Source of the DNA: Acidimicrobiales bacterium
Lineage (GTDB): Bacteria; Actinomycetota; Acidimicrobiia; Acidimicrobiales; SZUA-35
Length of the DNA stretch: 52,835 nucleotides
NCBI GenBank assembly: GCA_020630065.1
Contig: JAHDCC010000023.1
Location: 1-52,835 of the forward strand
Direction of reading: 5' to 3'
The notes beneath the pieces were generated by a model. It saw only the letters and a program-made list of their open reading frames with translations, was not told the origin of the DNA and made no database searches. The stretch's first letter is position 1. Every line of letters begins with the position of its first letter. Below, piece by piece: positions 1 through 52,835 of this stretch. Position numbers and translations under genes: made by a program.

Positions 1-34
1 TAAACCAGGCTGCTCTACGGAGCGGCCTGGTTTA
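1..34 (+). terminator. Strong hairpin terminator of an upstream gene
   Basis: Bases 1-10 pair perfectly with 25-34, and the inner stem 12-15/20-23 closes on a TACG tetraloop (C(UACG)G in RNA, an exceptionally stable loop). The outer arms begin and end in A/T runs, so the structure could stop transcription in both directions. It most likely ends whatever gene lies left of the window and insulates the inositol promoter region. Confidence 0.7.
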
Positions 35-81
35 AACGCAATCAGACCGGTGTCCTGGTTGATGCCGAAAGATTTATAAAT

Positions 82-95
82 TTAGAGCGCTCTAA
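82..95. promoter_or_regulatory. LacI-type operator O1 (distal) of iol unit A
   Basis: TTAGAGCGCTCTAA is a perfect 14-bp palindrome with the central CG step usual for LacI-family operators. It directly follows an AT-rich TATAAA-like stretch at 75-80 that could be a second -10 element. Its centre lies 152 bp upstream of the promoter-proximal copy. The same palindrome recurs in front of other units of the locus. The repressor at 13566-14558 is the inferred ligand. Confidence 0.75.
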
Positions 96-191
96 CAACG
101 GGTTCGATGTCCCACGGGTCCACAAATAGACAATTATCGTTAAGTTTTCTGGGTATTTATGCCCTAATTTTGGGTCTTATTGACGTCGGCA

Positions 192-222
192 TTGACAAAT
201 CCACCCTCGGTACTTCTATACT
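192..222 (+). promoter_or_regulatory. Predicted sigma-70-type promoter of iol unit A
   Basis: A perfect -35 box TTGACA (192-197) is followed by TCTATA (215-220, 17-bp spacer) or TATACT (217-222, 19-bp spacer). Transcription would start near 228. The operator at 234-247 then lies just downstream of the start, a roadblock/repression arrangement. This is a sequence prediction only. Confidence 0.6.
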
Positions 223-233
223 CGTAAACATAA

Positions 234-247
234 CTAGAGCGCTCCAA
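234..247. promoter_or_regulatory. LacI-type operator O2 (proximal) of iol unit A
   Basis: CTAGAGCGCTCCAA contains the core AGAGCGCT and keeps one arm of the palindrome; the right arm is degenerate. It lies about 10 bp past the predicted transcription start and 80 bp before the iolE start codon, where a bound repressor would block transcription. Confidence 0.7.
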
Positions 248-326
248 TTCGAGGTTGGCACCATGCCTAGCTGGGTTCGGTCGGTGGCGTACTATGCGAT
301 ATAGGTCGAGTAGACGGAGAAATTGG

Positions 327-1211
327 ATGACAGGGCAATCTATAGCAGGTCGAGTTGCGGCAGCTCCGATTTCGTGGGGAATCTGTGAAGTCCCTGGCTG
401 GGGCTTTCAAATGAGTCCCGATCGTGTCCTCGGCGAAATGAAACAACTCGGCTTTACCCAAACCGAACTAGGTTCGGCTGGCTGGTTGCCAAGCGAAGCC
501 GGCCCAATTCGAGAACAACTCGAACGTCACGACATGAACCTCCTGGGTGCGTTCGTTCCGCTAGTTCTTCACGACCCGGCGCAAGCAGAACAAGCGCTTG
601 TTGACGTGCAGCGATCCGCCGCCCTCCTCCAAGAATGTAACGCCGACTACTTTATCGACGCACCGGTAATGACATCCGATTGGGGTCCACGACGACCCCT
701 CAGCGATGAAGAATGGGCTCATATGGTGACGATGCTCGAATCAGTCAATCAGATCTGTGAAGAGCACTCCCTGCACCACGTCATTCATGAACACCACGGT
801 GTAGTGATCGAAACCAAAGCCGATATCGAACGCCTACTCGCAACCAGCTCGGTCGACTTTGTACTCGATACAGGGCACATGGCTATTGGCGGATTGGATC
901 CGCTTGACTTCGCGAAATCCTTCGCCGACCGCGTGGGTCTCGTCCACTTGAAAGACGCTAAATATGACGTCATCGACCAGCTGAACAACGCTGAAATCAC
1001 GCTGATGGAAGCTGTTGAACAAGGCATATTCCAGCCACTCGGCCAGGGGGACCTCCCAATCGCCGACGTCATCAACCACCTCGAACAGGTCGGTTACACC
1101 GGGACCTACGTCCTCGAACAAGACTGTGTAGTACGTGGCGGTGAACCAGCCCCTGGCGAAGGCGCAATACAAGAAGTGGTGAAAAGCCTGGACTATCTGG
1201 CTCAAATCTAA
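327..1211 (+). CDS. iolE: 2-keto-myo-inositol (inosose) dehydratase, copy 1
   Basis: IolE removes water from scyllo-inosose to give the diketo intermediate that IolD then hydrolyses. This 294-residue protein has the xylose-isomerase-like TIM-barrel pattern: the N-terminal APISWGICEVPGWG near residues 13-26, a Glu-rich HEHHGVVIE strand, VLDTGH with metal ligands, LVHLKD, and a C-terminal EQD. An in-frame ATG exists at 255, but the ATG at 327 is preferred because GGAGA (316-320) lies six bases before it and the conserved N-terminus starts soon after. It is the first gene of unit A, behind two operators. A second copy at 14785 is clearly paralogous. IolI-type inosose isomerase activity cannot be excluded from sequence alone. 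Confidence 0.85.
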   Translation: MTGQSIAGRVAAAPISWGICEVPGWGFQMSPDRVLGEMKQLGFTQTELGSAGWLPSEAGPIREQLERHDMNLLGAFVPLVLHDPAQAEQALVDVQRSAALLQECNADYFIDAPVMTSDWGPRRPLSDEEWAHMVTMLESVNQICEEHSLHHVIHEHHGVVIETKADIERLLATSSVDFVLDTGHMAIGGLDPLDFAKSFADRVGLVHLKDAKYDVIDQLNNAEITLMEAVEQGIFQPLGQGDLPIADVINHLEQVGYTGTYVLEQDCVVRGGEPAPGEGAIQEVVKSLDYLAQI

Positions 1212-1263
1212 TTGTAAATCGGCTGGTTCTACACCAGCTCTTCCTCCAATAATTCAAGATCTT

Positions 1264-1295
1264 GCTGGGGCCGGGGGTCAGTGCCCGGCCCCAGC
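1264..1295 (+). terminator. GC-rich intercistronic hairpin between iolE and iolB
   Basis: A 12-bp perfect stem (1264-1275 with 1284-1295) closes on an 8-base loop. No T-tract follows, so it may act as a partial terminator or an mRNA stabiliser that sets iolE apart from the rest of unit A. Confidence 0.55.
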
Positions 1296-1344
1296 GCCTT
1301 ACTCACAACAAACGCCTGAACAAGTCGTAAGAAAAGGATGTGTA

Positions 1345-2238
1345 ATGAATAAGCCGCTTGTTCTGACCCCCTCGGGTGGGGTCGGGAAACAGATGGACTT
1401 AACCCCAGCCCAAGCTGGTTGGAAGTACCTCAGCTTTAGTGTCATAACGCTAAAGGGAGGCAAGCACGAACACATCCTGTACGACGAAGAAACGGCAGTA
1501 GTTCCACTTTCGGGTTCGGCCACCATGACGCTGGGCCAAGAAACCCACGCCGTATCTCGGTCATCGGTTTTCGAGCAGCTCGCCCCCGTCGGGTACGCGC
1601 CACCCGGCACCCAGATCTTGATTGAAGCCGAACACGAGTTCACCTTCGCTATCGGTTCTGCTCCGGCCGAAGGCCGCTACCCGGCTCGTCTCATCCAGCC
1701 GTCAAAGATGCGGTCCGAACTTCGAGGAGGAGGCGCCTCATATCGGCACGTCAACCACACTCTCGCCCCACCAATCGAAGCCGAACGGCTCATCCTCTAC
1801 GAGGTCTACGTGCCCCGAGGGACGTGGGCCGGATGGACACCACACTGCCATGACGGCGAAGAAGGCTCACCATACCTAGAAGAAACCTACTACTTCCGGC
1901 TCGATCGGCCCGAAGGGTATTGGATGCACCGCAACTGGCGAGACTCAGAAGATACATCGTTAGATTTCGAAGATTTGCTTAGTGGCGGCGACGGCGACTG
2001 TGCCCTCGTGCCACGGGGATACCACACAACAGTCGCATGCCCTGGGTCGAACATGTACTTCCTCAACTATCTCGCCGGAGACCTGATCGGGGAAGAGCGA
2101 AGCACCCCACCATGTTTCCACAGCGACCACGAATGGATCGAACAAGATTGGGAAAACAATGACGCAGGTCGCTGGCGGCTACCGATCGTCGAAAACGTTG
2201 ACATAAACCCGTCCGACACAACTGGAGCTCAAACATGA
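1345..2238 (+). CDS. iolB: 5-deoxy-glucuronate isomerase
   Basis: IolB converts 5-deoxy-D-glucuronate, the product of IolD, to 2-deoxy-5-keto-D-gluconate (DKG). The 297-residue length and bicupin layout match the IolB/KduI family. Seen here are the N-terminal cupin around EHILYDEETAVVPLSG, the mid-protein EVYVPRGTWAGWTPHCHD with His residues expected to bind metal, and the C-terminal LVPRGYHTTVACPG, which is typical of IolB. An AAAAGG stretch precedes the ATG. The next gene starts inside its stop codon (ATGA), so the two are translationally coupled. Confidence 0.92.
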   Translation: MNKPLVLTPSGGVGKQMDLTPAQAGWKYLSFSVITLKGGKHEHILYDEETAVVPLSGSATMTLGQETHAVSRSSVFEQLAPVGYAPPGTQILIEAEHEFTFAIGSAPAEGRYPARLIQPSKMRSELRGGGASYRHVNHTLAPPIEAERLILYEVYVPRGTWAGWTPHCHDGEEGSPYLEETYYFRLDRPEGYWMHRNWRDSEDTSLDFEDLLSGGDGDCALVPRGYHTTVACPGSNMYFLNYLAGDLIGEERSTPPCFHSDHEWIEQDWENNDAGRWRLPIVENVDINPSDTTGAQT

Positions 2239-3410
2239 AAGAACTAGGCATCGCGGTAATCGGATTTGGCTGGATGGGTAAAGCCCACACCCGGTCGTAT
2301 CTTCGCATCCCAACCCTGTTTCCGGATCGATCGGCCAACGCCCGGTTGGTTTACTGTGTCGACCCGATGGAAAGTCGACGAACTGAAGCGGTACGTGACT
2401 TTGGTTTCGCTCACGCCACCGCTGACCCTCAAGAAGCGATCGACCATCCAGATGTAGACGCCGTCATTGTCTGCGCCCCTAACATGCTGCACGAAGAATT
2501 ATGTGTCGCCGCCGCCCAAGCGGGTAAACACGTATTCTGTGAAAAACCGGTGGGAGGAACCCCGGAACAAACCGCACGCGTCGAGCTAGCGGCACGATCT
2601 GCAGGTGTGATCTCCGGTGTCGGCTATAACTATCGTTGGGCTCCGTTGGTTCAATATGCGAAACAGCTCATCGACGATGGTGTGCTGGGCGAAATCACGA
2701 ACTACCGCGGCCGGTTCTTTTCGATGTATGGGTCCGACCCGTTAGGTCTACTCTCATGGCGATTTGAGTTTGACGGCGCCGGTTACGGCGTGAGTTCAGA
2801 CATCTTAAGCCATTCGATGGATCTGGCGATGATGCTCAACGGGCCGATCACCGAAGTCGTCGGTCAGAAAGAAACGTTTATTCCTCAACGTCCCCTTCCA
2901 AAGCCAGACGCCGGTAGCCACTACAGTCGCGGTGAAGTCGGAGACCCGACCGGGCCGGTGACTAACGAGGACTACACGGGTGCACTAACCCGGTTCGCTA
3001 ACGGTTCGGTGGGAACGTTCGAGGCTTCCCGAAACATTGTCGGACCACAAAGCCAGATGGCGTTCGACATTCATGGCACCAAAGGTGCGCTGCGTTGGAA
3101 CCTTGAAACAATGAATGAGCTACAGGTCTTCCTCATCGATGACAACAACACCCACGACGGTTATACCACCGTCTACGCCGGTGACCGTTTCCCGTTTCAC
3201 GGGGCGTTTGTTCCCGGCGACGCCAACGCGATCGGTTACGAGGACCTCAAGGTCATCGAGTGTCTCCAATTCCTCAACGCCATCGCTACCGGTGAGCAGC
3301 ACGAACCCGGGTTCAAAGAGGCATTGAACTATGTCAGTGTGCAACAAGCGCTGGTCTCTTCGTGGGAGTCCAACTCGTGGCAGAAGGTAGTCGACGTTGG
3401 CTTGCAGTAA
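2235..3410 (+). CDS. Gfo/Idh/MocA-family oxidoreductase of the inositol locus
   Basis: An NAD(P)-dependent sugar or cyclitol dehydrogenase of 391 residues. The N-terminal Rossmann fold has a GFGWMGKAHT glycine loop near residues 12-21; the family EKP motif follows in HVFCEKPVGG. The C-terminal half is the usual beta-sheet dimer domain. It overlaps iolB by four bases and has a GGAG box seven bases before its ATG. Known relatives in iol clusters oxidise scyllo-inositol, D-chiro-inositol or other isomers. The true myo-inositol 2-dehydrogenase is more likely the gene at 20547, so this one probably widens the substrate range. The exact substrate is not readable from the sequence. Confidence 0.8.
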   Translation: MKELGIAVIGFGWMGKAHTRSYLRIPTLFPDRSANARLVYCVDPMESRRTEAVRDFGFAHATADPQEAIDHPDVDAVIVCAPNMLHEELCVAAAQAGKHVFCEKPVGGTPEQTARVELAARSAGVISGVGYNYRWAPLVQYAKQLIDDGVLGEITNYRGRFFSMYGSDPLGLLSWRFEFDGAGYGVSSDILSHSMDLAMMLNGPITEVVGQKETFIPQRPLPKPDAGSHYSRGEVGDPTGPVTNEDYTGALTRFANGSVGTFEASRNIVGPQSQMAFDIHGTKGALRWNLETMNELQVFLIDDNNTHDGYTTVYAGDRFPFHGAFVPGDANAIGYEDLKVIECLQFLNAIATGEQHEPGFKEALNYVSVQQALVSSWESNSWQKVVDVGLQ

Positions 3411-3446
3411 CCAGATTTTCCACCCGAGTTCCACCAAAGGTATGTC

Positions 3447-5324
3447 ATGAAAACTACTCGACTAACCGTCGCTCAGGCCGTAGTCAAATGGATGATGGCT
3501 CAATCGACCATCCTTCCCGACGGCACCCAAGCCCCTATGTTCCCAGGGATTTACGGAATCTTTGGGCACGGTAATGTGACCAGTCTGGGTCACGCCCTCG
3601 AAGAAGTCAAAGAAGAATTCCCGACCTGGCGTGGTCAAAACGAACAAGGCATGGCGCTCGCTGGAGTGGCGTACGCCAAAGCGGTGAAGGCTCGTCAGAT
3701 CATGGCGGTAACCTCGTCGGTTGGTCCTGGTGCCACCAATATGGTGACCGCCGCCGGTGTCGCTATGGCCGACCGGCTCCCCCTATTAATCATCAGCGGC
3801 GACGGGTTCAATTCGAGAATCCCTGGCCCGGTATTACAGCAGGTCGAACATTTCCACGACCCGTCGATGACGGTCAACGATGCGTTCCGATCGGTGACGA
3901 CCTATTGGGATCGTATTGTTCATCCGGCCCAGATCGTGCAGAGCCTCCCAGCAGCATTACAACGCATGTGGGACCCGGCATCTCGTGGTCCGGCGTTTCT
4001 CGGTCTTCCACAAGATGTTCAAGCGATGGCCTTTGACTACGCCGACCGGTTCTTCGAACCAACACTGCATAAACCGATACGTGCTCGAGCTGATTCCGAC
4101 GAAATGCATGCAGCCACGGCTGCGTTGACCTCGGCAACAAAGCCGGTGATCATCTCCGGTGGAGGCGTCCACTATTCCAACGCCGAAGCGACGATGTCGG
4201 CGTTCGCTGCCCAACACAACATCCCAGTAGTTGAAACAGTTGCTGGCAAGTCATCTCTTCTAGGAGACGACCCATACTACGCCGGCACGTTAGGTGTCAC
4301 CGGTAGCGACGCCGCCAATAACCTCATCGCCGAAGCCGACGTGGTTCTCTCGGTCGGTTGTCGACTACAGGACTTCGCCACCGGTTCGTGGACAGTGTTT
4401 AAAAACCCTGACATGAAACTGATTGGGTTAAACACAACCCGCCACGACGCAGGCAAACACAAGTCGATGCCGCTCGTCGGGGATGCGGCGGTGACGCTTG
4501 AAGACCTGTCATCAGAACTCGACGGATGGAAAGGTCCACAGTCTTGGGTCGACCGCGCCCAAGCCGAGAAACAAGGTTTCAGAAACTACCTCGACTCCAT
4601 CGGGCTGGTTACCCCAGGTGATACTTCGGTTGCCTCCTACGCTCAGGTCGTCCGCACCGTAAACGACATCGCTAAACCAACCGATATCTGTCTAGCGGCA
4701 GCAGGCGGTTTCCCCGGCGAAGTCAACAACGGCTGGTGGAGCAAAGGCGTCTCGACGTTCGACTGCGAATACGGCTTCTCCTGTATGGGCTACGAGATCG
4801 GCGGAGGCTGGGGTGCCGCCATGGCCTACGGGCCGGGCGGAGGCGCAGAAAACGACGGCGACGTCTTTGTCTTTGTCGGCGACGGCTCCTACCTAATGGC
4901 GAACTCCGAACTTTACTCTTCGGTTCTGTCAGGCCACAAAATGATAGTGATCGTTTGTGATAACGCCGGATTCGCCGTCATCAACCGACTACAAGTTGGC
5001 CAAGGCGGGCGGCCATTCAACAACTTACTAGCCGACTGCAAAGTGGACGGAGAACTAGCGCAAGTCGACTTCGCAGCCCACGCCCGATCGATGGGATGTG
5101 AAGCTGAAACGATCGACGGCGTCGATGAACTGGCGGCAGCCGTCGAACGAGCAAGACAGAACACCAAGACATCGATTATCTCGATGAAAGTCGACGCCTA
5201 CACATGGACCGAAGGCGGCAGCTTCTGGGAAGTCGGTGTGCCCGAAGTGTCAAACCTCGAATCGGTCAACGAAGCGCGGGCTTTGATGGACCAACACAAA
5301 GCCGACCAACGAGTCGGCTGGTAA
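3447..5324 (+). CDS. iolD: 3D-(3,5/4)-trihydroxycyclohexane-1,2-dione hydrolase
   Basis: IolD opens the cyclohexane-dione ring to 5-deoxy-glucuronate, a thiamine-diphosphate-dependent C-C hydrolysis. The 625-residue protein has the three-domain layout of ThDP enzymes: an N-terminal Pyr domain with the catalytic Glu66 in GQNEQGMA, a central Rossmann-like domain starting near the KPVIISGGG segment, and a C-terminal PP domain with the ThDP motif VGDGSYLMANSEL ending in CDN. The end of the protein (TEGGSFWEVGVPEVS) is characteristic of IolD. AAAGG lies six bases before the ATG; an earlier ATG at 3442 stops after two codons. Confidence 0.95.
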   Translation: MKTTRLTVAQAVVKWMMAQSTILPDGTQAPMFPGIYGIFGHGNVTSLGHALEEVKEEFPTWRGQNEQGMALAGVAYAKAVKARQIMAVTSSVGPGATNMVTAAGVAMADRLPLLIISGDGFNSRIPGPVLQQVEHFHDPSMTVNDAFRSVTTYWDRIVHPAQIVQSLPAALQRMWDPASRGPAFLGLPQDVQAMAFDYADRFFEPTLHKPIRARADSDEMHAATAALTSATKPVIISGGGVHYSNAEATMSAFAAQHNIPVVETVAGKSSLLGDDPYYAGTLGVTGSDAANNLIAEADVVLSVGCRLQDFATGSWTVFKNPDMKLIGLNTTRHDAGKHKSMPLVGDAAVTLEDLSSELDGWKGPQSWVDRAQAEKQGFRNYLDSIGLVTPGDTSVASYAQVVRTVNDIAKPTDICLAAAGGFPGEVNNGWWSKGVSTFDCEYGFSCMGYEIGGGWGAAMAYGPGGGAENDGDVFVFVGDGSYLMANSELYSSVLSGHKMIVIVCDNAGFAVINRLQVGQGGRPFNNLLADCKVDGELAQVDFAAHARSMGCEAETIDGVDELAAAVERARQNTKTSIISMKVDAYTWTEGGSFWEVGVPEVSNLESVNEARALMDQHKADQRVGW

Positions 5325-5345
5325 CAGCCAAGGAAACGAGTAACG

Positions 5346-6188
5346 TTGCTATCTAATCTGAACGATCTGTTGCCAGCTGCATCCAGTGGTTCATACGCGG
5401 TGCCGTGTTTTAATATCTTCGGTTATGAGAGTGGAGTTGCTGTAGTTGAAGCAGCCGAACAACTCAACACCGGAGTGATTCTGGCATGTAACAAAGACAT
5501 GGCCGAATACATGGGTATCAATGGGGTAGCGGCGATGTTTCGGGAATTGGCTGAACAAAGCTCGGTTCCCGTCGTCGCCCACCTCGACCACACCTACGAG
5601 GAGTCGATCATCTATCGGGCGATTGGTGCTGGATTTACTTCCGTTATGTTTGATGGGTCCCAGCTGCCGTTGGAGGAGAACATTTCTCGCACCGCAGCCG
5701 TAGTCGATGTCGCCCACAAACATGGGGTCACAGTCGAAGGTGAAATTGGGTCCATTCCGTACACGACCGGTCGAGACCATATCAAGGCTGAGTTGACGAT
5801 CCCGGAAGAGGCCGAACGGTTCGTCCTCGAAAGCGGATTGGACGCCGTTGCCATCTCAATCGGCAACATTCATAGGCTAACGACGCCTAGCTGTACCATC
5901 GACTATGACCTGCTCAAAAAGATCTCAAACGTCGTCTCGATCCCAATCGTTATTCATGGAACGACCGGGATCCCCAAAGCGGACATCCAGCGACTCGCCA
6001 TGACACGCGTAGCGAAATTCAACATCGGCACCGCGTTGCGAATGGCGCATGGGGTCAACCTTCGTCAACTGTTTGCCGATAACCCAGACGAGTTCGACCA
6101 GTTGTTCTATATGGAACAGCTCAAACCGTTTCTTCGCGACGAAGTACTTCGACAATTCGACTTGGTAGGAACAACACATGAACGATGA
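5346..6188 (+). CDS. iolJ: Class II aldolase, IolJ-like (DKG-6-phosphate aldolase)
   Basis: This 280-residue zinc aldolase belongs to the fructose-bisphosphate/tagatose-bisphosphate class II family. In iol clusters such proteins (IolJ) split 2-deoxy-5-keto-gluconate-6-phosphate to dihydroxyacetone phosphate and malonate semialdehyde. Visible are the AHLDHTYE zinc and catalytic segment, EGEIGSIP, VIHGTTGIP and the phosphate-binding FNIGTALR. Translation starts at a TTG, supported by AAGGAAA (5330-5336) nine bases before it. The next gene begins 11 bases before the stop. A second, unrelated aldolase candidate sits at 19656, so which one carries the flux is open. Confidence 0.8.
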   Translation: MLSNLNDLLPAASSGSYAVPCFNIFGYESGVAVVEAAEQLNTGVILACNKDMAEYMGINGVAAMFRELAEQSSVPVVAHLDHTYEESIIYRAIGAGFTSVMFDGSQLPLEENISRTAAVVDVAHKHGVTVEGEIGSIPYTTGRDHIKAELTIPEEAERFVLESGLDAVAISIGNIHRLTTPSCTIDYDLLKKISNVVSIPIVIHGTTGIPKADIQRLAMTRVAKFNIGTALRMAHGVNLRQLFADNPDEFDQLFYMEQLKPFLRDEVLRQFDLVGTTHER

Positions 6189-7305
6189 AACCATTCGAGT
6201 CGGCCTAATCGGCTCAGGCTATATGGGTAAAAGTTTCTCGTTGGCCGTCGGTGCTGCCGAAACACTGTTCGGTCTGCCGGTTGCCTTGGTTAAAGAAATG
6301 GTTGCCACGTCGAACGAGACTAGCGCTAGCAACGCAGCAGCGGAGTTGGGGTTTGTTAGATGGACCGCCGACTGGCGAGAACTTGTAGCCGATCCAAACG
6401 TTGACGTCATCATCAACTGCACCCCGAATCATCTGCATCGAGACATCGCTCTTGCCGCGTTGGCCGCCCCGAAACCGATCTTGTCTGAAAAGCCGTTGGG
6501 GCGAACTAAAGCAGAAGCCTTAGACATGGTGCAGGCTGCCGACAAGGCCGGCGTCGCCAATATGGCGGGCTACACCTACATGAAGAACCCGGCGACAAGG
6601 CTAGCCAAAGAGATTCTCGACTCGGGCGAAATCGGTCGTGTCTTTCATTTCCGTGGCTTGCACATCGAAGACTATCTGAGCGACCCTTCCTTGCCGATTA
6701 CTTGGCGTTTACAGAAAGCCCAAGCAGGTTCTGGTGCTGTTGGCGATCTGTGCCACATCATCAATATGGCACACTACTTGTGCGGCGAGATCACAGACGT
6801 CGTAGCCGATTCGAGCATCGTAATACCAGAGCGTCCAGACGGGACCCCGACGGGAACTTCGACGGTTGATACCGACGACCAAACCCATATTCTGTGTCGA
6901 TTCGAAAGTGGTGCACTGGGCTATCTTGAACTCAGTCGCGTTGCCAGTGGCCGCAAGATGGGGTTGGGGTACGAGATCAACGGCAGCGACGGAACTATCG
7001 TGTTCGACCAGGCTCGTATGTCCGAACTAAAACTGTTCACCACTAAAGATTCACCGGACCGCCAAGGGTTCAGAACGATTCTGCTGGGCCCGGAGCACAG
7101 CGACTACGGATACTTCAACAGTGGCCCCGGCCATGGCTTGGGATACAACGACATGGTGGCTATCGAGGTGCGAGATTTCATTCTCAGCGTGCTCGATGGT
7201 CGTCCGGTTTGGCCCAACTTTGCCGATGCCTATCACACTGAAGAAGTGCTAGATGCGGCCATTCAGTCGACCGAGACTGGCAAGTGGGCTAGGGTCGGCT
7301 CGTAG
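6178..7305 (+). CDS. Gfo/Idh/MocA-family oxidoreductase, last gene of iol unit A
   Basis: A 375-residue NAD(P)-dependent dehydrogenase with the GSGYMGKSFS glycine loop near residue 12 and the EKP motif in ILSEKPLGRT. The C-terminal domain contains GSGAVGDLCHIINMA, whose DLCHH-like segment is where the family keeps a catalytic His. It overlaps the aldolase by 11 bases and has TAGGA seven bases before its ATG. It is distinct from the dehydrogenases at 2235 and 20547, so the locus encodes three family members, probably for different inositol isomers or derivatives. The substrate is unknown. Confidence 0.8.
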   Translation: MNDETIRVGLIGSGYMGKSFSLAVGAAETLFGLPVALVKEMVATSNETSASNAAAELGFVRWTADWRELVADPNVDVIINCTPNHLHRDIALAALAAPKPILSEKPLGRTKAEALDMVQAADKAGVANMAGYTYMKNPATRLAKEILDSGEIGRVFHFRGLHIEDYLSDPSLPITWRLQKAQAGSGAVGDLCHIINMAHYLCGEITDVVADSSIVIPERPDGTPTGTSTVDTDDQTHILCRFESGALGYLELSRVASGRKMGLGYEINGSDGTIVFDQARMSELKLFTTKDSPDRQGFRTILLGPEHSDYGYFNSGPGHGLGYNDMVAIEVRDFILSVLDGRPVWPNFADAYHTEEVLDAAIQSTETGKWARVGS

Positions 7306-7321
7306 ATCCCCCCTAGAACGG

Positions 7322-7357
7322 ATGGTGGAGGCCTCCCTACGTTTTGGCCTCCACCAT
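7322..7357. terminator. Bidirectional terminator between units A and B
   Basis: A 12-bp perfect stem (7322-7333 with 7346-7357) lies in the 58-base gap between two converging genes. The loop carries a TTTT run and TTCTC follows the right arm, so it can serve the plus-strand inositol unit and the minus-strand thiolase unit. Confidence 0.8.
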
Positions 7358-7363
7358 TCTCAC

Positions 7364-8548
7364 TCACATAAGTTCGATCGCCAAGGCGGTTCCTTCGCCG
7401 CCTCCGATGCAGAGTGAGGCAACTCCTCGTCTTCCCCCGGACTGCTGTAACGCATGAAGTAGGGTCACGACAATTCTGGCTCCCGAGGTTCCTAACGGGT
7501 GGCCTAACGCTATTGCGCCACCGTTTACGTTTATCTTGTCGAGCCCTATTCCGAGTTCTTTGCTGGCGGCGAGTGGTACCGATGCAAAGGCTTCGTTGAT
7601 CTCAAAGAGGTCGACGTCGCTGGTCGTCCACCCGGCGTGGTCCATCACTTTTTGCATGGCCCCGATCGGGGCTAACGTAAAGTCGGCTGGTTGTCGGGCG
7701 TGAACGGCGTGAGAGACTATCCGAGCCAACGGTTTCTGTCCGGCGTTGTTGGCTGCAGTCTGCGAGGCAAGAACGATGGCGGCTGCACCATCTGAGATGG
7801 GGCTCGCGCTAGCTGCGGTTATGGTTCCGTCCTCGGCGAAGACGGGTCGAAGCTTCGGTATCTTTTCAACCCGAGCATTGCCGGGAGCTTCGTCGGCATC
7901 GACTGTCGTCACCACCTTCTTACGTGAGATAGTTTCGACCGCCACGATTTCCTCAGTGAACAAGCCGTTGGCGATCGCATGCTGAGCCCGCTCAATCGAT
8001 TGGATAGTGAAGTTATCCATCTCTTCCCGCGTGATCCCGTTTTGGTCGGCGACTCGTTGAGCCAGGCAACCCATTAGCTCGCTGTCACTCGAGTTCTGAA
8101 GTCCGTCAAAGAACATGTGGTCGAGAAGTTCGCTGTTGCCCATTCGATACCCGGCTCGAGCTTTCGGCAACATGTACGGAGCTTTACTCATGTTTTCCAT
8201 GCCACCAGCCACGGCAACATCGATGCTTCCCGCTTTGATTTGATCATGTGAAATCATGGCGGCGTACATTCCCGAGCCGCAAACCTTGTTGATGGCGGTG
8301 GCAGGAATGCTGGCGTCGAGTTGGGCGTTGCTTGCGGCCCGGCGTGCGGGGGCTTGGCCGAGGCCAGCGGTCAACACACAACCCATAAGAACGTTGTCGA
8401 TCAACGCTGGATCTAGACCCGACTTGTTAATCGCCGATGCGATGGCGGTTCCGCCGAGTCGAGTAGCGTCGATGTCGGACAAAGCCCCAAGCATCGAACC
8501 CATGGGTGTTCGGCTCGCGCTGAGTATCACAACAGAATCTGATGTCAT
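7364..8548 (-). CDS. Acetyl-CoA acetyltransferase (thiolase)
   Basis: A 394-residue thiolase that condenses or cleaves acyl-CoA and acetyl-CoA. The three active-site blocks are present: the nucleophile Cys near residue 90 in NKVCGSGMY, the His in NGGAIALGHPLG, and the C-terminal Cys in SLCIGGGEG. An upstream in-frame ATG exists at 8563, but it overlaps a GGAGG ribosome site that is spaced eight bases from the ATG at 8548, so the latter is chosen. It follows the CoA-transferase genes with one base between stop and start. The pair suggests 3-oxoacid activation followed by thiolysis to acetyl-CoA. Unit B has an inositol-type operator upstream. Confidence 0.9.
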   Translation of the reverse strand: MTSDSVVILSASRTPMGSMLGALSDIDATRLGGTAIASAINKSGLDPALIDNVLMGCVLTAGLGQAPARRAASNAQLDASIPATAINKVCGSGMYAAMISHDQIKAGSIDVAVAGGMENMSKAPYMLPKARAGYRMGNSELLDHMFFDGLQNSSDSELMGCLAQRVADQNGITREEMDNFTIQSIERAQHAIANGLFTEEIVAVETISRKKVVTTVDADEAPGNARVEKIPKLRPVFAEDGTITAASASPISDGAAAIVLASQTAANNAGQKPLARIVSHAVHARQPADFTLAPIGAMQKVMDHAGWTTSDVDLFEINEAFASVPLAASKELGIGLDKINVNGGAIALGHPLGTSGARIVVTLLHALQQSGGRRGVASLCIGGGEGTALAIELM

Positions 8549-8549
8549 T

Positions 8550-9227
8550 TTACGATCCTCCATTTTGGCTATTGAACGACATCTCCGGGATATCTCCGTC
8601 GACGACGAGTTCGCCGTCTGTTAGGTTGATGATTTCTTCGACGGTCACTCCCGGAGCTCGTTCGAGAAGATGAAACGCGCCGTCCCGAATCTCCATATAG
8701 GCAAGGTCGGTGATGACCTTCTTAACACAGGCCACTCCGGTGAGGGGGAGTGTGCATTCTGGTAGAATCTTCGATTCGCCTCGCTTATTAGCGTGGGTCA
8801 TCGTGACGATGATGTTCTGAGCGCCAGCGACAAGATCCATGGCTCCGCCCATTCCTTTGATGAGTTTGCCCGGGATCATCCACGACGCGATACTTCCGGT
8901 TTGGTCGACCTCGAATGCGCCGAGGACCGTCAGATCGACGTGGCCGCCGCGGATCATAGCGAAGCTGTCGGCCGACGAAAAGAACGCTGCTCCGTCAACT
9001 GCGGTGACGGTTTGTTTGCCGGCATTGATGAGGTCGGCGTCTAGGTCGGCTTCTTCTGGGAAACCGCCCATACCCAAAAGTCCGTTCTCGGATTGGAGCA
9101 TGATTTCGATATCGGAGGGAATGTAGTTCGCCACCAAGGTGGGGATACCAATGCCGAGGTTTACGTAGAAGCCATCTTTGATTTCTTGTGCGACTCGTTG
9201 TGCGATTTGTTCTCTGGACAAACTCAT
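8550..9227 (-). CDS. scoB: 3-oxoacid CoA-transferase, subunit B
   Basis: The 225-residue catalytic subunit of a succinyl-CoA:3-ketoacid or acetate CoA-transferase. The NLGIGIPTLVANYIP start and the SENGLLGMGGFP motif, whose Glu forms the acyl-enzyme anhydride, identify it. It starts four bases inside the end of subunit A and ends one base before the thiolase start. The set activates a free 3-oxoacid, such as acetoacetate, for thiolysis. Whether the in-vivo substrate here derives from inositol is unknown. Confidence 0.9.
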   Translation of the reverse strand: MSLSREQIAQRVAQEIKDGFYVNLGIGIPTLVANYIPSDIEIMLQSENGLLGMGGFPEEADLDADLINAGKQTVTAVDGAAFFSSADSFAMIRGGHVDLTVLGAFEVDQTGSIASWMIPGKLIKGMGGAMDLVAGAQNIIVTMTHANKRGESKILPECTLPLTGVACVKKVITDLAYMEIRDGAFHLLERAPGVTVEEIINLTDGELVVDGDIPEMSFNSQNGGS

Positions 9228-9937
9228 TTGGTTCCACCTTTGCTCGCAACGGTAGGTTGTTCGATTCGTTTTTCGAAAGAGCCGACGATCAGTCGGTCGA
9301 CATAGATTCCGGGGGTGTGAATAGCGTTGGGGTCGAGTTCACCCGCTGGCACGATTTCTTCAACCTCGGCGACGGTGACCGTTCCCGCAGTGGCCATCAT
9401 CGGGTTGAAGTTTCTGGCAGTATGCCGGTAGATGAGGTTGCCGAAGGTGTCGGCTTTCCACGCCTTTATCAAAGAGAAGTCAGCGGTGAACGAAGGTTCG
9501 AGTACGTAATTTCGTCCATCTATTTCTCGGGTTTCTTTCCCTTCAGCGACTTGGGTGCCGAACCCGGTGGCGGTGAAGAACGCAGGGATGCCAGCTCCGC
9601 CAGCCCGAATCTTTTCGGCTAGTGTTCCTTGGGGAGTGAGGATGACCTCCATTTCCCCTGAGAGTGTTAGCTCTTCGAAAAGGGCGTTCTCTCCTACATA
9701 GGACCCGATCATGGTTTTGATTTGGCGTTGTTCGAGCCATTTGCCTAGGCCAAATCCGTCAACGCCTGCATTGTTAGAAATGCAGGTAAGTCCGGTTGGG
9801 CCTAAGAGTTGTACTTGGTCGATGAGACCTTCGGGGATTCCACACAACCCGAACCCTCCGACCATAACGGTCATATTGTCGGCTATGCCTTCAAGTGCTT
9901 CGGCGTAGTTGCTGACAACTTTGTTTAGTCCACTCAT
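9224..9937 (-). CDS. scoA: 3-oxoacid CoA-transferase, subunit A
   Basis: The 237-residue subunit A of the same CoA-transferase. It has the family glycine motif VGGFGLCGIPEGLI near residue 30, the SNNAGVD segment and the conserved FNPMMATAG. An AGGTGG ribosome site precedes the ATG. It is the first gene of unit B; about 16 bases upstream lies an AGAGCGCT operator, which puts the unit under the presumed control of the inositol repressor. No confident promoter was seen beyond the operator. Confidence 0.9.
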   Translation of the reverse strand: MSGLNKVVSNYAEALEGIADNMTVMVGGFGLCGIPEGLIDQVQLLGPTGLTCISNNAGVDGFGLGKWLEQRQIKTMIGSYVGENALFEELTLSGEMEVILTPQGTLAEKIRAGGAGIPAFFTATGFGTQVAEGKETREIDGRNYVLEPSFTADFSLIKAWKADTFGNLIYRHTARNFNPMMATAGTVTVAEVEEIVPAGELDPNAIHTPGIYVDRLIVGSFEKRIEQPTVASKGGTK

Positions 9938-9952
9938 GAATAACCACCTACG

Positions 9953-9966
9953 ATTAGAGCGCTACG
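9953..9966. promoter_or_regulatory. LacI-type operator upstream of CoA-transferase/thiolase unit B
   Basis: ATTAGAGCGCTACG keeps the left arm TTAGAGCGCT of the perfect palindrome at 82-95 and loses part of the right arm. It lies between the start codon of scoA and any upstream promoter on the minus strand, the same relative place as in units A and D. Confidence 0.65.
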
Positions 9967-10183
9967 AACAGTACGACCAGTAGGTCGGCGTAGTCGATTC
10001 CAAGCCATTCATCAGTGTTGCGTATCGTCGAGAAACGACGAGACGTAAGGTGGTTATCCGAGGAATTTTGCTGCCTTCTGGACTCTTCTAATTCTAGCAT
10101 TCATAGCGACACATGGCACTAGGGCTTTGGGCTAATAGTCGTGACCGTTCGGAGCCCCCGGCGTGGTCGCAGCGATAGTTCGG

Positions 10184-11368
10184 CTACGCCTTGCGACGTT
10201 CGGCTTGTTGGTCGAGCAGCGTGGCCACTTCTTCTGGAGGGCGTTGCTGGCCGAGTGAATGCACGATCAACTCATATTGGGTTTGTGGAGCTAAACCACC
10301 GACGGGCGGGTCTGTGTCGAGGTTGGTGGGGAAGGCGTATCCCCCGGCCGCGCACGCCAAGGCGCGTCGCGCTTCGACGTTGGTCAACGCTCCAGCGTTT
10401 ACTTCAGCCAACAATCCGGCATAGAGACGTTTACACATCGCGAGACGGTTGACGGTTTCCATCGGGTGCCCAAACGCCGACGAGACTTGGAGTAAGTTGA
10501 CCATCCGTTGCACGTCGGACGTCGTGTTCGATCCGGCAGCATGGTAAAGCGCCGGATTAAAGAACAACGTGTCGCCTTTCTCGAGGGGTAACGACACGAA
10601 CCGGTCTTCGAAGACTTGTTGAAAATCTTCACGACGATAGGTCAGATATCCGGGTTCGAAATTCTGGGAGAATGGCAGTAGCCGAGTTGGGCCACTTTCG
10701 ACCGGGATGTCACAGTGAGCGACTCCGCCTTGGAGCGTGAGTGCCATCGTCAGTTGGTGGACATGGCGAGGGTATTTCTCGGCCTGTTCAACCGTCCCAA
10801 ACCCGAGGTGGTAGTCGCGGTGCGCTTGTTGGGCGCTTCCCCCGGGGCGGACGACGTTGACCTGTGACGTCATCTGATAATTCGGGCCTAGCCAGGCTTC
10901 GCTGACCAGGGCGATCATATCGTTGCTGTAGTAACGGGTGAAGACCTCAGGAGCGTTGAGACAAAGCTTCTCAAGCGCATTCCAAATTCGGTCGTTTTCT
11001 CCTGCCTTAGCGAAGTGGTCTCCCGTTTCTTTCTGTTGACGTTCCTCGGCGATGATTGACCTAAAGACGTTGGTTGCTTCGTCGATGATCGCGGTGTCTT
11101 CGAACGACTTCTTGATGATCAAGACTCCGGCACCGTTCTTGAGGACATCAATCCATTCGTCTAGCAGGGTCCGCCAGCCTCCTCGTTCTGAAAATTTGTT
11201 TCGTAGTTCTGGGGCGTCATAGACGGGAACCCCTCGTTGAATCGTTTGAGCGTTTCGAGGGGGAGGCATTGTGCTGAATTGGGTGAGGCACTGTTCGAAT
11301 TCGTCAACTGATCCGTATGGATGGGTAAACCAATGAGATGTCGATCGCTCGGTGGTTTCGCGGCCCAT
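10184..11368 (-). CDS. PhyH-type Fe(II)/2-oxoglutarate dioxygenase
   Basis: A 394-residue member of the phytanoyl-CoA dioxygenase superfamily, whose members hydroxylate or demethylate small molecules with Fe(II) and 2-oxoglutarate. The double-stranded beta-helix core spans roughly residues 160-310. The iron facial triad is seen as HRD in QQAHRDYHLGF and the distal His in FFNPALYHAAGSN; the following QRMVN supplies the Arg that usually binds 2-oxoglutarate. AAGGAAGA precedes its ATG. It is the last gene of unit C behind iolA. It has no role in the textbook inositol pathway. Oxidative removal of an O-methyl or other group from an inositol derivative is one inference; the substrate is unknown. 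Confidence 0.75.
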   Translation of the reverse strand: MGRETTERSTSHWFTHPYGSVDEFEQCLTQFSTMPPPRNAQTIQRGVPVYDAPELRNKFSERGGWRTLLDEWIDVLKNGAGVLIIKKSFEDTAIIDEATNVFRSIIAEERQQKETGDHFAKAGENDRIWNALEKLCLNAPEVFTRYYSNDMIALVSEAWLGPNYQMTSQVNVVRPGGSAQQAHRDYHLGFGTVEQAEKYPRHVHQLTMALTLQGGVAHCDIPVESGPTRLLPFSQNFEPGYLTYRREDFQQVFEDRFVSLPLEKGDTLFFNPALYHAAGSNTTSDVQRMVNLLQVSSAFGHPMETVNRLAMCKRLYAGLLAEVNAGALTNVEARRALACAAGGYAFPTNLDTDPPVGGLAPQTQYELIVHSLGQQRPPEEVATLLDQQAERRKA

Positions 11369-11380
11369 GGTCTTCCTTTC

Positions 11381-11947
11381 TTAGCTCGGTGTTGTAGAGG
11401 TCAAAGGTGGAAGTCGGTCATCGGCGTGTTCTTCAAATTCCACTTCAAGCTCGAAGCTCTTGGTTGTCAAACTAAACAGGTAGTACTGGGAAATAAGTTG
11501 AAGAGCGTCGATAAGGTCTGGCGGTTCAAGTAGAGGTGTCTCCATGATTGTCTTGCGGATCTGGGCGTTCGATATCACGTCGTCGACGAGCTGAAGTAGC
11601 GCGTCGAGTCTAGTTTCGAGCGGTTGATGAGTTAACGAGGTAACTCGTTCTCGATGCCAAGGCTCAGCCCCGGCCAGCCGTAATGGTTCGATGTGGTGGG
11701 CCCAGACGTATGGGGCCTGAATCAAGTAAGCCATCCGCAGGATGATCATCTCTTGTTCGAGCGCCGATAGAACCGACGTTGACTTGAAGCTCGACCAGTA
11801 GTCGATGAAACCATCGATCGATGATCCGTACTGGAGGGTTCCGAGAACCTGAAGTGGAGCATGTTCACCATTCAAACCAGGGAGTTGCTCTAAGACTTCG
11901 TGGATGTTCGGCGGCGCCGGGGTGTGGGTGTTAGGCGTTGTTGTCAT
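11381..11947 (-). CDS. Carboxymuconolactone-decarboxylase-like (AhpD fold) protein
   Basis: A 188-residue all-helical protein resembling the carboxymuconolactone decarboxylase family: the segment APYVWAHHIEPLRLAG near residues 78-93 matches the family pattern of an aromatic, a conserved His and a following Gly. There is no CxxC pair, so it is not a peroxidase of the AhpD type. It starts three bases after the iolA stop and ends 12 bases before the dioxygenase start, so the three are surely cotranscribed. A decarboxylase or a lactone/oxoacid-handling role next to the dioxygenase is possible but unproven. Confidence 0.6.
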   Translation of the reverse strand: MTTTPNTHTPAPPNIHEVLEQLPGLNGEHAPLQVLGTLQYGSSIDGFIDYWSSFKSTSVLSALEQEMIILRMAYLIQAPYVWAHHIEPLRLAGAEPWHRERVTSLTHQPLETRLDALLQLVDDVISNAQIRKTIMETPLLEPPDLIDALQLISQYYLFSLTTKSFELEVEFEEHADDRLPPLTSTTPS

Positions 11948-11950
11948 CTT

Positions 11951-13447
11951 CTAGTCCGTGGTGGGGAAACCGAGGTTGACACCTCGTTCGTGGGGGTCGG
12001 GCCAGCGTTCGGTCACGACCTTATTGCGGGTGTAGAACTGCACACCTTCGGAGCCGTGAACATGGGTATCGCCGAAGAGTGAGTCTTTCCAACCGCCGAA
12101 CGAGTGGTATGCCATCGGCACCGGGATCGGAACGTTTACGCCAACCATTCCGGCTTGGACGTTGCGTCGGAAGTGTCGTGCCGCGCCGCCGTCGTTAGTG
12201 AAGATAGCGGTGCCGTTGCCATAAGGTGATGCGTTGAGAAGCTCTAGAGCCTCGTCGTATGAGTTCGCTCGGACGACACAGAGAACAGGTCCGAAGATTT
12301 CGTCGGTGTAGATCAACATGTTGGGCTTAACGTGGTCGAACAGGGTGGCGGCTAGCCAGAAACCGTTTGGGTGTCCGTCAACTTCTAGACCTCTACCGTC
12401 CGCTACGAGTGTTGCCCCTTCGGTGACGCCTGCGTCGATGTAGCCTGCGACACGATCTCGGTGTTCACCGGTGACGAGGGCTCCCATATCCATTGGTTCT
12501 TCGCTGAGCCCGGGCCCGATTTTAAGGTCTTCGATCCGAGACATGATTTCTGGGATGAGCCGGTCGCCTACATCGCCGACGGCTACGACAACCGATATCG
12601 CCATACAGCGTTCACCAGCTGAACCGTAGCCAGCAGACACAGCTGCATCGGCGGCTTGACCCATATCGGCGTCAGGTAGCACAACCATATGGTTTTTCGC
12701 TCCGCCTAGTGCTTGCACTCGTTTACCGTTTTGTGTTCCGGTTGTATAGATGTGTTTCGCTATCGGCGTAGATCCGACAAAGCTGACCGCATCCACATCT
12801 GGATGTTCGAGCAGCCCGTTTACTGAAACGGCGTCGCCGTGTAGAACGTTGAGTACGCCGTCTGGTAGTCCGGCTTCGGTGAACAGTTCGGCCATTCGGT
12901 TGCTGACGGTCGGGTCTTTCTCCGACGGTTTGAGGATGAAGGTGTTGCCACAGGCGATGGCGATTGGGAACATCCACATCGGGACCATGACCGGAAAGTT
13001 GAATGGTGTTATGCCTGCGACCACGCCGACGGCTTGGCGGACCGTGTAGCTGTCGACGGCGGTCGAGACGTCTTCTGAACGTGGGGATTGGAGCAGCTGT
13101 CCAATGCCGCAGGCGTAGTCGACTACTTCGATACCTCGGCCTACTTCGCCTAAGGCATCGGCTCGAACCTTACCATGTTCGGCTGAGATCATTTCGGCCA
13201 GTTCAAGCCGGTTCTGGTTGAGCAGTTCGCGGTAGTTGAACATGATGGCGGTTCGTTTCGACATCGATAGCTGTGACCAGGAAACAAAAGCGGTCTTGGC
13301 GACAGCCACGACGGTATTCACATCGTCGAGTTCAGCGAGGAGAACTTCGCTGCTCGCTTCGCCCTTCGCCGGGTTATAGACGATGCCCGTCCGTGTAGAC
13401 GTCAGGGGAGTGAGCTTGCCGTCGATCCAGTGCTGTAGTGTCTTCAT
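11951..13447 (-). CDS. iolA: Methylmalonate/malonate-semialdehyde dehydrogenase (CoA-acylating)
   Basis: IolA (MmsA) converts malonate semialdehyde, from DKG-phosphate cleavage, to acetyl-CoA, CO2 and NADH. The 498-residue length and the segments AGITPFNFPVMVPMWMFPIA, KPSEKDP and GGAKNHMVV fit this CoA-acylating aldehyde dehydrogenase branch. The nucleophile is Cys281 in AGERCMAIS. AAAGG precedes its ATG. It lies 118 bases downstream of the repressor gene on the same strand, so it may share the repressor promoter; a short CCTCA/TGAGG inverted repeat in the gap may be a separate control site. Confidence 0.93.
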   Translation of the reverse strand: MKTLQHWIDGKLTPLTSTRTGIVYNPAKGEASSEVLLAELDDVNTVVAVAKTAFVSWSQLSMSKRTAIMFNYRELLNQNRLELAEMISAEHGKVRADALGEVGRGIEVVDYACGIGQLLQSPRSEDVSTAVDSYTVRQAVGVVAGITPFNFPVMVPMWMFPIAIACGNTFILKPSEKDPTVSNRMAELFTEAGLPDGVLNVLHGDAVSVNGLLEHPDVDAVSFVGSTPIAKHIYTTGTQNGKRVQALGGAKNHMVVLPDADMGQAADAAVSAGYGSAGERCMAISVVVAVGDVGDRLIPEIMSRIEDLKIGPGLSEEPMDMGALVTGEHRDRVAGYIDAGVTEGATLVADGRGLEVDGHPNGFWLAATLFDHVKPNMLIYTDEIFGPVLCVVRANSYDEALELLNASPYGNGTAIFTNDGGAARHFRRNVQAGMVGVNVPIPVPMAYHSFGGWKDSLFGDTHVHGSEGVQFYTRNKVVTERWPDPHERGVNLGFPTTD

Positions 13448-13565
13448 TGTGACCTTTCGTCGTCGGAGCGCACCTCAACGTGAGGTTTGCTGCAAGGTCC
13501 GGCCAGTCGGACATTGTGGTTATGGAGTTGTGTTGTATGTTCTGCCGGTGTTGTATCGGCCGAAC

Positions 13566-14558
13566 TTAGTCTTTTGCTTTACTTGTCGAGGCCCGCGTTA
13601 CAAGGTGGGGTTCTACGAGCTCGTGGCGAGCTTCGTCGCGTCCATCGATTCGCTCTGATAAGAGTTCCATCGCTCGACGGCCTAGTTGTTGTCGGGGTTG
13701 GTGAATTGTGGTGAGGCTTACCGTGCCGATTGCCGCCAGTATTGTGTCGTCGTAACCGACGATAGAGACATCGCCTGGTACATCGATGCCTTCTTCGTTG
13801 AGATAGGTCATCACGCCGATAGCTGAGAGGTCGTTGCCCGCGAATACTGCGGTTGGGGGTTCGGCCAGGTTGAATAGGAGTTTCGCCGCTTCGTAGCCGG
13901 AGGTTTCGTTGAAGTCCCCATCGGCGATGATGGGGGCCAGCCCTCGCTGCATCATCGAGGCGCTAAACGCGCTGCGACGTTCGGGGGCGCCAGCACCGAC
14001 ACCGGCGTTGATGTGAGCGATCCGTTTGTGTCCTAGCGAGGCTAGGTGTTCGATCGCTAGTTCGGCTCCGTGTTTTTCGTCGTTGCGTACCGTGTCGAAG
14101 GTTTCTGGTTCGGCGAAGGTGTTTACCGCCACCATTGGCGCTTGGGAGCTGAAGTCTTTCAGCACATCGAGGGCAAGTCGAGCGCCTCCTAGGACGATGC
14201 CGTCGGTTCTGAGGTTGAGTAATGATTCGATCGCCGCTTTTTCTCCGGCTGATCGCTGCCATCCTGAGGTGATTAGGATTTCAAGGTTGCTTTCGATTGC
14301 GGCTTCGGCGACGCCTTCGGCCATTTCGGTAAAGAAAGGGTTGTGGAGGTCATTGAGCATGACGCCGACGGTCATGGTGCGGCCGCTTGCGAGGCTTCGG
14401 GCCCAGAGGTTGGGTCGGTAGCCGAGTTTTTGGGCGGCTTCCATTACTTTGGCTCGGCTTTGTTCGCTGACTCGTGGAGAGTCGCTCATCACTAAGGACA
14501 CGAGTGAACGTGAAACTCCAGCTTGAGCTGCGACATCGTCCATCGTTGGTTGACTCAT
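13566..14558 (-). CDS. LacI-family repressor of the inositol locus
   Basis: A 330-residue transcription factor. Residues 1-60 hold the helix-turn-helix (MDDVAAQAGVSRSLVSLVM) and the hinge helix with the minor-groove Leu (NLWARSLASG). The rest is a periplasmic-binding-protein-like effector domain (VGVMLNDLHNPFF, VAGND-like VFAGNDLSA, DVSIVGYDD, and the usual LTTIHQP). No clear ribosome site precedes the ATG, so a leaderless or poorly translated message is possible; ATG at 14543 is an alternative. A degenerate operator lies 16 bases upstream, which suggests autoregulation. The AGAGCGCT palindromes in the locus are its likely targets, and an inositol intermediate its likely inducer (inference). 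Confidence 0.9.
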   Translation of the reverse strand: MSQPTMDDVAAQAGVSRSLVSLVMSDSPRVSEQSRAKVMEAAQKLGYRPNLWARSLASGRTMTVGVMLNDLHNPFFTEMAEGVAEAAIESNLEILITSGWQRSAGEKAAIESLLNLRTDGIVLGGARLALDVLKDFSSQAPMVAVNTFAEPETFDTVRNDEKHGAELAIEHLASLGHKRIAHINAGVGAGAPERRSAFSASMMQRGLAPIIADGDFNETSGYEAAKLLFNLAEPPTAVFAGNDLSAIGVMTYLNEEGIDVPGDVSIVGYDDTILAAIGTVSLTTIHQPRQQLGRRAMELLSERIDGRDEARHELVEPHLVTRASTSKAKD

Positions 14559-14573
14559 AGGTACAAGCGTACA

Positions 14574-14600
14574 GTGGAGCGCTTGAATTTGGGCATCTTA
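14574..14600 (-). promoter_or_regulatory. Repressor-gene promoter element with overlapping operator
   Basis: On the minus strand a -10-like TAAGAT spans 14600-14595, and the operator-like GTGGAGCGCTTGAA covers 14574-14587, right at the predicted transcription start. The core GAGCGCT is kept but both arms are degenerate, which fits weak autoregulation. No good -35 box was found. Confidence 0.5.
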
Positions 14601-14681
14601 ACGTAAACGAAATGCGGTCGATCTGTCGCCTTGGTTGGCCGAATTTCAGCAAAGAACGGCCTTTTGGCTCATGTTTTGTGG

Positions 14682-14710
14682 TTGCGTAATCAGCCTGCTG
14701 AGTTTACTAT
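14682..14710 (+). promoter_or_regulatory. Predicted promoter of iol unit D
   Basis: TTGCGT (14682-14687) and TACTAT (14705-14710) are separated by exactly 17 bp. Transcription would begin near 14717, ten bases before the perfect operator, the same geometry as in unit A. Confidence 0.6.
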
Positions 14711-14726
14711 GATGTTGGTCACGCAA

Positions 14727-14740
14727 GTAGAGCGCTCTAC
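14727..14740. promoter_or_regulatory. LacI-type operator of iol unit D
   Basis: GTAGAGCGCTCTAC is a perfect 14-bp palindrome, identical to the 82-95 copy over the inner 12 bases (TAGAGCGCTCTA). It lies between the predicted promoter and the second iolE gene. Confidence 0.78.
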
Positions 14741-14784
14741 ATCTAAGTTGCAGGGTGTCTTATGCCCACCGAATGGGAAATTTT

Positions 14785-15684
14785 ATGACGGAATTTATTT
14801 CAAGGATAGCAACCGCTCCAATTTCGTGGGGTATTTGTGAAGTTCCCGGTTGGGGCCTGCAGCTGCCGGTCGATCGAGTCTTGTCCGAAATGTCGTCGCT
14901 TGGTTTTTCTGTCACCGAACTCGGCTCCGATGGGTACCTGCCGTCAGAACCCGCAGAGCTACGGAAACTCTTAGCTGACTACGACATGTCACTCCTGTCC
15001 GCATTTGTCCCCCTAGTCGTTCATGACGCGGCCGAACCACGAGAAACCCTGCACCGAGTCAAAGACACCGCGTCCAAGTTGGCCGAAATGGGGGCAACCT
15101 ACTTTGCCTCCGCTCCCGTAACATCATGGGACTGGCAGCCCCGTCAACAACTAACCGTCGGGCAATGGCAGCACGCCCTCGATGTTCTCACCGAAATCGA
15201 TCGAATCGTCGCAGACCAAGGTCTGACCCAAGTCATCCACAGCCATGTCGACACCATCGTCGAAACCGACGACGAGGTGCAACGAATCCTCGACGGAACG
15301 GAAGTCAAGTTCGTCCTAGACACCGCACACCTCGCCGTCGGTGGCTTCAACCCAGTCGACTTCGCTACTCGTTACGCCGACCGAGTAGGCCTAGTACACA
15401 TCAAAGACGTAGACACATCGATCGCCACCCGCCTCAACAACAAAGAACTCACCCTCATGGAAGCTGTCCAACAAGACATCTTTCCCCCGGTCGGCAACGG
15501 TGACCTCGATATCGAACAAGTAGTCGTACGTCTCGAAGACGCAGACTACAACGGTTGGTACGTCATCGAGCAAGACGTCGCAATCACAGGCGCCGAACCA
15601 CTACCCGGAGAGGGACCCATCGTGGGGGTTCGAGAAAGCCTGGAATATCTCAAAGGTGTCAATCGGCGATTGGAGGGTATGTAA
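14785..15684 (+). CDS. iolE: Inosose dehydratase/isomerase-like protein, copy 2
   Basis: A 299-residue paralogue of the protein at 327-1211, about half identical by eye, with the same APISWGICEVPGWG start, FVLDTAHLAVGG, LVHIKD and C-terminal EQD. It differs at the metal-site strand: HSHVDTIVE here against HEHHGVVIE in copy 1, so one His and the Gly are missing. In-frame GTG (14755) and ATG (14773) precede the chosen ATG at 14785, which sits right before the conserved region with GGGAA about six bases upstream. It opens unit D. It could be a second dehydratase for another inosose or an IolI-type isomerase. Confidence 0.8.
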   Translation: MTEFISRIATAPISWGICEVPGWGLQLPVDRVLSEMSSLGFSVTELGSDGYLPSEPAELRKLLADYDMSLLSAFVPLVVHDAAEPRETLHRVKDTASKLAEMGATYFASAPVTSWDWQPRQQLTVGQWQHALDVLTEIDRIVADQGLTQVIHSHVDTIVETDDEVQRILDGTEVKFVLDTAHLAVGGFNPVDFATRYADRVGLVHIKDVDTSIATRLNNKELTLMEAVQQDIFPPVGNGDLDIEQVVVRLEDADYNGWYVIEQDVAITGAEPLPGEGPIVGVRESLEYLKGVNRRLEGM

Positions 15685-15751
15685 GACCACTGCATCACCG
15701 ATTACCCAATGGGAAAGAAGTACTGTTTTGTCAAATCGAGAGGGGAACAAT

Positions 15752-16777
15752 ATGAAACTAAAAAGACTATTAGCGATGCTATTTACTTTGGCGTTTGTCG
15801 CCGCTGCATGTAGCTCAGGTTCGAGTGCCGGAAGTGGTGACGATTCATCGTCCGATTCAGGTTCAGAATCAAGTTCAGGTGAAGAGGGGACCAGCGAAGA
15901 ATCCGACAACGAAGAAGCGTCCGGTTCAGCGACATACCACTTAATCACCCACGCCAACCCTGGTGACGGGTTCTGGGACATCGTCAAAAAAGGTGGCGCT
16001 GACGCAGAAACCGACTTGGGCGTAACCGTCAAGTACTCCAACGACGCTGACGTTCAAAACCAGGCCGCGTTGATCGCGACCGCGGTTGGTGAACAATCGG
16101 ACGGAATCATCGTTTCGACCGCAGACCTCGATGGTCTACGTGAAGAAATCGGCAACGCAATCGCTGTCGGTATCCCAGTGATCACCATCAATGGTGCATC
16201 AGACATCGAAGGTACCGGAGTAATCACCCACGTTGGTCAAAGCGAAACCGTAGCCGGTGAAGGCGCTGGTCTTCAAATGGCAAACGCTGGAGCCACCAAG
16301 GTGCTTTGTATCATCCACGAAGAAGGAAACACTTCGCTGGAAGATCGTTGTGCCGGTGCAGAGAAAAACGTTGAAATCGAACGTCTGCAGGTAGCGGGTA
16401 CTGAAGACATCGTCGGATCTCAGAACGAAATCCAGGCAAAACTTCAGGCCGACGACAGCATCGACGGTGTTCTTTCATTGAACCCTCAGATCGCTATCGC
16501 AGCAGTTGACGCAAAAGCGGGAGCAGGGTCAAGCGCAGTTGTTGGAACGTTCGACAACAGCGGTGACGTTGCCGAAGCTATCATCAGCGGAGACCTTCTG
16601 TTCGGAATCGACCAGCAGCCATACGTACAGGGCTACCTGCCAGTCGTATTGCTTCACCTCAACAACACGAACTTGAATGAAGTAGGCGGCGGTAAAGCAA
16701 TCAACACCGGTCCAGCCTTCATCACTAAGGACAACATTGATGCGATTTCCGACAAAGCACAACTCGGAACTCGGTAA
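15752..16777 (+). CDS. Sugar/inositol ABC transporter substrate-binding lipoprotein
   Basis: A 341-residue type I periplasmic-binding protein. Residues 1-22 form a lipoprotein signal (KLKRLLAMLFTLAFVAAAC) whose Cys22 would be lipidated; an acidic Ser/Asp/Glu linker of about 35 residues follows. The mature domain starts at YHLITHANPGDGFW and has the DGIIVSTAD and PVITIN strands of the sugar-binding family. AGAGGGGA precedes the ATG at 15752, so the longer upstream extension is not used. Together with the permease and ATPase it forms an importer, by context for inositol. A perfect hairpin right after it probably raises its level over the membrane parts. Confidence 0.9.
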   Translation: MKLKRLLAMLFTLAFVAAACSSGSSAGSGDDSSSDSGSESSSGEEGTSEESDNEEASGSATYHLITHANPGDGFWDIVKKGGADAETDLGVTVKYSNDADVQNQAALIATAVGEQSDGIIVSTADLDGLREEIGNAIAVGIPVITINGASDIEGTGVITHVGQSETVAGEGAGLQMANAGATKVLCIIHEEGNTSLEDRCAGAEKNVEIERLQVAGTEDIVGSQNEIQAKLQADDSIDGVLSLNPQIAIAAVDAKAGAGSSAVVGTFDNSGDVAEAIISGDLLFGIDQQPYVQGYLPVVLLHLNNTNLNEVGGGKAINTGPAFITKDNIDAISDKAQLGTR

Positions 16778-16788
16778 GTAAGTATTCG

Positions 16789-16820
16789 TTAGGGGCCGAG
16801 CCGGTGGGCTCGGCCCCTAA
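16789..16820 (+). terminator. Intra-operon attenuating hairpin after the binding-protein gene
   Basis: A 14-bp perfect GC-rich stem (16789-16802 with 16807-16820) with a GGTG loop. Only TTCGT follows, so readthrough is expected. Such hairpins between binding-protein and permease genes usually stabilise or enrich the upstream message. Confidence 0.75.
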
Positions 16821-16841
16821 TTCGTAAAGAGGGACAAAATT

Positions 16842-17900
16842 GTGACAACAGCAAACATGAATGAAGTTGAGCCCGAGAGTGTCGATGAACGGCTCGTCTC
16901 GGTCTCGTTCTGGCGGCGTTTGTTTACCCGACCCGAACTGGGAGCGATCGTAGGTGCGGTAGGCATCTTCTTTTTCTTCGGATTGATCGACACCCAGTTT
17001 TGGAAACTCGCGACCGCAGCACGATATTTAGATTTCGCAGCGCCTCTCGCCATTATGGCGGTCGCTGTAGCGTTACTCATGATCGGCGGAGAATTCGATC
17101 TTTCATCCGGAGCCCTCGTAGGTAGCTCCTCACTTTTAACCGGAATATTCGCGACCGAAGCCGACCTTCACCTGGCGGTCGCAATGCTGCTCAGTCTGGT
17201 GTTTGCCCTGCTCATTGGGTTTACGAACGCCCAGCTGGTGCTTCGCACCAAGTTGCCGAGTTTCATCATCACGCTCGGCACAATGTTCCTACTATTAGGG
17301 GCGAACGTAGGTCTCACCAGTGCAATCGTCGGAACGATCCGTATCGAGGACCTTGAAGAGGCCGCTGGTTACGGTGTCATCCAGCCGATATTGGCGAAGA
17401 GCTTCGGCACGCCGCCTGAAGATTTCCGCATCGTCATTCTGTGGGCTCTGGTTATCACTGCGTTAGCATCTTGGGTGCTTCTGCGTACCCGAGTTGGTAA
17501 CTGGATCTTTGCCGTTGGTGGCGACCAGAACGCTGCTCGAAGCGTAGGTGTTCCAGTCAACAAAACCAAGACCGGCTTGTTCATGTACGTGTCGGCCAGC
17601 GCATGGTTCGTAGGAAATACAAGTATTGTTCGACTCACCTCAACCCAGTCATCTCTGGGTCGAGGCGAAGAGTTCCAATACATCATCGCCGCTGTTGTCG
17701 GTGGCTGTCTGCTAACCGGCGGGTTCGGATCAGCCGCAGGCGCCGCTATCGGCGCCCTTATTATGGCGATGGTCTTTATCGGTATTCCAACCGTTGGTTG
17801 GGAACCAGACTGGCGTCTAAGTTTCTTCGGTGGGCTTCTCTTGCTCGCTGTTCTATTGAACAACTGGGTACGTAACAAGGCGCAGGAGGCTTCACGATGA
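16842..17900 (+). CDS. Sugar/inositol ABC transporter permease
   Basis: A 352-residue inner-membrane permease of the ribose/xylose/inositol family (BPD_transp_2). About ten hydrophobic segments are visible, starting with [17 protein letters not shown]. The family signature [17 protein letters not shown] follows the third segment, and the cytoplasmic EAA-like loop lies around [14 protein letters not shown]. The start is GTG, with AAAGAGGGA before it. It overlaps the ATPase gene by four bases. Confidence 0.92.
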
Positions 17901-18706
17901 GCGCACTTATCGAAGTCCGAGACATTGGCAAAAGCTACGGAAATATTCTGGCGTTACGAGGCGTCAACGCCACGGTAAACGCCGGTGAAGTTACATGTGT
18001 GCTTGGCGACAACGGTGCCGGAAAATCCACGTTCATCAAGATCCTGGCCGGTTTCCACCAGCAAACCAGCGGCCAGTACCTAGTTGAAGGCCAACCGGTC
18101 AAGTTCGTGTCGCCTCGTGATGCGTTGGACAAAGGTATCGCCACCGTCTATCAAGACTTGGCGATGATTCCGCTGATGTCTATTTGGCGTAACTTCTTTA
18201 TGGGGGCCGAGCTGACCAAAGGTTCGAAACCGTTTCGTCGACTTGATGTTTCTCAAGCGAAGAAAACCGTGGTTGAAGAAATGTCCAAAATGGGGATCGA
18301 TATCCGAGACCCAGAACAACCGGTCGGAACGCTTTCCGGTGGTGAACGGCAATCGGTCGCTATCGCTAGGGCCGTTTACTTCGGTGCGAAGGTACTTATC
18401 TTGGACGAACCAACCTCGGCGTTGGGGGTGAAACAATCAGGTGTCGTGTTGAAGTACATCGTTGAAGCCCGCAACCGGGGCCTCGGCGTCATCTTTATCA
18501 CTCACAACCCGCAACACGCCTACCCGGTTGGTGACCGGTTTGTCATTTTGAATCGTGGTCAAGGCCTAGGTAACTTCGCAAAGGGCGAAATCACGATAGA
18601 TGAACTTTCACAACTGATGGCTGGCGGAGCCGAACTGAAAGAGCTACAAGCGGAACTTGAGCAGGCGATAGCGGCGACCGGAGTGAATGATCGAGCGGCA
18701 CCGTGA
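17897..18706 (+). CDS. Sugar/inositol ABC transporter ATPase (single domain)
   Basis: A 269-residue ATP-binding subunit with Walker [10 protein letters not shown] near residue 37, the signature [15 protein letters not shown] and Walker [13 protein letters not shown], then the switch His in FITHNPQH. Most importers of this permease class have a double-length ATPase of about 500 residues; this one has a single cassette, as in the FrcA fructose system of rhizobia, whose frcBCAK order (binding protein, permease, ATPase, kinase) resembles this operon. It overlaps the neighbours on both sides by four bases. Confidence 0.92.
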
Positions 18707-19659
18707 CCGACCTTGACTTACTGACCGTCGGTAGGGTCAGCGTCGACCTCTATGCCGAACAGGTTGGGACTCCCATGCAGGAGGTCACCACGTTTCGTAA
18801 ATCGGTGGGCGGTACAGCAACAAATGTTGCCGTTGCCGCTGCCCGGTTGGGTCGAAGAGCGGCGGTGGCCACCAAAGTGGGCGACGATGCCTTCGGTAGG
18901 TATGTAGCCCACGCCTTGAACGAACAGTTTCAGGTCGACACTCGATTTGTCGGTGTCGACCCAGAACTGCAGACACCATTGGCGTTCGCCGAACTCGACC
19001 CTCCGACCGAACCCAACATCATTTTTTACCGAGAGCCTCGGGCCCCGGACCAGAATCTGGTTCCCGGCGACGTCGACCCAACGGTTGTTACTGAAGTCCC
19101 TATTCTGTGGATGCCAGCGTCGAGGTTCTCAGACGAAATGTCAGCCCGAACCGTCACCGAGCTACTAAAGCTTCGTCAACGTAAATCCCACACGGTCTTG
19201 GACCTTGATTGGCGACCAATGTTCTGGTCATCGCCACAAGAGGCAAGCGAAGCGATCCGCCCGATGCTTTCACACTTTACAATCGCAATCGGTAACCGCG
19301 ACGAATGCGAAATCGCTGTCGGCACCAGAAACCCGGAAGAAGCAGCGGACCGACTTCTCGAAGCCGGGCTAGAAATCGCGGTTATCAAACTCGGAGCGGC
19401 CGGTGTAATGGTTGCAACCAGCGATGGTGTCCGAGTTTCGGCCGAACCATTTTGGGTCGAAGCTGTTTGTGGGCTTGGAGCAGGAGACGCATTTGGTGGA
19501 GCGTTCTGTCACGGTCTTTTAGAGGGCTGGGACCCAGAGGAAATAATCAAATGGGGCAACGCTGCAGGTGCCATCGTCACCAGTCGGTTGATGTGCGCCG
19601 AAGACATGCCAACCAAAAACGATATTGAGACGATGCTAAAAGAACGAGACGCAGCTTGA
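18703..19659 (+). CDS. iolC: 5-dehydro-2-deoxygluconokinase
   Basis: IolC phosphorylates DKG to DKG-6-phosphate. The 318-residue protein is a PfkB/ribokinase-fold kinase: substrate-side motif [17 protein letters not shown] near residues 34-50, and the catalytic [10 protein letters not shown] near residue 259 with the base Asp. The opening [13 protein letters not shown] is typical of IolC rather than of fructokinases. It starts with GTG overlapping the ATPase stop (GTGA) and ends in a TTGA overlap with the next gene. Bacillus-type IolC has similar length; here the fused C-terminal domain seen in some species is absent and may be supplied by the next gene. Confidence 0.9.
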
Positions 19660-20531
19660 TTACTGACCAACAGCTGGCGAAACTGCTATCGGTACGAGTG
19701 CAGGCGCCGCAAACTATAGCTTCCCGTTGGGAGGCCCGTAGCCGACGCCCTCTAGTCGGCGACGACAACACTATGTTTCTTGTAGCCGCCGACCATCCAG
19801 CGAGGGGAGCGTTAGCGGTTGGCTCCGACCCGATGGCGATGGCCAACCGGGTAGATCTGCTGCAACGCCTAACTACAGCGCTTACTCATCCGGGCGTCGA
19901 CGGTGTTCTCGCATCAGCTGAGATTCTCGACGACCTTCTTCTTCTTGGATACTTGGAGAATAAACTCGCTATCGGCACAATGAACCGCGGTGGGTTAGCG
20001 GGTTCGGTGTGGGAACTCGACGACCCGATGACCGGTTACACGGTTGCCGGGGTGAAACGGTTCGGGCTTGACGGAGCCAAGATGTTGCTACGCATCGACG
20101 ACACCGACGCTGGGAGCCTACGCACGATCGAGGTTTGTGCCGAAGCGGTCGAAGAACTTGGCGCCAATCAGCTGATGGCGATGGTTGAACCGTTGCCTTA
20201 TGAGAACGGTGGGTTAGACCCCGACGACGAGAAACAGATTCGGGCGGTCGCTATTGCATCGGGACTAGGTTCTACGTCGGCCTATACCTGGCTCAAGCTG
20301 CCAGCGACCGGCGACGTCGAACGAATGATGAGCGCAACAACACTACCGGCTTTACTATTAGGCGGCGTGCCAGGACCCGACCCAGAAACAGCGTTTGATG
20401 GTTGGCAACGTTCACTCGCGGTGCCGCACGTGCATGGGTTAGTGATAGGCCGTTCGTTGCTATATCCGGCTGACGGAAATGTGGCTGCGGCGATCGACCG
20501 GGCCGCTCGAATCGTTCACCCCGCAATATAG
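19656..20531 (+). CDS. Aldolase-like (beta/alpha)8 protein of the Cgl0159 type
   Basis: A 291-residue protein found next to iolC in actinobacterial inositol loci. It has the features of a class I aldolase-like barrel: FLVAADHPARGAL near residues 41-53, VDGVLASAEILDDLL, GAKMLLRIDD, and the late WLKLPATGDVERM whose Lys is a candidate Schiff-base residue. It begins with TTG overlapping the IolC stop, so it is coupled to the kinase. A role in cleaving DKG-6-phosphate is the obvious inference, but the locus also has a class II aldolase at 5346. The family assignment rests on recall and context, not on a search. Confidence 0.65.
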   Translation: MITDQQLAKLLSVRVQAPQTIASRWEARSRRPLVGDDNTMFLVAADHPARGALAVGSDPMAMANRVDLLQRLTTALTHPGVDGVLASAEILDDLLLLGYLENKLAIGTMNRGGLAGSVWELDDPMTGYTVAGVKRFGLDGAKMLLRIDDTDAGSLRTIEVCAEAVEELGANQLMAMVEPLPYENGGLDPDDEKQIRAVAIASGLGSTSAYTWLKLPATGDVERMMSATTLPALLLGGVPGPDPETAFDGWQRSLAVPHVHGLVIGRSLLYPADGNVAAAIDRAARIVHPAI

Positions 20532-20546
20532 AAAGTTTTCCGAACT

Positions 20547-21554
20547 ATGAGTAAGAAGATTGCTGTCCTAGGCGTTGGCCGTATCGGTAAGATGCACGCC
20601 GAAATAATCAGCAAACAAATTCAGGGCCTTGAAGTTGCTGCCATATTTGACGCCTATTCACCCAATGCTGAAAAGGTTGGAGCCGAACTGAATATTCCGG
20701 TCGCCCCAAACCTTGAAGCTGTGCTGGCGAGCGACATAGACGCCGTGGCTATATGCACGTCTACGGATACCCACGTCGACCTAACAATCGCGGCAGCCGA
20801 GGCGGGTAAAGCGATCTTTTTGGAAAAGCCGGTTTCGCTTAACCTCAACGAGGTCGACCGGGCGCTGGCGGCGGTTGAGTCCGCTGGCGTCCCGTTGCAA
20901 ATCGGATTTAATCGCCGATTCGATCCGTCACACAATGCGGTTCGAGACGCCGTCGCCGACGGTCAGATCGGTGAGACCCAGCTGGTTCGTATCACCAGCC
21001 GAGACCCAGCCCCGCCGCCGATCGACTATATAAAAGTGTCGGGAGGACTGTTTCTCGACATGACCATCCACGATTTTGATATGGCCCGGTTCGTGACCGG
21101 AAGCGAAGTGGTCGAGGTATACGCAAAAGCTGCGGTGCGAGTTGACCCCGCTATTGGTGAAGCTGGCGATGTTGACACCGCGGTGATCGTTCTGACCCAC
21201 GCCGACGGCACAATCACCACGATCGATAACAGTCGACAAGCGGCGTACGGCTATGACCAGCGCGTTGAAGTGTTTGGATCTGAAGGCATGGTCAAATCGG
21301 AAAACCCCCGCCGGAACACTACCGAAGTGCATCGAGTCGACGGCACCGCACTCAGCCTAATCCCTCACTTCTTCCTGGACCGCTATGTGCCGAGTTTCGT
21401 TGCCGAATGGGACTCGTTTGTCGCCGGTTTGGACTCGGGTGAGATGCCGGTGACCGGCGTCGACGGTCGTCAACCGCTCATCATTGGGTTAGCAGCGTGG
21501 GAGTCGGTAAAAACTGGACGACCGGTCTTGACCAGTTCGATCACTACTGTTTGA
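20547..21554 (+). CDS. iolG: Inositol 2-dehydrogenase
   Basis: IolG starts the pathway by oxidising myo-inositol to scyllo-inosose with NAD+. The 335-residue protein has the GVGRIGKMHAE loop at residues 9-19, EKPVSLN, and the IolG-specific stretches GFNRRFDPSH, SGGLFLDMTIHDFD with the catalytic Asp/His pair, and NSRQAAYGYDQR. It lies at the end of unit D, 15 bases after the aldolase-like gene. The last 11 bases overlap the end of the converging gene on the other strand. No terminator is visible between the two. Confidence 0.9.
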   Translation: MSKKIAVLGVGRIGKMHAEIISKQIQGLEVAAIFDAYSPNAEKVGAELNIPVAPNLEAVLASDIDAVAICTSTDTHVDLTIAAAEAGKAIFLEKPVSLNLNEVDRALAAVESAGVPLQIGFNRRFDPSHNAVRDAVADGQIGETQLVRITSRDPAPPPIDYIKVSGGLFLDMTIHDFDMARFVTGSEVVEVYAKAAVRVDPAIGEAGDVDTAVIVLTHADGTITTIDNSRQAAYGYDQRVEVFGSEGMVKSENPRRNTTEVHRVDGTALSLIPHFFLDRYVPSFVAEWDSFVAGLDSGEMPVTGVDGRQPLIIGLAAWESVKTGRPVLTSSITTV

Positions 21555-22680
21555 ACACTTCGACATGGTCGAGGTGGCCTTTGAAAAGATCGTCTCCTAG
21601 AGGGCTGCCATCACAGAACGGTTTGTTTCCGGCCGTGTAGACGTAGCCGATCCCTTTGTTGAAGTCGGCGGCCAGCGGGATGCCGTTGGCGCACTGGTTT
21701 GTGCTCGACGGGTTGATGAATTCGCCGACCCCTTCAGGGAAGATTTTCCGATCACTAGCGTTGCCGTTGACGACTGCCTGCAGGCTGTCGCCTCGCATGC
21801 CGTTGGCGTCTTGAGCGTTACCCGAGTCGTCCGAAAAACATGTGGCCGTAATCCATTGGGTGAAACCGTTGGTGATCGGCAACGCCCCGATGTCGACGGG
21901 TGATACCTGTGATTGCCTGTCGATGCCGCCCGGCCTGCCGTCTTGAGTCACGCATTGAACCAGTATCTTTCCGCCCGTCTTAAGTAGACTCATTTTCCAC
22001 TGACCACCAGGGTCACTGGCTAGACCTCGTTGCATAATGTTCCACGAAACGCTGCCATCAGGGCTGGCGTAAAGTGCCTGCACATCAGCCTCCGCTAGCC
22101 TGAATCTGGCCCGCCATGCCATCTGCTTCCCATTAGGTGCAAGACCGGCTCGGTTAGCTACGTCTACAACAACCACGTCATCGTGTTGACCTTCAAAGAC
22201 ACGATACGGTCCGCTAACCGGGGTGGTTCCGTTTCCGTCTAGTCCGACAGCTACGTGGGCGTTTGAGCTTCGGAAATCGATGAGATTTTCCACCGAAACG
22301 CTAGAGATCTTTCGGTAGCTGTCGCAACGTAACCAGTCGCTAGATTCGGCTGCGTTTCGCGACCGAACCCAGTGAGCCACGCTTTCCACCTTTGTGTTCA
22401 AAGCAGTGTTGAGCGCAAAGGTTTCGACCAGGGTAAAGGTGTCGTCGGCTGGGTTGTAGCCGGTGGCCACGTCGTAGTGAGTGGCGTTGTCCGGCCTCGC
22501 TGGAACCAGGGTGAGCGTTCGGTCCTCGTTTCCTTGGTTCATGAAACAAAGTAACGGTTGGTCGGGTTGCGGATTGTCTTGAGCGGTAGCCGGCCTGGCC
22601 GTCGTGCCGAGTAGTAGTAATGTAACTGCCAGGATTGTTACTGTCGTCAACATATGAGTGCGCCGGTTCAAAGTCGCCAT
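21544..22680 (-). CDS. Secreted protein with possible LamG/concanavalin-like fold
   Basis: A 378-residue exported protein. Residues 1-34 look like a signal peptide (hydrophobic TTVTILAVTLLLLGTTA, cleavage after ARPATAQ or near it). The rest is beta-rich with few cysteines. The closing FKGHLDHVEVFKQ resembles the final strand of LamG-type lectin domains, and GRPGGIDRQ and NGFTQWITATCFSDD fit such jelly rolls, but the assignment is tentative. It converges on iolG with an 11-base overlap. The GC and style differ little from its neighbours. The function is unknown; a surface glycan or polymer-binding role is possible. Confidence 0.55.
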   Translation of the reverse strand: MATLNRRTHMLTTVTILAVTLLLLGTTARPATAQDNPQPDQPLLCFMNQGNEDRTLTLVPARPDNATHYDVATGYNPADDTFTLVETFALNTALNTKVESVAHWVRSRNAAESSDWLRCDSYRKISSVSVENLIDFRSSNAHVAVGLDGNGTTPVSGPYRVFEGQHDDVVVVDVANRAGLAPNGKQMAWRARFRLAEADVQALYASPDGSVSWNIMQRGLASDPGGQWKMSLLKTGGKILVQCVTQDGRPGGIDRQSQVSPVDIGALPITNGFTQWITATCFSDDSGNAQDANGMRGDSLQAVVNGNASDRKIFPEGVGEFINPSSTNQCANGIPLAADFNKGIGYVYTAGNKPFCDGSPLGDDLFKGHLDHVEVFKQ

Positions 22681-22848
22681 GTGGCGGATGCCTCCAAATA
22701 GGGGGTTGGTCAGAATATTCGGCCGGGTTGGCGATCAGAACTCGAACCGAACGACGACAGTAGCTTCTCGATCTGAGCGAGTAGCGGATTTCGTTCAGAT
22801 CAGACGCTAGAGGTACCTACTTGTACTGTTTGGGCCGTATGGTTTTGA

Positions 22849-22870
22849 TGTGACCAACCGAATGGTCACA
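22849..22870. promoter_or_regulatory. 22-bp perfect inverted repeat in a divergent promoter region
   Basis: TGTGACCA (22849-22856) and TGGTCACA (22863-22870) are exact complements around six bases. The site lies between two divergent genes, about 100 bases before the rhodanese gene and 170 before the secreted protein. It is a plausible dimeric regulator site; the half-site spacing does not match CRP. Confidence 0.45.
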
Positions 22871-22973
22871 AGTTGTCTCCCGCTCTAGGTATTGCACTAG
22901 TTTGGTGGGGCGACCCGAAAGCGGTGTAGGAAACGCTTCGGGTTTGGAGCCGAACGGTATTGGAGAACAACAA

Positions 22974-23456
22974 GTGAGAAACGTGTATGCCCGACTTGTT
23001 ATTGGGATGGTTTTAGCGGTGGGAACGGCTGCCTGTTCGAACAGTGACGCCTCGCCAGCTGCCGAATCATCGGTAGCAGGTGATTCAGCTGATTCGTTGG
23101 TTGATATGTCGCCGGTTGCTGCGGATCTTGGGGGAGCGGTTAGTGAAGCTATCTCGCGTCAGTCTGAGGAGAACGTGGTGGTGTTGGATGTTCGGACGGA
23201 TGAGGAGTGGAACGAGTCGCACGCTAAGGATGCTGTTCATTGGGGTCTTGAAGAACATATCTCTCAGGGTGAGTTGCCGGAGTTGGACAAAGACGCCGAG
23301 ATTTATGTGTATTGTCAGGGTGGTGTTCGAGCTGCTGAAGCAATCAAAATTATGCAGGATGCCGGTTTCACTAATTTGACTAATATTCGTGGTTTGGAAG
23401 ATTGGGTTGCCGGAGGCGGCGAGACAGTTGCAGGTGTTGACGGCGACAGTCAGTAG
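22974..23456 (+). CDS. Rhodanese-domain lipoprotein
   Basis: A 160-residue protein with a lipoprotein signal (RLVIGMVLAVGTAAC) and one rhodanese domain. VVLDVRTDEEWNESH opens the domain and the active-site loop VYCQGGVRA carries the persulfide Cys in CxxGxR form. Start is GTG at 22974 with GGAGA seven bases upstream; a longer in-frame extension to 22902 lacks such support. It is expected to sit outside the membrane and handle sulfane sulfur, or just bind it. Its third-position T use (for example GTTGTTGGAT runs) is higher than in the inositol genes, which fits acquisition from elsewhere. Confidence 0.8.
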   Translation: MRNVYARLVIGMVLAVGTAACSNSDASPAAESSVAGDSADSLVDMSPVAADLGGAVSEAISRQSEENVVVLDVRTDEEWNESHAKDAVHWGLEEHISQGELPELDKDAEIYVYCQGGVRAAEAIKIMQDAGFTNLTNIRGLEDWVAGGGETVAGVDGDSQ

Positions 23457-23528
23457 GGTTCGTGACCCTGGCTCTCATCAAACCATCGAGAGTGTCAAGC
23501 TAACCCTTCAACATGGAGTGATTCAACG

Positions 23529-24053
23529 ATGCCCGTAAACACACTTATGATCGTCGCCTTTGTGGTGTTCGTCTGCCTAGCTGTTCTTATGCAGAGACGC
23601 CTCAAAGGCAAGATGCAAGGAGTGAAGTTTTATGGCGAGGAATCTTTAGCTATCGCCCGGAACGTTATCGCCGACTCGGCCCCAATAACGTTCATTAGTT
23701 GTGGCACAAACAAAGACACCGAGAAGGCGGCCTTCGCCAAAGGGGCCGCCCGAGCTAGTAGAACCGGGTCGACAACACAGGCCTATAAAGACTACGACTA
23801 CAGCATCGTGGTAAAGACTGATCGAAAGATCTATTTCATCCCGGTCAAGATTAAGGGCACAATGACGTTGACATTGGAACAAAACCCGAGGCTCCGGGTC
23901 CGCGAGTATGACATCGCTACCGTCCGGACTGAAGTTCTGAAACGTACCAAGAGTAACTACATGCCTACCATCGACGTCAGGTTCATCACCCCAGTCGACG
24001 ATCCGCATCACGTCATGTTTACAGATTCGTTCGAAGAGTTCGAGGGTTTGTAG
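23529..24053 (+). CDS. Membrane-anchored protein of unknown function
   Basis: A 174-residue protein with one N-terminal transmembrane helix (TLMIVAFVVFVCLAVLM), a short basic stretch (QRRLKGKMQG), then a soluble domain rich in alternating hydrophobic strands such as YSIVVKTDRKIYFIPVKI and RLRVREYDIATVRTEVL. The strand pattern resembles small PH-like or lipid-binding folds, but no family is recognised. GGAGTG lies before the ATG. It stands alone between the rhodanese gene and a converging propeller remnant. Confidence 0.55.
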   Translation: MPVNTLMIVAFVVFVCLAVLMQRRLKGKMQGVKFYGEESLAIARNVIADSAPITFISCGTNKDTEKAAFAKGAARASRTGSTTQAYKDYDYSIVVKTDRKIYFIPVKIKGTMTLTLEQNPRLRVREYDIATVRTEVLKRTKSNYMPTIDVRFITPVDDPHHVMFTDSFEEFEGL

Positions 24054-24092
24054 TCGAGTGTCGGGCAGTCCGGAGAGCTAGATAAAGAATCG

Positions 24093-24904
24093 TTACCCGC
24101 CCTGCAGGCAGGCGTTGACGGTGCTTACATCGATTCGGAGAATGCTTGACCCATCGTCGTTGGAGTGGGTTATGTAGATGACATTGTCTACGATCGTGAA
24201 GTTGATAAAGTCGGCGACCGCACGTAGACGAAATGCACACCTCGTTCGAACGCATGCGACGAGATTAGGTCTTCGTCCGGGTATGTCAAGACACAAAGTG
24301 CGTGCTCATCCGCCGTTAAGAACCGGTCGCCGGATTGGTTAAAGGCCGCTGCGTACTGAAAATGGTCGCCCAGAAATTCGTGCCGGATAGTGTCGCCTTC
24401 CAGGGTGGCAAGTTTGTTCCAATAGCCGTCTTGGCCTTGGCTGAACGTCAAGACCACGCTGTTGTCGAAACTGGTGCGCACATCAACGACGGCGTCAAAG
24501 AAGCTGTCGTCTTTGATCTGGGTGGAGGCGACTAGTTCGAGGGTTGCCAGGTTGAGTACAGATATTTCGGCGTAGTCGTCACCTTCCATGAATGCGGTCC
24601 AGACGTAACCGTTTTGGATATGAACGCTGCCCCGGGGTCCTGTTTCAGCTACTTCAGCTCCGTCGAATCTGACGTTTTTCATAACGTCAGGTTTTGTGCA
24701 GATCAGGCTCTCTGTGTCTGGTACAAGGTCGATACTGGTGAACGAGTCGATGCCGGTGACATTGATTTCGTTCAAATCTGAATCCATGAGTCCGAAGTCG
24801 GACTGGTCATTAAAAACAAGTACGTGGGTTGTCGTGCACCGAATGTTTTGGATGGGGTAGCTGAAACTTTTCGTGCTGTAGTTCGCCTGCGGTAGTAGTG
24901 CCAT
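24093..24904 (-). pseudogene. Frameshifted beta-propeller (WD40/YVTN-like) protein
   Basis: From the ATG at 24904 the frame reads 238 residues of beta-propeller-like sequence (VLVFNDQSDFGLMD, VHIQNGYVWTAFMEGDD, LATLELVASTQIKDD) and then ends abruptly at 24188. The next frame carries straight on with ADFINFTIVDNVIYITHSND and a natural end at 24093. Adding one base near 24217 would join them into about 270 residues. No signal peptide or membrane segment is seen, and a stop lies just before the ATG, so the N-terminus may also be lost. Either a decaying gene or an indel error. Confidence 0.6.
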
Positions 24905-25417
24905 GGTTCAGCTTTCGTTGCGGAAGGGTACTGAGCGTACAGCAACAGTCCAGCGAATTGGCCTAGGCCTGTTGTGGCTAAATAATTGACACGGATGCGC
25001 TACCTCTCTTCTCTCCATCAACGATGCTTGTGGTCTTGCCGTGATAGATCTGCGTCTTTAAAATTGGCGTTGCTCGAAAACGTTAAACCGAGATTCGCGC
25101 TACTCATCCCAACCTGGATCGATCTTGCCCGAATACGTAGACTTGGCGCAGCAGGACCAAGTGACGTTCCAATCGGTGTTCGACTGGTCCCCTGGTCTAA
25201 TGTTAGAACTCGGGGTGCATTCATTACTGGCGCCCTTGCCCCGTTAGAACACCTATGTACAAATAGGACTGACTTCAAACAGTGCGTTAGTGTTTCGAGG
25301 TCTGGTCGCCGTGTGAACCGTTGCCGCACGGGGCTCACTCTCAGACGAGTCGACCATTAGTTGACAACTGCGCTGGGCATAAGTCCAAGTGTGCTTGAGA
25401 TGAATCGATTGCATAGG
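24905..25417. other. 513-base stretch without a convincing gene
   Basis: Open frames exist on both strands (for example 24986-25360 plus), but they have no ribosome site, no recognisable motif and low-complexity basic composition. A TTGACA at 24986 has no matching -10 box. The stretch probably contains decayed sequence and the promoter side of the propeller remnant. Confidence 0.4.
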
Positions 25418-26884
25418 TTACGGACGATCCAGAATCCGCTTTACAATTGTTGCTTCACCGCTGTAGTCGTACCAAATGGCGTAGTTCCCCTCAATGTTCA
25501 CAGACGAATTTTGTCCCGATGTGCCGGAGGGCCAGCCAAGGACAGGATCATGTCTAGTGTCATTTGCGAGTTCATATAGCTCGATCCGGCGGTCGCTTCC
25601 TTCAACTGGGATAACCGCTAGACCATCGAGGACCGGGAAATCGAGTGGTTTATGGTAAGGGTTTCCTGGTAGCACGGCACCCTCTTCTGGCTGGAAGTCC
25701 CAACGGACATTACCGTCTAACTGATCTAAGACTATAGCGCGATCATGAGTTGCGAGCACCAGAACACCGTTGACAGAGGAGAAGTATTGTAATCCAGTGA
25801 TCGGGCCGAGTTCCCCGAGCGCAAGATCATCTGCTGAAGGGGTTTCTGGCCAAGTGTATTGCCAGACTCGGTTTCCGGTCCCGATCTCGAAGGCGGTGAT
25901 TTCCAGTGGCTTGTTTCCTGCCGGTCGTGTTTCTGTGTAAATATTCTGGTCGTCGATTGCGAGAAGTGTCCTGAATCCAAGCACAGCTGACCAAATCTCT
26001 GTTCCGTTTAGGGTATCGAAACAGATGACGTCATTGGATGAATTGGTCGCTGTGCATCCAATGCCTCTATGGAAGACTGTTTCCGAAAGCCGACGGTTCC
26101 CGGTCCTGCTAGGCCTTATCCAGTCAGGTCCGGTATCGACGCTCCAGCCACTTTCACTCGCTTGGGCACTCCATGTGAGGTGGCCGGTGTCTTTCTCGAC
26201 GCCGTAGACAACGTTTGCGTGGCCTTCTGACTGATACGTAGCTATGATCAGCGGGTCGGAAACGGAGATTTCGATTACCCCATTAAAGCTGACGGTATTG
26301 CTAGGTGGCGGCAATGCCCATGCGATGTTCCCAGTGGTATTGTCAATTTGAGACAATGTGCCTGAGCTGTCGCCCACATACGTAACTAGACCATCGTGGT
26401 CGTTAGTAAACTGAGTCGCTAGGCCACCCAATTCAGTTGTCCATTTGATCTTACCCGTGTCCGGGGAGACGCCGAGTATTTGCTGAGGTGCGCTTGGACC
26501 AATGTCGGTGCCGAGAGTTCTTGCGATAACTAGATCATTCGCTCGATGAGCCCCAATGATTCGGTCGCCAAATTGGGTCTCCCATCTTTCTTCACCAGTC
26601 TTGAGATTGAGTCCACGCAGAACGCCCTCCGAGAGAAAAGCAATAACTCCTGCGTCTTCAAAAGCAAATGGGCCATCACCAAATTCGAACACACGAGTCT
26701 CAACCGACCAATCAAAAGGAGTCGAGATTTCCTCAATGACACTTGTCTTCGGGACGGTCTCGGTGAATTCGGTCGATGGCTCTGCTTTTCGGGTTTCAAA
26801 AGGTGCAAGGAAAAGGACCCCAAGCCCGAGACTCAAACTGGCTGCGAGCACGAAGAGGACTGGGTTGAGCAGTTTAGAGCCCAT
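25418..26884 (-). CDS. Membrane-anchored PQQ-type beta-propeller protein
   Basis: A 488-residue protein with an N-terminal membrane anchor or uncleaved signal (LLNPVLFVLAASLSLGLGV) followed by seven repeats of the PQQ/WD-like blade ending in a Trp: LKTGEERWETQ, PDTGKIKWTTE, NTTGNIAWALP, KDTGHLTWSAQ, TLNGTEIWSAV, GTGNRVWQYTW and LDGNVRWDF. Seven blades would close a complete propeller. Such domains scaffold proteins, bind ligands or, in quinoproteins, hold PQQ; the catalytic residues of quinoprotein dehydrogenases are not evident, so a binding role is likelier. Its start overlaps the end of the upstream gene by 11 bases, so they are a coupled pair. Confidence 0.75.
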   Translation of the reverse strand: MGSKLLNPVLFVLAASLSLGLGVLFLAPFETRKAEPSTEFTETVPKTSVIEEISTPFDWSVETRVFEFGDGPFAFEDAGVIAFLSEGVLRGLNLKTGEERWETQFGDRIIGAHRANDLVIARTLGTDIGPSAPQQILGVSPDTGKIKWTTELGGLATQFTNDHDGLVTYVGDSSGTLSQIDNTTGNIAWALPPPSNTVSFNGVIEISVSDPLIIATYQSEGHANVVYGVEKDTGHLTWSAQASESGWSVDTGPDWIRPSRTGNRRLSETVFHRGIGCTATNSSNDVICFDTLNGTEIWSAVLGFRTLLAIDDQNIYTETRPAGNKPLEITAFEIGTGNRVWQYTWPETPSADDLALGELGPITGLQYFSSVNGVLVLATHDRAIVLDQLDGNVRWDFQPEEGAVLPGNPYHKPLDFPVLDGLAVIPVEGSDRRIELYELANDTRHDPVLGWPSGTSGQNSSVNIEGNYAIWYDYSGEATIVKRILDRP

Positions 26885-27752
26885 ATGAAGCCATTCCCTC
26901 GTACGCCTCGACCAATCCGTCTAGCCCAGGGTGTTCGATATAAAAGTCGCCGCCGGTCTTACCGTTTTGGCGAATCGATCGGATCTTGACCAACTGGTCT
27001 TCAGCACAGGCCCGAACTTCTTCGATAGGAACTCCTTTGTCTACTTCGTGCTGAGCTAGTTCCAAAAGCGATTCTCTGTTTAGACCTAGCGAAATTTCTG
27101 CGCCAACGCCGTCGGCCCAATGTGCAAGTCGCTGATCCTTGGATTCTCCGAATACGGAGAATCTCCAGAGTTCAATGAACAAGCCTTGGACGCCGTCAGG
27201 ACCGATCGTTATCGAAAATTGGTCAGCGTCGCGAGGTTCTACCTCGAACTCTCGATCACTGCTATCGGCCCAAGGGAGGTCTTCGAATCTGAAATCGTGC
27301 AGTAGCGGAGTCGAGAAGGTCCCGCCGACTCCCTCTTCACATGGCGACAACATGACCGAATATTCAACTTCAACACGCACCGCCGTTAAAACAGCAGAGT
27401 TGTCCGTATTGTTTCGGAGGGTCACCTCGATCGGAAGTACCATTTCGGGCCGTGAGTCTGTCTCGTCCAACTCGAAATATTCTTCGGGGGCCTCCGGGTC
27501 GGCCTCAACCTCGATTGGCACGTCAGCATATTCAACTTCTATTAGCTCCAAGGCCTCGTCAGCAGAAGCCGCCGGGGTCACGGTTCTGAGAGCCGAAACG
27601 ATCATCGCCAGGACGGCACCACCAGTTAGGAGGCCTCCCATCAACAGTGTGATTCGCCGGAAAGCATTTTCCCACGGACTTCGCTGATCTTCTGGAGCCG
27701 TAAGCGCCTCGGCCCCCTTCGTCGCGGCATCCCTAAATCCAGAAACCCTCAT
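26874..27752 (-). CDS. Single-pass membrane protein coupled to the beta-propeller gene
   Basis: A 292-residue protein with a cytoplasmic N-terminus of about 35 residues, one membrane helix (ITLLMGGLLTGGAVLAMIVSAL) and an acidic extracellular domain whose VTLRNNTDNSAVLTAVRVEVEY stretch is immunoglobulin-like in strand pattern. No family is recognised. ATG at 27752 is chosen because TGAGGA lies seven bases before it; the TTG two codons earlier is too close to that site. The 11-base overlap with the propeller gene suggests that the two proteins act together at the cell surface. Confidence 0.6.
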   Translation of the reverse strand: MRVSGFRDAATKGAEALTAPEDQRSPWENAFRRITLLMGGLLTGGAVLAMIVSALRTVTPAASADEALELIEVEYADVPIEVEADPEAPEEYFELDETDSRPEMVLPIEVTLRNNTDNSAVLTAVRVEVEYSVMLSPCEEGVGGTFSTPLLHDFRFEDLPWADSSDREFEVEPRDADQFSITIGPDGVQGLFIELWRFSVFGESKDQRLAHWADGVGAEISLGLNRESLLELAQHEVDKGVPIEEVRACAEDQLVKIRSIRQNGKTGGDFYIEHPGLDGLVEAYEGMASYGL

Positions 27753-27867
27753 TAACAATCCTCAGACTAGTTGGGCGAAGGATCAGCAGTTATAAGCTTG
27801 ACCCGAATATTGGAAAATTTAGTACGTTCTATAGAGCGAAACGTGAATGAAGAGAAAATAAGACCGT

Positions 27868-28105
27868 TCAGGGTGGGAGTTTAGGTGAGGCAACAACATC
27901 GTCTGTGAGTGCGTTGGCGGCCATTTCGTCACCTTGAAGGGCGCCCACATATACAGACAACTAACGTTTCGACAGTATGGCCCACATATCTAGCGACTTT
28001 GCCGAGTGGTACACCTTTAGCTAACCAAGTTGTGGCGGCTGCATGTCGGCAATCGTAGACCCTCAGTCGCGGATGGCCTTGCGACTTTGTTGCTCGATGC
28101 AACGT
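27868..28105 (-). pseudogene. Tyrosine recombinase (integrase) C-terminal remnant
   Basis: On the minus strand this stretch reads as the catalytic end of a phage-type integrase: RLRVYDCRHAAATTWLAKG, where the RH (28043-28048) of the R-H-x-x-A box is intact, then PLGKVARYVGHTVETLV with the second GHT box (27974-27982). One base out of frame follows VYVGALQGDEMAANAL with the candidate nucleophile Tyr (27949-27951) and a stop at 27868. An in-frame stop precedes 28105 and the N-terminal two thirds are absent. It lies about 75 bases beyond the 3' end of the tRNA-Arg gene, where such elements insert. Confidence 0.75.
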
Positions 28106-28178
28106 CCGTCACCAGTTTACTCAACACAACTAGATGGAAGCCTGATCTGAACGTTTCCCCTGTCAGGGCCCGTTTTGC

Positions 28179-28253
28179 TGGTGCCCCCGGCAAGAATCGA
28201 ACTTGCGCTCACGGTTCCGGAAACCGATGCTCTATCCACTGAGCTACGGGGGC
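28179..28253 (-). tRNA. tRNA-Arg (anticodon CCG)
   Basis: The minus strand folds as a full cloverleaf: a seven-pair acceptor stem GCCCCCG/CGGGGGC, D arm GCTC/GAGC, anticodon loop TTCCGGA with CCG at the centre, T arm GCAAG/CTTGC around TTCGATT, discriminator A and an encoded CCA. The outermost anticodon pair is T-T. The CCG anticodon reads the CGG arginine codon. The gene is divergent from argS, about 210 bases away, and borders an integrase remnant at its 3' side. Confidence 0.95.
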
Positions 28254-28461
28254 CAAGCGAGAAACTTAGGGTATCGGTTTTCGTCTCGTTCTGGTCATGG
28301 TTTGGTTGCGATTTGGCCAGGTCGCTGCGCATGGCGAGACAAGGGGTTATCTTCAATGACGTGAAGTGTGATGAATGGCTTTTAGGGCCCGGCGGCTGAG
28401 CTGGCCGGTAATAACCACACCCCTGATCCGTCGATGAACTAAGTTTGCTTATGAGGTTTGT

Positions 28462-30066
28462 ATGATTTCTGAACTCTTGTCTTCCGCTGTAGCAGGAGCA
28501 CTACGCTCATTGGGGGTTGATGATGTTCCCGCGGGCGTCACGATGGAACGCCCAGCAAACCCCGACCACGGCGACTGGTCAACCAACGCAGCGCTAGTCT
28601 GCCAAAAAATTGTGGGTAAAAACCCCCGCCAGTTCGGACAAGAGCTGCTCGACGCCCTCCAAGCCGACACCCCACAATATGTAGTCAAAATGGAGATAGC
28701 GGGCCCTGGCTTCGTCAACTTCTTCCTCGACAACAGTTACCTGCAAAGCATTCTGAAACAGGTCGTCGACGCCGGCCAAGACGGATTCGGCCAACTCAAC
28801 ATCGGGGAAGGAAAACGAGTCAACGTCGAGTTCGTATCAGCCAACCCGACCGGACCGATTCACGCCGGTGGAGGACGATGGGGCGCCTACGGCGACTCGC
28901 TCGCCCGGATCATGACCCGCTGCGGATACGAAACCCACCGCGAGTACTACATCAACGACCGAGGCGTACAAACCCAAATATTTGGTCAATCATTAACGGC
29001 CCGCAAAACCGGTGAAGAAATCCCCGAAAACGGCTACGCCGGACAGTACATCGTCGACTGGGCCGCCGAAATGCCCGACGACGTCGACCCGATCGAATGG
29101 GGCATCGAACGCTCGCTGGAAGACGCCCGTGAAACCCTCGAATCGATGCAAGTCCACTTCGACACGTGGTCCAGCGAAAAAGCGCTCGTCGAAGCAGGCC
29201 TGATGGAACAAACCATGGTCGACCTGCGCGAATCAGGCTACGTCTACGACGAAGACGAAGCGACCTGGCTGCGAACCAGCGACTTCGGCGACGATCAAGA
29301 CCGGGTACTCATCAAAAGCGACGGCGAACCGACCTATTTCCTCCCCGACATTGCCTACCACCGCGACAAATACGATCGAGGCGACCTGCTGATCGATGTG
29401 CTCGGAGCCGACCATCACGGCTACGTGCCCCGCATGCGGGCGGCGCTTCAAATTTTGGGCTACAAGCCCGAACAGTACGAAGCCGTCATCGGTCAAAACG
29501 TTAAACTGATGCGCGACGGGGCAGAAGTAAAGCTGTCGAAACGAACCGGCACGATGATCGAAATTCGTGAACTTGTCGACGAAGTCGGTCCCGACGTCGC
29601 CCGGCTGGCGTATCTGCTCCAATCGGTCGACACCCCTCAAACAATTGACATCGATGTTCTTAAAGCAAACGCCGCCGAAAATCCGGTGTTTTATGTGCAG
29701 TACGCCAACGCCCGAATCCACTCGCTGAACCGCACTGCCATGGAACGGGAACTCACCCGTGTCCCGTTGGGCGAAGTCGACGTGTCAGTCCTCAACGACG
29801 AACGCGAGCTTGCTGTTCTCAAAGAACTGTCAAGGTTCGACGAGGTAGTAGCCGCCGCCTGCGCTAACCGGGCGCCCCATCAAGTCACCACGTGGGCTCG
29901 TGAGCTGGCCCGAGTGTTCCACGGGTTTTACCATCACAACAAGATTTTGGCCGAAGACGTCGACCCGGCCGTCGCCCAAGCCCGATGGTGGCTGGCTGAA
30001 GCCACCGGCGTTGGGTTAGCGGTCGCCTTGGACCTACTTGGGGTTCGTGCCCCAGAAAGAATGTAA
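28462..30066 (+). CDS. argS: Arginine-tRNA ligase
   Basis: ArgS charges tRNA-Arg. The 534-residue protein has the N-terminal Add-1-like domain (residues 1-90), the class I signature as ANPTGPIHAGGGRW near residue 130, and the KMSKS-equivalent VKLSKRTGTMIEI, followed by the alpha-helical anticodon-binding domain. HxGG in place of HIGH is normal in actinobacterial ArgS. GAGG lies before the ATG at 28462. It is the first gene of an argS-lysA unit; lysA begins right after its stop. Confidence 0.96.
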   Translation: MISELLSSAVAGALRSLGVDDVPAGVTMERPANPDHGDWSTNAALVCQKIVGKNPRQFGQELLDALQADTPQYVVKMEIAGPGFVNFFLDNSYLQSILKQVVDAGQDGFGQLNIGEGKRVNVEFVSANPTGPIHAGGGRWGAYGDSLARIMTRCGYETHREYYINDRGVQTQIFGQSLTARKTGEEIPENGYAGQYIVDWAAEMPDDVDPIEWGIERSLEDARETLESMQVHFDTWSSEKALVEAGLMEQTMVDLRESGYVYDEDEATWLRTSDFGDDQDRVLIKSDGEPTYFLPDIAYHRDKYDRGDLLIDVLGADHHGYVPRMRAALQILGYKPEQYEAVIGQNVKLMRDGAEVKLSKRTGTMIEIRELVDEVGPDVARLAYLLQSVDTPQTIDIDVLKANAAENPVFYVQYANARIHSLNRTAMERELTRVPLGEVDVSVLNDERELAVLKELSRFDEVVAAACANRAPHQVTTWARELARVFHGFYHHNKILAEDVDPAVAQARWWLAEATGVGLAVALDLLGVRAPERM

Positions 30067-31338
30067 ATGAGCGCGATACCTTCGTACCTGCTGCCCGACA
30101 CTTCGTCGGTTGGCCCCGATGGGCATCTCATCGTCGGCGGCTGCGACACCGTAGCGTTAGCCGCCGAGTTCGGAACCCCGCTGTTCGTGTACGACGAAGA
30201 ACACCTGCGGGCACGTTGTCGAGAAGCGGTCGCCGCGTTCGGTTCGTACGCCACCTACGCCACAAAAGCGTTCCTTTGTACCGCTATGGCCCGCCTGGCC
30301 TACGAAGAGGGGATGGCGCTCGACGTCGCTACCGGCGGTGAACTACATATTTGTCTCTCCGCCGGTGTCCCAGCCGATCGACTAGTTTTCCACGGAAACA
30401 ACAAGTCGTCGGCCGAGCTTCGCCAAGCGTTAACCGCAGGCGTTGGACGCATCATGGTGGACTCGTTTGAAGAGTTCGACCGGATCGAAAACCTTGTCGC
30501 CGAAGGCCTCAACCCGCCGTCGGTGCTTCTGCGAGTCACCCCAGGGGTTGAAGCCCACACCCACGAATATATAGCAACAGGCCAAGACGACTCGAAATTT
30601 GGGTTTACGGTCTCAACCGGTCTAGCTCACCAGGCAGTCGAACGGGCAGAGAAGTCCGACTCGATGAACCTCATCGGCATCCACGCCCACATCGGTTCTC
30701 AAGTGTTTCGGGCCGAATCGTTCGCGCAGGCGGTCAAAGTTCTCGGCGAATTTACCAGTCCGCTCGGTTTGCGTGAACTCGTCGTTGGAGGGGGGTTAGG
30801 GGTCGCCTACGTTGAAGGAGAACACGCTCCGACCATCACTGAATGGGCGAACGTCCTGCACAATGCGGTAGACGAAGCCGGAATCACGGCGTCGATTGGT
30901 ATCGAACCCGGACGTTCCATCACGGGAGCCGCTGCGGTGACCGTCTACACCGTCGGCACTATTAAACATCTTGAAGGTATTCGCACCTATGTGGCGGTCG
31001 ATGGGGGAATGAGCGACAACCCTCGCCCGGTATTATACGGCTCAGGCTACGAAGCGTTCCTACCGGCCCGAGCCTCAGCGGAGCGTGACCTGACGGCTCG
31101 GATCGTCGGCAAACACTGCGAGTCAGGCGACCTTTTAGTGCGTGAAGCTTCGTTGCCGTCCGATGTCGCTGTCGGCGACCTTTTAGCAACACCAGTCACC
31201 GGGGCCTATGGCCACTCCATGGGGTCAAACTACAACAAGGTTCTCCGTCCGCCGGTCGTGTTTTGCCGTGATGGCGACGCTCGACTTGTAGTTCGGCGCG
31301 AAACCTACGACGATCTGCTCGGCACCGACCTCGGGTAA
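30067..31338 (+). CDS. lysA: Diaminopimelate decarboxylase
   Basis: LysA makes L-lysine from meso-diaminopimelate. The 423-residue fold-III PLP enzyme has the cofactor Lys67 in YATKAFLC, HGNNKS, HAHIGSQ, the phosphate-binding EPGRSI, and the CESGD loop that reaches into the partner active site. It abuts argS without any gap, an arrangement conserved in actinobacteria. A hairpin just past the stop probably ends the unit. Confidence 0.95.
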   Translation: MSAIPSYLLPDTSSVGPDGHLIVGGCDTVALAAEFGTPLFVYDEEHLRARCREAVAAFGSYATYATKAFLCTAMARLAYEEGMALDVATGGELHICLSAGVPADRLVFHGNNKSSAELRQALTAGVGRIMVDSFEEFDRIENLVAEGLNPPSVLLRVTPGVEAHTHEYIATGQDDSKFGFTVSTGLAHQAVERAEKSDSMNLIGIHAHIGSQVFRAESFAQAVKVLGEFTSPLGLRELVVGGGLGVAYVEGEHAPTITEWANVLHNAVDEAGITASIGIEPGRSITGAAAVTVYTVGTIKHLEGIRTYVAVDGGMSDNPRPVLYGSGYEAFLPARASAERDLTARIVGKHCESGDLLVREASLPSDVAVGDLLATPVTGAYGHSMGSNYNKVLRPPVVFCRDGDARLVVRRETYDDLLGTDLG

Positions 31339-31369
31339 GCGTTATCCCATAGTCCGAGGTGTCAGGCGT

Positions 31370-32104
31370 TCAGGCTTGTTCGACGCTGCGAACAAGCCGT
31401 AAAAGTCCGTCGGCGTGGCTGGCCACATGGTCCAGATGTCGCAGCTGCGATGACGTGATAGCTAACCCAGGTAAACCGGCGATGGCTACGACAGCTTCGC
31501 CGTCGAGAATTCGTCGACTGGCACAGTCAAACTGGGCCGACGTGTCCTCAGCCCGCATGATTGTCGCCGTTGGGTTGGCCGCTATAGCCTCAGCCAACAA
31601 CTCGGATTCTCGGCTCGTTCCCGCCGTCGACGTCAACCCGTTCTCGTCCACGATGAGGGCAGCCGCAGACCGAACAGTTGTCAGCGTCGTTTCCGTCAGA
31701 TAGTCGAGCACGGTCGCCCGGTTAAGTGAGGTAAGTCGAAGAGCTACTAGTTGTTGAAGCGCAGCAACTTCATCGCCGTTTTCGATCGCGACACTAGCGG
31801 TCGCTTCCAGCTCCCCCTGTTGGCGTGCCATACGGGCAAGCATCTGTACCGAGGCCGTGAACCGGTCAATCTCGGTCTTGGCTATGCCACCGACCACAAT
31901 CGACCATTGGCCGATTAGAGGCACACGAGTGTGGGCGTGGCGCATCGACCCGACAAGTTCGTCACCGGCGTGGACGTCGCTGCTCGGAATCTCAACTATC
32001 GTCCCGTCGTCGTGAAGTAACCACGCGTTGCCGCTCGGATACGCCCAAACATCAACCAACGTCAGTATCTGATCCTCAAACCGGCGAAGTGAACTAGGCC
32101 ACAT
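31370..32104 (-). CDS. Protein of unknown function with GAF-like C-terminal half
   Basis: A protein of about 244 residues if it begins at the ATG at 32104 (WPSSLRRFEDQILTLVDVWAYP...); an in-frame extension to 32299 has no support and would run through the hom promoter region. The first half is beta-rich with an AYPSGNAWLLHDDGTIVEIP segment. The second half (LEATASVAIENGD to the end) alternates helices and strands as in GAF sensor domains (AAALIVDENGLTSTAG). No catalytic motif is seen. It converges on lysA and is divergent from hom. The start is uncertain. Confidence 0.5.
   Translation of the reverse strand: MWPSSLRRFEDQILTLVDVWAYPSGNAWLLHDDGTIVEIPSSDVHAGDELVGSMRHAHTRVPLIGQWSIVVGGIAKTEIDRFTASVQMLARMARQQGELEATASVAIENGDEVAALQQLVALRLTSLNRATVLDYLTETTLTTVRSAAALIVDENGLTSTAGTSRESELLAEAIAANPTATIMRAEDTSAQFDCASRRILDGEAVVAIAGLPGLAITSSQLRHLDHVASHADGLLRLVRSVEQA
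31373..31398 (+). terminator. Hairpin after lysA, inside the end of the converging gene
   Basis: A perfect 10-bp stem (31373-31382 with 31389-31398) with a six-base loop, followed by GTAAAAG on the plus strand. It lies 35 bases past the lysA stop and within the last codons of the minus-strand gene, so it serves lysA best. It has no real T-tract. Confidence 0.45.
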
Positions 32105-32422
32105 CGTCTTGGCTGTTTGTGGTTGTGGTCGATCTGATTTGCGTCTGTCATTCTTGAATGACAAGCGCCTACCGTGCTTTCTTCGGGGACAAAAATGTGA
32201 GGCATCCACCTGGCCTGCCAGGGTAGATACCGGCAGCCGAAGTAATAAATTGCATAGATCTCCTGAGCCCGCGACGCTGTACATATCTGTATCGACCATG
32301 ATCCCGTCATGGTTAAGCCATTCACAGAAGTCACACTCAACAATGTCGACTGGTCCATCAGTAATGCGACGTTACGACTTCTACTAACCCACTCAGCCCG
32401 CCAGGTTGGTATCGTCAAAGAT
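32105..32422. other. Divergent intergenic region upstream of hom
   Basis: 318 bases between the minus-strand GAF-like gene and hom. It has to hold two divergent promoters. Frames on both strands run into it (an in-frame ATG for hom at 32309) but show no conserved protein sequence. No clear riboswitch, T-box or attenuator was recognised. Confidence 0.35.
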
Positions 32423-33745
32423 GTGTCTAGAACAGTTCGAATCGGTGTACTTGGATGTGGAACAGTGGGCAGTGGCCTGCTTGAACTTCTCGAGAGCCGA
32501 CGCAGTCATATTTCGAAAACCTCAGGGGTTGACCTCGAGGTTGCAGGTGTAGCGGTGAGGAGCGCTAGCAAAGACCGGAATTACCCGGTTGCTAGTGAAC
32601 TCCTGACTACTAAAGCCGAAGAGCTTGTCACCTCAGACGACGTCGACATCGTAGTCGAGCTCATCGGTGGGATCGAACCGGCACGAAGCCTATGTGTAGC
32701 AGCGCTCGAAGCAGGAAAGCCTGTTATCACAGCCAACAAAGAGCTTCTCGCCAACGTCGGTTTCGAACTCTACGAACTCGCCGACGCCCATGGCGTAGAT
32801 TTTCTTTACGAGGCATCAGCGGCTGCCGCGATTCCGATCGTTCGGTCGTTACGAGAGTCGCTGGTAGGCGAAGACATTACCCGCATTATGGGAATCGTCA
32901 ACGGCACAACCAACTATATTCTGACCCGCATGGACGAAGAGGGCGCCGACTACAGCGCCGTGTTGTCGGACGCGCAACGGTTGGGGTACGCAGAACGAGA
33001 CCCGACCGCAGACGTCGACGGGTTCGACGCCGGAGCAAAAGCCGCCATTTTGGCGTCGGTCGCGTTCGGTAAGAAAGTGGTCGCCGGGGACGTATACCAC
33101 GAAGGTATTTCAGCGGTCACGCAGAACGATATCGAGTTCGCAAGAAACCTCGGATACGTTATAAAGCTGCTCGCTGTTGCCGAACTTTTTGAACCCTCAG
33201 ACGAATCAACCGAAACCGAAATCGGGGTACGCGTTCACCCGACTATGGTTCCAAAAGATCATCCGTTGGCTTCGGTTCGAGGGTCGTTTAACGCAGTGTT
33301 CGTCGAAGGTGCCGCCGCCGGAGAGCTGATGTTCTACGGTCGAGGCGCTGGCGGTTTACCGACAGCTTCAGCCGTACTCGGCGACTTGATCGACGCCGCC
33401 ACGAACCTCAAACGAGGGGCACACGAACCAGTGCCAGCTGGGGACCGCGCCACCATCCGACCGATCGACAGTCTGCACAGCGCCTACTACCTCAACCTTG
33501 AAGTAGTCGATTCTTCAGGCGTTCTAGCGGAAGTAGCGGCCGCGTTTGGTCGACATAACGTTTCGATTCTGTCGATGGAACAGACCGCGTTGCCTGCCGA
33601 TGAGGTCCGCTCCGGTAAAGCCGAAGCACGACTGATATTTATCACCCACGTGGCGCAAGAGTCCGATATGCAGGCCACGGTCGCCGATCTTCGAAAACTT
33701 GACGTTGTTGCCGGCATTGTCAACATGATGAGAGTTATCGCCTAA
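32423..33745 (+). CDS. hom: Homoserine dehydrogenase
   Basis: Hom reduces aspartate semialdehyde to homoserine for threonine and methionine. From the GTG at 32423 the protein has 440 residues: the NAD-binding VRIGVLGCGTVGSG at once, VELIGGIEPAR, KPVITANKELLA, the substrate-binding FLYEASAAAAIPIV and GIVNGTTNYIL, and a C-terminal ACT domain (YYLNLEVVDSSGVLAEVAAAFG) for feedback by threonine. The ATG at 32309 would add 38 residues without family support. thrC begins at the base after its stop, so both form one unit. Confidence 0.93.
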   Translation: MSRTVRIGVLGCGTVGSGLLELLESRRSHISKTSGVDLEVAGVAVRSASKDRNYPVASELLTTKAEELVTSDDVDIVVELIGGIEPARSLCVAALEAGKPVITANKELLANVGFELYELADAHGVDFLYEASAAAAIPIVRSLRESLVGEDITRIMGIVNGTTNYILTRMDEEGADYSAVLSDAQRLGYAERDPTADVDGFDAGAKAAILASVAFGKKVVAGDVYHEGISAVTQNDIEFARNLGYVIKLLAVAELFEPSDESTETEIGVRVHPTMVPKDHPLASVRGSFNAVFVEGAAAGELMFYGRGAGGLPTASAVLGDLIDAATNLKRGAHEPVPAGDRATIRPIDSLHSAYYLNLEVVDSSGVLAEVAAAFGRHNVSILSMEQTALPADEVRSGKAEARLIFITHVAQESDMQATVADLRKLDVVAGIVNMMRVIA

Positions 33746-35128
33746 ATGATCTCATACCAATCGACCCGAGGCTCAGCCCCGGCCCTACCATTTACTGATG
33801 TTCTGTTAGCCGGTCTCGCCCCTGACGGCGGACTGTACTGTCCTTCAGAAATTCCGTCGCTCCCGGACGTTTCGACCGCTACCGATTACGTGTCGTTCGC
33901 CCAGAGAATCATGTGGCCGTTCGTTGAAGGCACAATCGGCCAAGACGATTTCGATGCCCTCGTAGCAGACTCATACACCCGGTTTCGTCACGACGAGATC
34001 TGCCCGGTCGTCGAGCTGGGCACAGACGAATACCTGCTCGACCTGACCCTCGGCCCGACGTTGGCGTTCAAAGACGTCGCCTTGCAACTCGTCGGGCGAC
34101 TGCTCGACTTCGAACTCACCAGAAGGGGACAACGGGTAACCGTTCTAGGAGCGACCTCGGGTGATACCGGTTCGGCTGCGATCGAAGCATTAGCGAACCG
34201 GAGCGCTATCGACGTAGTGATCCTTCATCCCGAAGGTCGAGTTTCTGACGTTCAACGTAAACAGATGACCACAGTGACGGCTTCGAACGTCCACAATGTG
34301 GCGGTGGCTGGCACTTTTGACGACTGCCAAGATCTGGTTAAAGCGGCGTTCGGAGACGTGGCGATTCGTGACCGGTACCGGCTGGCGGCAGTCAACTCGA
34401 TTAACTGGGCTCGAGTAATGGCCCAAATCGTGTACTACGTTTGGTCGGCGCGAACTGTCGCCCCCGACGGGTCCGCCGTTTCGTTCAGTGTTCCTACCGG
34501 TAACTTCGGAAACATTCTCGCCGGTTGGTACGCCAAATCGATGGGTCTCGCCGTCGACCAGTTGATCGTCGCTTCGAACCGCAACGACGTGTTGACCCGC
34601 TACTTCGAAACCGGTGCCTTAGACGCTGAAGCGGTCGTGCCGTCATTCAGCCCAAGCATGGACATTCAGGTCTCGTCTAACTTTGAACGACTTTTGTGGG
34701 AAGCGAGTGGTCGAGACGGCCAAGCGATTCAAGACCTTATAGCGACGTTCAGATCATCAGGCCACGTTGAAGTGCCCTCCGCCTGGAACGAACGGGTTTT
34801 CGGTGAGTTCGTAGCTGGCCGACTTTCTGACGAAGGTACCTTGAACGAAATCGAACGTGTCTATTCAGCCTCGAACGTTCTGATCGACCCACACACCGCG
34901 GTCGGTGTCGACGTTGGACGTTCGGTTCATGCCGGTTCAAACTCGCCACTTATTACGCTCGCTACCGCTGCGCCAGCGAAATTTCCAGACGCGGTTGAGA
35001 AAGCTGTTGGGTTCAGACCTGAACTGCCCGACCATCTCGCAGACCTGTTTGAGCGGCCAGAAAAGTTTGAGAAGGCGCCGAACGACTTGGCGGCGATCGC
35101 TGACTTGCTATCCAAAATTTCGGGCTAG
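33746..35128 (+). CDS. thrC: Threonine synthase
   Basis: ThrC converts O-phosphohomoserine to threonine. At 460 residues it belongs to the long, E. coli/yeast-like class, with the N-terminal LLAGLAPDGGLYCP, the PLP-Lys in GPTLAFKDVAL, GATSGDTGSAAIEAL and SVPTGNFGNILAG. Actinobacteria often use the shorter class followed by thrB. Here no homoserine kinase follows; a GNAT gene comes 11 bases later. Confidence 0.93.
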   Translation: MISYQSTRGSAPALPFTDVLLAGLAPDGGLYCPSEIPSLPDVSTATDYVSFAQRIMWPFVEGTIGQDDFDALVADSYTRFRHDEICPVVELGTDEYLLDLTLGPTLAFKDVALQLVGRLLDFELTRRGQRVTVLGATSGDTGSAAIEALANRSAIDVVILHPEGRVSDVQRKQMTTVTASNVHNVAVAGTFDDCQDLVKAAFGDVAIRDRYRLAAVNSINWARVMAQIVYYVWSARTVAPDGSAVSFSVPTGNFGNILAGWYAKSMGLAVDQLIVASNRNDVLTRYFETGALDAEAVVPSFSPSMDIQVSSNFERLLWEASGRDGQAIQDLIATFRSSGHVEVPSAWNERVFGEFVAGRLSDEGTLNEIERVYSASNVLIDPHTAVGVDVGRSVHAGSNSPLITLATAAPAKFPDAVEKAVGFRPELPDHLADLFERPEKFEKAPNDLAAIADLLSKISG

Positions 35129-35139
35129 GCGGTGAGCGG

Positions 35140-35718
35140 GTGGTGACCGTCAGGCTCGCCGATTACGGTGATCTCGACGATGCCCACGCCATCGTCGAAC
35201 TGTTAGATCGGTACGCGCAGGACCCAATGGGTGGAGGAGAAGCGCTGTCGTTGGAGGTACGCAAAAATCTCGTACCGTCGCTGGCTGAACTTTCGAACGC
35301 CTTTACGGTTCTAGCTTTTGTTGAAGGTGAACCGGCCGGTTTAGCCACCTGTTTCGAAGGGTTCTCGACCTTTGCGTGCCGCCCCATTGTGAATATCCAT
35401 GATTTAGCGGTCGACCCCACGTTCAGAGGTCGAGGCATAGCGACTAAGATGCTCGAAGCGGTCGAACAAGAAGCGACGCGACGAGGGGCAGTGAAACTGA
35501 CCTTAGAGGTGCTTGAAGGTAACGTTCCCGCTCGTCGAGCCTATGAAATGTTCGGGTTCGGCGCGTACGAACTAGACCCACAAATGGGCCAAGCCGTATT
35601 CTGGCAGAAGCCGCTCGGCGGAAGTCAGCGAACTCAGACGTTCTCCTTGGGGAGGGTAATTCAGCCGCAGCAGAGTGGGCGGCTATCGGTTTTTGAGTAC
35701 ATGTTGCCGTTTACGTAG
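35140..35718 (+). CDS. GNAT-family N-acetyltransferase
   Basis: A 192-residue acetyltransferase that uses acetyl-CoA. The N-terminal half covers strands 1-3; the cofactor-binding motif A reads IHDLAVDPTFRGRGIATKML (R-G-x-G-I-A), then LTLEVLEGNVPARRAYEMFGF, typical of GNAT motif B. Start is GTG at 35140 or the next GTG at 35143. It lies 11 bases behind thrC and is likely cotranscribed. The substrate is unknown. The last 25 residues extend beyond the usual fold. Confidence 0.85.
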   Translation: MVTVRLADYGDLDDAHAIVELLDRYAQDPMGGGEALSLEVRKNLVPSLAELSNAFTVLAFVEGEPAGLATCFEGFSTFACRPIVNIHDLAVDPTFRGRGIATKMLEAVEQEATRRGAVKLTLEVLEGNVPARRAYEMFGFGAYELDPQMGQAVFWQKPLGGSQRTQTFSLGRVIQPQQSGRLSVFEYMLPFT

Positions 35719-35735
35719 CCGACAGTGAACAGGTG

Positions 35736-36527
35736 TTATGAGCACAAGCCGTCGGTTAGGCCACGACCACACAGCGTTGTACGTTCAACGTTTTTGAGGT
35801 CAAAGAAGTCGCCGGTTTCGTTCTCTTGTCCAAAGATATGCAGCCTATATCCGTAGACGGCGTCGTCACCGAGGCCAATCACGTCGTACATGACTTCGCC
35901 CAAATCTCCGACAATAGGGCTCGAAATCTGGGTGATGGTCGAAGGTGGGTCTTCGCTAACTTGGGTAGCTGCTACGAGCTCGCCCATCTCTAGCATTGTT
36001 TCGGTCTGAAATACGTCACCGGGTTGGATGATCTCGGCTGTTGCGTCATCCGTTGGGCCAAGGTACGCAAAGAACGAACTCGCGGCCCACCCGGTCTCGT
36101 CGCCGACGGTAACCTCATACCAGAACCCATTGTTCTGCCATGCTTGCCCAGTCGCGACGGCTGTTTCGGTCGGTTCTAGCGAAGTTAAGATCTGAAATTC
36201 TGTTCCAGGTCCGGACCGTATGTTGAGAACGTCGTCGAACTGAACTCCAACGACCGACAGAACGTCGCCCTCAGTAGCGAAAAGCTCAAACGATTCACCG
36301 GGCCATTCGGTCTCGTCGACCGGATCGTCTGCCGTCACGTCGTCTGTTGTTTCAGGTTGGGTTTCATCAGCGGGTGCCTCAGAGGAAGAGGTAGCGGTCT
36401 TTAGTTCACGGGTGCTTGTGATGTCACCCGAACTGCATGATGACACGACCAGGACAGTGACGGCAACTAAAAGCAGCAGTCTAAGAGGTGAACGTAAGAA
36501 ACGTTTAGGTGACGTAACCGCAAACAT
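35736..36527 (-). CDS. Lipoprotein with bacterial SH3 domain
   Basis: A 263-residue protein. Residues 1-31 are a lipoprotein signal (LRLLLLVAVTVLVVSSC) and are followed by a disordered Thr/Glu/Asp linker. An SH3b domain spans about residues 90-150: VLNIRSGPGTEFQIL is the family hallmark and NNGFWYEVTVGDETGWAASSF closes it. The C-terminal 100 residues are not recognised and contain two Cys near the end that could pair. SH3b domains bind cell-wall peptides. It is divergent from the sigma-factor gene. Confidence 0.8.
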   Translation of the reverse strand: MFAVTSPKRFLRSPLRLLLLVAVTVLVVSSCSSGDITSTRELKTATSSSEAPADETQPETTDDVTADDPVDETEWPGESFELFATEGDVLSVVGVQFDDVLNIRSGPGTEFQILTSLEPTETAVATGQAWQNNGFWYEVTVGDETGWAASSFFAYLGPTDDATAEIIQPGDVFQTETMLEMGELVAATQVSEDPPSTITQISSPIVGDLGEVMYDVIGLGDDAVYGYRLHIFGQENETGDFFDLKNVERTTLCGRGLTDGLCS

Positions 36528-36598
36528 GTGAACCCCATCAGTCCAAGGTCGAAACGCTACGTTAGCGTGCTGACCTGCCTGTACGTAGCTTATCTCAA

Positions 36599-37270
36599 AT
36601 GACTCGACGAGGCCGGGCAGCCTCGGTAATCCGGGAATCGAATAAATATGCAGAATTCTTGAAAGGTTCGACCTCTAACCAGTACGTACTACACATGACC
36701 AACCTTTCGGTGCATCACGGAACCGCATGGCAGAGATCTCTCGGGTTGGTTCCTGAGGTATCTTCGGAGTTGATGGCAATCGACCGATTCCGTATTCTCT
36801 ACGACCAGCTTTACGACGATCTTTGGCGTTACTGCCAACGTCGTTCATCGTCTCATGAACAAGCCACAGATGTTCTCAGCGAAACGATGCTAGTCATGTG
36901 GGAACGGATCGACGACATTCCTCCAGGAACGGGAGCCCGGCCATGGCTGTTTGGTGTAGCTCGGAATCAGCTACGCAAACGACACGAGACAACATCTCGT
37001 GTCGACCGGCTAGTCGAACGTCTCAAGCTCGAATACTCCTCCCGTCGCACGCCGTCCGACCCGGCTGAAGAAGCGAACGCCCACTCAGTGCTTGAGACGT
37101 TGCGTGAGCTTCCCGAAGATGACCAAGAACTTCTACGCCTTCAAGCGTGGGAAGGGTTGACCCACAGCGAGATCGGTCAAATGTTTGGAGTAACCGAAAA
37201 CGCGGTAGCGATACGTGTTCACAGGGCCCGTCAACGATTCGCTGCTCTACTAGCAGAAGGTGAGGAATAG
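36599..37270 (+). CDS. ECF-type RNA polymerase sigma factor
   Basis: A sigma-70-family factor with region 2 (FRILYDQLYDDLWRYCQRR...ATDVLSETMLVMWERID, with the promoter-melting RPWLFGVARNQLRKRHE) and region 4 (LPEDDQELLRLQAWEGLTHSEIG...TENAVAIRVHRARQRF). The start is unclear: ATG at 36599 gives 223 residues, ATG at 36773 (after GGAG) gives 165, closer to the usual ECF length and starting just before region 2. The next gene, four bases on, encodes a membrane protein that is probably its anti-sigma partner. Confidence 0.85.
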   Translation: MTRRGRAASVIRESNKYAEFLKGSTSNQYVLHMTNLSVHHGTAWQRSLGLVPEVSSELMAIDRFRILYDQLYDDLWRYCQRRSSSHEQATDVLSETMLVMWERIDDIPPGTGARPWLFGVARNQLRKRHETTSRVDRLVERLKLEYSSRRTPSDPAEEANAHSVLETLRELPEDDQELLRLQAWEGLTHSEIGQMFGVTENAVAIRVHRARQRFAALLAEGEE

Positions 37271-37273
37271 CTC

Positions 37274-38275
37274 ATGCCAGAACCACAAGAACCCCAGTCG
37301 TGGGACGACAAACTGCGTTCCGCCGACCCGTTTCGGGACGCCCACGAAGACATTCAAGTCAGAACTCAGATTTTCCAGGAGATAACAATGAACCAAAAAA
37401 ATACGCAACACTCATCTGCCCAGCCTGACTTACTTCAACGGGCTGCGAGCTCCCACAAGAAGCCCAACAGGTACACTCGCCCGTTGGTGGCGATGTCGAG
37501 TGCGGCTGCCGTAGTCGCTGTCGCCTTGCTCGGATTTTCGCTCGCTAGTGCACCGTCAGCGTCGGCTCAGATGCTGGAGGCGGCACAGAACTCGGTGTCG
37601 GAGGATGAGGGCGAAATCGTTGTGACCGCTCAACTCGAAGCTAAACCGGTTGACGGCTCCGACATTGACCCAGAACTTGCCTCCGAACTCGGCGTCGTCG
37701 AAGGAACACTCGATTTCGACTTCGACGGTGACAACTACAGTTTCGACGCTTCGATAGACGACGGCGACGAAGGGTTCTCACCACAAGCCCGTCTGGTTGA
37801 CGGAACCTTGTACGGGTCGGAAAGCGGAGATGCCTGGTTCGCTCTTGACGCCGAAGAAAGTAACAGCTTCGCTCAGCTGGCTGCGAACTATATTCCCGGC
37901 GTCCAGAACTTCAACGGCGAAGCGCTTGAACAGCTAGTTATTCTCACCGACGACGTCACCAAAACCGAATCAGATGGAGTTGTCACCTACTCCGGAATGG
38001 TGGAAACCTCCGAAGTTCTGGCCTTGGGGGCTGACGAACTTCCTGCTGTGCTTCTCCCATTCCAACTAGCGGAGCAGGAACAAGTACCTTTACCTACGCA
38101 GCTAAAAGTTGAAATGGTTATCATTAATGATATAGCAGACGTGATTACCGTCAGCATTGACGAATACGAAGTAGACGGTGTCACAGTTAGTGGTACTGTT
38201 ACAACAGACTACTCCGGAGTTGGGGAACCACAAGAAATAGTTGCCCCACCTGCCGAAGCGATTCAGACGCCGTAG
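37274..38275 (+). CDS. Probable membrane anti-sigma or sigma-associated protein
   Basis: A 333-residue protein starting three bases after the sigma gene. A cytoplasmic N-terminus of about 70 residues (DDKLRSADPFRDAHEDIQVR), one membrane helix (PLVAMSSAAAVVAVALLGFSLASA) and a large acidic extracytoplasmic domain follow. That domain has repeated beta-strand segments (GTLDFDFDGDNYSFDASID, VDGVTVSGTVTTDYSG) reminiscent of LppX/LolA-like lipoprotein folds. No zinc-binding HxxxCxxC anti-sigma motif is present, so the partner role rests on position and topology only. Confidence 0.6.
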   Translation: MPEPQEPQSWDDKLRSADPFRDAHEDIQVRTQIFQEITMNQKNTQHSSAQPDLLQRAASSHKKPNRYTRPLVAMSSAAAVVAVALLGFSLASAPSASAQMLEAAQNSVSEDEGEIVVTAQLEAKPVDGSDIDPELASELGVVEGTLDFDFDGDNYSFDASIDDGDEGFSPQARLVDGTLYGSESGDAWFALDAEESNSFAQLAANYIPGVQNFNGEALEQLVILTDDVTKTESDGVVTYSGMVETSEVLALGADELPAVLLPFQLAEQEQVPLPTQLKVEMVIINDIADVITVSIDEYEVDGVTVSGTVTTDYSGVGEPQEIVAPPAEAIQTP

Positions 38276-38303
38276 TTGCCAAAAGGTCGTTCCCTCCCGC
38301 AAC

Positions 38304-38327
38304 GCCCGGGGCCATCAGGCCCCGGGC
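38304..38327 (+). terminator. GC-rich hairpin after the sigma operon
   Basis: A perfect 10-bp GC stem (38304-38313 with 38318-38327) with an ATCA loop, in the 73-base gap before the ABC operon. There is no T-tract. It argues that the following operon starts at the TTG at 38349, since longer frames would run through it. Confidence 0.65.
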
Positions 38328-38348
38328 ACTACGAATGTAGGAATTGAT

Positions 38349-39263
38349 TTGTCTAGTCTGGTATCAGCCCGTGGAGTGCAGAAGCGATATGGTTCGTTTT
38401 CTGTTTTGAACTCGGTTGACTTTGAAATAGAACGAGGAATAACAGGCCTGTTGGGTGCCAACGGCACGGGAAAGACCACCCTTTTGGGGATGATACTGGG
38501 TCTGCACCGAACCGACGGCGGCACACTCGAAGTGCTTGGCATCGACCCGTGGCACGCCGGGCACGAAGTGCGGGCCTTGTTAGGGTACGCCCCCGAGCAT
38601 CATGTCCTGCCACCTGACGTGAAGGCCGCCGATTTTGTTCGCCACGTAGCCGAACTGCATGGCCTTCCACGGGCCGACGCCACCGTACGCGCCAGCGACG
38701 CTCTTTGGCTTGTCGGGTTAGGAGAGGAACGGTTCCGCCCGATGGGAACCATGTCAACAGGGCAGCGTCAACGGGTCAAACTCGCCCAAGCGATCGCCCA
38801 TGACCCACAACTCGTCCTGTTGGATGAGCCGACCGACGGGTTGGACCCGCTGCAACGAGATAACATGCTCGACTTGATCAAGTCGGTTTCATCTGAATAC
38901 GGAATAGACATTATTTTGTCTTCCCACCTGCTCGACGAAGTCGAACGAGTATGCGACAGCGCCGTAATTATCGGCGACGGTCAGACGATCGCATCGGGGA
39001 CCCTAGACCAACTCAGAACACAGGTCGGCGGTGGAACTCGTGTCGAACTCGACGCTAATGACGATCAGGTCGAACTGATAGCTAACACCCTTCGAAGCGA
39101 CTACACGGTTTCGGTCGAACGACGTTGGTTGACAATTGGAGGTGCCCCTGATGAAGTTGGCTCCCGAGTTTTAGAACTTTGTGACCAGGCTCGTATTGGT
39201 GTAATCAGATACGGCCCGACGCGTCGCTCATTAGAAGAGGTCTATTTGGGAGAATCGGCATGA
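38349..39263 (+). CDS. ABC transporter ATPase, first pair
   Basis: A 304-residue ABC-2-type exporter ATPase: Walker A LGANGTGKTT near residue 41, signature MSTGQRQRVKLAQA, Walker B VLLDEPTDGLD and the switch His in LSSHLLDE. The C-terminal 90 residues after the cassette are typical of drug or lipid exporters. The start is TTG at 38349, with AGGA six bases before; longer frames would begin inside the previous gene. Its stop overlaps the permease start (ATGA). Confidence 0.88.
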   Translation: MSSLVSARGVQKRYGSFSVLNSVDFEIERGITGLLGANGTGKTTLLGMILGLHRTDGGTLEVLGIDPWHAGHEVRALLGYAPEHHVLPPDVKAADFVRHVAELHGLPRADATVRASDALWLVGLGEERFRPMGTMSTGQRQRVKLAQAIAHDPQLVLLDEPTDGLDPLQRDNMLDLIKSVSSEYGIDIILSSHLLDEVERVCDSAVIIGDGQTIASGTLDQLRTQVGGGTRVELDANDDQVELIANTLRSDYTVSVERRWLTIGGAPDEVGSRVLELCDQARIGVIRYGPTRRSLEEVYLGESA

Positions 39264-40138
39264 CCCAACCCCAAATATTTGACCGTGGGTATCGCCGATT
39301 TGAAGGCCCCCGCACAGGAAAGTCGGGGGCCTTCAAAAGTCTCGTCATCTATAGTGTGCGAAGCTCACTTGGGTTGGGGAGAGCGGCTCGCCATAAGCTG
39401 TTTCCGGCCGCCGTCATAGTGTTCGCTTTTGTGCCGGCGGTTGTATTTATTGGTGTCGCAGCGTTGTTGCCAGACGAATTAGTCACGCAAGAAGAGCTCT
39501 TGCCTACCTACTCGGAATACTACAATTTTGTGATCGCCGACATCTTCTTGTTCGCCGGTTTTGTGGCGCCAGAGCTGCTGTGCACCGACCGCCGGACATC
39601 GATGTTAGGCGTTTACCTGGCCTCGCCACTCAGTCGAACATCGTATGTTCTCGGTAAAGCCGTCAGCACGTTGCTGATGGTGCTGACGGTGACGCTCGGC
39701 CCGCCACTTCTGTTCTTAATCGCACGATCGTTGCAGAACCTTGGGCCAGACGGTTTCGGAGACTGGATAGCAACGTTCGGTCGGATCGTTCTGTCATCGA
39801 TCATAATCGGAAGTGTGTATTCGGCCATCGCGTTGGTCGCTAGTAGTATGACCGACCGTCGCGCCGTAGCGTCGGCGGCGACGTTGCTGACGATTCCCGG
39901 CTCAGCCGTCATTACCGACCTTTTGGTAGTGGACGCCAACTTCACACCTCACTTGCGTCTACTTAACCTGCTGTATTTACCCCGAGCGTTAGTGTTCAGA
40001 GTTTTTGGTGAAACCTCCGAAGGTTGGCCTCGGGCGGAGAACCCAACGGCATCGCTTTGGTTGGCATGGATCGCCGTCGTAGGGTTGTCGGCTTTTGTGG
40101 TTTGGTTCCGATACCAGCGATTGTTGGTGCGCCGATGA
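39260..40138 (+). CDS. ABC-2-type transporter permease, first pair
   Basis: A 292-residue membrane protein with six hydrophobic segments, for example LFPAAVIVFAFVPAVVFIGV, FVIADIFLFAGFVAPELL, LMVLTVTLGPPLLFLIA and the C-terminal LWLAWIAVVGLSAFVVWF. The pattern of six spans with a cytoplasmic N-terminal RRFEGPRTGKSGAF fits ABC-2 permeases. It overlaps both flanking ATPase genes by four bases, so each permease directly follows its ATPase. Substrate unknown. Confidence 0.82.
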   Translation: MTQPQIFDRGYRRFEGPRTGKSGAFKSLVIYSVRSSLGLGRAARHKLFPAAVIVFAFVPAVVFIGVAALLPDELVTQEELLPTYSEYYNFVIADIFLFAGFVAPELLCTDRRTSMLGVYLASPLSRTSYVLGKAVSTLLMVLTVTLGPPLLFLIARSLQNLGPDGFGDWIATFGRIVLSSIIIGSVYSAIALVASSMTDRRAVASAATLLTIPGSAVITDLLVVDANFTPHLRLLNLLYLPRALVFRVFGETSEGWPRAENPTASLWLAWIAVVGLSAFVVWFRYQRLLVRR

Positions 40139-41097
40139 CGGTTCCTCCAACCCCAGGCCAACCACAGTCTCCCGACATTTCGATAGAGGTTGACCGGGTG
40201 TCGAAATCGTTTGGCACGTTGACGGCAGTGTCGGACCTGTCACTCACGTTTTCGCCTGGTGTCACCGCGCTGCTGGGTCCTAACGGGGCAGGAAAGTCGA
40301 CCCTCATTCGGTTACTGGTCGGCCTGGAACGCCCGTCTACGGGTCGGGTTCGAATATTCGGAGGAGATCCGAGAACATCTGCTGATACCCGCAGCAAAGT
40401 CGGCATCGTCCCGCAACAAGACGGCATGTTTGGACGGTTGACAGCTTTTGAAACCGTTCATGTTTCTGCCGTGTTGTCTAAGCTGGACGATGCCGAAAGG
40501 CTGGCCCGAGAAGCGTTGCAAACAGTTGAGCTGGACCCGGACATGACCCGCTCGGTAGACGCATTCTCAAAAGGTATGCGGCAGCGTGTCAAAGTTGCCC
40601 AAGCCCTCGTACATGATCCGATGGTGATCATGCTGGACGAACCATTAAACGGTTTGGATCCTCGCCAACGACGTCACATGATTAGTTTGTTTAACCGTCT
40701 CGGGTCCGAGGGTAAAACTGTGATCGTTTCCAGTCACGTGCTCGATGAGGTGGAACGCTTCGGGTCGCATGTGGTGGTTTTAGCCCGTGGACGACTGGCC
40801 GCAACCGGAGACTACCGGGCAATTCGGAGCCTGATGGACGACCAGCCAGCCCGGATACGCATCGTCTGTGACAACGCCCGAACCGTCGGCGCCGAGCTGA
40901 TGGCGTCGGGTTTGGTATCCCACGTTGAAGTGGTGGCTGTCGATACTGTCGAAGTTCGGACCGTTGATGTCCGAACCTTTCGTGTCGGGTTAACTTCGAT
41001 TTGCCACAAGTTACAGGTCGCGCTGTCCGAAATCAGTCCGATTGACGACGATCTTGAAAGTGTCTTTAAGTATCTAGTTGAAGGTCCGGCGCGATGA
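40135..41097 (+). CDS. ABC transporter ATPase, second pair
   Basis: A 320-residue ABC ATPase: Walker A LGPNGAGKSTLIRLL, signature FSKGMRQRVKVAQAL, Walker B VIMLDEPLNGLDP, switch His SSHVLDE. The ATG at 40135 overlaps the previous stop by four bases; an in-frame extension into the permease gene is not credible. It is the second of two ATPase-permease pairs in tandem; the two ATPases are related but not close copies. Confidence 0.88.
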   Translation: MTVPPTPGQPQSPDISIEVDRVSKSFGTLTAVSDLSLTFSPGVTALLGPNGAGKSTLIRLLVGLERPSTGRVRIFGGDPRTSADTRSKVGIVPQQDGMFGRLTAFETVHVSAVLSKLDDAERLAREALQTVELDPDMTRSVDAFSKGMRQRVKVAQALVHDPMVIMLDEPLNGLDPRQRRHMISLFNRLGSEGKTVIVSSHVLDEVERFGSHVVVLARGRLAATGDYRAIRSLMDDQPARIRIVCDNARTVGAELMASGLVSHVEVVAVDTVEVRTVDVRTFRVGLTSICHKLQVALSEISPIDDDLESVFKYLVEGPAR

Positions 41098-41876
41098 CGG
41101 CACTCGGTTCAGCCATGCGTTCCACCCCAGCGCTGGCATTGCTTTGGCTGTTTACACAAAATCTCTTGACCAGAGGCAAGATGGTGTTGGCGGCCGCCCT
41201 CACCTTTATTTGCATCATTCTTGGCGTTGCCATTCGACAAAGCACGACCGCTGAGCCTGACGTGACCAGCGTCGGGTTCGTATACTTCTTTGGTTTGGCG
41301 TTGATGGTGCCGGTTCTGTCGTTAGTGATTTCAAGTTCAGTGCTCGGCGATTTGGTCGAAGACGAGTCGTTGGTTTACATCTGGATGCGTCCGGTGAGTC
41401 GAGCGACGATCGCGGTTACAGCGTGGATAGCGTCGCTGTTTCTGACGTTACCGGCGACGGTGATTCCGCTGACGCTTTCGGTTGTGATTGGTTCATCTAA
41501 CAATTTCGAGCTGATGTTAGCAACGGCCGGTTCAGTGGCCTTAGCCGTGATTGCCTACTCGGGGTTATTCACCCTGTTGGGTTTGCTCACCAAACGGGCC
41601 CTCATAGTCGGTTTGCTGTATCTCTTTATCTGGGAATTTTTTGTCGCCAGGGTAGGGGGTGGAGCGGCGAAACTTTCGATTAGCACGTACCCTTCGGCCG
41701 CGCTGGTGCGATGGATACCGGCAGAAACCTTGGAACGGTGGAGAGACGTCGACCCGCTCAGTTTGGAAATCCTGGAGGAGCGTTCGATGGAGGCAGCGAT
41801 GATAGTACCCCCAGCGGTCGCGCTGATATGTGTAGGTCTGACTGCATTGAGACTGGCTCGATCCAGAATCTCGTAA
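41094..41876 (+). CDS. ABC-2-type transporter permease, second pair
   Basis: A 260-residue membrane protein with about six spans (MVLAAALTFICIILGVAI, FFGLALMVPVLSLVISSSVLG, TAWIASLFLTLPATVIPLTL, LATAGSVALAVIAYSGLFTLL, LLYLFIWEFFVARV, IVPPAVALICVGLTAL). It completes the four-gene ABC operon, each junction overlapping by four bases. Two heteromeric exporters or one four-part exporter are both possible. Confidence 0.8.
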   Translation: MTALGSAMRSTPALALLWLFTQNLLTRGKMVLAAALTFICIILGVAIRQSTTAEPDVTSVGFVYFFGLALMVPVLSLVISSSVLGDLVEDESLVYIWMRPVSRATIAVTAWIASLFLTLPATVIPLTLSVVIGSSNNFELMLATAGSVALAVIAYSGLFTLLGLLTKRALIVGLLYLFIWEFFVARVGGGAAKLSISTYPSAALVRWIPAETLERWRDVDPLSLEILEERSMEAAMIVPPAVALICVGLTALRLARSRIS

Positions 41877-42127
41877 CGACCAGCCTTGACGACAGCGAAC
41901 GGCCGTACACCCAATGTGACATCTTTGTCGCCGAAGTTTCCTATTAGGTGTTATCGGCGCTGCGAATTTGCTAGCCTCTATCAAAGATCGGGTGACAGTC
42001 TTGCTCTCCAGAGCTAGCGTTAGCGTTCGCTACGTAACCGGTCGAACCAGACAATCGATACTAACCTGAGTGGGTTTTGGTTTCCGGGGAACAAAGTGTT
42101 GTCCCCCAACAAACAAGGAGCATGATC

Positions 42128-43762
42128 TTGAGTGATCAACTTATTGCTGAGCGCAGTGGCCTCGCAAAAAAAGATAAAGGCGAGCTTCAAGCCATCGTTT
42201 CGGCATTAGGTGGCAAACCTAGCGGCCGGCTACGCAAAGCCGAGTTGATTGACCAAATCATCGAGCTATCGGGTGCTGAGTTTGCTGACGATGACAACAA
42301 AGACGAGCAACAGACCTTGGCAGTAGATCAGGCCGAAGAGGGCGCTGAGGACACTAAAGACGACTCAGACAACTCAGACAACGGCGATTCAGACGAAGCA
42401 GCCGAAACTGACGACGCCGACGATGAAGAAGAAAGCTCCGACGAACCTGAACAAGAGGTTGAAGAGCCAAAGCAAGAGTCTTCCAACAAAAAAGACCAGA
42501 GTTCGTCCCGGCAGAATAAGAACAACAATAAACAAGACGACGAAGATGGTGAACCAAATAAACGCCGTCGCCGTAGCCGCGGACGAGGTCGCAGCCGAGA
42601 TCGAGAAAACGCCGGAAACGACCCGATCGTCGCTGAGCCATTTGCTGTCGAAGGCTACCTAGAGCTACGTGATGAGGGCTATGGGTTCTTGCGAGTCGAC
42701 AGTTTCTTGCCCAGCCGAGAAGACGTCTACGTATCGGTCAAACAAGTTCGCCAGTACGGGCTACGAAAAGGTGATCATCTCACCGGTCTGTCTCGTCCCG
42801 CTAACCGCAACGAGAAAAACCCTGGGTTCCATCAGATCGACTCCGTCAACGGCCAATCTCCAGAAGACGCTCGCCGTCGGCCTTCCTTTGACAGCATGAC
42901 AGCCGTTTTTCCTGATCACGAAGTTCAGCTTCAGTCCGGTGAGGGTGATGAAAAGCTGGCTCCACTCCTGGTAGATCTTTTTGCACCGTTAGGTCGAGGG
43001 CAGCGAGTGTTGCTTTCCGCATCTCCACAGGCGGGCACAACTACATTCGTTCGAGATCTCGCTCAATCCATTGAACAAAACAATCCAAACATCGAATTGC
43101 TTGTTCTGCTGGTCGATCAACGTCCCGAGGAAGTATCTTGGCTCCGGTCAGAGCTTTCTGACGGCGAGGTTATCGCCTCCTCCTACGACCGTCCACCAGA
43201 GGAACATTGCGCGGTCGCCGAGATAACTATTGAACGGGCCAAACGCCTCGTCGAGTTTGGTCGAGACGTATGTTTGGTAGTCGACAGTTTCAGCAAACTG
43301 GTTCAGGCTTACCAGGCCACTTCAAATCAAAACGGTCGAGGTTCAACCGCTGTAGACGGAAACGCCCTCTACGCAGCTAAGAGACTATTCGGAGCGGCAC
43401 GAAAACTAGAACAAGGCGGATCATTCACGATGATTGCCACCGCTCAGACCGGTTCTGATGAGGCTGAAGCCGTTGTTCAAGAACTCGCTAGCGCCGCCAA
43501 CTCCCACGTCGTTTTGGACAAAGAACTAGCCCAAGCAGGAGTTTTCCCAGCTATCGACGTTACAGCGTCGCATACCCGCCGTGAAGATATCCTGTTGGGT
43601 GACGAACAAGCGGTCGAATTTAGTCGGTTACGTTCGGCCATTGTCGACCAAGTAGTTTCGGACGAATCAATGTCGGTTGGCACCCAGAAACTCCATCAGC
43701 AAATAGAGTCTTCGGATAGCATCGACGACTTTCTTGCAGCAATTATGAAATCACTGTCGTAA
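42128..43762 (+). CDS. rho: Transcription terminator Rho homologue with degenerate ATPase site
   Basis: At the locus expected for actinobacterial rho (before rpmE). The 544-residue protein has the N-terminal Rho_N segment ([16 protein letters not shown]), a long acidic then basic linker (to about residue 165; [15 protein letters not shown]), the OB-fold [16 protein letters not shown], and the ATPase core. The P-loop, canonically PPKAGKT, reads SPQAGTTT: the Walker A Lys is Thr304 (codon ACA at 43037-43039). [13 protein letters not shown] replaces DSITRLARAY, and the Q-loop EFKGTGN is replaced by [17 protein letters not shown]-like and [18 protein letters not shown] are kept. TTG at 42128 is chosen, seven bases after AAGGAG. 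Loss of ATPase activity is an inference. Confidence 0.85.
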
Positions 43763-43793
43763 AAGTACTCACGTAAGGCACACTAGATCCGTT

Positions 43794-44102
43794 ATGAAGC
43801 CAGATATTCACCCCAACTATCGTCCTGTTGTGTTCATGGACACATCAGCCGATTTCAAATTCCTAACCCGGTCTTCGGCTAAAACCACCGAAACAATCGA
43901 ATGGGAAGATGGAAATACCTATCCGCTCTACAAGGTAGAAATTTCTTCCGAGAGCCATCCATTCTTTACCGGACAGATGAAGATCATCGACACCGCCGGT
44001 CGAGTAGAACGCTTCGAGCGTCGCTACGGTTCTCGCCGCAACAAGTCGGCTGATGCAGCGCCGGAAGCTGCGGCCCCAGAAGCTGACGCATCTGAAAGCT
44101 AA
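43794..44102 (+). CDS. rpmE: Ribosomal protein L31, zinc-free type B
   Basis: A 102-residue L31 of the cysteine-less type: [23 protein letters not shown] at the start and [27 protein letters not shown]. The CxxC zinc motif of type A is absent. An Ala/Glu-rich tail of 25 residues extends beyond the usual end. No ribosome site is obvious. The location after rho is the standard one for rpmE. Confidence 0.9.
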
Positions 44103-44125
44103 TCTTGCGGCTTTGTCCGCAAGAT
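44102..44125 (+). terminator. Hairpin at the rpmE stop covering the next start codon
   Basis: A 9-bp perfect stem (44102-44110 with 44117-44125) with a CTTTGT loop starts at the last base of the rpmE stop codon. The ATG of the next gene (44124-44126) lies in its right arm. It may be a terminator or a translational gate; there is no T-tract. Confidence 0.5.
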
Positions 44126-45236
44126 GCCCGCTGTAGTGGAAGCACAACCAAAGAATCAACTGCCAGTGGCCGCGAAGCTCGCGGCCTTGGCCGCGTTATC
44201 ACGAACCGTTTCTGGCTTCGAACTTTCAGAGACCGCTGAATCCGTTGGCGCTGGCGTGCAAATCGACAGCTCGTCCGGAAAAGAACTACGCCGGGTGTTC
44301 TATTTCGGCGGCGACGACCTGGCCGCACTTGGCGCCGCAGTCCGATGGGCCGCCGTTCAAGACGCCGACGAACTCCACCTACTGTCCGAGGTCGGTGTCG
44401 GCAACGAAATAGCCCGCCGGTCAAGCTACATAAACACCGACTTTAAGGTGACGACCTGGGAGACCAGCGACGGCGAATTCGCCGAACTCCAACCATCAGA
44501 ATTGTCGAACCCGCCTGAACTCCCTGACTCTTATCGGCGATTCACCGACTTGATCATCGCCGCCGGTGCCAAACCGGTAGACGACTATGGTCGTCTCGTC
44601 GCTGAAGTTAACGGTTTAGAAGTAGCTAGGGTCACTAAACCTAGCGAATCATTAGGCGAAGAAACATCAGATGGTGAAACAGTTGCCTCTCAAACCGACG
44701 AACCTGTTCTCGAGATCGGGGTCGGACAAGCAGATCGAGAACTCCACCAACTGATCCACGGCGTCATTGAACCGTTGAATGACGAATCACCCGAGGCGAC
44801 CGACAACGAAGCCCTACTTGGTCGACTCACGAAAGTGGTCGAAGATGTTGCCCAGATGCGTACCACCGGCGGTGTCGACCATCCACTAACCCGAGTCGCG
44901 CAACAACGGTGGATACGTTCGCTGGTTACCGAAAATCCCGGACTGGTTGACGCAGCCGAATTAGTGCCGGTGCCTCCGCTACGTCCACGCGAAACTGTTT
45001 TGGGTGTTGACGCTGCGGCAGCGGTCGGCACGTCTTTGGACGGTGACCCACTTGTCGTGGTCTGTTCCAGCGGGGTGGATCTAGATTTGGCTGCTGAAGC
45101 CGGAGACTACCGCCACCGATACGACGATCAAGCCAAACTCGTGGTGTTGGTGCCCGAACGCGACCTTTATCTCGTTGAGCCGACCATCTTGGAATTGCTG
45201 TCCAACGTGTCAGTCCGCCCAGCCCCCGACCTGTAG
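44124..45236 (+). CDS. Unrecognised protein in the rpmE locus
   Basis: A 370-residue soluble protein without signal or membrane segment. The N-terminal half has short Rossmann-like stretches (RRVFYFGGDDLAALGAAVRWAA, ADELHLL, FTDLIIAAGAKPV) and VAEVNGLEVARV; residues 175-250 are an acidic, likely flexible part; the C-terminal part again shows DPLVVVCSSGVDLDLAAEAGDY and KLVVLVPERDLYLVEPTI. The pattern suggests a nucleotide-handling or structural fold, but no family is recognised. It takes the place where prfA usually follows rpmE. Translation may depend on melting of the hairpin that holds its ATG. Confidence 0.6.
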   Translation: MPAVVEAQPKNQLPVAAKLAALAALSRTVSGFELSETAESVGAGVQIDSSSGKELRRVFYFGGDDLAALGAAVRWAAVQDADELHLLSEVGVGNEIARRSSYINTDFKVTTWETSDGEFAELQPSELSNPPELPDSYRRFTDLIIAAGAKPVDDYGRLVAEVNGLEVARVTKPSESLGEETSDGETVASQTDEPVLEIGVGQADRELHQLIHGVIEPLNDESPEATDNEALLGRLTKVVEDVAQMRTTGGVDHPLTRVAQQRWIRSLVTENPGLVDAAELVPVPPLRPRETVLGVDAAAAVGTSLDGDPLVVVCSSGVDLDLAAEAGDYRHRYDDQAKLVVLVPERDLYLVEPTILELLSNVSVRPAPDL

Positions 45237-45273
45237 CCATCTCGGTCTGATGCCCCGCACCGGCGTATGGAAC

Positions 45274-46470
45274 ATGTCCAACAGCACGGCCCGCAGGTTG
45301 AGCCTCGGAGCGCAAGGTTTCGCCGATCCACCGCCGAAATCAACTGTTGACCGCCGCCACCTTCGTCGGGTAATGAAACGACTGCGGGTTATTCAACTCG
45401 ACTCGGTTCCAGTAATCATCCGCACCCAGTACCTTCCGTTTCATAGCCGACTAGGTCCGTACGACACGACCCTGTTTGATGACGTTGCTTATCGAAGTGG
45501 GCACTGGTTTGAGGCTTGGTCCCACGAGGCTAGTTTGTTGCCAGTCGAAACTGAACCGCTGTTTCGTTGGGCTAAGCAACGAGCGAAAGACGGCCAGACG
45601 TGGAAAGGTTTAGCCGACCTGGCGGCCAAGAACCCGCGATATGTCGAAGCCGTTCTGCAAGAAGTCAACGAACGCGGAGCGGTTCTAAGTAAAGACCTAA
45701 GCGATGTGCCGCAAAACATGTCACCCATCAACAAGGCCGCTTCGACTGAAAAACATGCTGGATGGTGGAATCGGTCTGACGCCAAAAACGCTCTCGACTG
45801 GTTGTTTCGTATCGGCGAGTTGGGAGTGCGAAGGGTCGGTAACTTCGAGAAACAATATGTGCCGTTTAGTTCGCTTATCCCGACCGATGTTCTCGTTCAA
45901 CCGACTCCGGAACCATCAGACGCTATAAGGGAGTTGACCAGGCAGTCCGTTCAAGCTCTGGGTGTCGGAACCGTATCTGACATCTCAGATTACTTCCGTC
46001 TACCGGTGACTGCCGTTCGCCGCAGCCTGGATGAACTAGCCGATGGTGGAGATATCGTCGCCGCCGTTGTCGAAGGGTGGGACAAACCAGCGTTCGCTGA
46101 CCCGGCAGCTCGGGTGCCGCAAAAAATATCGGCGACAACCGTGCTTTCGCCTTTCGACCCGGTGGTGTGGAACCGCGACCGGGCGCAGCGGCTATTCAAC
46201 TTTGAATACAAGTTGGAGATCTATACTCCGAAAGCGAAACGTCGTTGGGGCTACTATGTTCTGCCGGTTCTGGACGGGGATCGAATCGTGGGGCGAATCG
46301 ACGCTAAGACGCACCGTGCTGAACGTCGACTGGAAGTTATAGCCATGTACCTCGAATCGGGCGGCGGTCGAGAAGCGGCCGCGAGCGTTCGGGCTGCTAT
46401 TGCCGATTTAGCCAATCTGGTTGAGGCCGAAAGTGTTTCCTATGTCGAAGCTCACCCGGTGGACGACTAA
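45274..46470 (+). CDS. Winged-helix DNA glycosylase, YcaQ/AlkX type (HTH_42)
   Basis: A 398-residue protein of the HTH_42 superfamily, whose members remove alkylated or cross-linked bases. It has RRLSLGAQGF at the start, VIQLDSVPVIIRTQYLPF near residue 38 and SPFDPVVWNRDRAQRLFNFEY near the C-terminus, with the QxD catalytic motif as QLD. That QxD form is the YcaQ/AlkX branch (interstrand cross-link repair), against QxQ in AlkZ. The ATG at 45274 is the best start; ATG 45250 is an alternative, and the longer in-frame extension overlaps the previous gene. Confidence 0.8.
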   Translation: MSNSTARRLSLGAQGFADPPPKSTVDRRHLRRVMKRLRVIQLDSVPVIIRTQYLPFHSRLGPYDTTLFDDVAYRSGHWFEAWSHEASLLPVETEPLFRWAKQRAKDGQTWKGLADLAAKNPRYVEAVLQEVNERGAVLSKDLSDVPQNMSPINKAASTEKHAGWWNRSDAKNALDWLFRIGELGVRRVGNFEKQYVPFSSLIPTDVLVQPTPEPSDAIRELTRQSVQALGVGTVSDISDYFRLPVTAVRRSLDELADGGDIVAAVVEGWDKPAFADPAARVPQKISATTVLSPFDPVVWNRDRAQRLFNFEYKLEIYTPKAKRRWGYYVLPVLDGDRIVGRIDAKTHRAERRLEVIAMYLESGGGREAAASVRAAIADLANLVEAESVSYVEAHPVDD

Positions 46471-46487
46471 ATAGGTTCGTTTTTCAG

Positions 46488-47341
46488 CTACACCGTAAAG
46501 GTAGTTTCGGCGAGGTCAGAAGTTAGCCCCTCGGGTGAGGTTAGTGTCAGTGTCACGGTGTAGGTTCCTGGGGTGAGAGGAGCGGTGTAATGCCGGGTCG
46601 TGAGTAGCGTGTGGTTCACGTCGTAGCATTGTCCCGTTCCAGGGCTGCCGGCCTCAGTTCTAATCGATCCGTCTGGGGATCTGATTGTCCAGCTGGAAGT
46701 TGCGCAACGTCCCCGTTGGGTGCATCGATGCGCCAATGGTCAGTTAAGTAAGTTCTGACTCTCAAATTTCCTACGATAGGGCGAGTTGGAGGACTGGCAA
46801 TACCAAGGTCTGTGTCTTCCTCGGGTTCCGGGGGTGGCGATGTGGCCTTAGCGTCATCGGCTGGTGCGATAGCAGGCTCCGCTTCGCTAACGATGGCTGG
46901 TGGATTGCCTTGAACTGGTTCTGGGGAGGGGTTTTGAGAGATGTTGGATTGCGGGTTGGCTGGAACGGCCTGTGGTTGGGCTTGGGGAGCCGAGGTAGTC
47001 GACTCAGAAGTATCTGTCTGCTCGTCTATCTGGTTGGTTTCAGAGCTGCTGATTTCTGGGGAAGCGACTTGACTCTCTTTGACTTCCGGATCAGCCGTTG
47101 AGCTGTAGGAGACTAAGCCGACCACGACCATGGCCACAATTGCTACTGCAGCTACCGCTCCGCCAGGAATATGAAAGAAGTTGCCCCCTATAGCACTTCC
47201 GGTTCCACTACTTTCTACGGTCATCTCTGTATTGTCCTGATTCCGACGGCTCAGAAACCATCCACCTGCTGCTGCAGCAACTGCAACAACAATCCCACTA
47301 ATAACGATGTTCCAGAACCAATTACTCCAGTCAGTGGGCAT
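46488..47341 (-). pseudogene. Frameshifted two-helix membrane protein with Ig-like end
   Basis: From the ATG at 47341 the frame encodes two membrane helices (NIVISGIVVAVAAAAGGWFL and GGAVAAVAIVAMVVVGLVSY), a Pro/Gln/Glu-rich linker of about 120 residues, and a strand-rich end reading VRTYLTDHWRIDAPNGDVA, after which it becomes nonsense to 46616. The next frame continues with TSSWTIRSPDGSIRTEA and the Ig/PKD-like TAPLTPGTYTVTLTL to a stop at 46488. Removing two bases from GTTGCGCAAC near 46700 restores a protein of about 283 residues. Confidence 0.6.
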
Positions 47342-47712
47342 CCCAGGATGTTAGCTAAATTCGCATGCCTCAGTCAGTATTTGGGTTGATTTACACTGCC
47401 TCACGGTAACCGAAGTGGAAGAGAGGAAATACGAAGTAGTAGAAGACGGATTGCCATATTTAAGGTTTTCTTTAGTCAGGTAAGAGAAGTATGGGATTCG
47501 AAACTAGGTATTTAGGAAAATCTAAAAAAGATACTTTGTTTTTAAACTACTTTAATACAGCTCTGCGCTGAGACGCCTAGATTTGAAAGTCAAAACAAGA
47601 AGTTGCTTGTATCTTGTTGCATATTCTTCAACCGGGAGATACTTTGGGTATCTCCTATACCGTCGAATATAGAAATCTGTGGCATATAAGATGCAAAAAC
47701 TCTGGTTTGTCA
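47342..47712. other. AT-rich intergenic region before the Tad operon, with a hairpin
   Basis: 371 bases, much richer in A/T than the surroundings, between divergent genes. It must hold the Tad operon promoter. A perfect 8-bp hairpin (47635-47642 with 47648-47655) lies 58 bases before the start of the first Tad gene. No RNA gene or protein was recognised. Confidence 0.4.
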
Positions 47713-48575
47713 ATGGTTGATACCCGCCCTGCCGCACCGTCGCTAAGCGGAGATCGGTTCTCTAATAGGGATTCTGGGGCGGCGAGTGCCAACTCGTTAG
47801 AACCAGGAAACACTCGGCCTAAAAAGTCCCGTAATGTCAGTTGGCTAATTATCGGGTGTTGTCTTCCGTTGGTGCTCTTCTGACAGCTTTAACCTTCACA
47901 AGCGACATCCAAGTTGTGATGGCAGCCCGCCCATTAAGTGGTGATCACCTTGTTGAACCGGGTGATCTTAAGGTGGTGACGGTTCCGGCTCGGGTCGGTG
48001 AGGTTGGAATTCCAGGTGGTGATCTTGACAAGTATGTCGGCCAACGGACTACCGGGCCGATTGGTGGCAACTCTGTGGTTCATCCCGATCAGTTTTCCGA
48101 AGCAGTGGCTGGAAACAGTAACAAAGTAGTGATCGGTATTTCTCTTGAGGCCGGTCAGCTACCTCAGCTTGGGCTGCGTCAAGGGCAGCGTGTTCGTCTG
48201 ATAAAGCTGTCAGGCGATGATTTCTCTACTGGGATCGAAACCTCTTCCGAAGCTGGCGAAGTCGGTCTGGCCGATGTTGTGCGAGTCGTTGAACTGTCCG
48301 GCCAAGACGAATATTTAGCTTCGTTGCGGGTCAACGCTGATGAGGCAAGTTCGATCGTGGACTTGGGTAACAAGAATCGGATCGCTCTGGTCTTAATCGG
48401 CGACAGTGAAACGGTCGTCGTCGATGGCAGCGAGCCGCCACCAGAAGAACCTGAAGCCGAAGCCCCTCCAGCGGATGGAGACGAAGATGCCACAGCGGCA
48501 GTCGAGGAAGAAGTAGCGGAAGTACCAAACCCTGAAGAGGAAGTGGCTGCAGCCCCTTCCGAGGAAGGCGGCTGA
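47713..48575 (+). pseudogene. CpaB/SAF-domain pilus assembly protein, frameshifted
   Basis: The N-terminus (MVDTRPAAPSLSGDR ... KKSRNVSWLIIG) and the main body (VGALLTALTFTSDIQVVMAARPLSGD onward) lie in different frames. One more G in the GGG run at 47854-47856 turns them into one protein of about 287 residues: a cytoplasmic tail, one membrane helix, an SAF domain (DHLVEPGDLKVVTVPARVGE, residues about 80-150) and an acidic Pro/Glu-rich C-terminus. CpaB/RcpC proteins help secretin assembly in Tad systems; actinobacterial versions sit in one membrane. It starts the Tad operon. Confidence 0.7.
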
Positions 48576-48581
48576 TTTCCG

Positions 48582-49295
48582 ATGGTTGGAATGGTTGGAG
48601 TTACTTCAGGTCGGGCAAGCCCCGGGGTGTCGTCGCTGACTGTTGGTTTGGCGTGGGCGTTGAGGCAACGGTCGATAAATCCTCTAGTTGTTGAAGCGGA
48701 TCATAGCGGAGGGGTGTTAGGGCAACGGCTGGGCCTTCCTCCGCAGCCATCATTGTCGTCCATGGTCCGAGATGCTCGGAGAGGGTTTGACCCAAAAATG
48801 ATCTTCGACAACTCGGTCCAATATGAAGGTGTCTGGTACTTGCAGGCACCGGTTGACCCAGTCGTCGCAGAAGCCGCAGTCGACGGATTCGCTAATCTGC
48901 TTGGTTCAGGTAGTCTCGATCTCAATACCCCTAGCTTGGTCGACTTAGGTCGTTCATCCAAAAGCCGGGCCTGGGAAAAAATGGTAGCCGCCGTTGACAA
49001 TACGTTGGTTGTGACAACGCCCTATCTCGAAGATGTGCAGTCCAGTCGATTTACGTTGAGACGTATCGCCGAGCTGGGAGGGTCAGCCCAACTTGTTGTA
49101 GTCGGCGACCAACCCCACTCTCCTCAAGAGGTTGCCGATTCTTTAGGTGTTGGTCTTTTGGGAGGGATAGTTCACGACTCTGAGATTGCATCGGTATTCC
49201 GGGGCGGCGGGTTCGATCAATCGAAGTTCAAGAAATCGTTGCTAGGTCGCTCCATAGACGGTCTTGCTTCACGTCTTCTCGGGGGGCCGAGATGA
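48582..49295 (+). CDS. CpaE/TadZ-like ParA-family protein with degenerate P-loop
   Basis: A 237-residue protein in the place of the Tad localisation factor TadZ/CpaE. It looks like a MinD/ParA fold: VGMVGVTSGRASPGVSSLTVGLAWAL corresponds to the deviant Walker A but lacks both Lys residues; PLVVEADHSGGVLGQRLGL matches the switch I region; SLVDLGRSSKS the switch II Asp. It probably does not hydrolyse ATP. GAGGAAGG precedes it and its stop overlaps the tadA start (ATGA). Confidence 0.7.
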   Translation: MVGMVGVTSGRASPGVSSLTVGLAWALRQRSINPLVVEADHSGGVLGQRLGLPPQPSLSSMVRDARRGFDPKMIFDNSVQYEGVWYLQAPVDPVVAEAAVDGFANLLGSGSLDLNTPSLVDLGRSSKSRAWEKMVAAVDNTLVVTTPYLEDVQSSRFTLRRIAELGGSAQLVVVGDQPHSPQEVADSLGVGLLGGIVHDSEIASVFRGGGFDQSKFKKSLLGRSIDGLASRLLGGPR

Positions 49296-50806
49296 CAGTC
49301 GAAGAATCGGCTAGAAACGGGTTTGACGCTTTGAGGCAAGTTCCCGACCTTGCATCAGTTCCATCGACTCCACCAGACGCGAATCGACTTCGACCGCCGC
49401 TACCCAGCAGGAATACTGCGCTTGCCAAGGCTCCAACAGGTGAGATCCCAATCGTCCAGGTCTCGTCTAACAATGGTTCTTCTGCGACTGGTTCTGCTGC
49501 GGCGGGTTCTGAGAAAAGCTCAGACGCTCTACGTCAAGCGGCTCTCGTTGCCGAACACCTCGACCTTATCGCAGAGCTGATAACCGAGATAGCCCAACGT
49601 ATCTCAGACCGTCGGCGTTCCTCAGAAGGTTCCGAAGAAGCGGACGAAATCCACTACGTCGAGAGTTTAAGCTGGGACTTGCTCACTGCATACGGCACCA
49701 AGAGGACTGGAGCCGTTCTTGAGTTGGCAACGGAACAGGCCATCGTTAATCGCATCAAGGCCGAACTCTATGACCTTGGCGGGTTTGAGCTATATCTCAA
49801 CGATCCGACTATCGAAAACATGTATGTGAACGGTTCGGATCGTGTGTTCTTGGACCGGGCTGGAGCTTCTGCCCCGGAGCGAGTCCCGCCGGTCACCCGC
49901 AACGATGACGATCTTGTCGAGTTGATTAATCGTTGGGCAGCTAGAGCTGGGCGGATGGAACGTCGGTTCGATCTTGGCAACCCCCGTCTAGATCTACGGC
50001 TTCCGACAGGTCACAGGCTCCATGCCATTATGGAAGTGACACAGAGACCGACCGTCACCATCAGGTTTCCTCACCACAAAACTGTCACGATGAGAGATCA
50101 GGTTGAGTTTGGGACCGTGTCTCCAGCGATGGCCGATTTCTTGCGGGCAGCGGTCAAAGCAAGGTGCAATATCATCGTCGCCGGTGGTACCGGAGCGGGG
50201 AAGACGACACTTCTCCGGGCATTGTTGCTCGAAGTAGATTCGAACGAGCGAATCATCACGATCGAAGATACCCCAGAACTGAATCTCGCAGCGTTCGAAG
50301 ACACACATCCCAATGTGGTCGAAATGGAAACGCGTCAGGCCAACAGCGAAGGTTTAGGCGAACTCACGATGATGGAGCTAACCCGCGAGTGTTTAAGAAT
50401 GTCGCCTGATCGTGTGGTGCTCGGTGAGGTTCGTGGTGCCGAAGCACTCTACATGTTGAAGGCAATGAGCCAAGGTAACGATGGCTCGATGTGTACCATC
50501 CACGCTGATTCAGCACGTGGCGTCGCCGGGCGAGTGAGAGCCTATTGTGCCGAGGGGGCCCACGGTTTACCGATGGAAGTTATCGACTCATTCTTTATTA
50601 ACGCAGTTGATTTGGTCATCCATATTCACCGGCTTCCCGACCGCCGAAGAGTCATTTCTTCAATCTACGAAGTGGAAAAAACCAACAGCGGGCAAATTCT
50701 TTACAACGCCGTCTTTGCTGAGACAGCTAACAGTGTTGCCCAATTTGAGACGATGCCGTCTGCTCTTCTGGCAGACCGGTTGCGAGTAGTTGGGCTGAAC
50801 ATATGA
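49292..50806 (+). CDS. tadA: Tad pilus assembly ATPase TadA/CpaF
   Basis: The 504-residue secretion ATPase that powers pilus assembly. An N-terminal helical part (to about residue 130) precedes the T2SS-E domain: the Asp-rich SDRVFLDRAG region, Walker A VAGGTGAGKTTLLRA near residue 296, the Asp box ITIEDTPEL, Walker B MSPDRVVLGEVRG, and the His box CTIHADSARG. These CpaF-type motifs are all intact. Overlaps of four bases on both sides couple it to the neighbours. Confidence 0.94.
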   Translation: MTVEESARNGFDALRQVPDLASVPSTPPDANRLRPPLPSRNTALAKAPTGEIPIVQVSSNNGSSATGSAAAGSEKSSDALRQAALVAEHLDLIAELITEIAQRISDRRRSSEGSEEADEIHYVESLSWDLLTAYGTKRTGAVLELATEQAIVNRIKAELYDLGGFELYLNDPTIENMYVNGSDRVFLDRAGASAPERVPPVTRNDDDLVELINRWAARAGRMERRFDLGNPRLDLRLPTGHRLHAIMEVTQRPTVTIRFPHHKTVTMRDQVEFGTVSPAMADFLRAAVKARCNIIVAGGTGAGKTTLLRALLLEVDSNERIITIEDTPELNLAAFEDTHPNVVEMETRQANSEGLGELTMMELTRECLRMSPDRVVLGEVRGAEALYMLKAMSQGNDGSMCTIHADSARGVAGRVRAYCAEGAHGLPMEVIDSFFINAVDLVIHIHRLPDRRRVISSIYEVEKTNSGQILYNAVFAETANSVAQFETMPSALLADRLRVVGLNI

Positions 50807-51720
50807 GCGTTGGTGGAGCAGTTTTCATCGGGATTCTGACGCTTATTGGCGTGACAGGCCTAGTTTCGGTTGCCTACGGATGGTTAGGTGATTGGTCTAA
50901 AGAACCTCCGGTGATCGATGTGGGTTCTAGCTCAAAGGTGGCTGTGCCAAAGCGGTCAACGCTTGACCCGAAAGATTTGGCGAAACGACTCCTGGTTGCT
51001 TCCGTCGCAGGGATCGTAGCCTTATGGATTTCTCGCTGGATTGTTTTGGGAGTATTCGCTTTCGGTCTCGGGTTTGCTTGGTTCTCGGTTCGTCAAAGCG
51101 CCAAAGAAAAAGAACGGCAGATGCAGCAGATTTTGGCCTTGGCGACCTGGGTCGAAAGCCTGAAAGACACTATGGCCGCATCCGCAGGCATCTCTGAAGC
51201 GTTAACTATCTCTGCTGGGATAGCGCCGACAGCTATCAGAGACGAGGTACGTAACTTGGTGATCCGGATGGAACGCCAGCCGACTGCGGTAGCCCTGCAG
51301 CAGTTCGCCGTGGAAATAGCGAACCCGGTGGCGGACATGATCGTTGCCTCGTTCTCTCTTGCTTTAACAAAACAGGCTGGCAGCTTACACGAGGTCTTGG
51401 GGGCGATCTCGCAGAACGCTCGCGACACAGCCAGCATGCTTCGCGAAGTCGAAGCTGGTCGTTCAGAGGTGCGAACGCAATCAAAGTTAGCGGTTGGCGT
51501 CATCAGTGCGGTCTGTCTTTTCATGATTATCGCCCAGCGGGAATCTCTTGAACAATACGACTCCGTCTTTGGTCAGCTTGCTCTCACATTTATCTTGGGG
51601 GTCTTTGCGATCGCTGGGTTCATGCTCTACAAGCTTGGTAAAGCCGAACCTATGCAGCGTGTGTTTTCCCGAGTTGCTCTAGTTCAAATAGATGCATCAG
51701 CGGAGGTGGCGGCACGATGA
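50803..51720 (+). CDS. tadB: Tad pilus inner-membrane platform protein TadB
   Basis: A 305-residue T2SS-F-type protein. It has an N-terminal helix (FIGILTLIGVTGLVSVAYGW), a pair of helices after residue 60 (LLVASVAGIVALWI, VLGVFAFGLGFAWFSV), a cytoplasmic helical domain (ATWVESLKDTMAASAGISEAL typical of TadB) and two C-terminal helices (VGVISAVCLFMIIA, LTFILGVFAIAGFMLY). It overlaps tadA and tadC by four bases. Confidence 0.88.
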   Translation: MSVGGAVFIGILTLIGVTGLVSVAYGWLGDWSKEPPVIDVGSSSKVAVPKRSTLDPKDLAKRLLVASVAGIVALWISRWIVLGVFAFGLGFAWFSVRQSAKEKERQMQQILALATWVESLKDTMAASAGISEALTISAGIAPTAIRDEVRNLVIRMERQPTAVALQQFAVEIANPVADMIVASFSLALTKQAGSLHEVLGAISQNARDTASMLREVEAGRSEVRTQSKLAVGVISAVCLFMIIAQRESLEQYDSVFGQLALTFILGVFAIAGFMLYKLGKAEPMQRVFSRVALVQIDASAEVAAR

Positions 51721-52583
51721 TTGTTCTACTACCGGCATTGACGGCTTCGATGATGGTTGGAATCGTGGCACTGGCGCGATGGGTTGTGCCGACGAAGCCA
51801 GAACTGCGTTCTGAGATTGACTACTTTGCGTCTTCGGCAACAGCGACGAACGAAACACGAAAAGCCACGACTCTCGAGCGATTGCATGGTTGGATGCTGT
51901 CGTTCCGAGGTGACGATACTGCCCAGTTCCTGGCCGACTTAGCAGTCGTGGACCGTTCAGAGCGAAAGCACTTGGTTGAGCTACTCAAAGGTATCGGCGG
52001 AGTCATCTTCTTGATATATATGAGCTTGTTTTTGTTTGGGCAACGGGGTTTGCCCTCCGTGCTGCTGGCACTCTTGGCAGGAGCGCCGTTGGGGTATTTC
52101 CTGGTCGAAAAGGAACTTGCGTCTCAGGCCCGTAAACGGCGCTCTGAGTTTGACGAAGCACTAACCGCAGTGCTGAGTCTTATGGCTGTGAGCATGGCTG
52201 GCGGCAGCGGACTTAACACTGCAATCGCTAACACGTTACGTCTCGGCGATGGATGGGTAGTCGCCGCGATCCGTCGGTCTGTTGACGAGGCAAACTTCCG
52301 CAACGAGACGCCGTGGGTAGCGCTCGGTCGACTAGGTGAGAGGTTCGATATTCCGACTCTGATCGAGTTGTCAGCCACGCTATCGCTCGTTGGAACATCC
52401 GGCGCCCGAGTGGCTGAGACCTTGTTGGTGAGAAGCGCGTCGGCAAGAAGTCAACTTTTGTCTGAGAAGAAATCTATTGCCATAGCGAAGAGCAGTTCGA
52501 TGGGTCTACCTGTCGGGTTAATGATGTTTGCCTGGGTACTTTTCCTGGCTTTTTCTCCGGTGATGAATCTTTTGAGTTCGTAA
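51717..52583 (+). CDS. tadC: Tad pilus inner-membrane platform protein TadC
   Basis: A 288-residue partner of TadB with the same fold. Helices are seen at residues about 1-21, 90-135 (GGVIFLIYMSLFLFGQ, LLALLAGAPLGYFLV) and at the C-terminus (LPVGLMMFAWVLFLAFSPVM). The FDEALTAVLSLMAVSMAGGSGLNTAI stretch is the family core. It is followed by a small pilin-like gene. Confidence 0.86.
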   Translation: MIVLLPALTASMMVGIVALARWVVPTKPELRSEIDYFASSATATNETRKATTLERLHGWMLSFRGDDTAQFLADLAVVDRSERKHLVELLKGIGGVIFLIYMSLFLFGQRGLPSVLLALLAGAPLGYFLVEKELASQARKRRSEFDEALTAVLSLMAVSMAGGSGLNTAIANTLRLGDGWVVAAIRRSVDEANFRNETPWVALGRLGERFDIPTLIELSATLSLVGTSGARVAETLLVRSASARSQLLSEKKSIAIAKSSSMGLPVGLMMFAWVLFLAFSPVMNLLSS

Positions 52584-52609
52584 AACAAACATGTAATGAG
52601 GAGCAAGAA

Positions 52610-52813
52610 ATGAGTATCAAAATATTGTATGCCTATCTTCAAACACGATCTCTGTTTGACGATGTATCAGATCGTTCTAAGAAACGTCTGTCGGAAGACT
52701 CTGGTGAAATGGGTTCGTACCTTATCCTCGCCGCCGGTCTTGTGGTAGCCGCCGTTGCCGTTGTCGGCATCTTGGGGGGCTTGAGGGGTCCCTGTTGGTT
52801 GGTCCAGGGGTAA
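52610..52813 (+). CDS. Small pilin-like protein (Flp or TadE-like)
   Basis: A 67-residue protein with one hydrophobic helix (SYLILAAGLVVAAVAVVGIL) preceded by SEDSGEMG, which resembles the G/E prepilin processing site of actinobacterial small pilins. GAGGAGC is well placed before its ATG. The end after a G6 run at 52774-52779 (GGLRGPCWLVQG) looks unnatural for a pilin, so an indel may have changed the C-terminus. Confidence 0.6.
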   Translation: MSIKILYAYLQTRSLFDDVSDRSKKRLSEDSGEMGSYLILAAGLVVAAVAVVGILGGLRGPCWLVQG

Positions 52814-52835
52814 TGCGGGTTTAGATTTGGTGGGC

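Follow-up and report, generated by a model that had tools for sequence, protein, structure and literature searches.

Rho is the textbook ATP motor, and it is debated whether it ends transcription by pulling on the RNA or by an allosteric effect that first disarms RNA polymerase. In the window, by which we mean the whole 52,835-nucleotide stretch of Acidimicrobiales DNA that was analysed, the reading frame at the canonical rho locus (42128..43762, + strand) encodes a Rho whose P-loop reads SPQAGTTT and contains no Walker A Lys. The locus raises the question of whether such a Rho, the only one found in its genome, can still work as a motor and, if not, what it is kept for.

This rho, which we consider motor-dead on the predictions given below, was assigned a TTG start with AGGAG seven bases ahead; in-frame alternative starts are ATG 42122 and TTG 42077. 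Against NCBIfam, the protein scored 355 bits with NF006886 (cut-off 315) and 352 bits with TIGR00767 (cut-off 509.45), and Pfam recognised Rho_RNA_bind (PF07497) together with an ATP-synthase-type nucleotide-binding domain (PF00006). The primary RNA-binding domain, of the OB/cold-shock type (42647..42865, + strand; 83.8 bits with PF07497), is kept in its residues, shows no acceleration and is preceded by a 12-residue patch. An AlphaFold model of the core as a monomer (best of five models pLDDT 83, the others 65-70; pTM 0.84) had Rho 8q3p as its top PDB match in Foldseek (TM 0.91 by query length), so that both Pfam and the model point to the Rho fold, an OB RNA-binding domain joined to a RecA-like domain; the predicted model speaks for a kept fold and says nothing on activity. 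Assignment to the short paralogue form paralog_Rho2 (NF041509) was rejected: similarity to that model in the Rho core reached 303 bits, under its 628-bit cut-off, and the window protein differs from it by an N-terminal insertion, by the usual rho neighbours and by its single copy.

We then read the motor residues from an alignment that included the solved M. tuberculosis Rho (7oqh), with which the pairings for the window motifs matched; residue numbers (K181, K184, E211, R212, D265, G287-G288, K326, R353, R366) are those of E. coli Rho. Within the P-loop (43022..43045, + strand), the position of the Walker A Lys, K184, is taken by T321 (codon ACA, 43037-43039) and that of K181 by Q318 (CAG, 43028-43030). 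The initial annotation had reported this loss of the Walker A Lys at the canonical locus, and the frame, the motif strings and the Thr encoded by ACA are present as it described. To its list we add the catalytic Glu: the position of E211 in DERPEE is Q348 in DQRPEE (CAA, 43118..43120, + strand). The Q-loop (43325..43357, + strand), which had been described as lost, is indeed changed, but it is remodelled rather than gone, with one residue deleted, G287-G288 turned into Thr-Ala and the basic residue kept as Arg. Likewise, the string ELASAANSH was correctly given as the replacement of EFKGTGN, but this block (EEFKGTGN to QELASAAN, 43478..43501, + strand; its Lys is K336) is distinct from the R-loop, whose own Lys (K326, in TGSK) is replaced by Asp (43457..43459, + strand). 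The position of R353 is Gly (43538..43540, + strand), while the Walker B Asp (D265), the Arg valve (R212) and the Arg finger (R366; 43577..43579, + strand) are all retained.

Compared with E. coli Rho (1pv4, 6xas; TIGR00767), the window protein shares the fold (TM about 0.9 to solved Rho chains), the primary RNA site, the Walker B Asp, the Arg valve and the Arg finger, but is without the Walker A Lys, the catalytic Glu and the R-loop Lys, and has an altered Q-loop. The closest solved sequence is M. tuberculosis Rho (7oqh; E 1.9e-83), which shares the N-terminal insertion and has Thr at the R-loop position but keeps Lys359 and Glu386, and which the excerpts of PMC4499133 and PMC8828861 describe as a true though weak motor; a passage of the latter also calls the catalytic residues highly conserved in divergent Rho factors. 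Judged by its sequence, the window Rho falls short of what a functional motor would need at the Walker A Lys, at the catalytic Glu and in the Q-loop and R-loop of the secondary RNA site. From general knowledge of P-loop ATPases, such a protein is very probably incapable of hydrolysing ATP, and without ATP hydrolysis it would not translocate. The change extends beyond the motifs: the ATPase domain differed by 0.55-0.59 from those of ten canonical family members, whereas the same members differed by 0.19-0.28 from L004, and the RNA-binding domain differed by 0.20-0.41, compared to 0.21-0.42 between those members and L004. The number of residues involved and the divergence of the ATPase domain, next to an unaccelerated RNA-binding domain, rule out a sequencing error, as had been argued from the spread of the changes. 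The original observation is thus confirmed and is wider than first noted.

To place this gene, we examined its copy number and its neighbours. The source genome (3.70 Mb, 81 contigs, 95.43% complete) yielded one Rho; the search for a second rho that had been proposed gave only one other TIGR00767 match (28 bits, C28), which covers an F1-beta-type P-loop. Downstream of rho lie rpmE (43794..44102, + strand), encoding a type B ribosomal protein L31, and a conserved ORF (44124..45236, + strand), both of which served as synteny anchors; upstream lie hom (homoserine dehydrogenase; 32309..33745, + strand), a neighbour of rho in relatives, and thrC (threonine synthase; 33746..35128, + strand). Of 80 named rho loci examined together with flanks of up to 6 kb, 77 carry a homologue of rpmE, 68 one of the next ORF and 54 one of hom, indicating that the window rho sits at the ancestral locus. 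The P-loop at these loci reads PPKAGKT in 78 of 80, and PPGGGQT and APGAGVT in the other two. The paralogue with a structural role that had been offered as an explanation is rejected, since the genome gave a single Rho and the genes around it also flank rho in relatives. The ORF at 44124..45236 matched nothing in Pfam or NCBIfam at E 0.001 and represents a still unnamed family that is associated with the rho locus. Between thrC and rho (36599-41876), the window carries an ECF sigma factor and, by eye, apparently two ABC transporter pairs; the sigma factor had no match in the 80 named loci and the first ABC-like protein matched in two, so that this interval looks lineage-specific.

We next asked how the Lys is distributed among relatives. 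In the window's family, 37 of the 39 genomes searched had a Rho, one each (E 1e-30), most of them canonical; the Lys was absent from the window protein, from five members of g11, two of g4, two of g5 (replaced by Arg) and one of g10. Close relatives with a canonical P-loop had been named as evidence against the initial annotation. Many relatives do have one, but others are also without the Lys, and because these lost it separately, the canonical relatives place the loss in this lineage and do not refute it. We built an rpoB tree from 25 genomes, 24 in the family plus an outgroup (30 were requested, of which five gave no rpoB match). It required at least five changes between kept and lost Lys, three of them forced by strongly supported branches, and bootstrap trees required 5-6. 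If the Lys was never regained, this would amount to at least five losses in the window's family. In each of two genomes (G030, G032), two separate contigs carry an rpoB match that exceeds the family cut-off.

The same loss was found more widely. Of 397 genomes drawn from the order, 366 had a Rho at E 1e-40 or better, 286 of these exceeding the family cut-off, and at least 38 of the 366 had no Lys, a minimum because most Rhos over the cut-off were not inspected individually. Inspection covered 66 of the 70 low scorers; the four others (G246, G342, G373, G400) are split or contig-edge Rhos, and G223 (about 1e-151) and G504 were also left out. A phylum sample, with a Rho in 361 of 396 genomes, gave 17 further Lys-less Rhos among 28 low scorers inspected, all in families outside the order; two of the 17 surfaced only at a looser threshold. 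Altogether, 58 other Rhos from the phylum have no Lys at this position, and every one is the sole Rho match in its genome. Both states were seen in 12 families (f1, f3, f16, f19, f26, f27, f34, f40, f58, f59, f103, f116), eight of which show replacements other than Arg. Provided that these families are single clades and that the Lys was not regained, this implies at least 12 independent losses. Other outcomes were also observed. In seven species of f59 (g69; L211-L217), the P-loop is fully erased, as in LLTASGTRSASPLI. In f103, L237-L242 and L244 keep the Walker A Lys, but the catalytic Asp-Glu is lost and about 20 residues of the Q-loop region and the R-loop are deleted, which represents a different order of motor decay. 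Three genomes of 99% completeness (G050, G431, G490) gave no Rho match even at E 1e-20, pointing to complete loss alongside motor loss, and further f83 and f106 genomes gave none at E 1e-40.

To describe what accompanies the loss of the Lys, we compared 139 complete Rho sequences, after 12 of 151 aligned rows (truncated, masked or duplicate) had been dropped; the truncated L210 remains and gives the 0.00 minimum. The set comprises 42 sequences that are canonical by motif, 59 Lys-less sequences and 38 that keep the Lys but have other motifs changed, proportions that are no frequencies, because low scorers were fetched on purpose. K184, DERPEE, the Q-loop GG and the EEFKGTGN block define the canonical set and are 42/42 in it by construction or nearly so. 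Median identity of the ATPase domain to the canonical consensus was 0.81 for canonical, 0.44 for Lys-less and 0.51 for Lys-kept altered sequences, a gap that is in part due to the same selection; for the RNA-binding domain the corresponding medians were 0.73, 0.67 and 0.69. The primary-site residues are largely retained in Lys-less Rhos (Y80 in 59/59, F64 and D78 in 58/59 each, E108 in 57/59, R66 in 58/59 plus one Lys), and the F62 position is aromatic only in 51/59. By contrast, the basic residue of the R-loop, which is not a set-defining trait, is present in 40/42 canonical sequences, in 10/59 Lys-less and in 10/38 Lys-kept altered ones. K184 is replaced by Arg in 23 of the 59 Lys-less Rhos and by other residues in 36, and 30 have lost the catalytic Glu, whereas the Walker B Asp is kept in 58 and the Arg valve in 49. 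The Pro and first Glu of RPEE are kept in 59/59. Persistence of the Walker B Asp and of this Pro-Glu pair where there is no working ATP site perhaps reflects ring assembly.

We also compared the rates at which the two domains diverge. The ratio of RNA-binding to ATPase divergence averaged 1.09-4.07 in all six canonical genus groups (4 of 51 pairs were opposite), compared to 0.30-0.80 in all seven Lys-less groups (g4 and g5 with one pair each) and 0.49-0.57 in all five Lys-kept altered groups, a comparison in which low-score selection may favour groups with a ratio below 1. Group g68 was excluded from this comparison; its near-identical pair (0.006 vs 0.005) shows no reversal. In the five closest pairs per group, dN/dS was well below 1 in g69, g151, g11 and g36 where dS was unsaturated; for close pairs of g69, g151 and g36, it was 0-0.12 in the RNA-binding domain and 0-0.22 in the ATPase domain, and in g69 at most 0.12 in both, although in the very closest pairs of g69 and g36, with few changes, the order of the domains was equal or opposite. 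In f95 and f103, the ATPase domain gave 0.30-0.49 and 0.38-0.78, respectively, over the five closest pairs per group, and constraint there is weaker and nearer to relaxed decay. The collection contains a single genome of the window's genus, and selection on this rho was therefore judged against more distant kin only. With this scope, the gene does not look like a free relic, and constraint appears to have shifted from the motor to the RNA grip.

Controls were run on the 44 of the 59 Lys-less genomes that are at least 90% complete and at most 5% contaminated. What we take to be the F1-beta-type P-loop pattern had exactly one intact match in each of the 44, which makes the decay specific to Rho and rules out a general decay of ATPases or poor genome quality. 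Loss of the partner NusG was rejected as well, one NusG being present in each of the 44. At the thresholds used, none had a second Rho match. Among the 44 is G602, in which the Lys is replaced by Arg and which is listed with one contig and 100% completeness.

Taken together, these results support, as far as sequence goes, the core of the initial interpretation, namely that the sole Rho at the canonical locus either lacks ATP-driven function or is a reshaped enzyme. The window protein is probably an ATPase-dead, RNA-binding ortholog of Rho, the only Rho found in its genome, which has turned non-motor and is kept by selection. How it acts is a more tentative matter. A non-motor Rho may grip nascent RNA through its retained primary RNA-binding site and work either by itself or, together with NusG, as an open ring bound to RNA polymerase; the elongation complex would then be paused, masked or allosterically inactivated without the RNA being pulled out, and transcript ends would be set by other means, such as hairpins. 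We regard this scheme as a serious possibility, and action on nascent RNA and RNA polymerase without pulling as the likeliest mode. That the same motor loss occurred many times independently, with the RNA grip kept, suggests that Rho may have a motor-free use, and a broader and more speculative proposal, which we consider rather doubtful as it stands, is that Rho has long had a function independent of its motor, in which RNA guides it to capture RNA polymerase and to inactivate or pause it; in many actinobacteria this function would suffice on its own, and their Rho would be a natural separation-of-function form able to end or regulate transcription without ATP.

Published work on motor-bearing Rho offers partial precedents. 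In a passage of PMC8964686, E. coli stand-by Rho binds RNA polymerase first and waits, and release is generally assumed to be allosteric rather than motor-driven; in one of PMC9908020, an open Rho ring on RNA polymerase is thought to alter the enzyme before translocation, with a later motor step postulated by the authors. The window Rho would have in common with these (PMC8964686 and PMC9908020, as excerpted) the proposed action on RNA polymerase before or without translocation but, unlike E. coli Rho, which has a motor and for which that later step is postulated, it would keep the non-motor step only. For M. tuberculosis Rho, the excerpted text of PMC4499133 states that unwinding and termination are inhibited when the catalytic Glu is mutated, and uses this need for the catalytic Glu to counter an earlier proposal that the protein acts independently of its motor; it also describes slow release with non-hydrolysable analogues, a possible residual motor-independent destabilisation. 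Since the catalytic Glu is needed there, a Rho without the Lys, the Glu and the R-loop Lys should fail as a classical terminator. Full-text literature searches surfaced no report of a motor-less Rho among the papers listed; the two principal surveys of Rho diversity, Moreira 2024 and D'Heygere 2013, which lie outside the coverage of those searches, may mention such forms.

The main rival to action on nascent RNA and RNA polymerase is a role outside transcription, as an RNA chaperone, an RNA store or a condensate scaffold acting through the disordered acidic and Arg-rich N-terminal region. The 12-residue patch ahead of the RNA-binding domain and the kept primary RNA site would suit such a role, and condensation of a Bacteroides Rho has been published, where, according to the excerpt of PMC13269538, it raises termination activity. 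Against this, a simple RNA binder would need no conserved Rho ATPase fold, and N-terminal net charge is slightly more negative in Lys-less than in canonical Rhos (median −3 vs 0), so that no gain of basic charge is seen; we consider a role outside transcription unlikely.

It is more improbable still that the window protein is a reshaped but working enzyme, whose substituted residues still hydrolyse NTP and drive a slow or altered motor. Retention of the Walker B Asp and the Arg valve in most Lys-less Rhos, the kept fold of the predicted window model and the conservative nature of the Lys-to-Arg replacements all speak for it. These replacements, however, account for the minority of cases; the window has Thr and Gln at the K184 and E211 positions, about half of the Lys-less Rhos have also lost the catalytic Glu and 49/59 the R-loop basic residue, and the P-loop of g69 is unrecognisable. 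Moreover, the lost residues vary by lineage, a pattern more suggestive of decay than of a single new active site.

Decay of the whole gene, with Rho termination dispensable and rho a slowly eroding relic, likewise has little probability. It could account for the graded loss of the motor, with other motifs changed in the 38 of 139 sequences that keep the Lys, for the genomes without a Rho match, such as G050 at 99% completeness, and for the higher dN/dS in f95 and f103. But apart from one TGA each in G291 and G386 (g151), the Lys-less matches contain no in-frame stop; dN/dS is well below 1 in the four groups named above; and the RNA-binding domain is the more constrained one in group averages, the syndrome recurring with the same part kept. 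Finally, an artefact, whether a sequencing or binning error or a second Rho hidden in the missing 5% of the genome, is highly improbable, for although the assembly is a draft in 81 contigs and ACA is one base from AAA, many residues are changed, rho lies mid-contig among its usual neighbours and none of the 44 Lys-less genomes of at least 90% completeness, G602 included, has a second Rho match.

A non-motor Rho, kept by selection for its RNA grip, would bear on the debate over how Rho ends transcription: if the motor has been discarded at least a dozen times while the RNA-binding face was guarded, these proteins would be natural separation-of-function forms in which the non-motor step is directly testable. 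Annotation pipelines that label Lys-less genes termination factor Rho may misstate their activity.

Because transcript ends might be set by hairpins in genomes with such a Rho, we counted hairpins between genes, using a home-made gene finder. Hairpins with a U-tract were few at convergent ends in all five genomes (3/48, 3/70, 0/66, 1/64 and 1/64), and at wide tandem gaps only G013 stood out (4/34). Stems of at least 10 bp occurred in 8/21 convergent gaps of the window genome, 8/25 of G013 and 3/26 of G018, the three Lys-less genomes, compared to 3/23 in G027, 1/28 in G017 and 2/36 at named loci, the canonical material being two genomes and 78 named loci. Pooled, this gives 19/72 vs 6/87 (Fisher p 0.0009), by gap although the real unit is the genome; Lys-less G018 showed no enrichment at its convergent ends, and tests of the window genome against single genomes were partly weak (p 0.08 for G027, 0.04 for G018, 0.003 for G017). 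The folding z-score at convergent ends was −2.25 in the window genome, compared to −0.3 to −0.9. The pattern fits a replacement of Rho-dependent ends by hairpins, but it is suggestive only, a lead to which we give little weight because, according to the excerpt of PMC13289151, Rho-processed ends of E. coli also carry hairpins without U-tracts. Within the window, a hairpin that has a stem of 14 bp and lacks a U-tract separates a convergent gene pair at 7305-7363.
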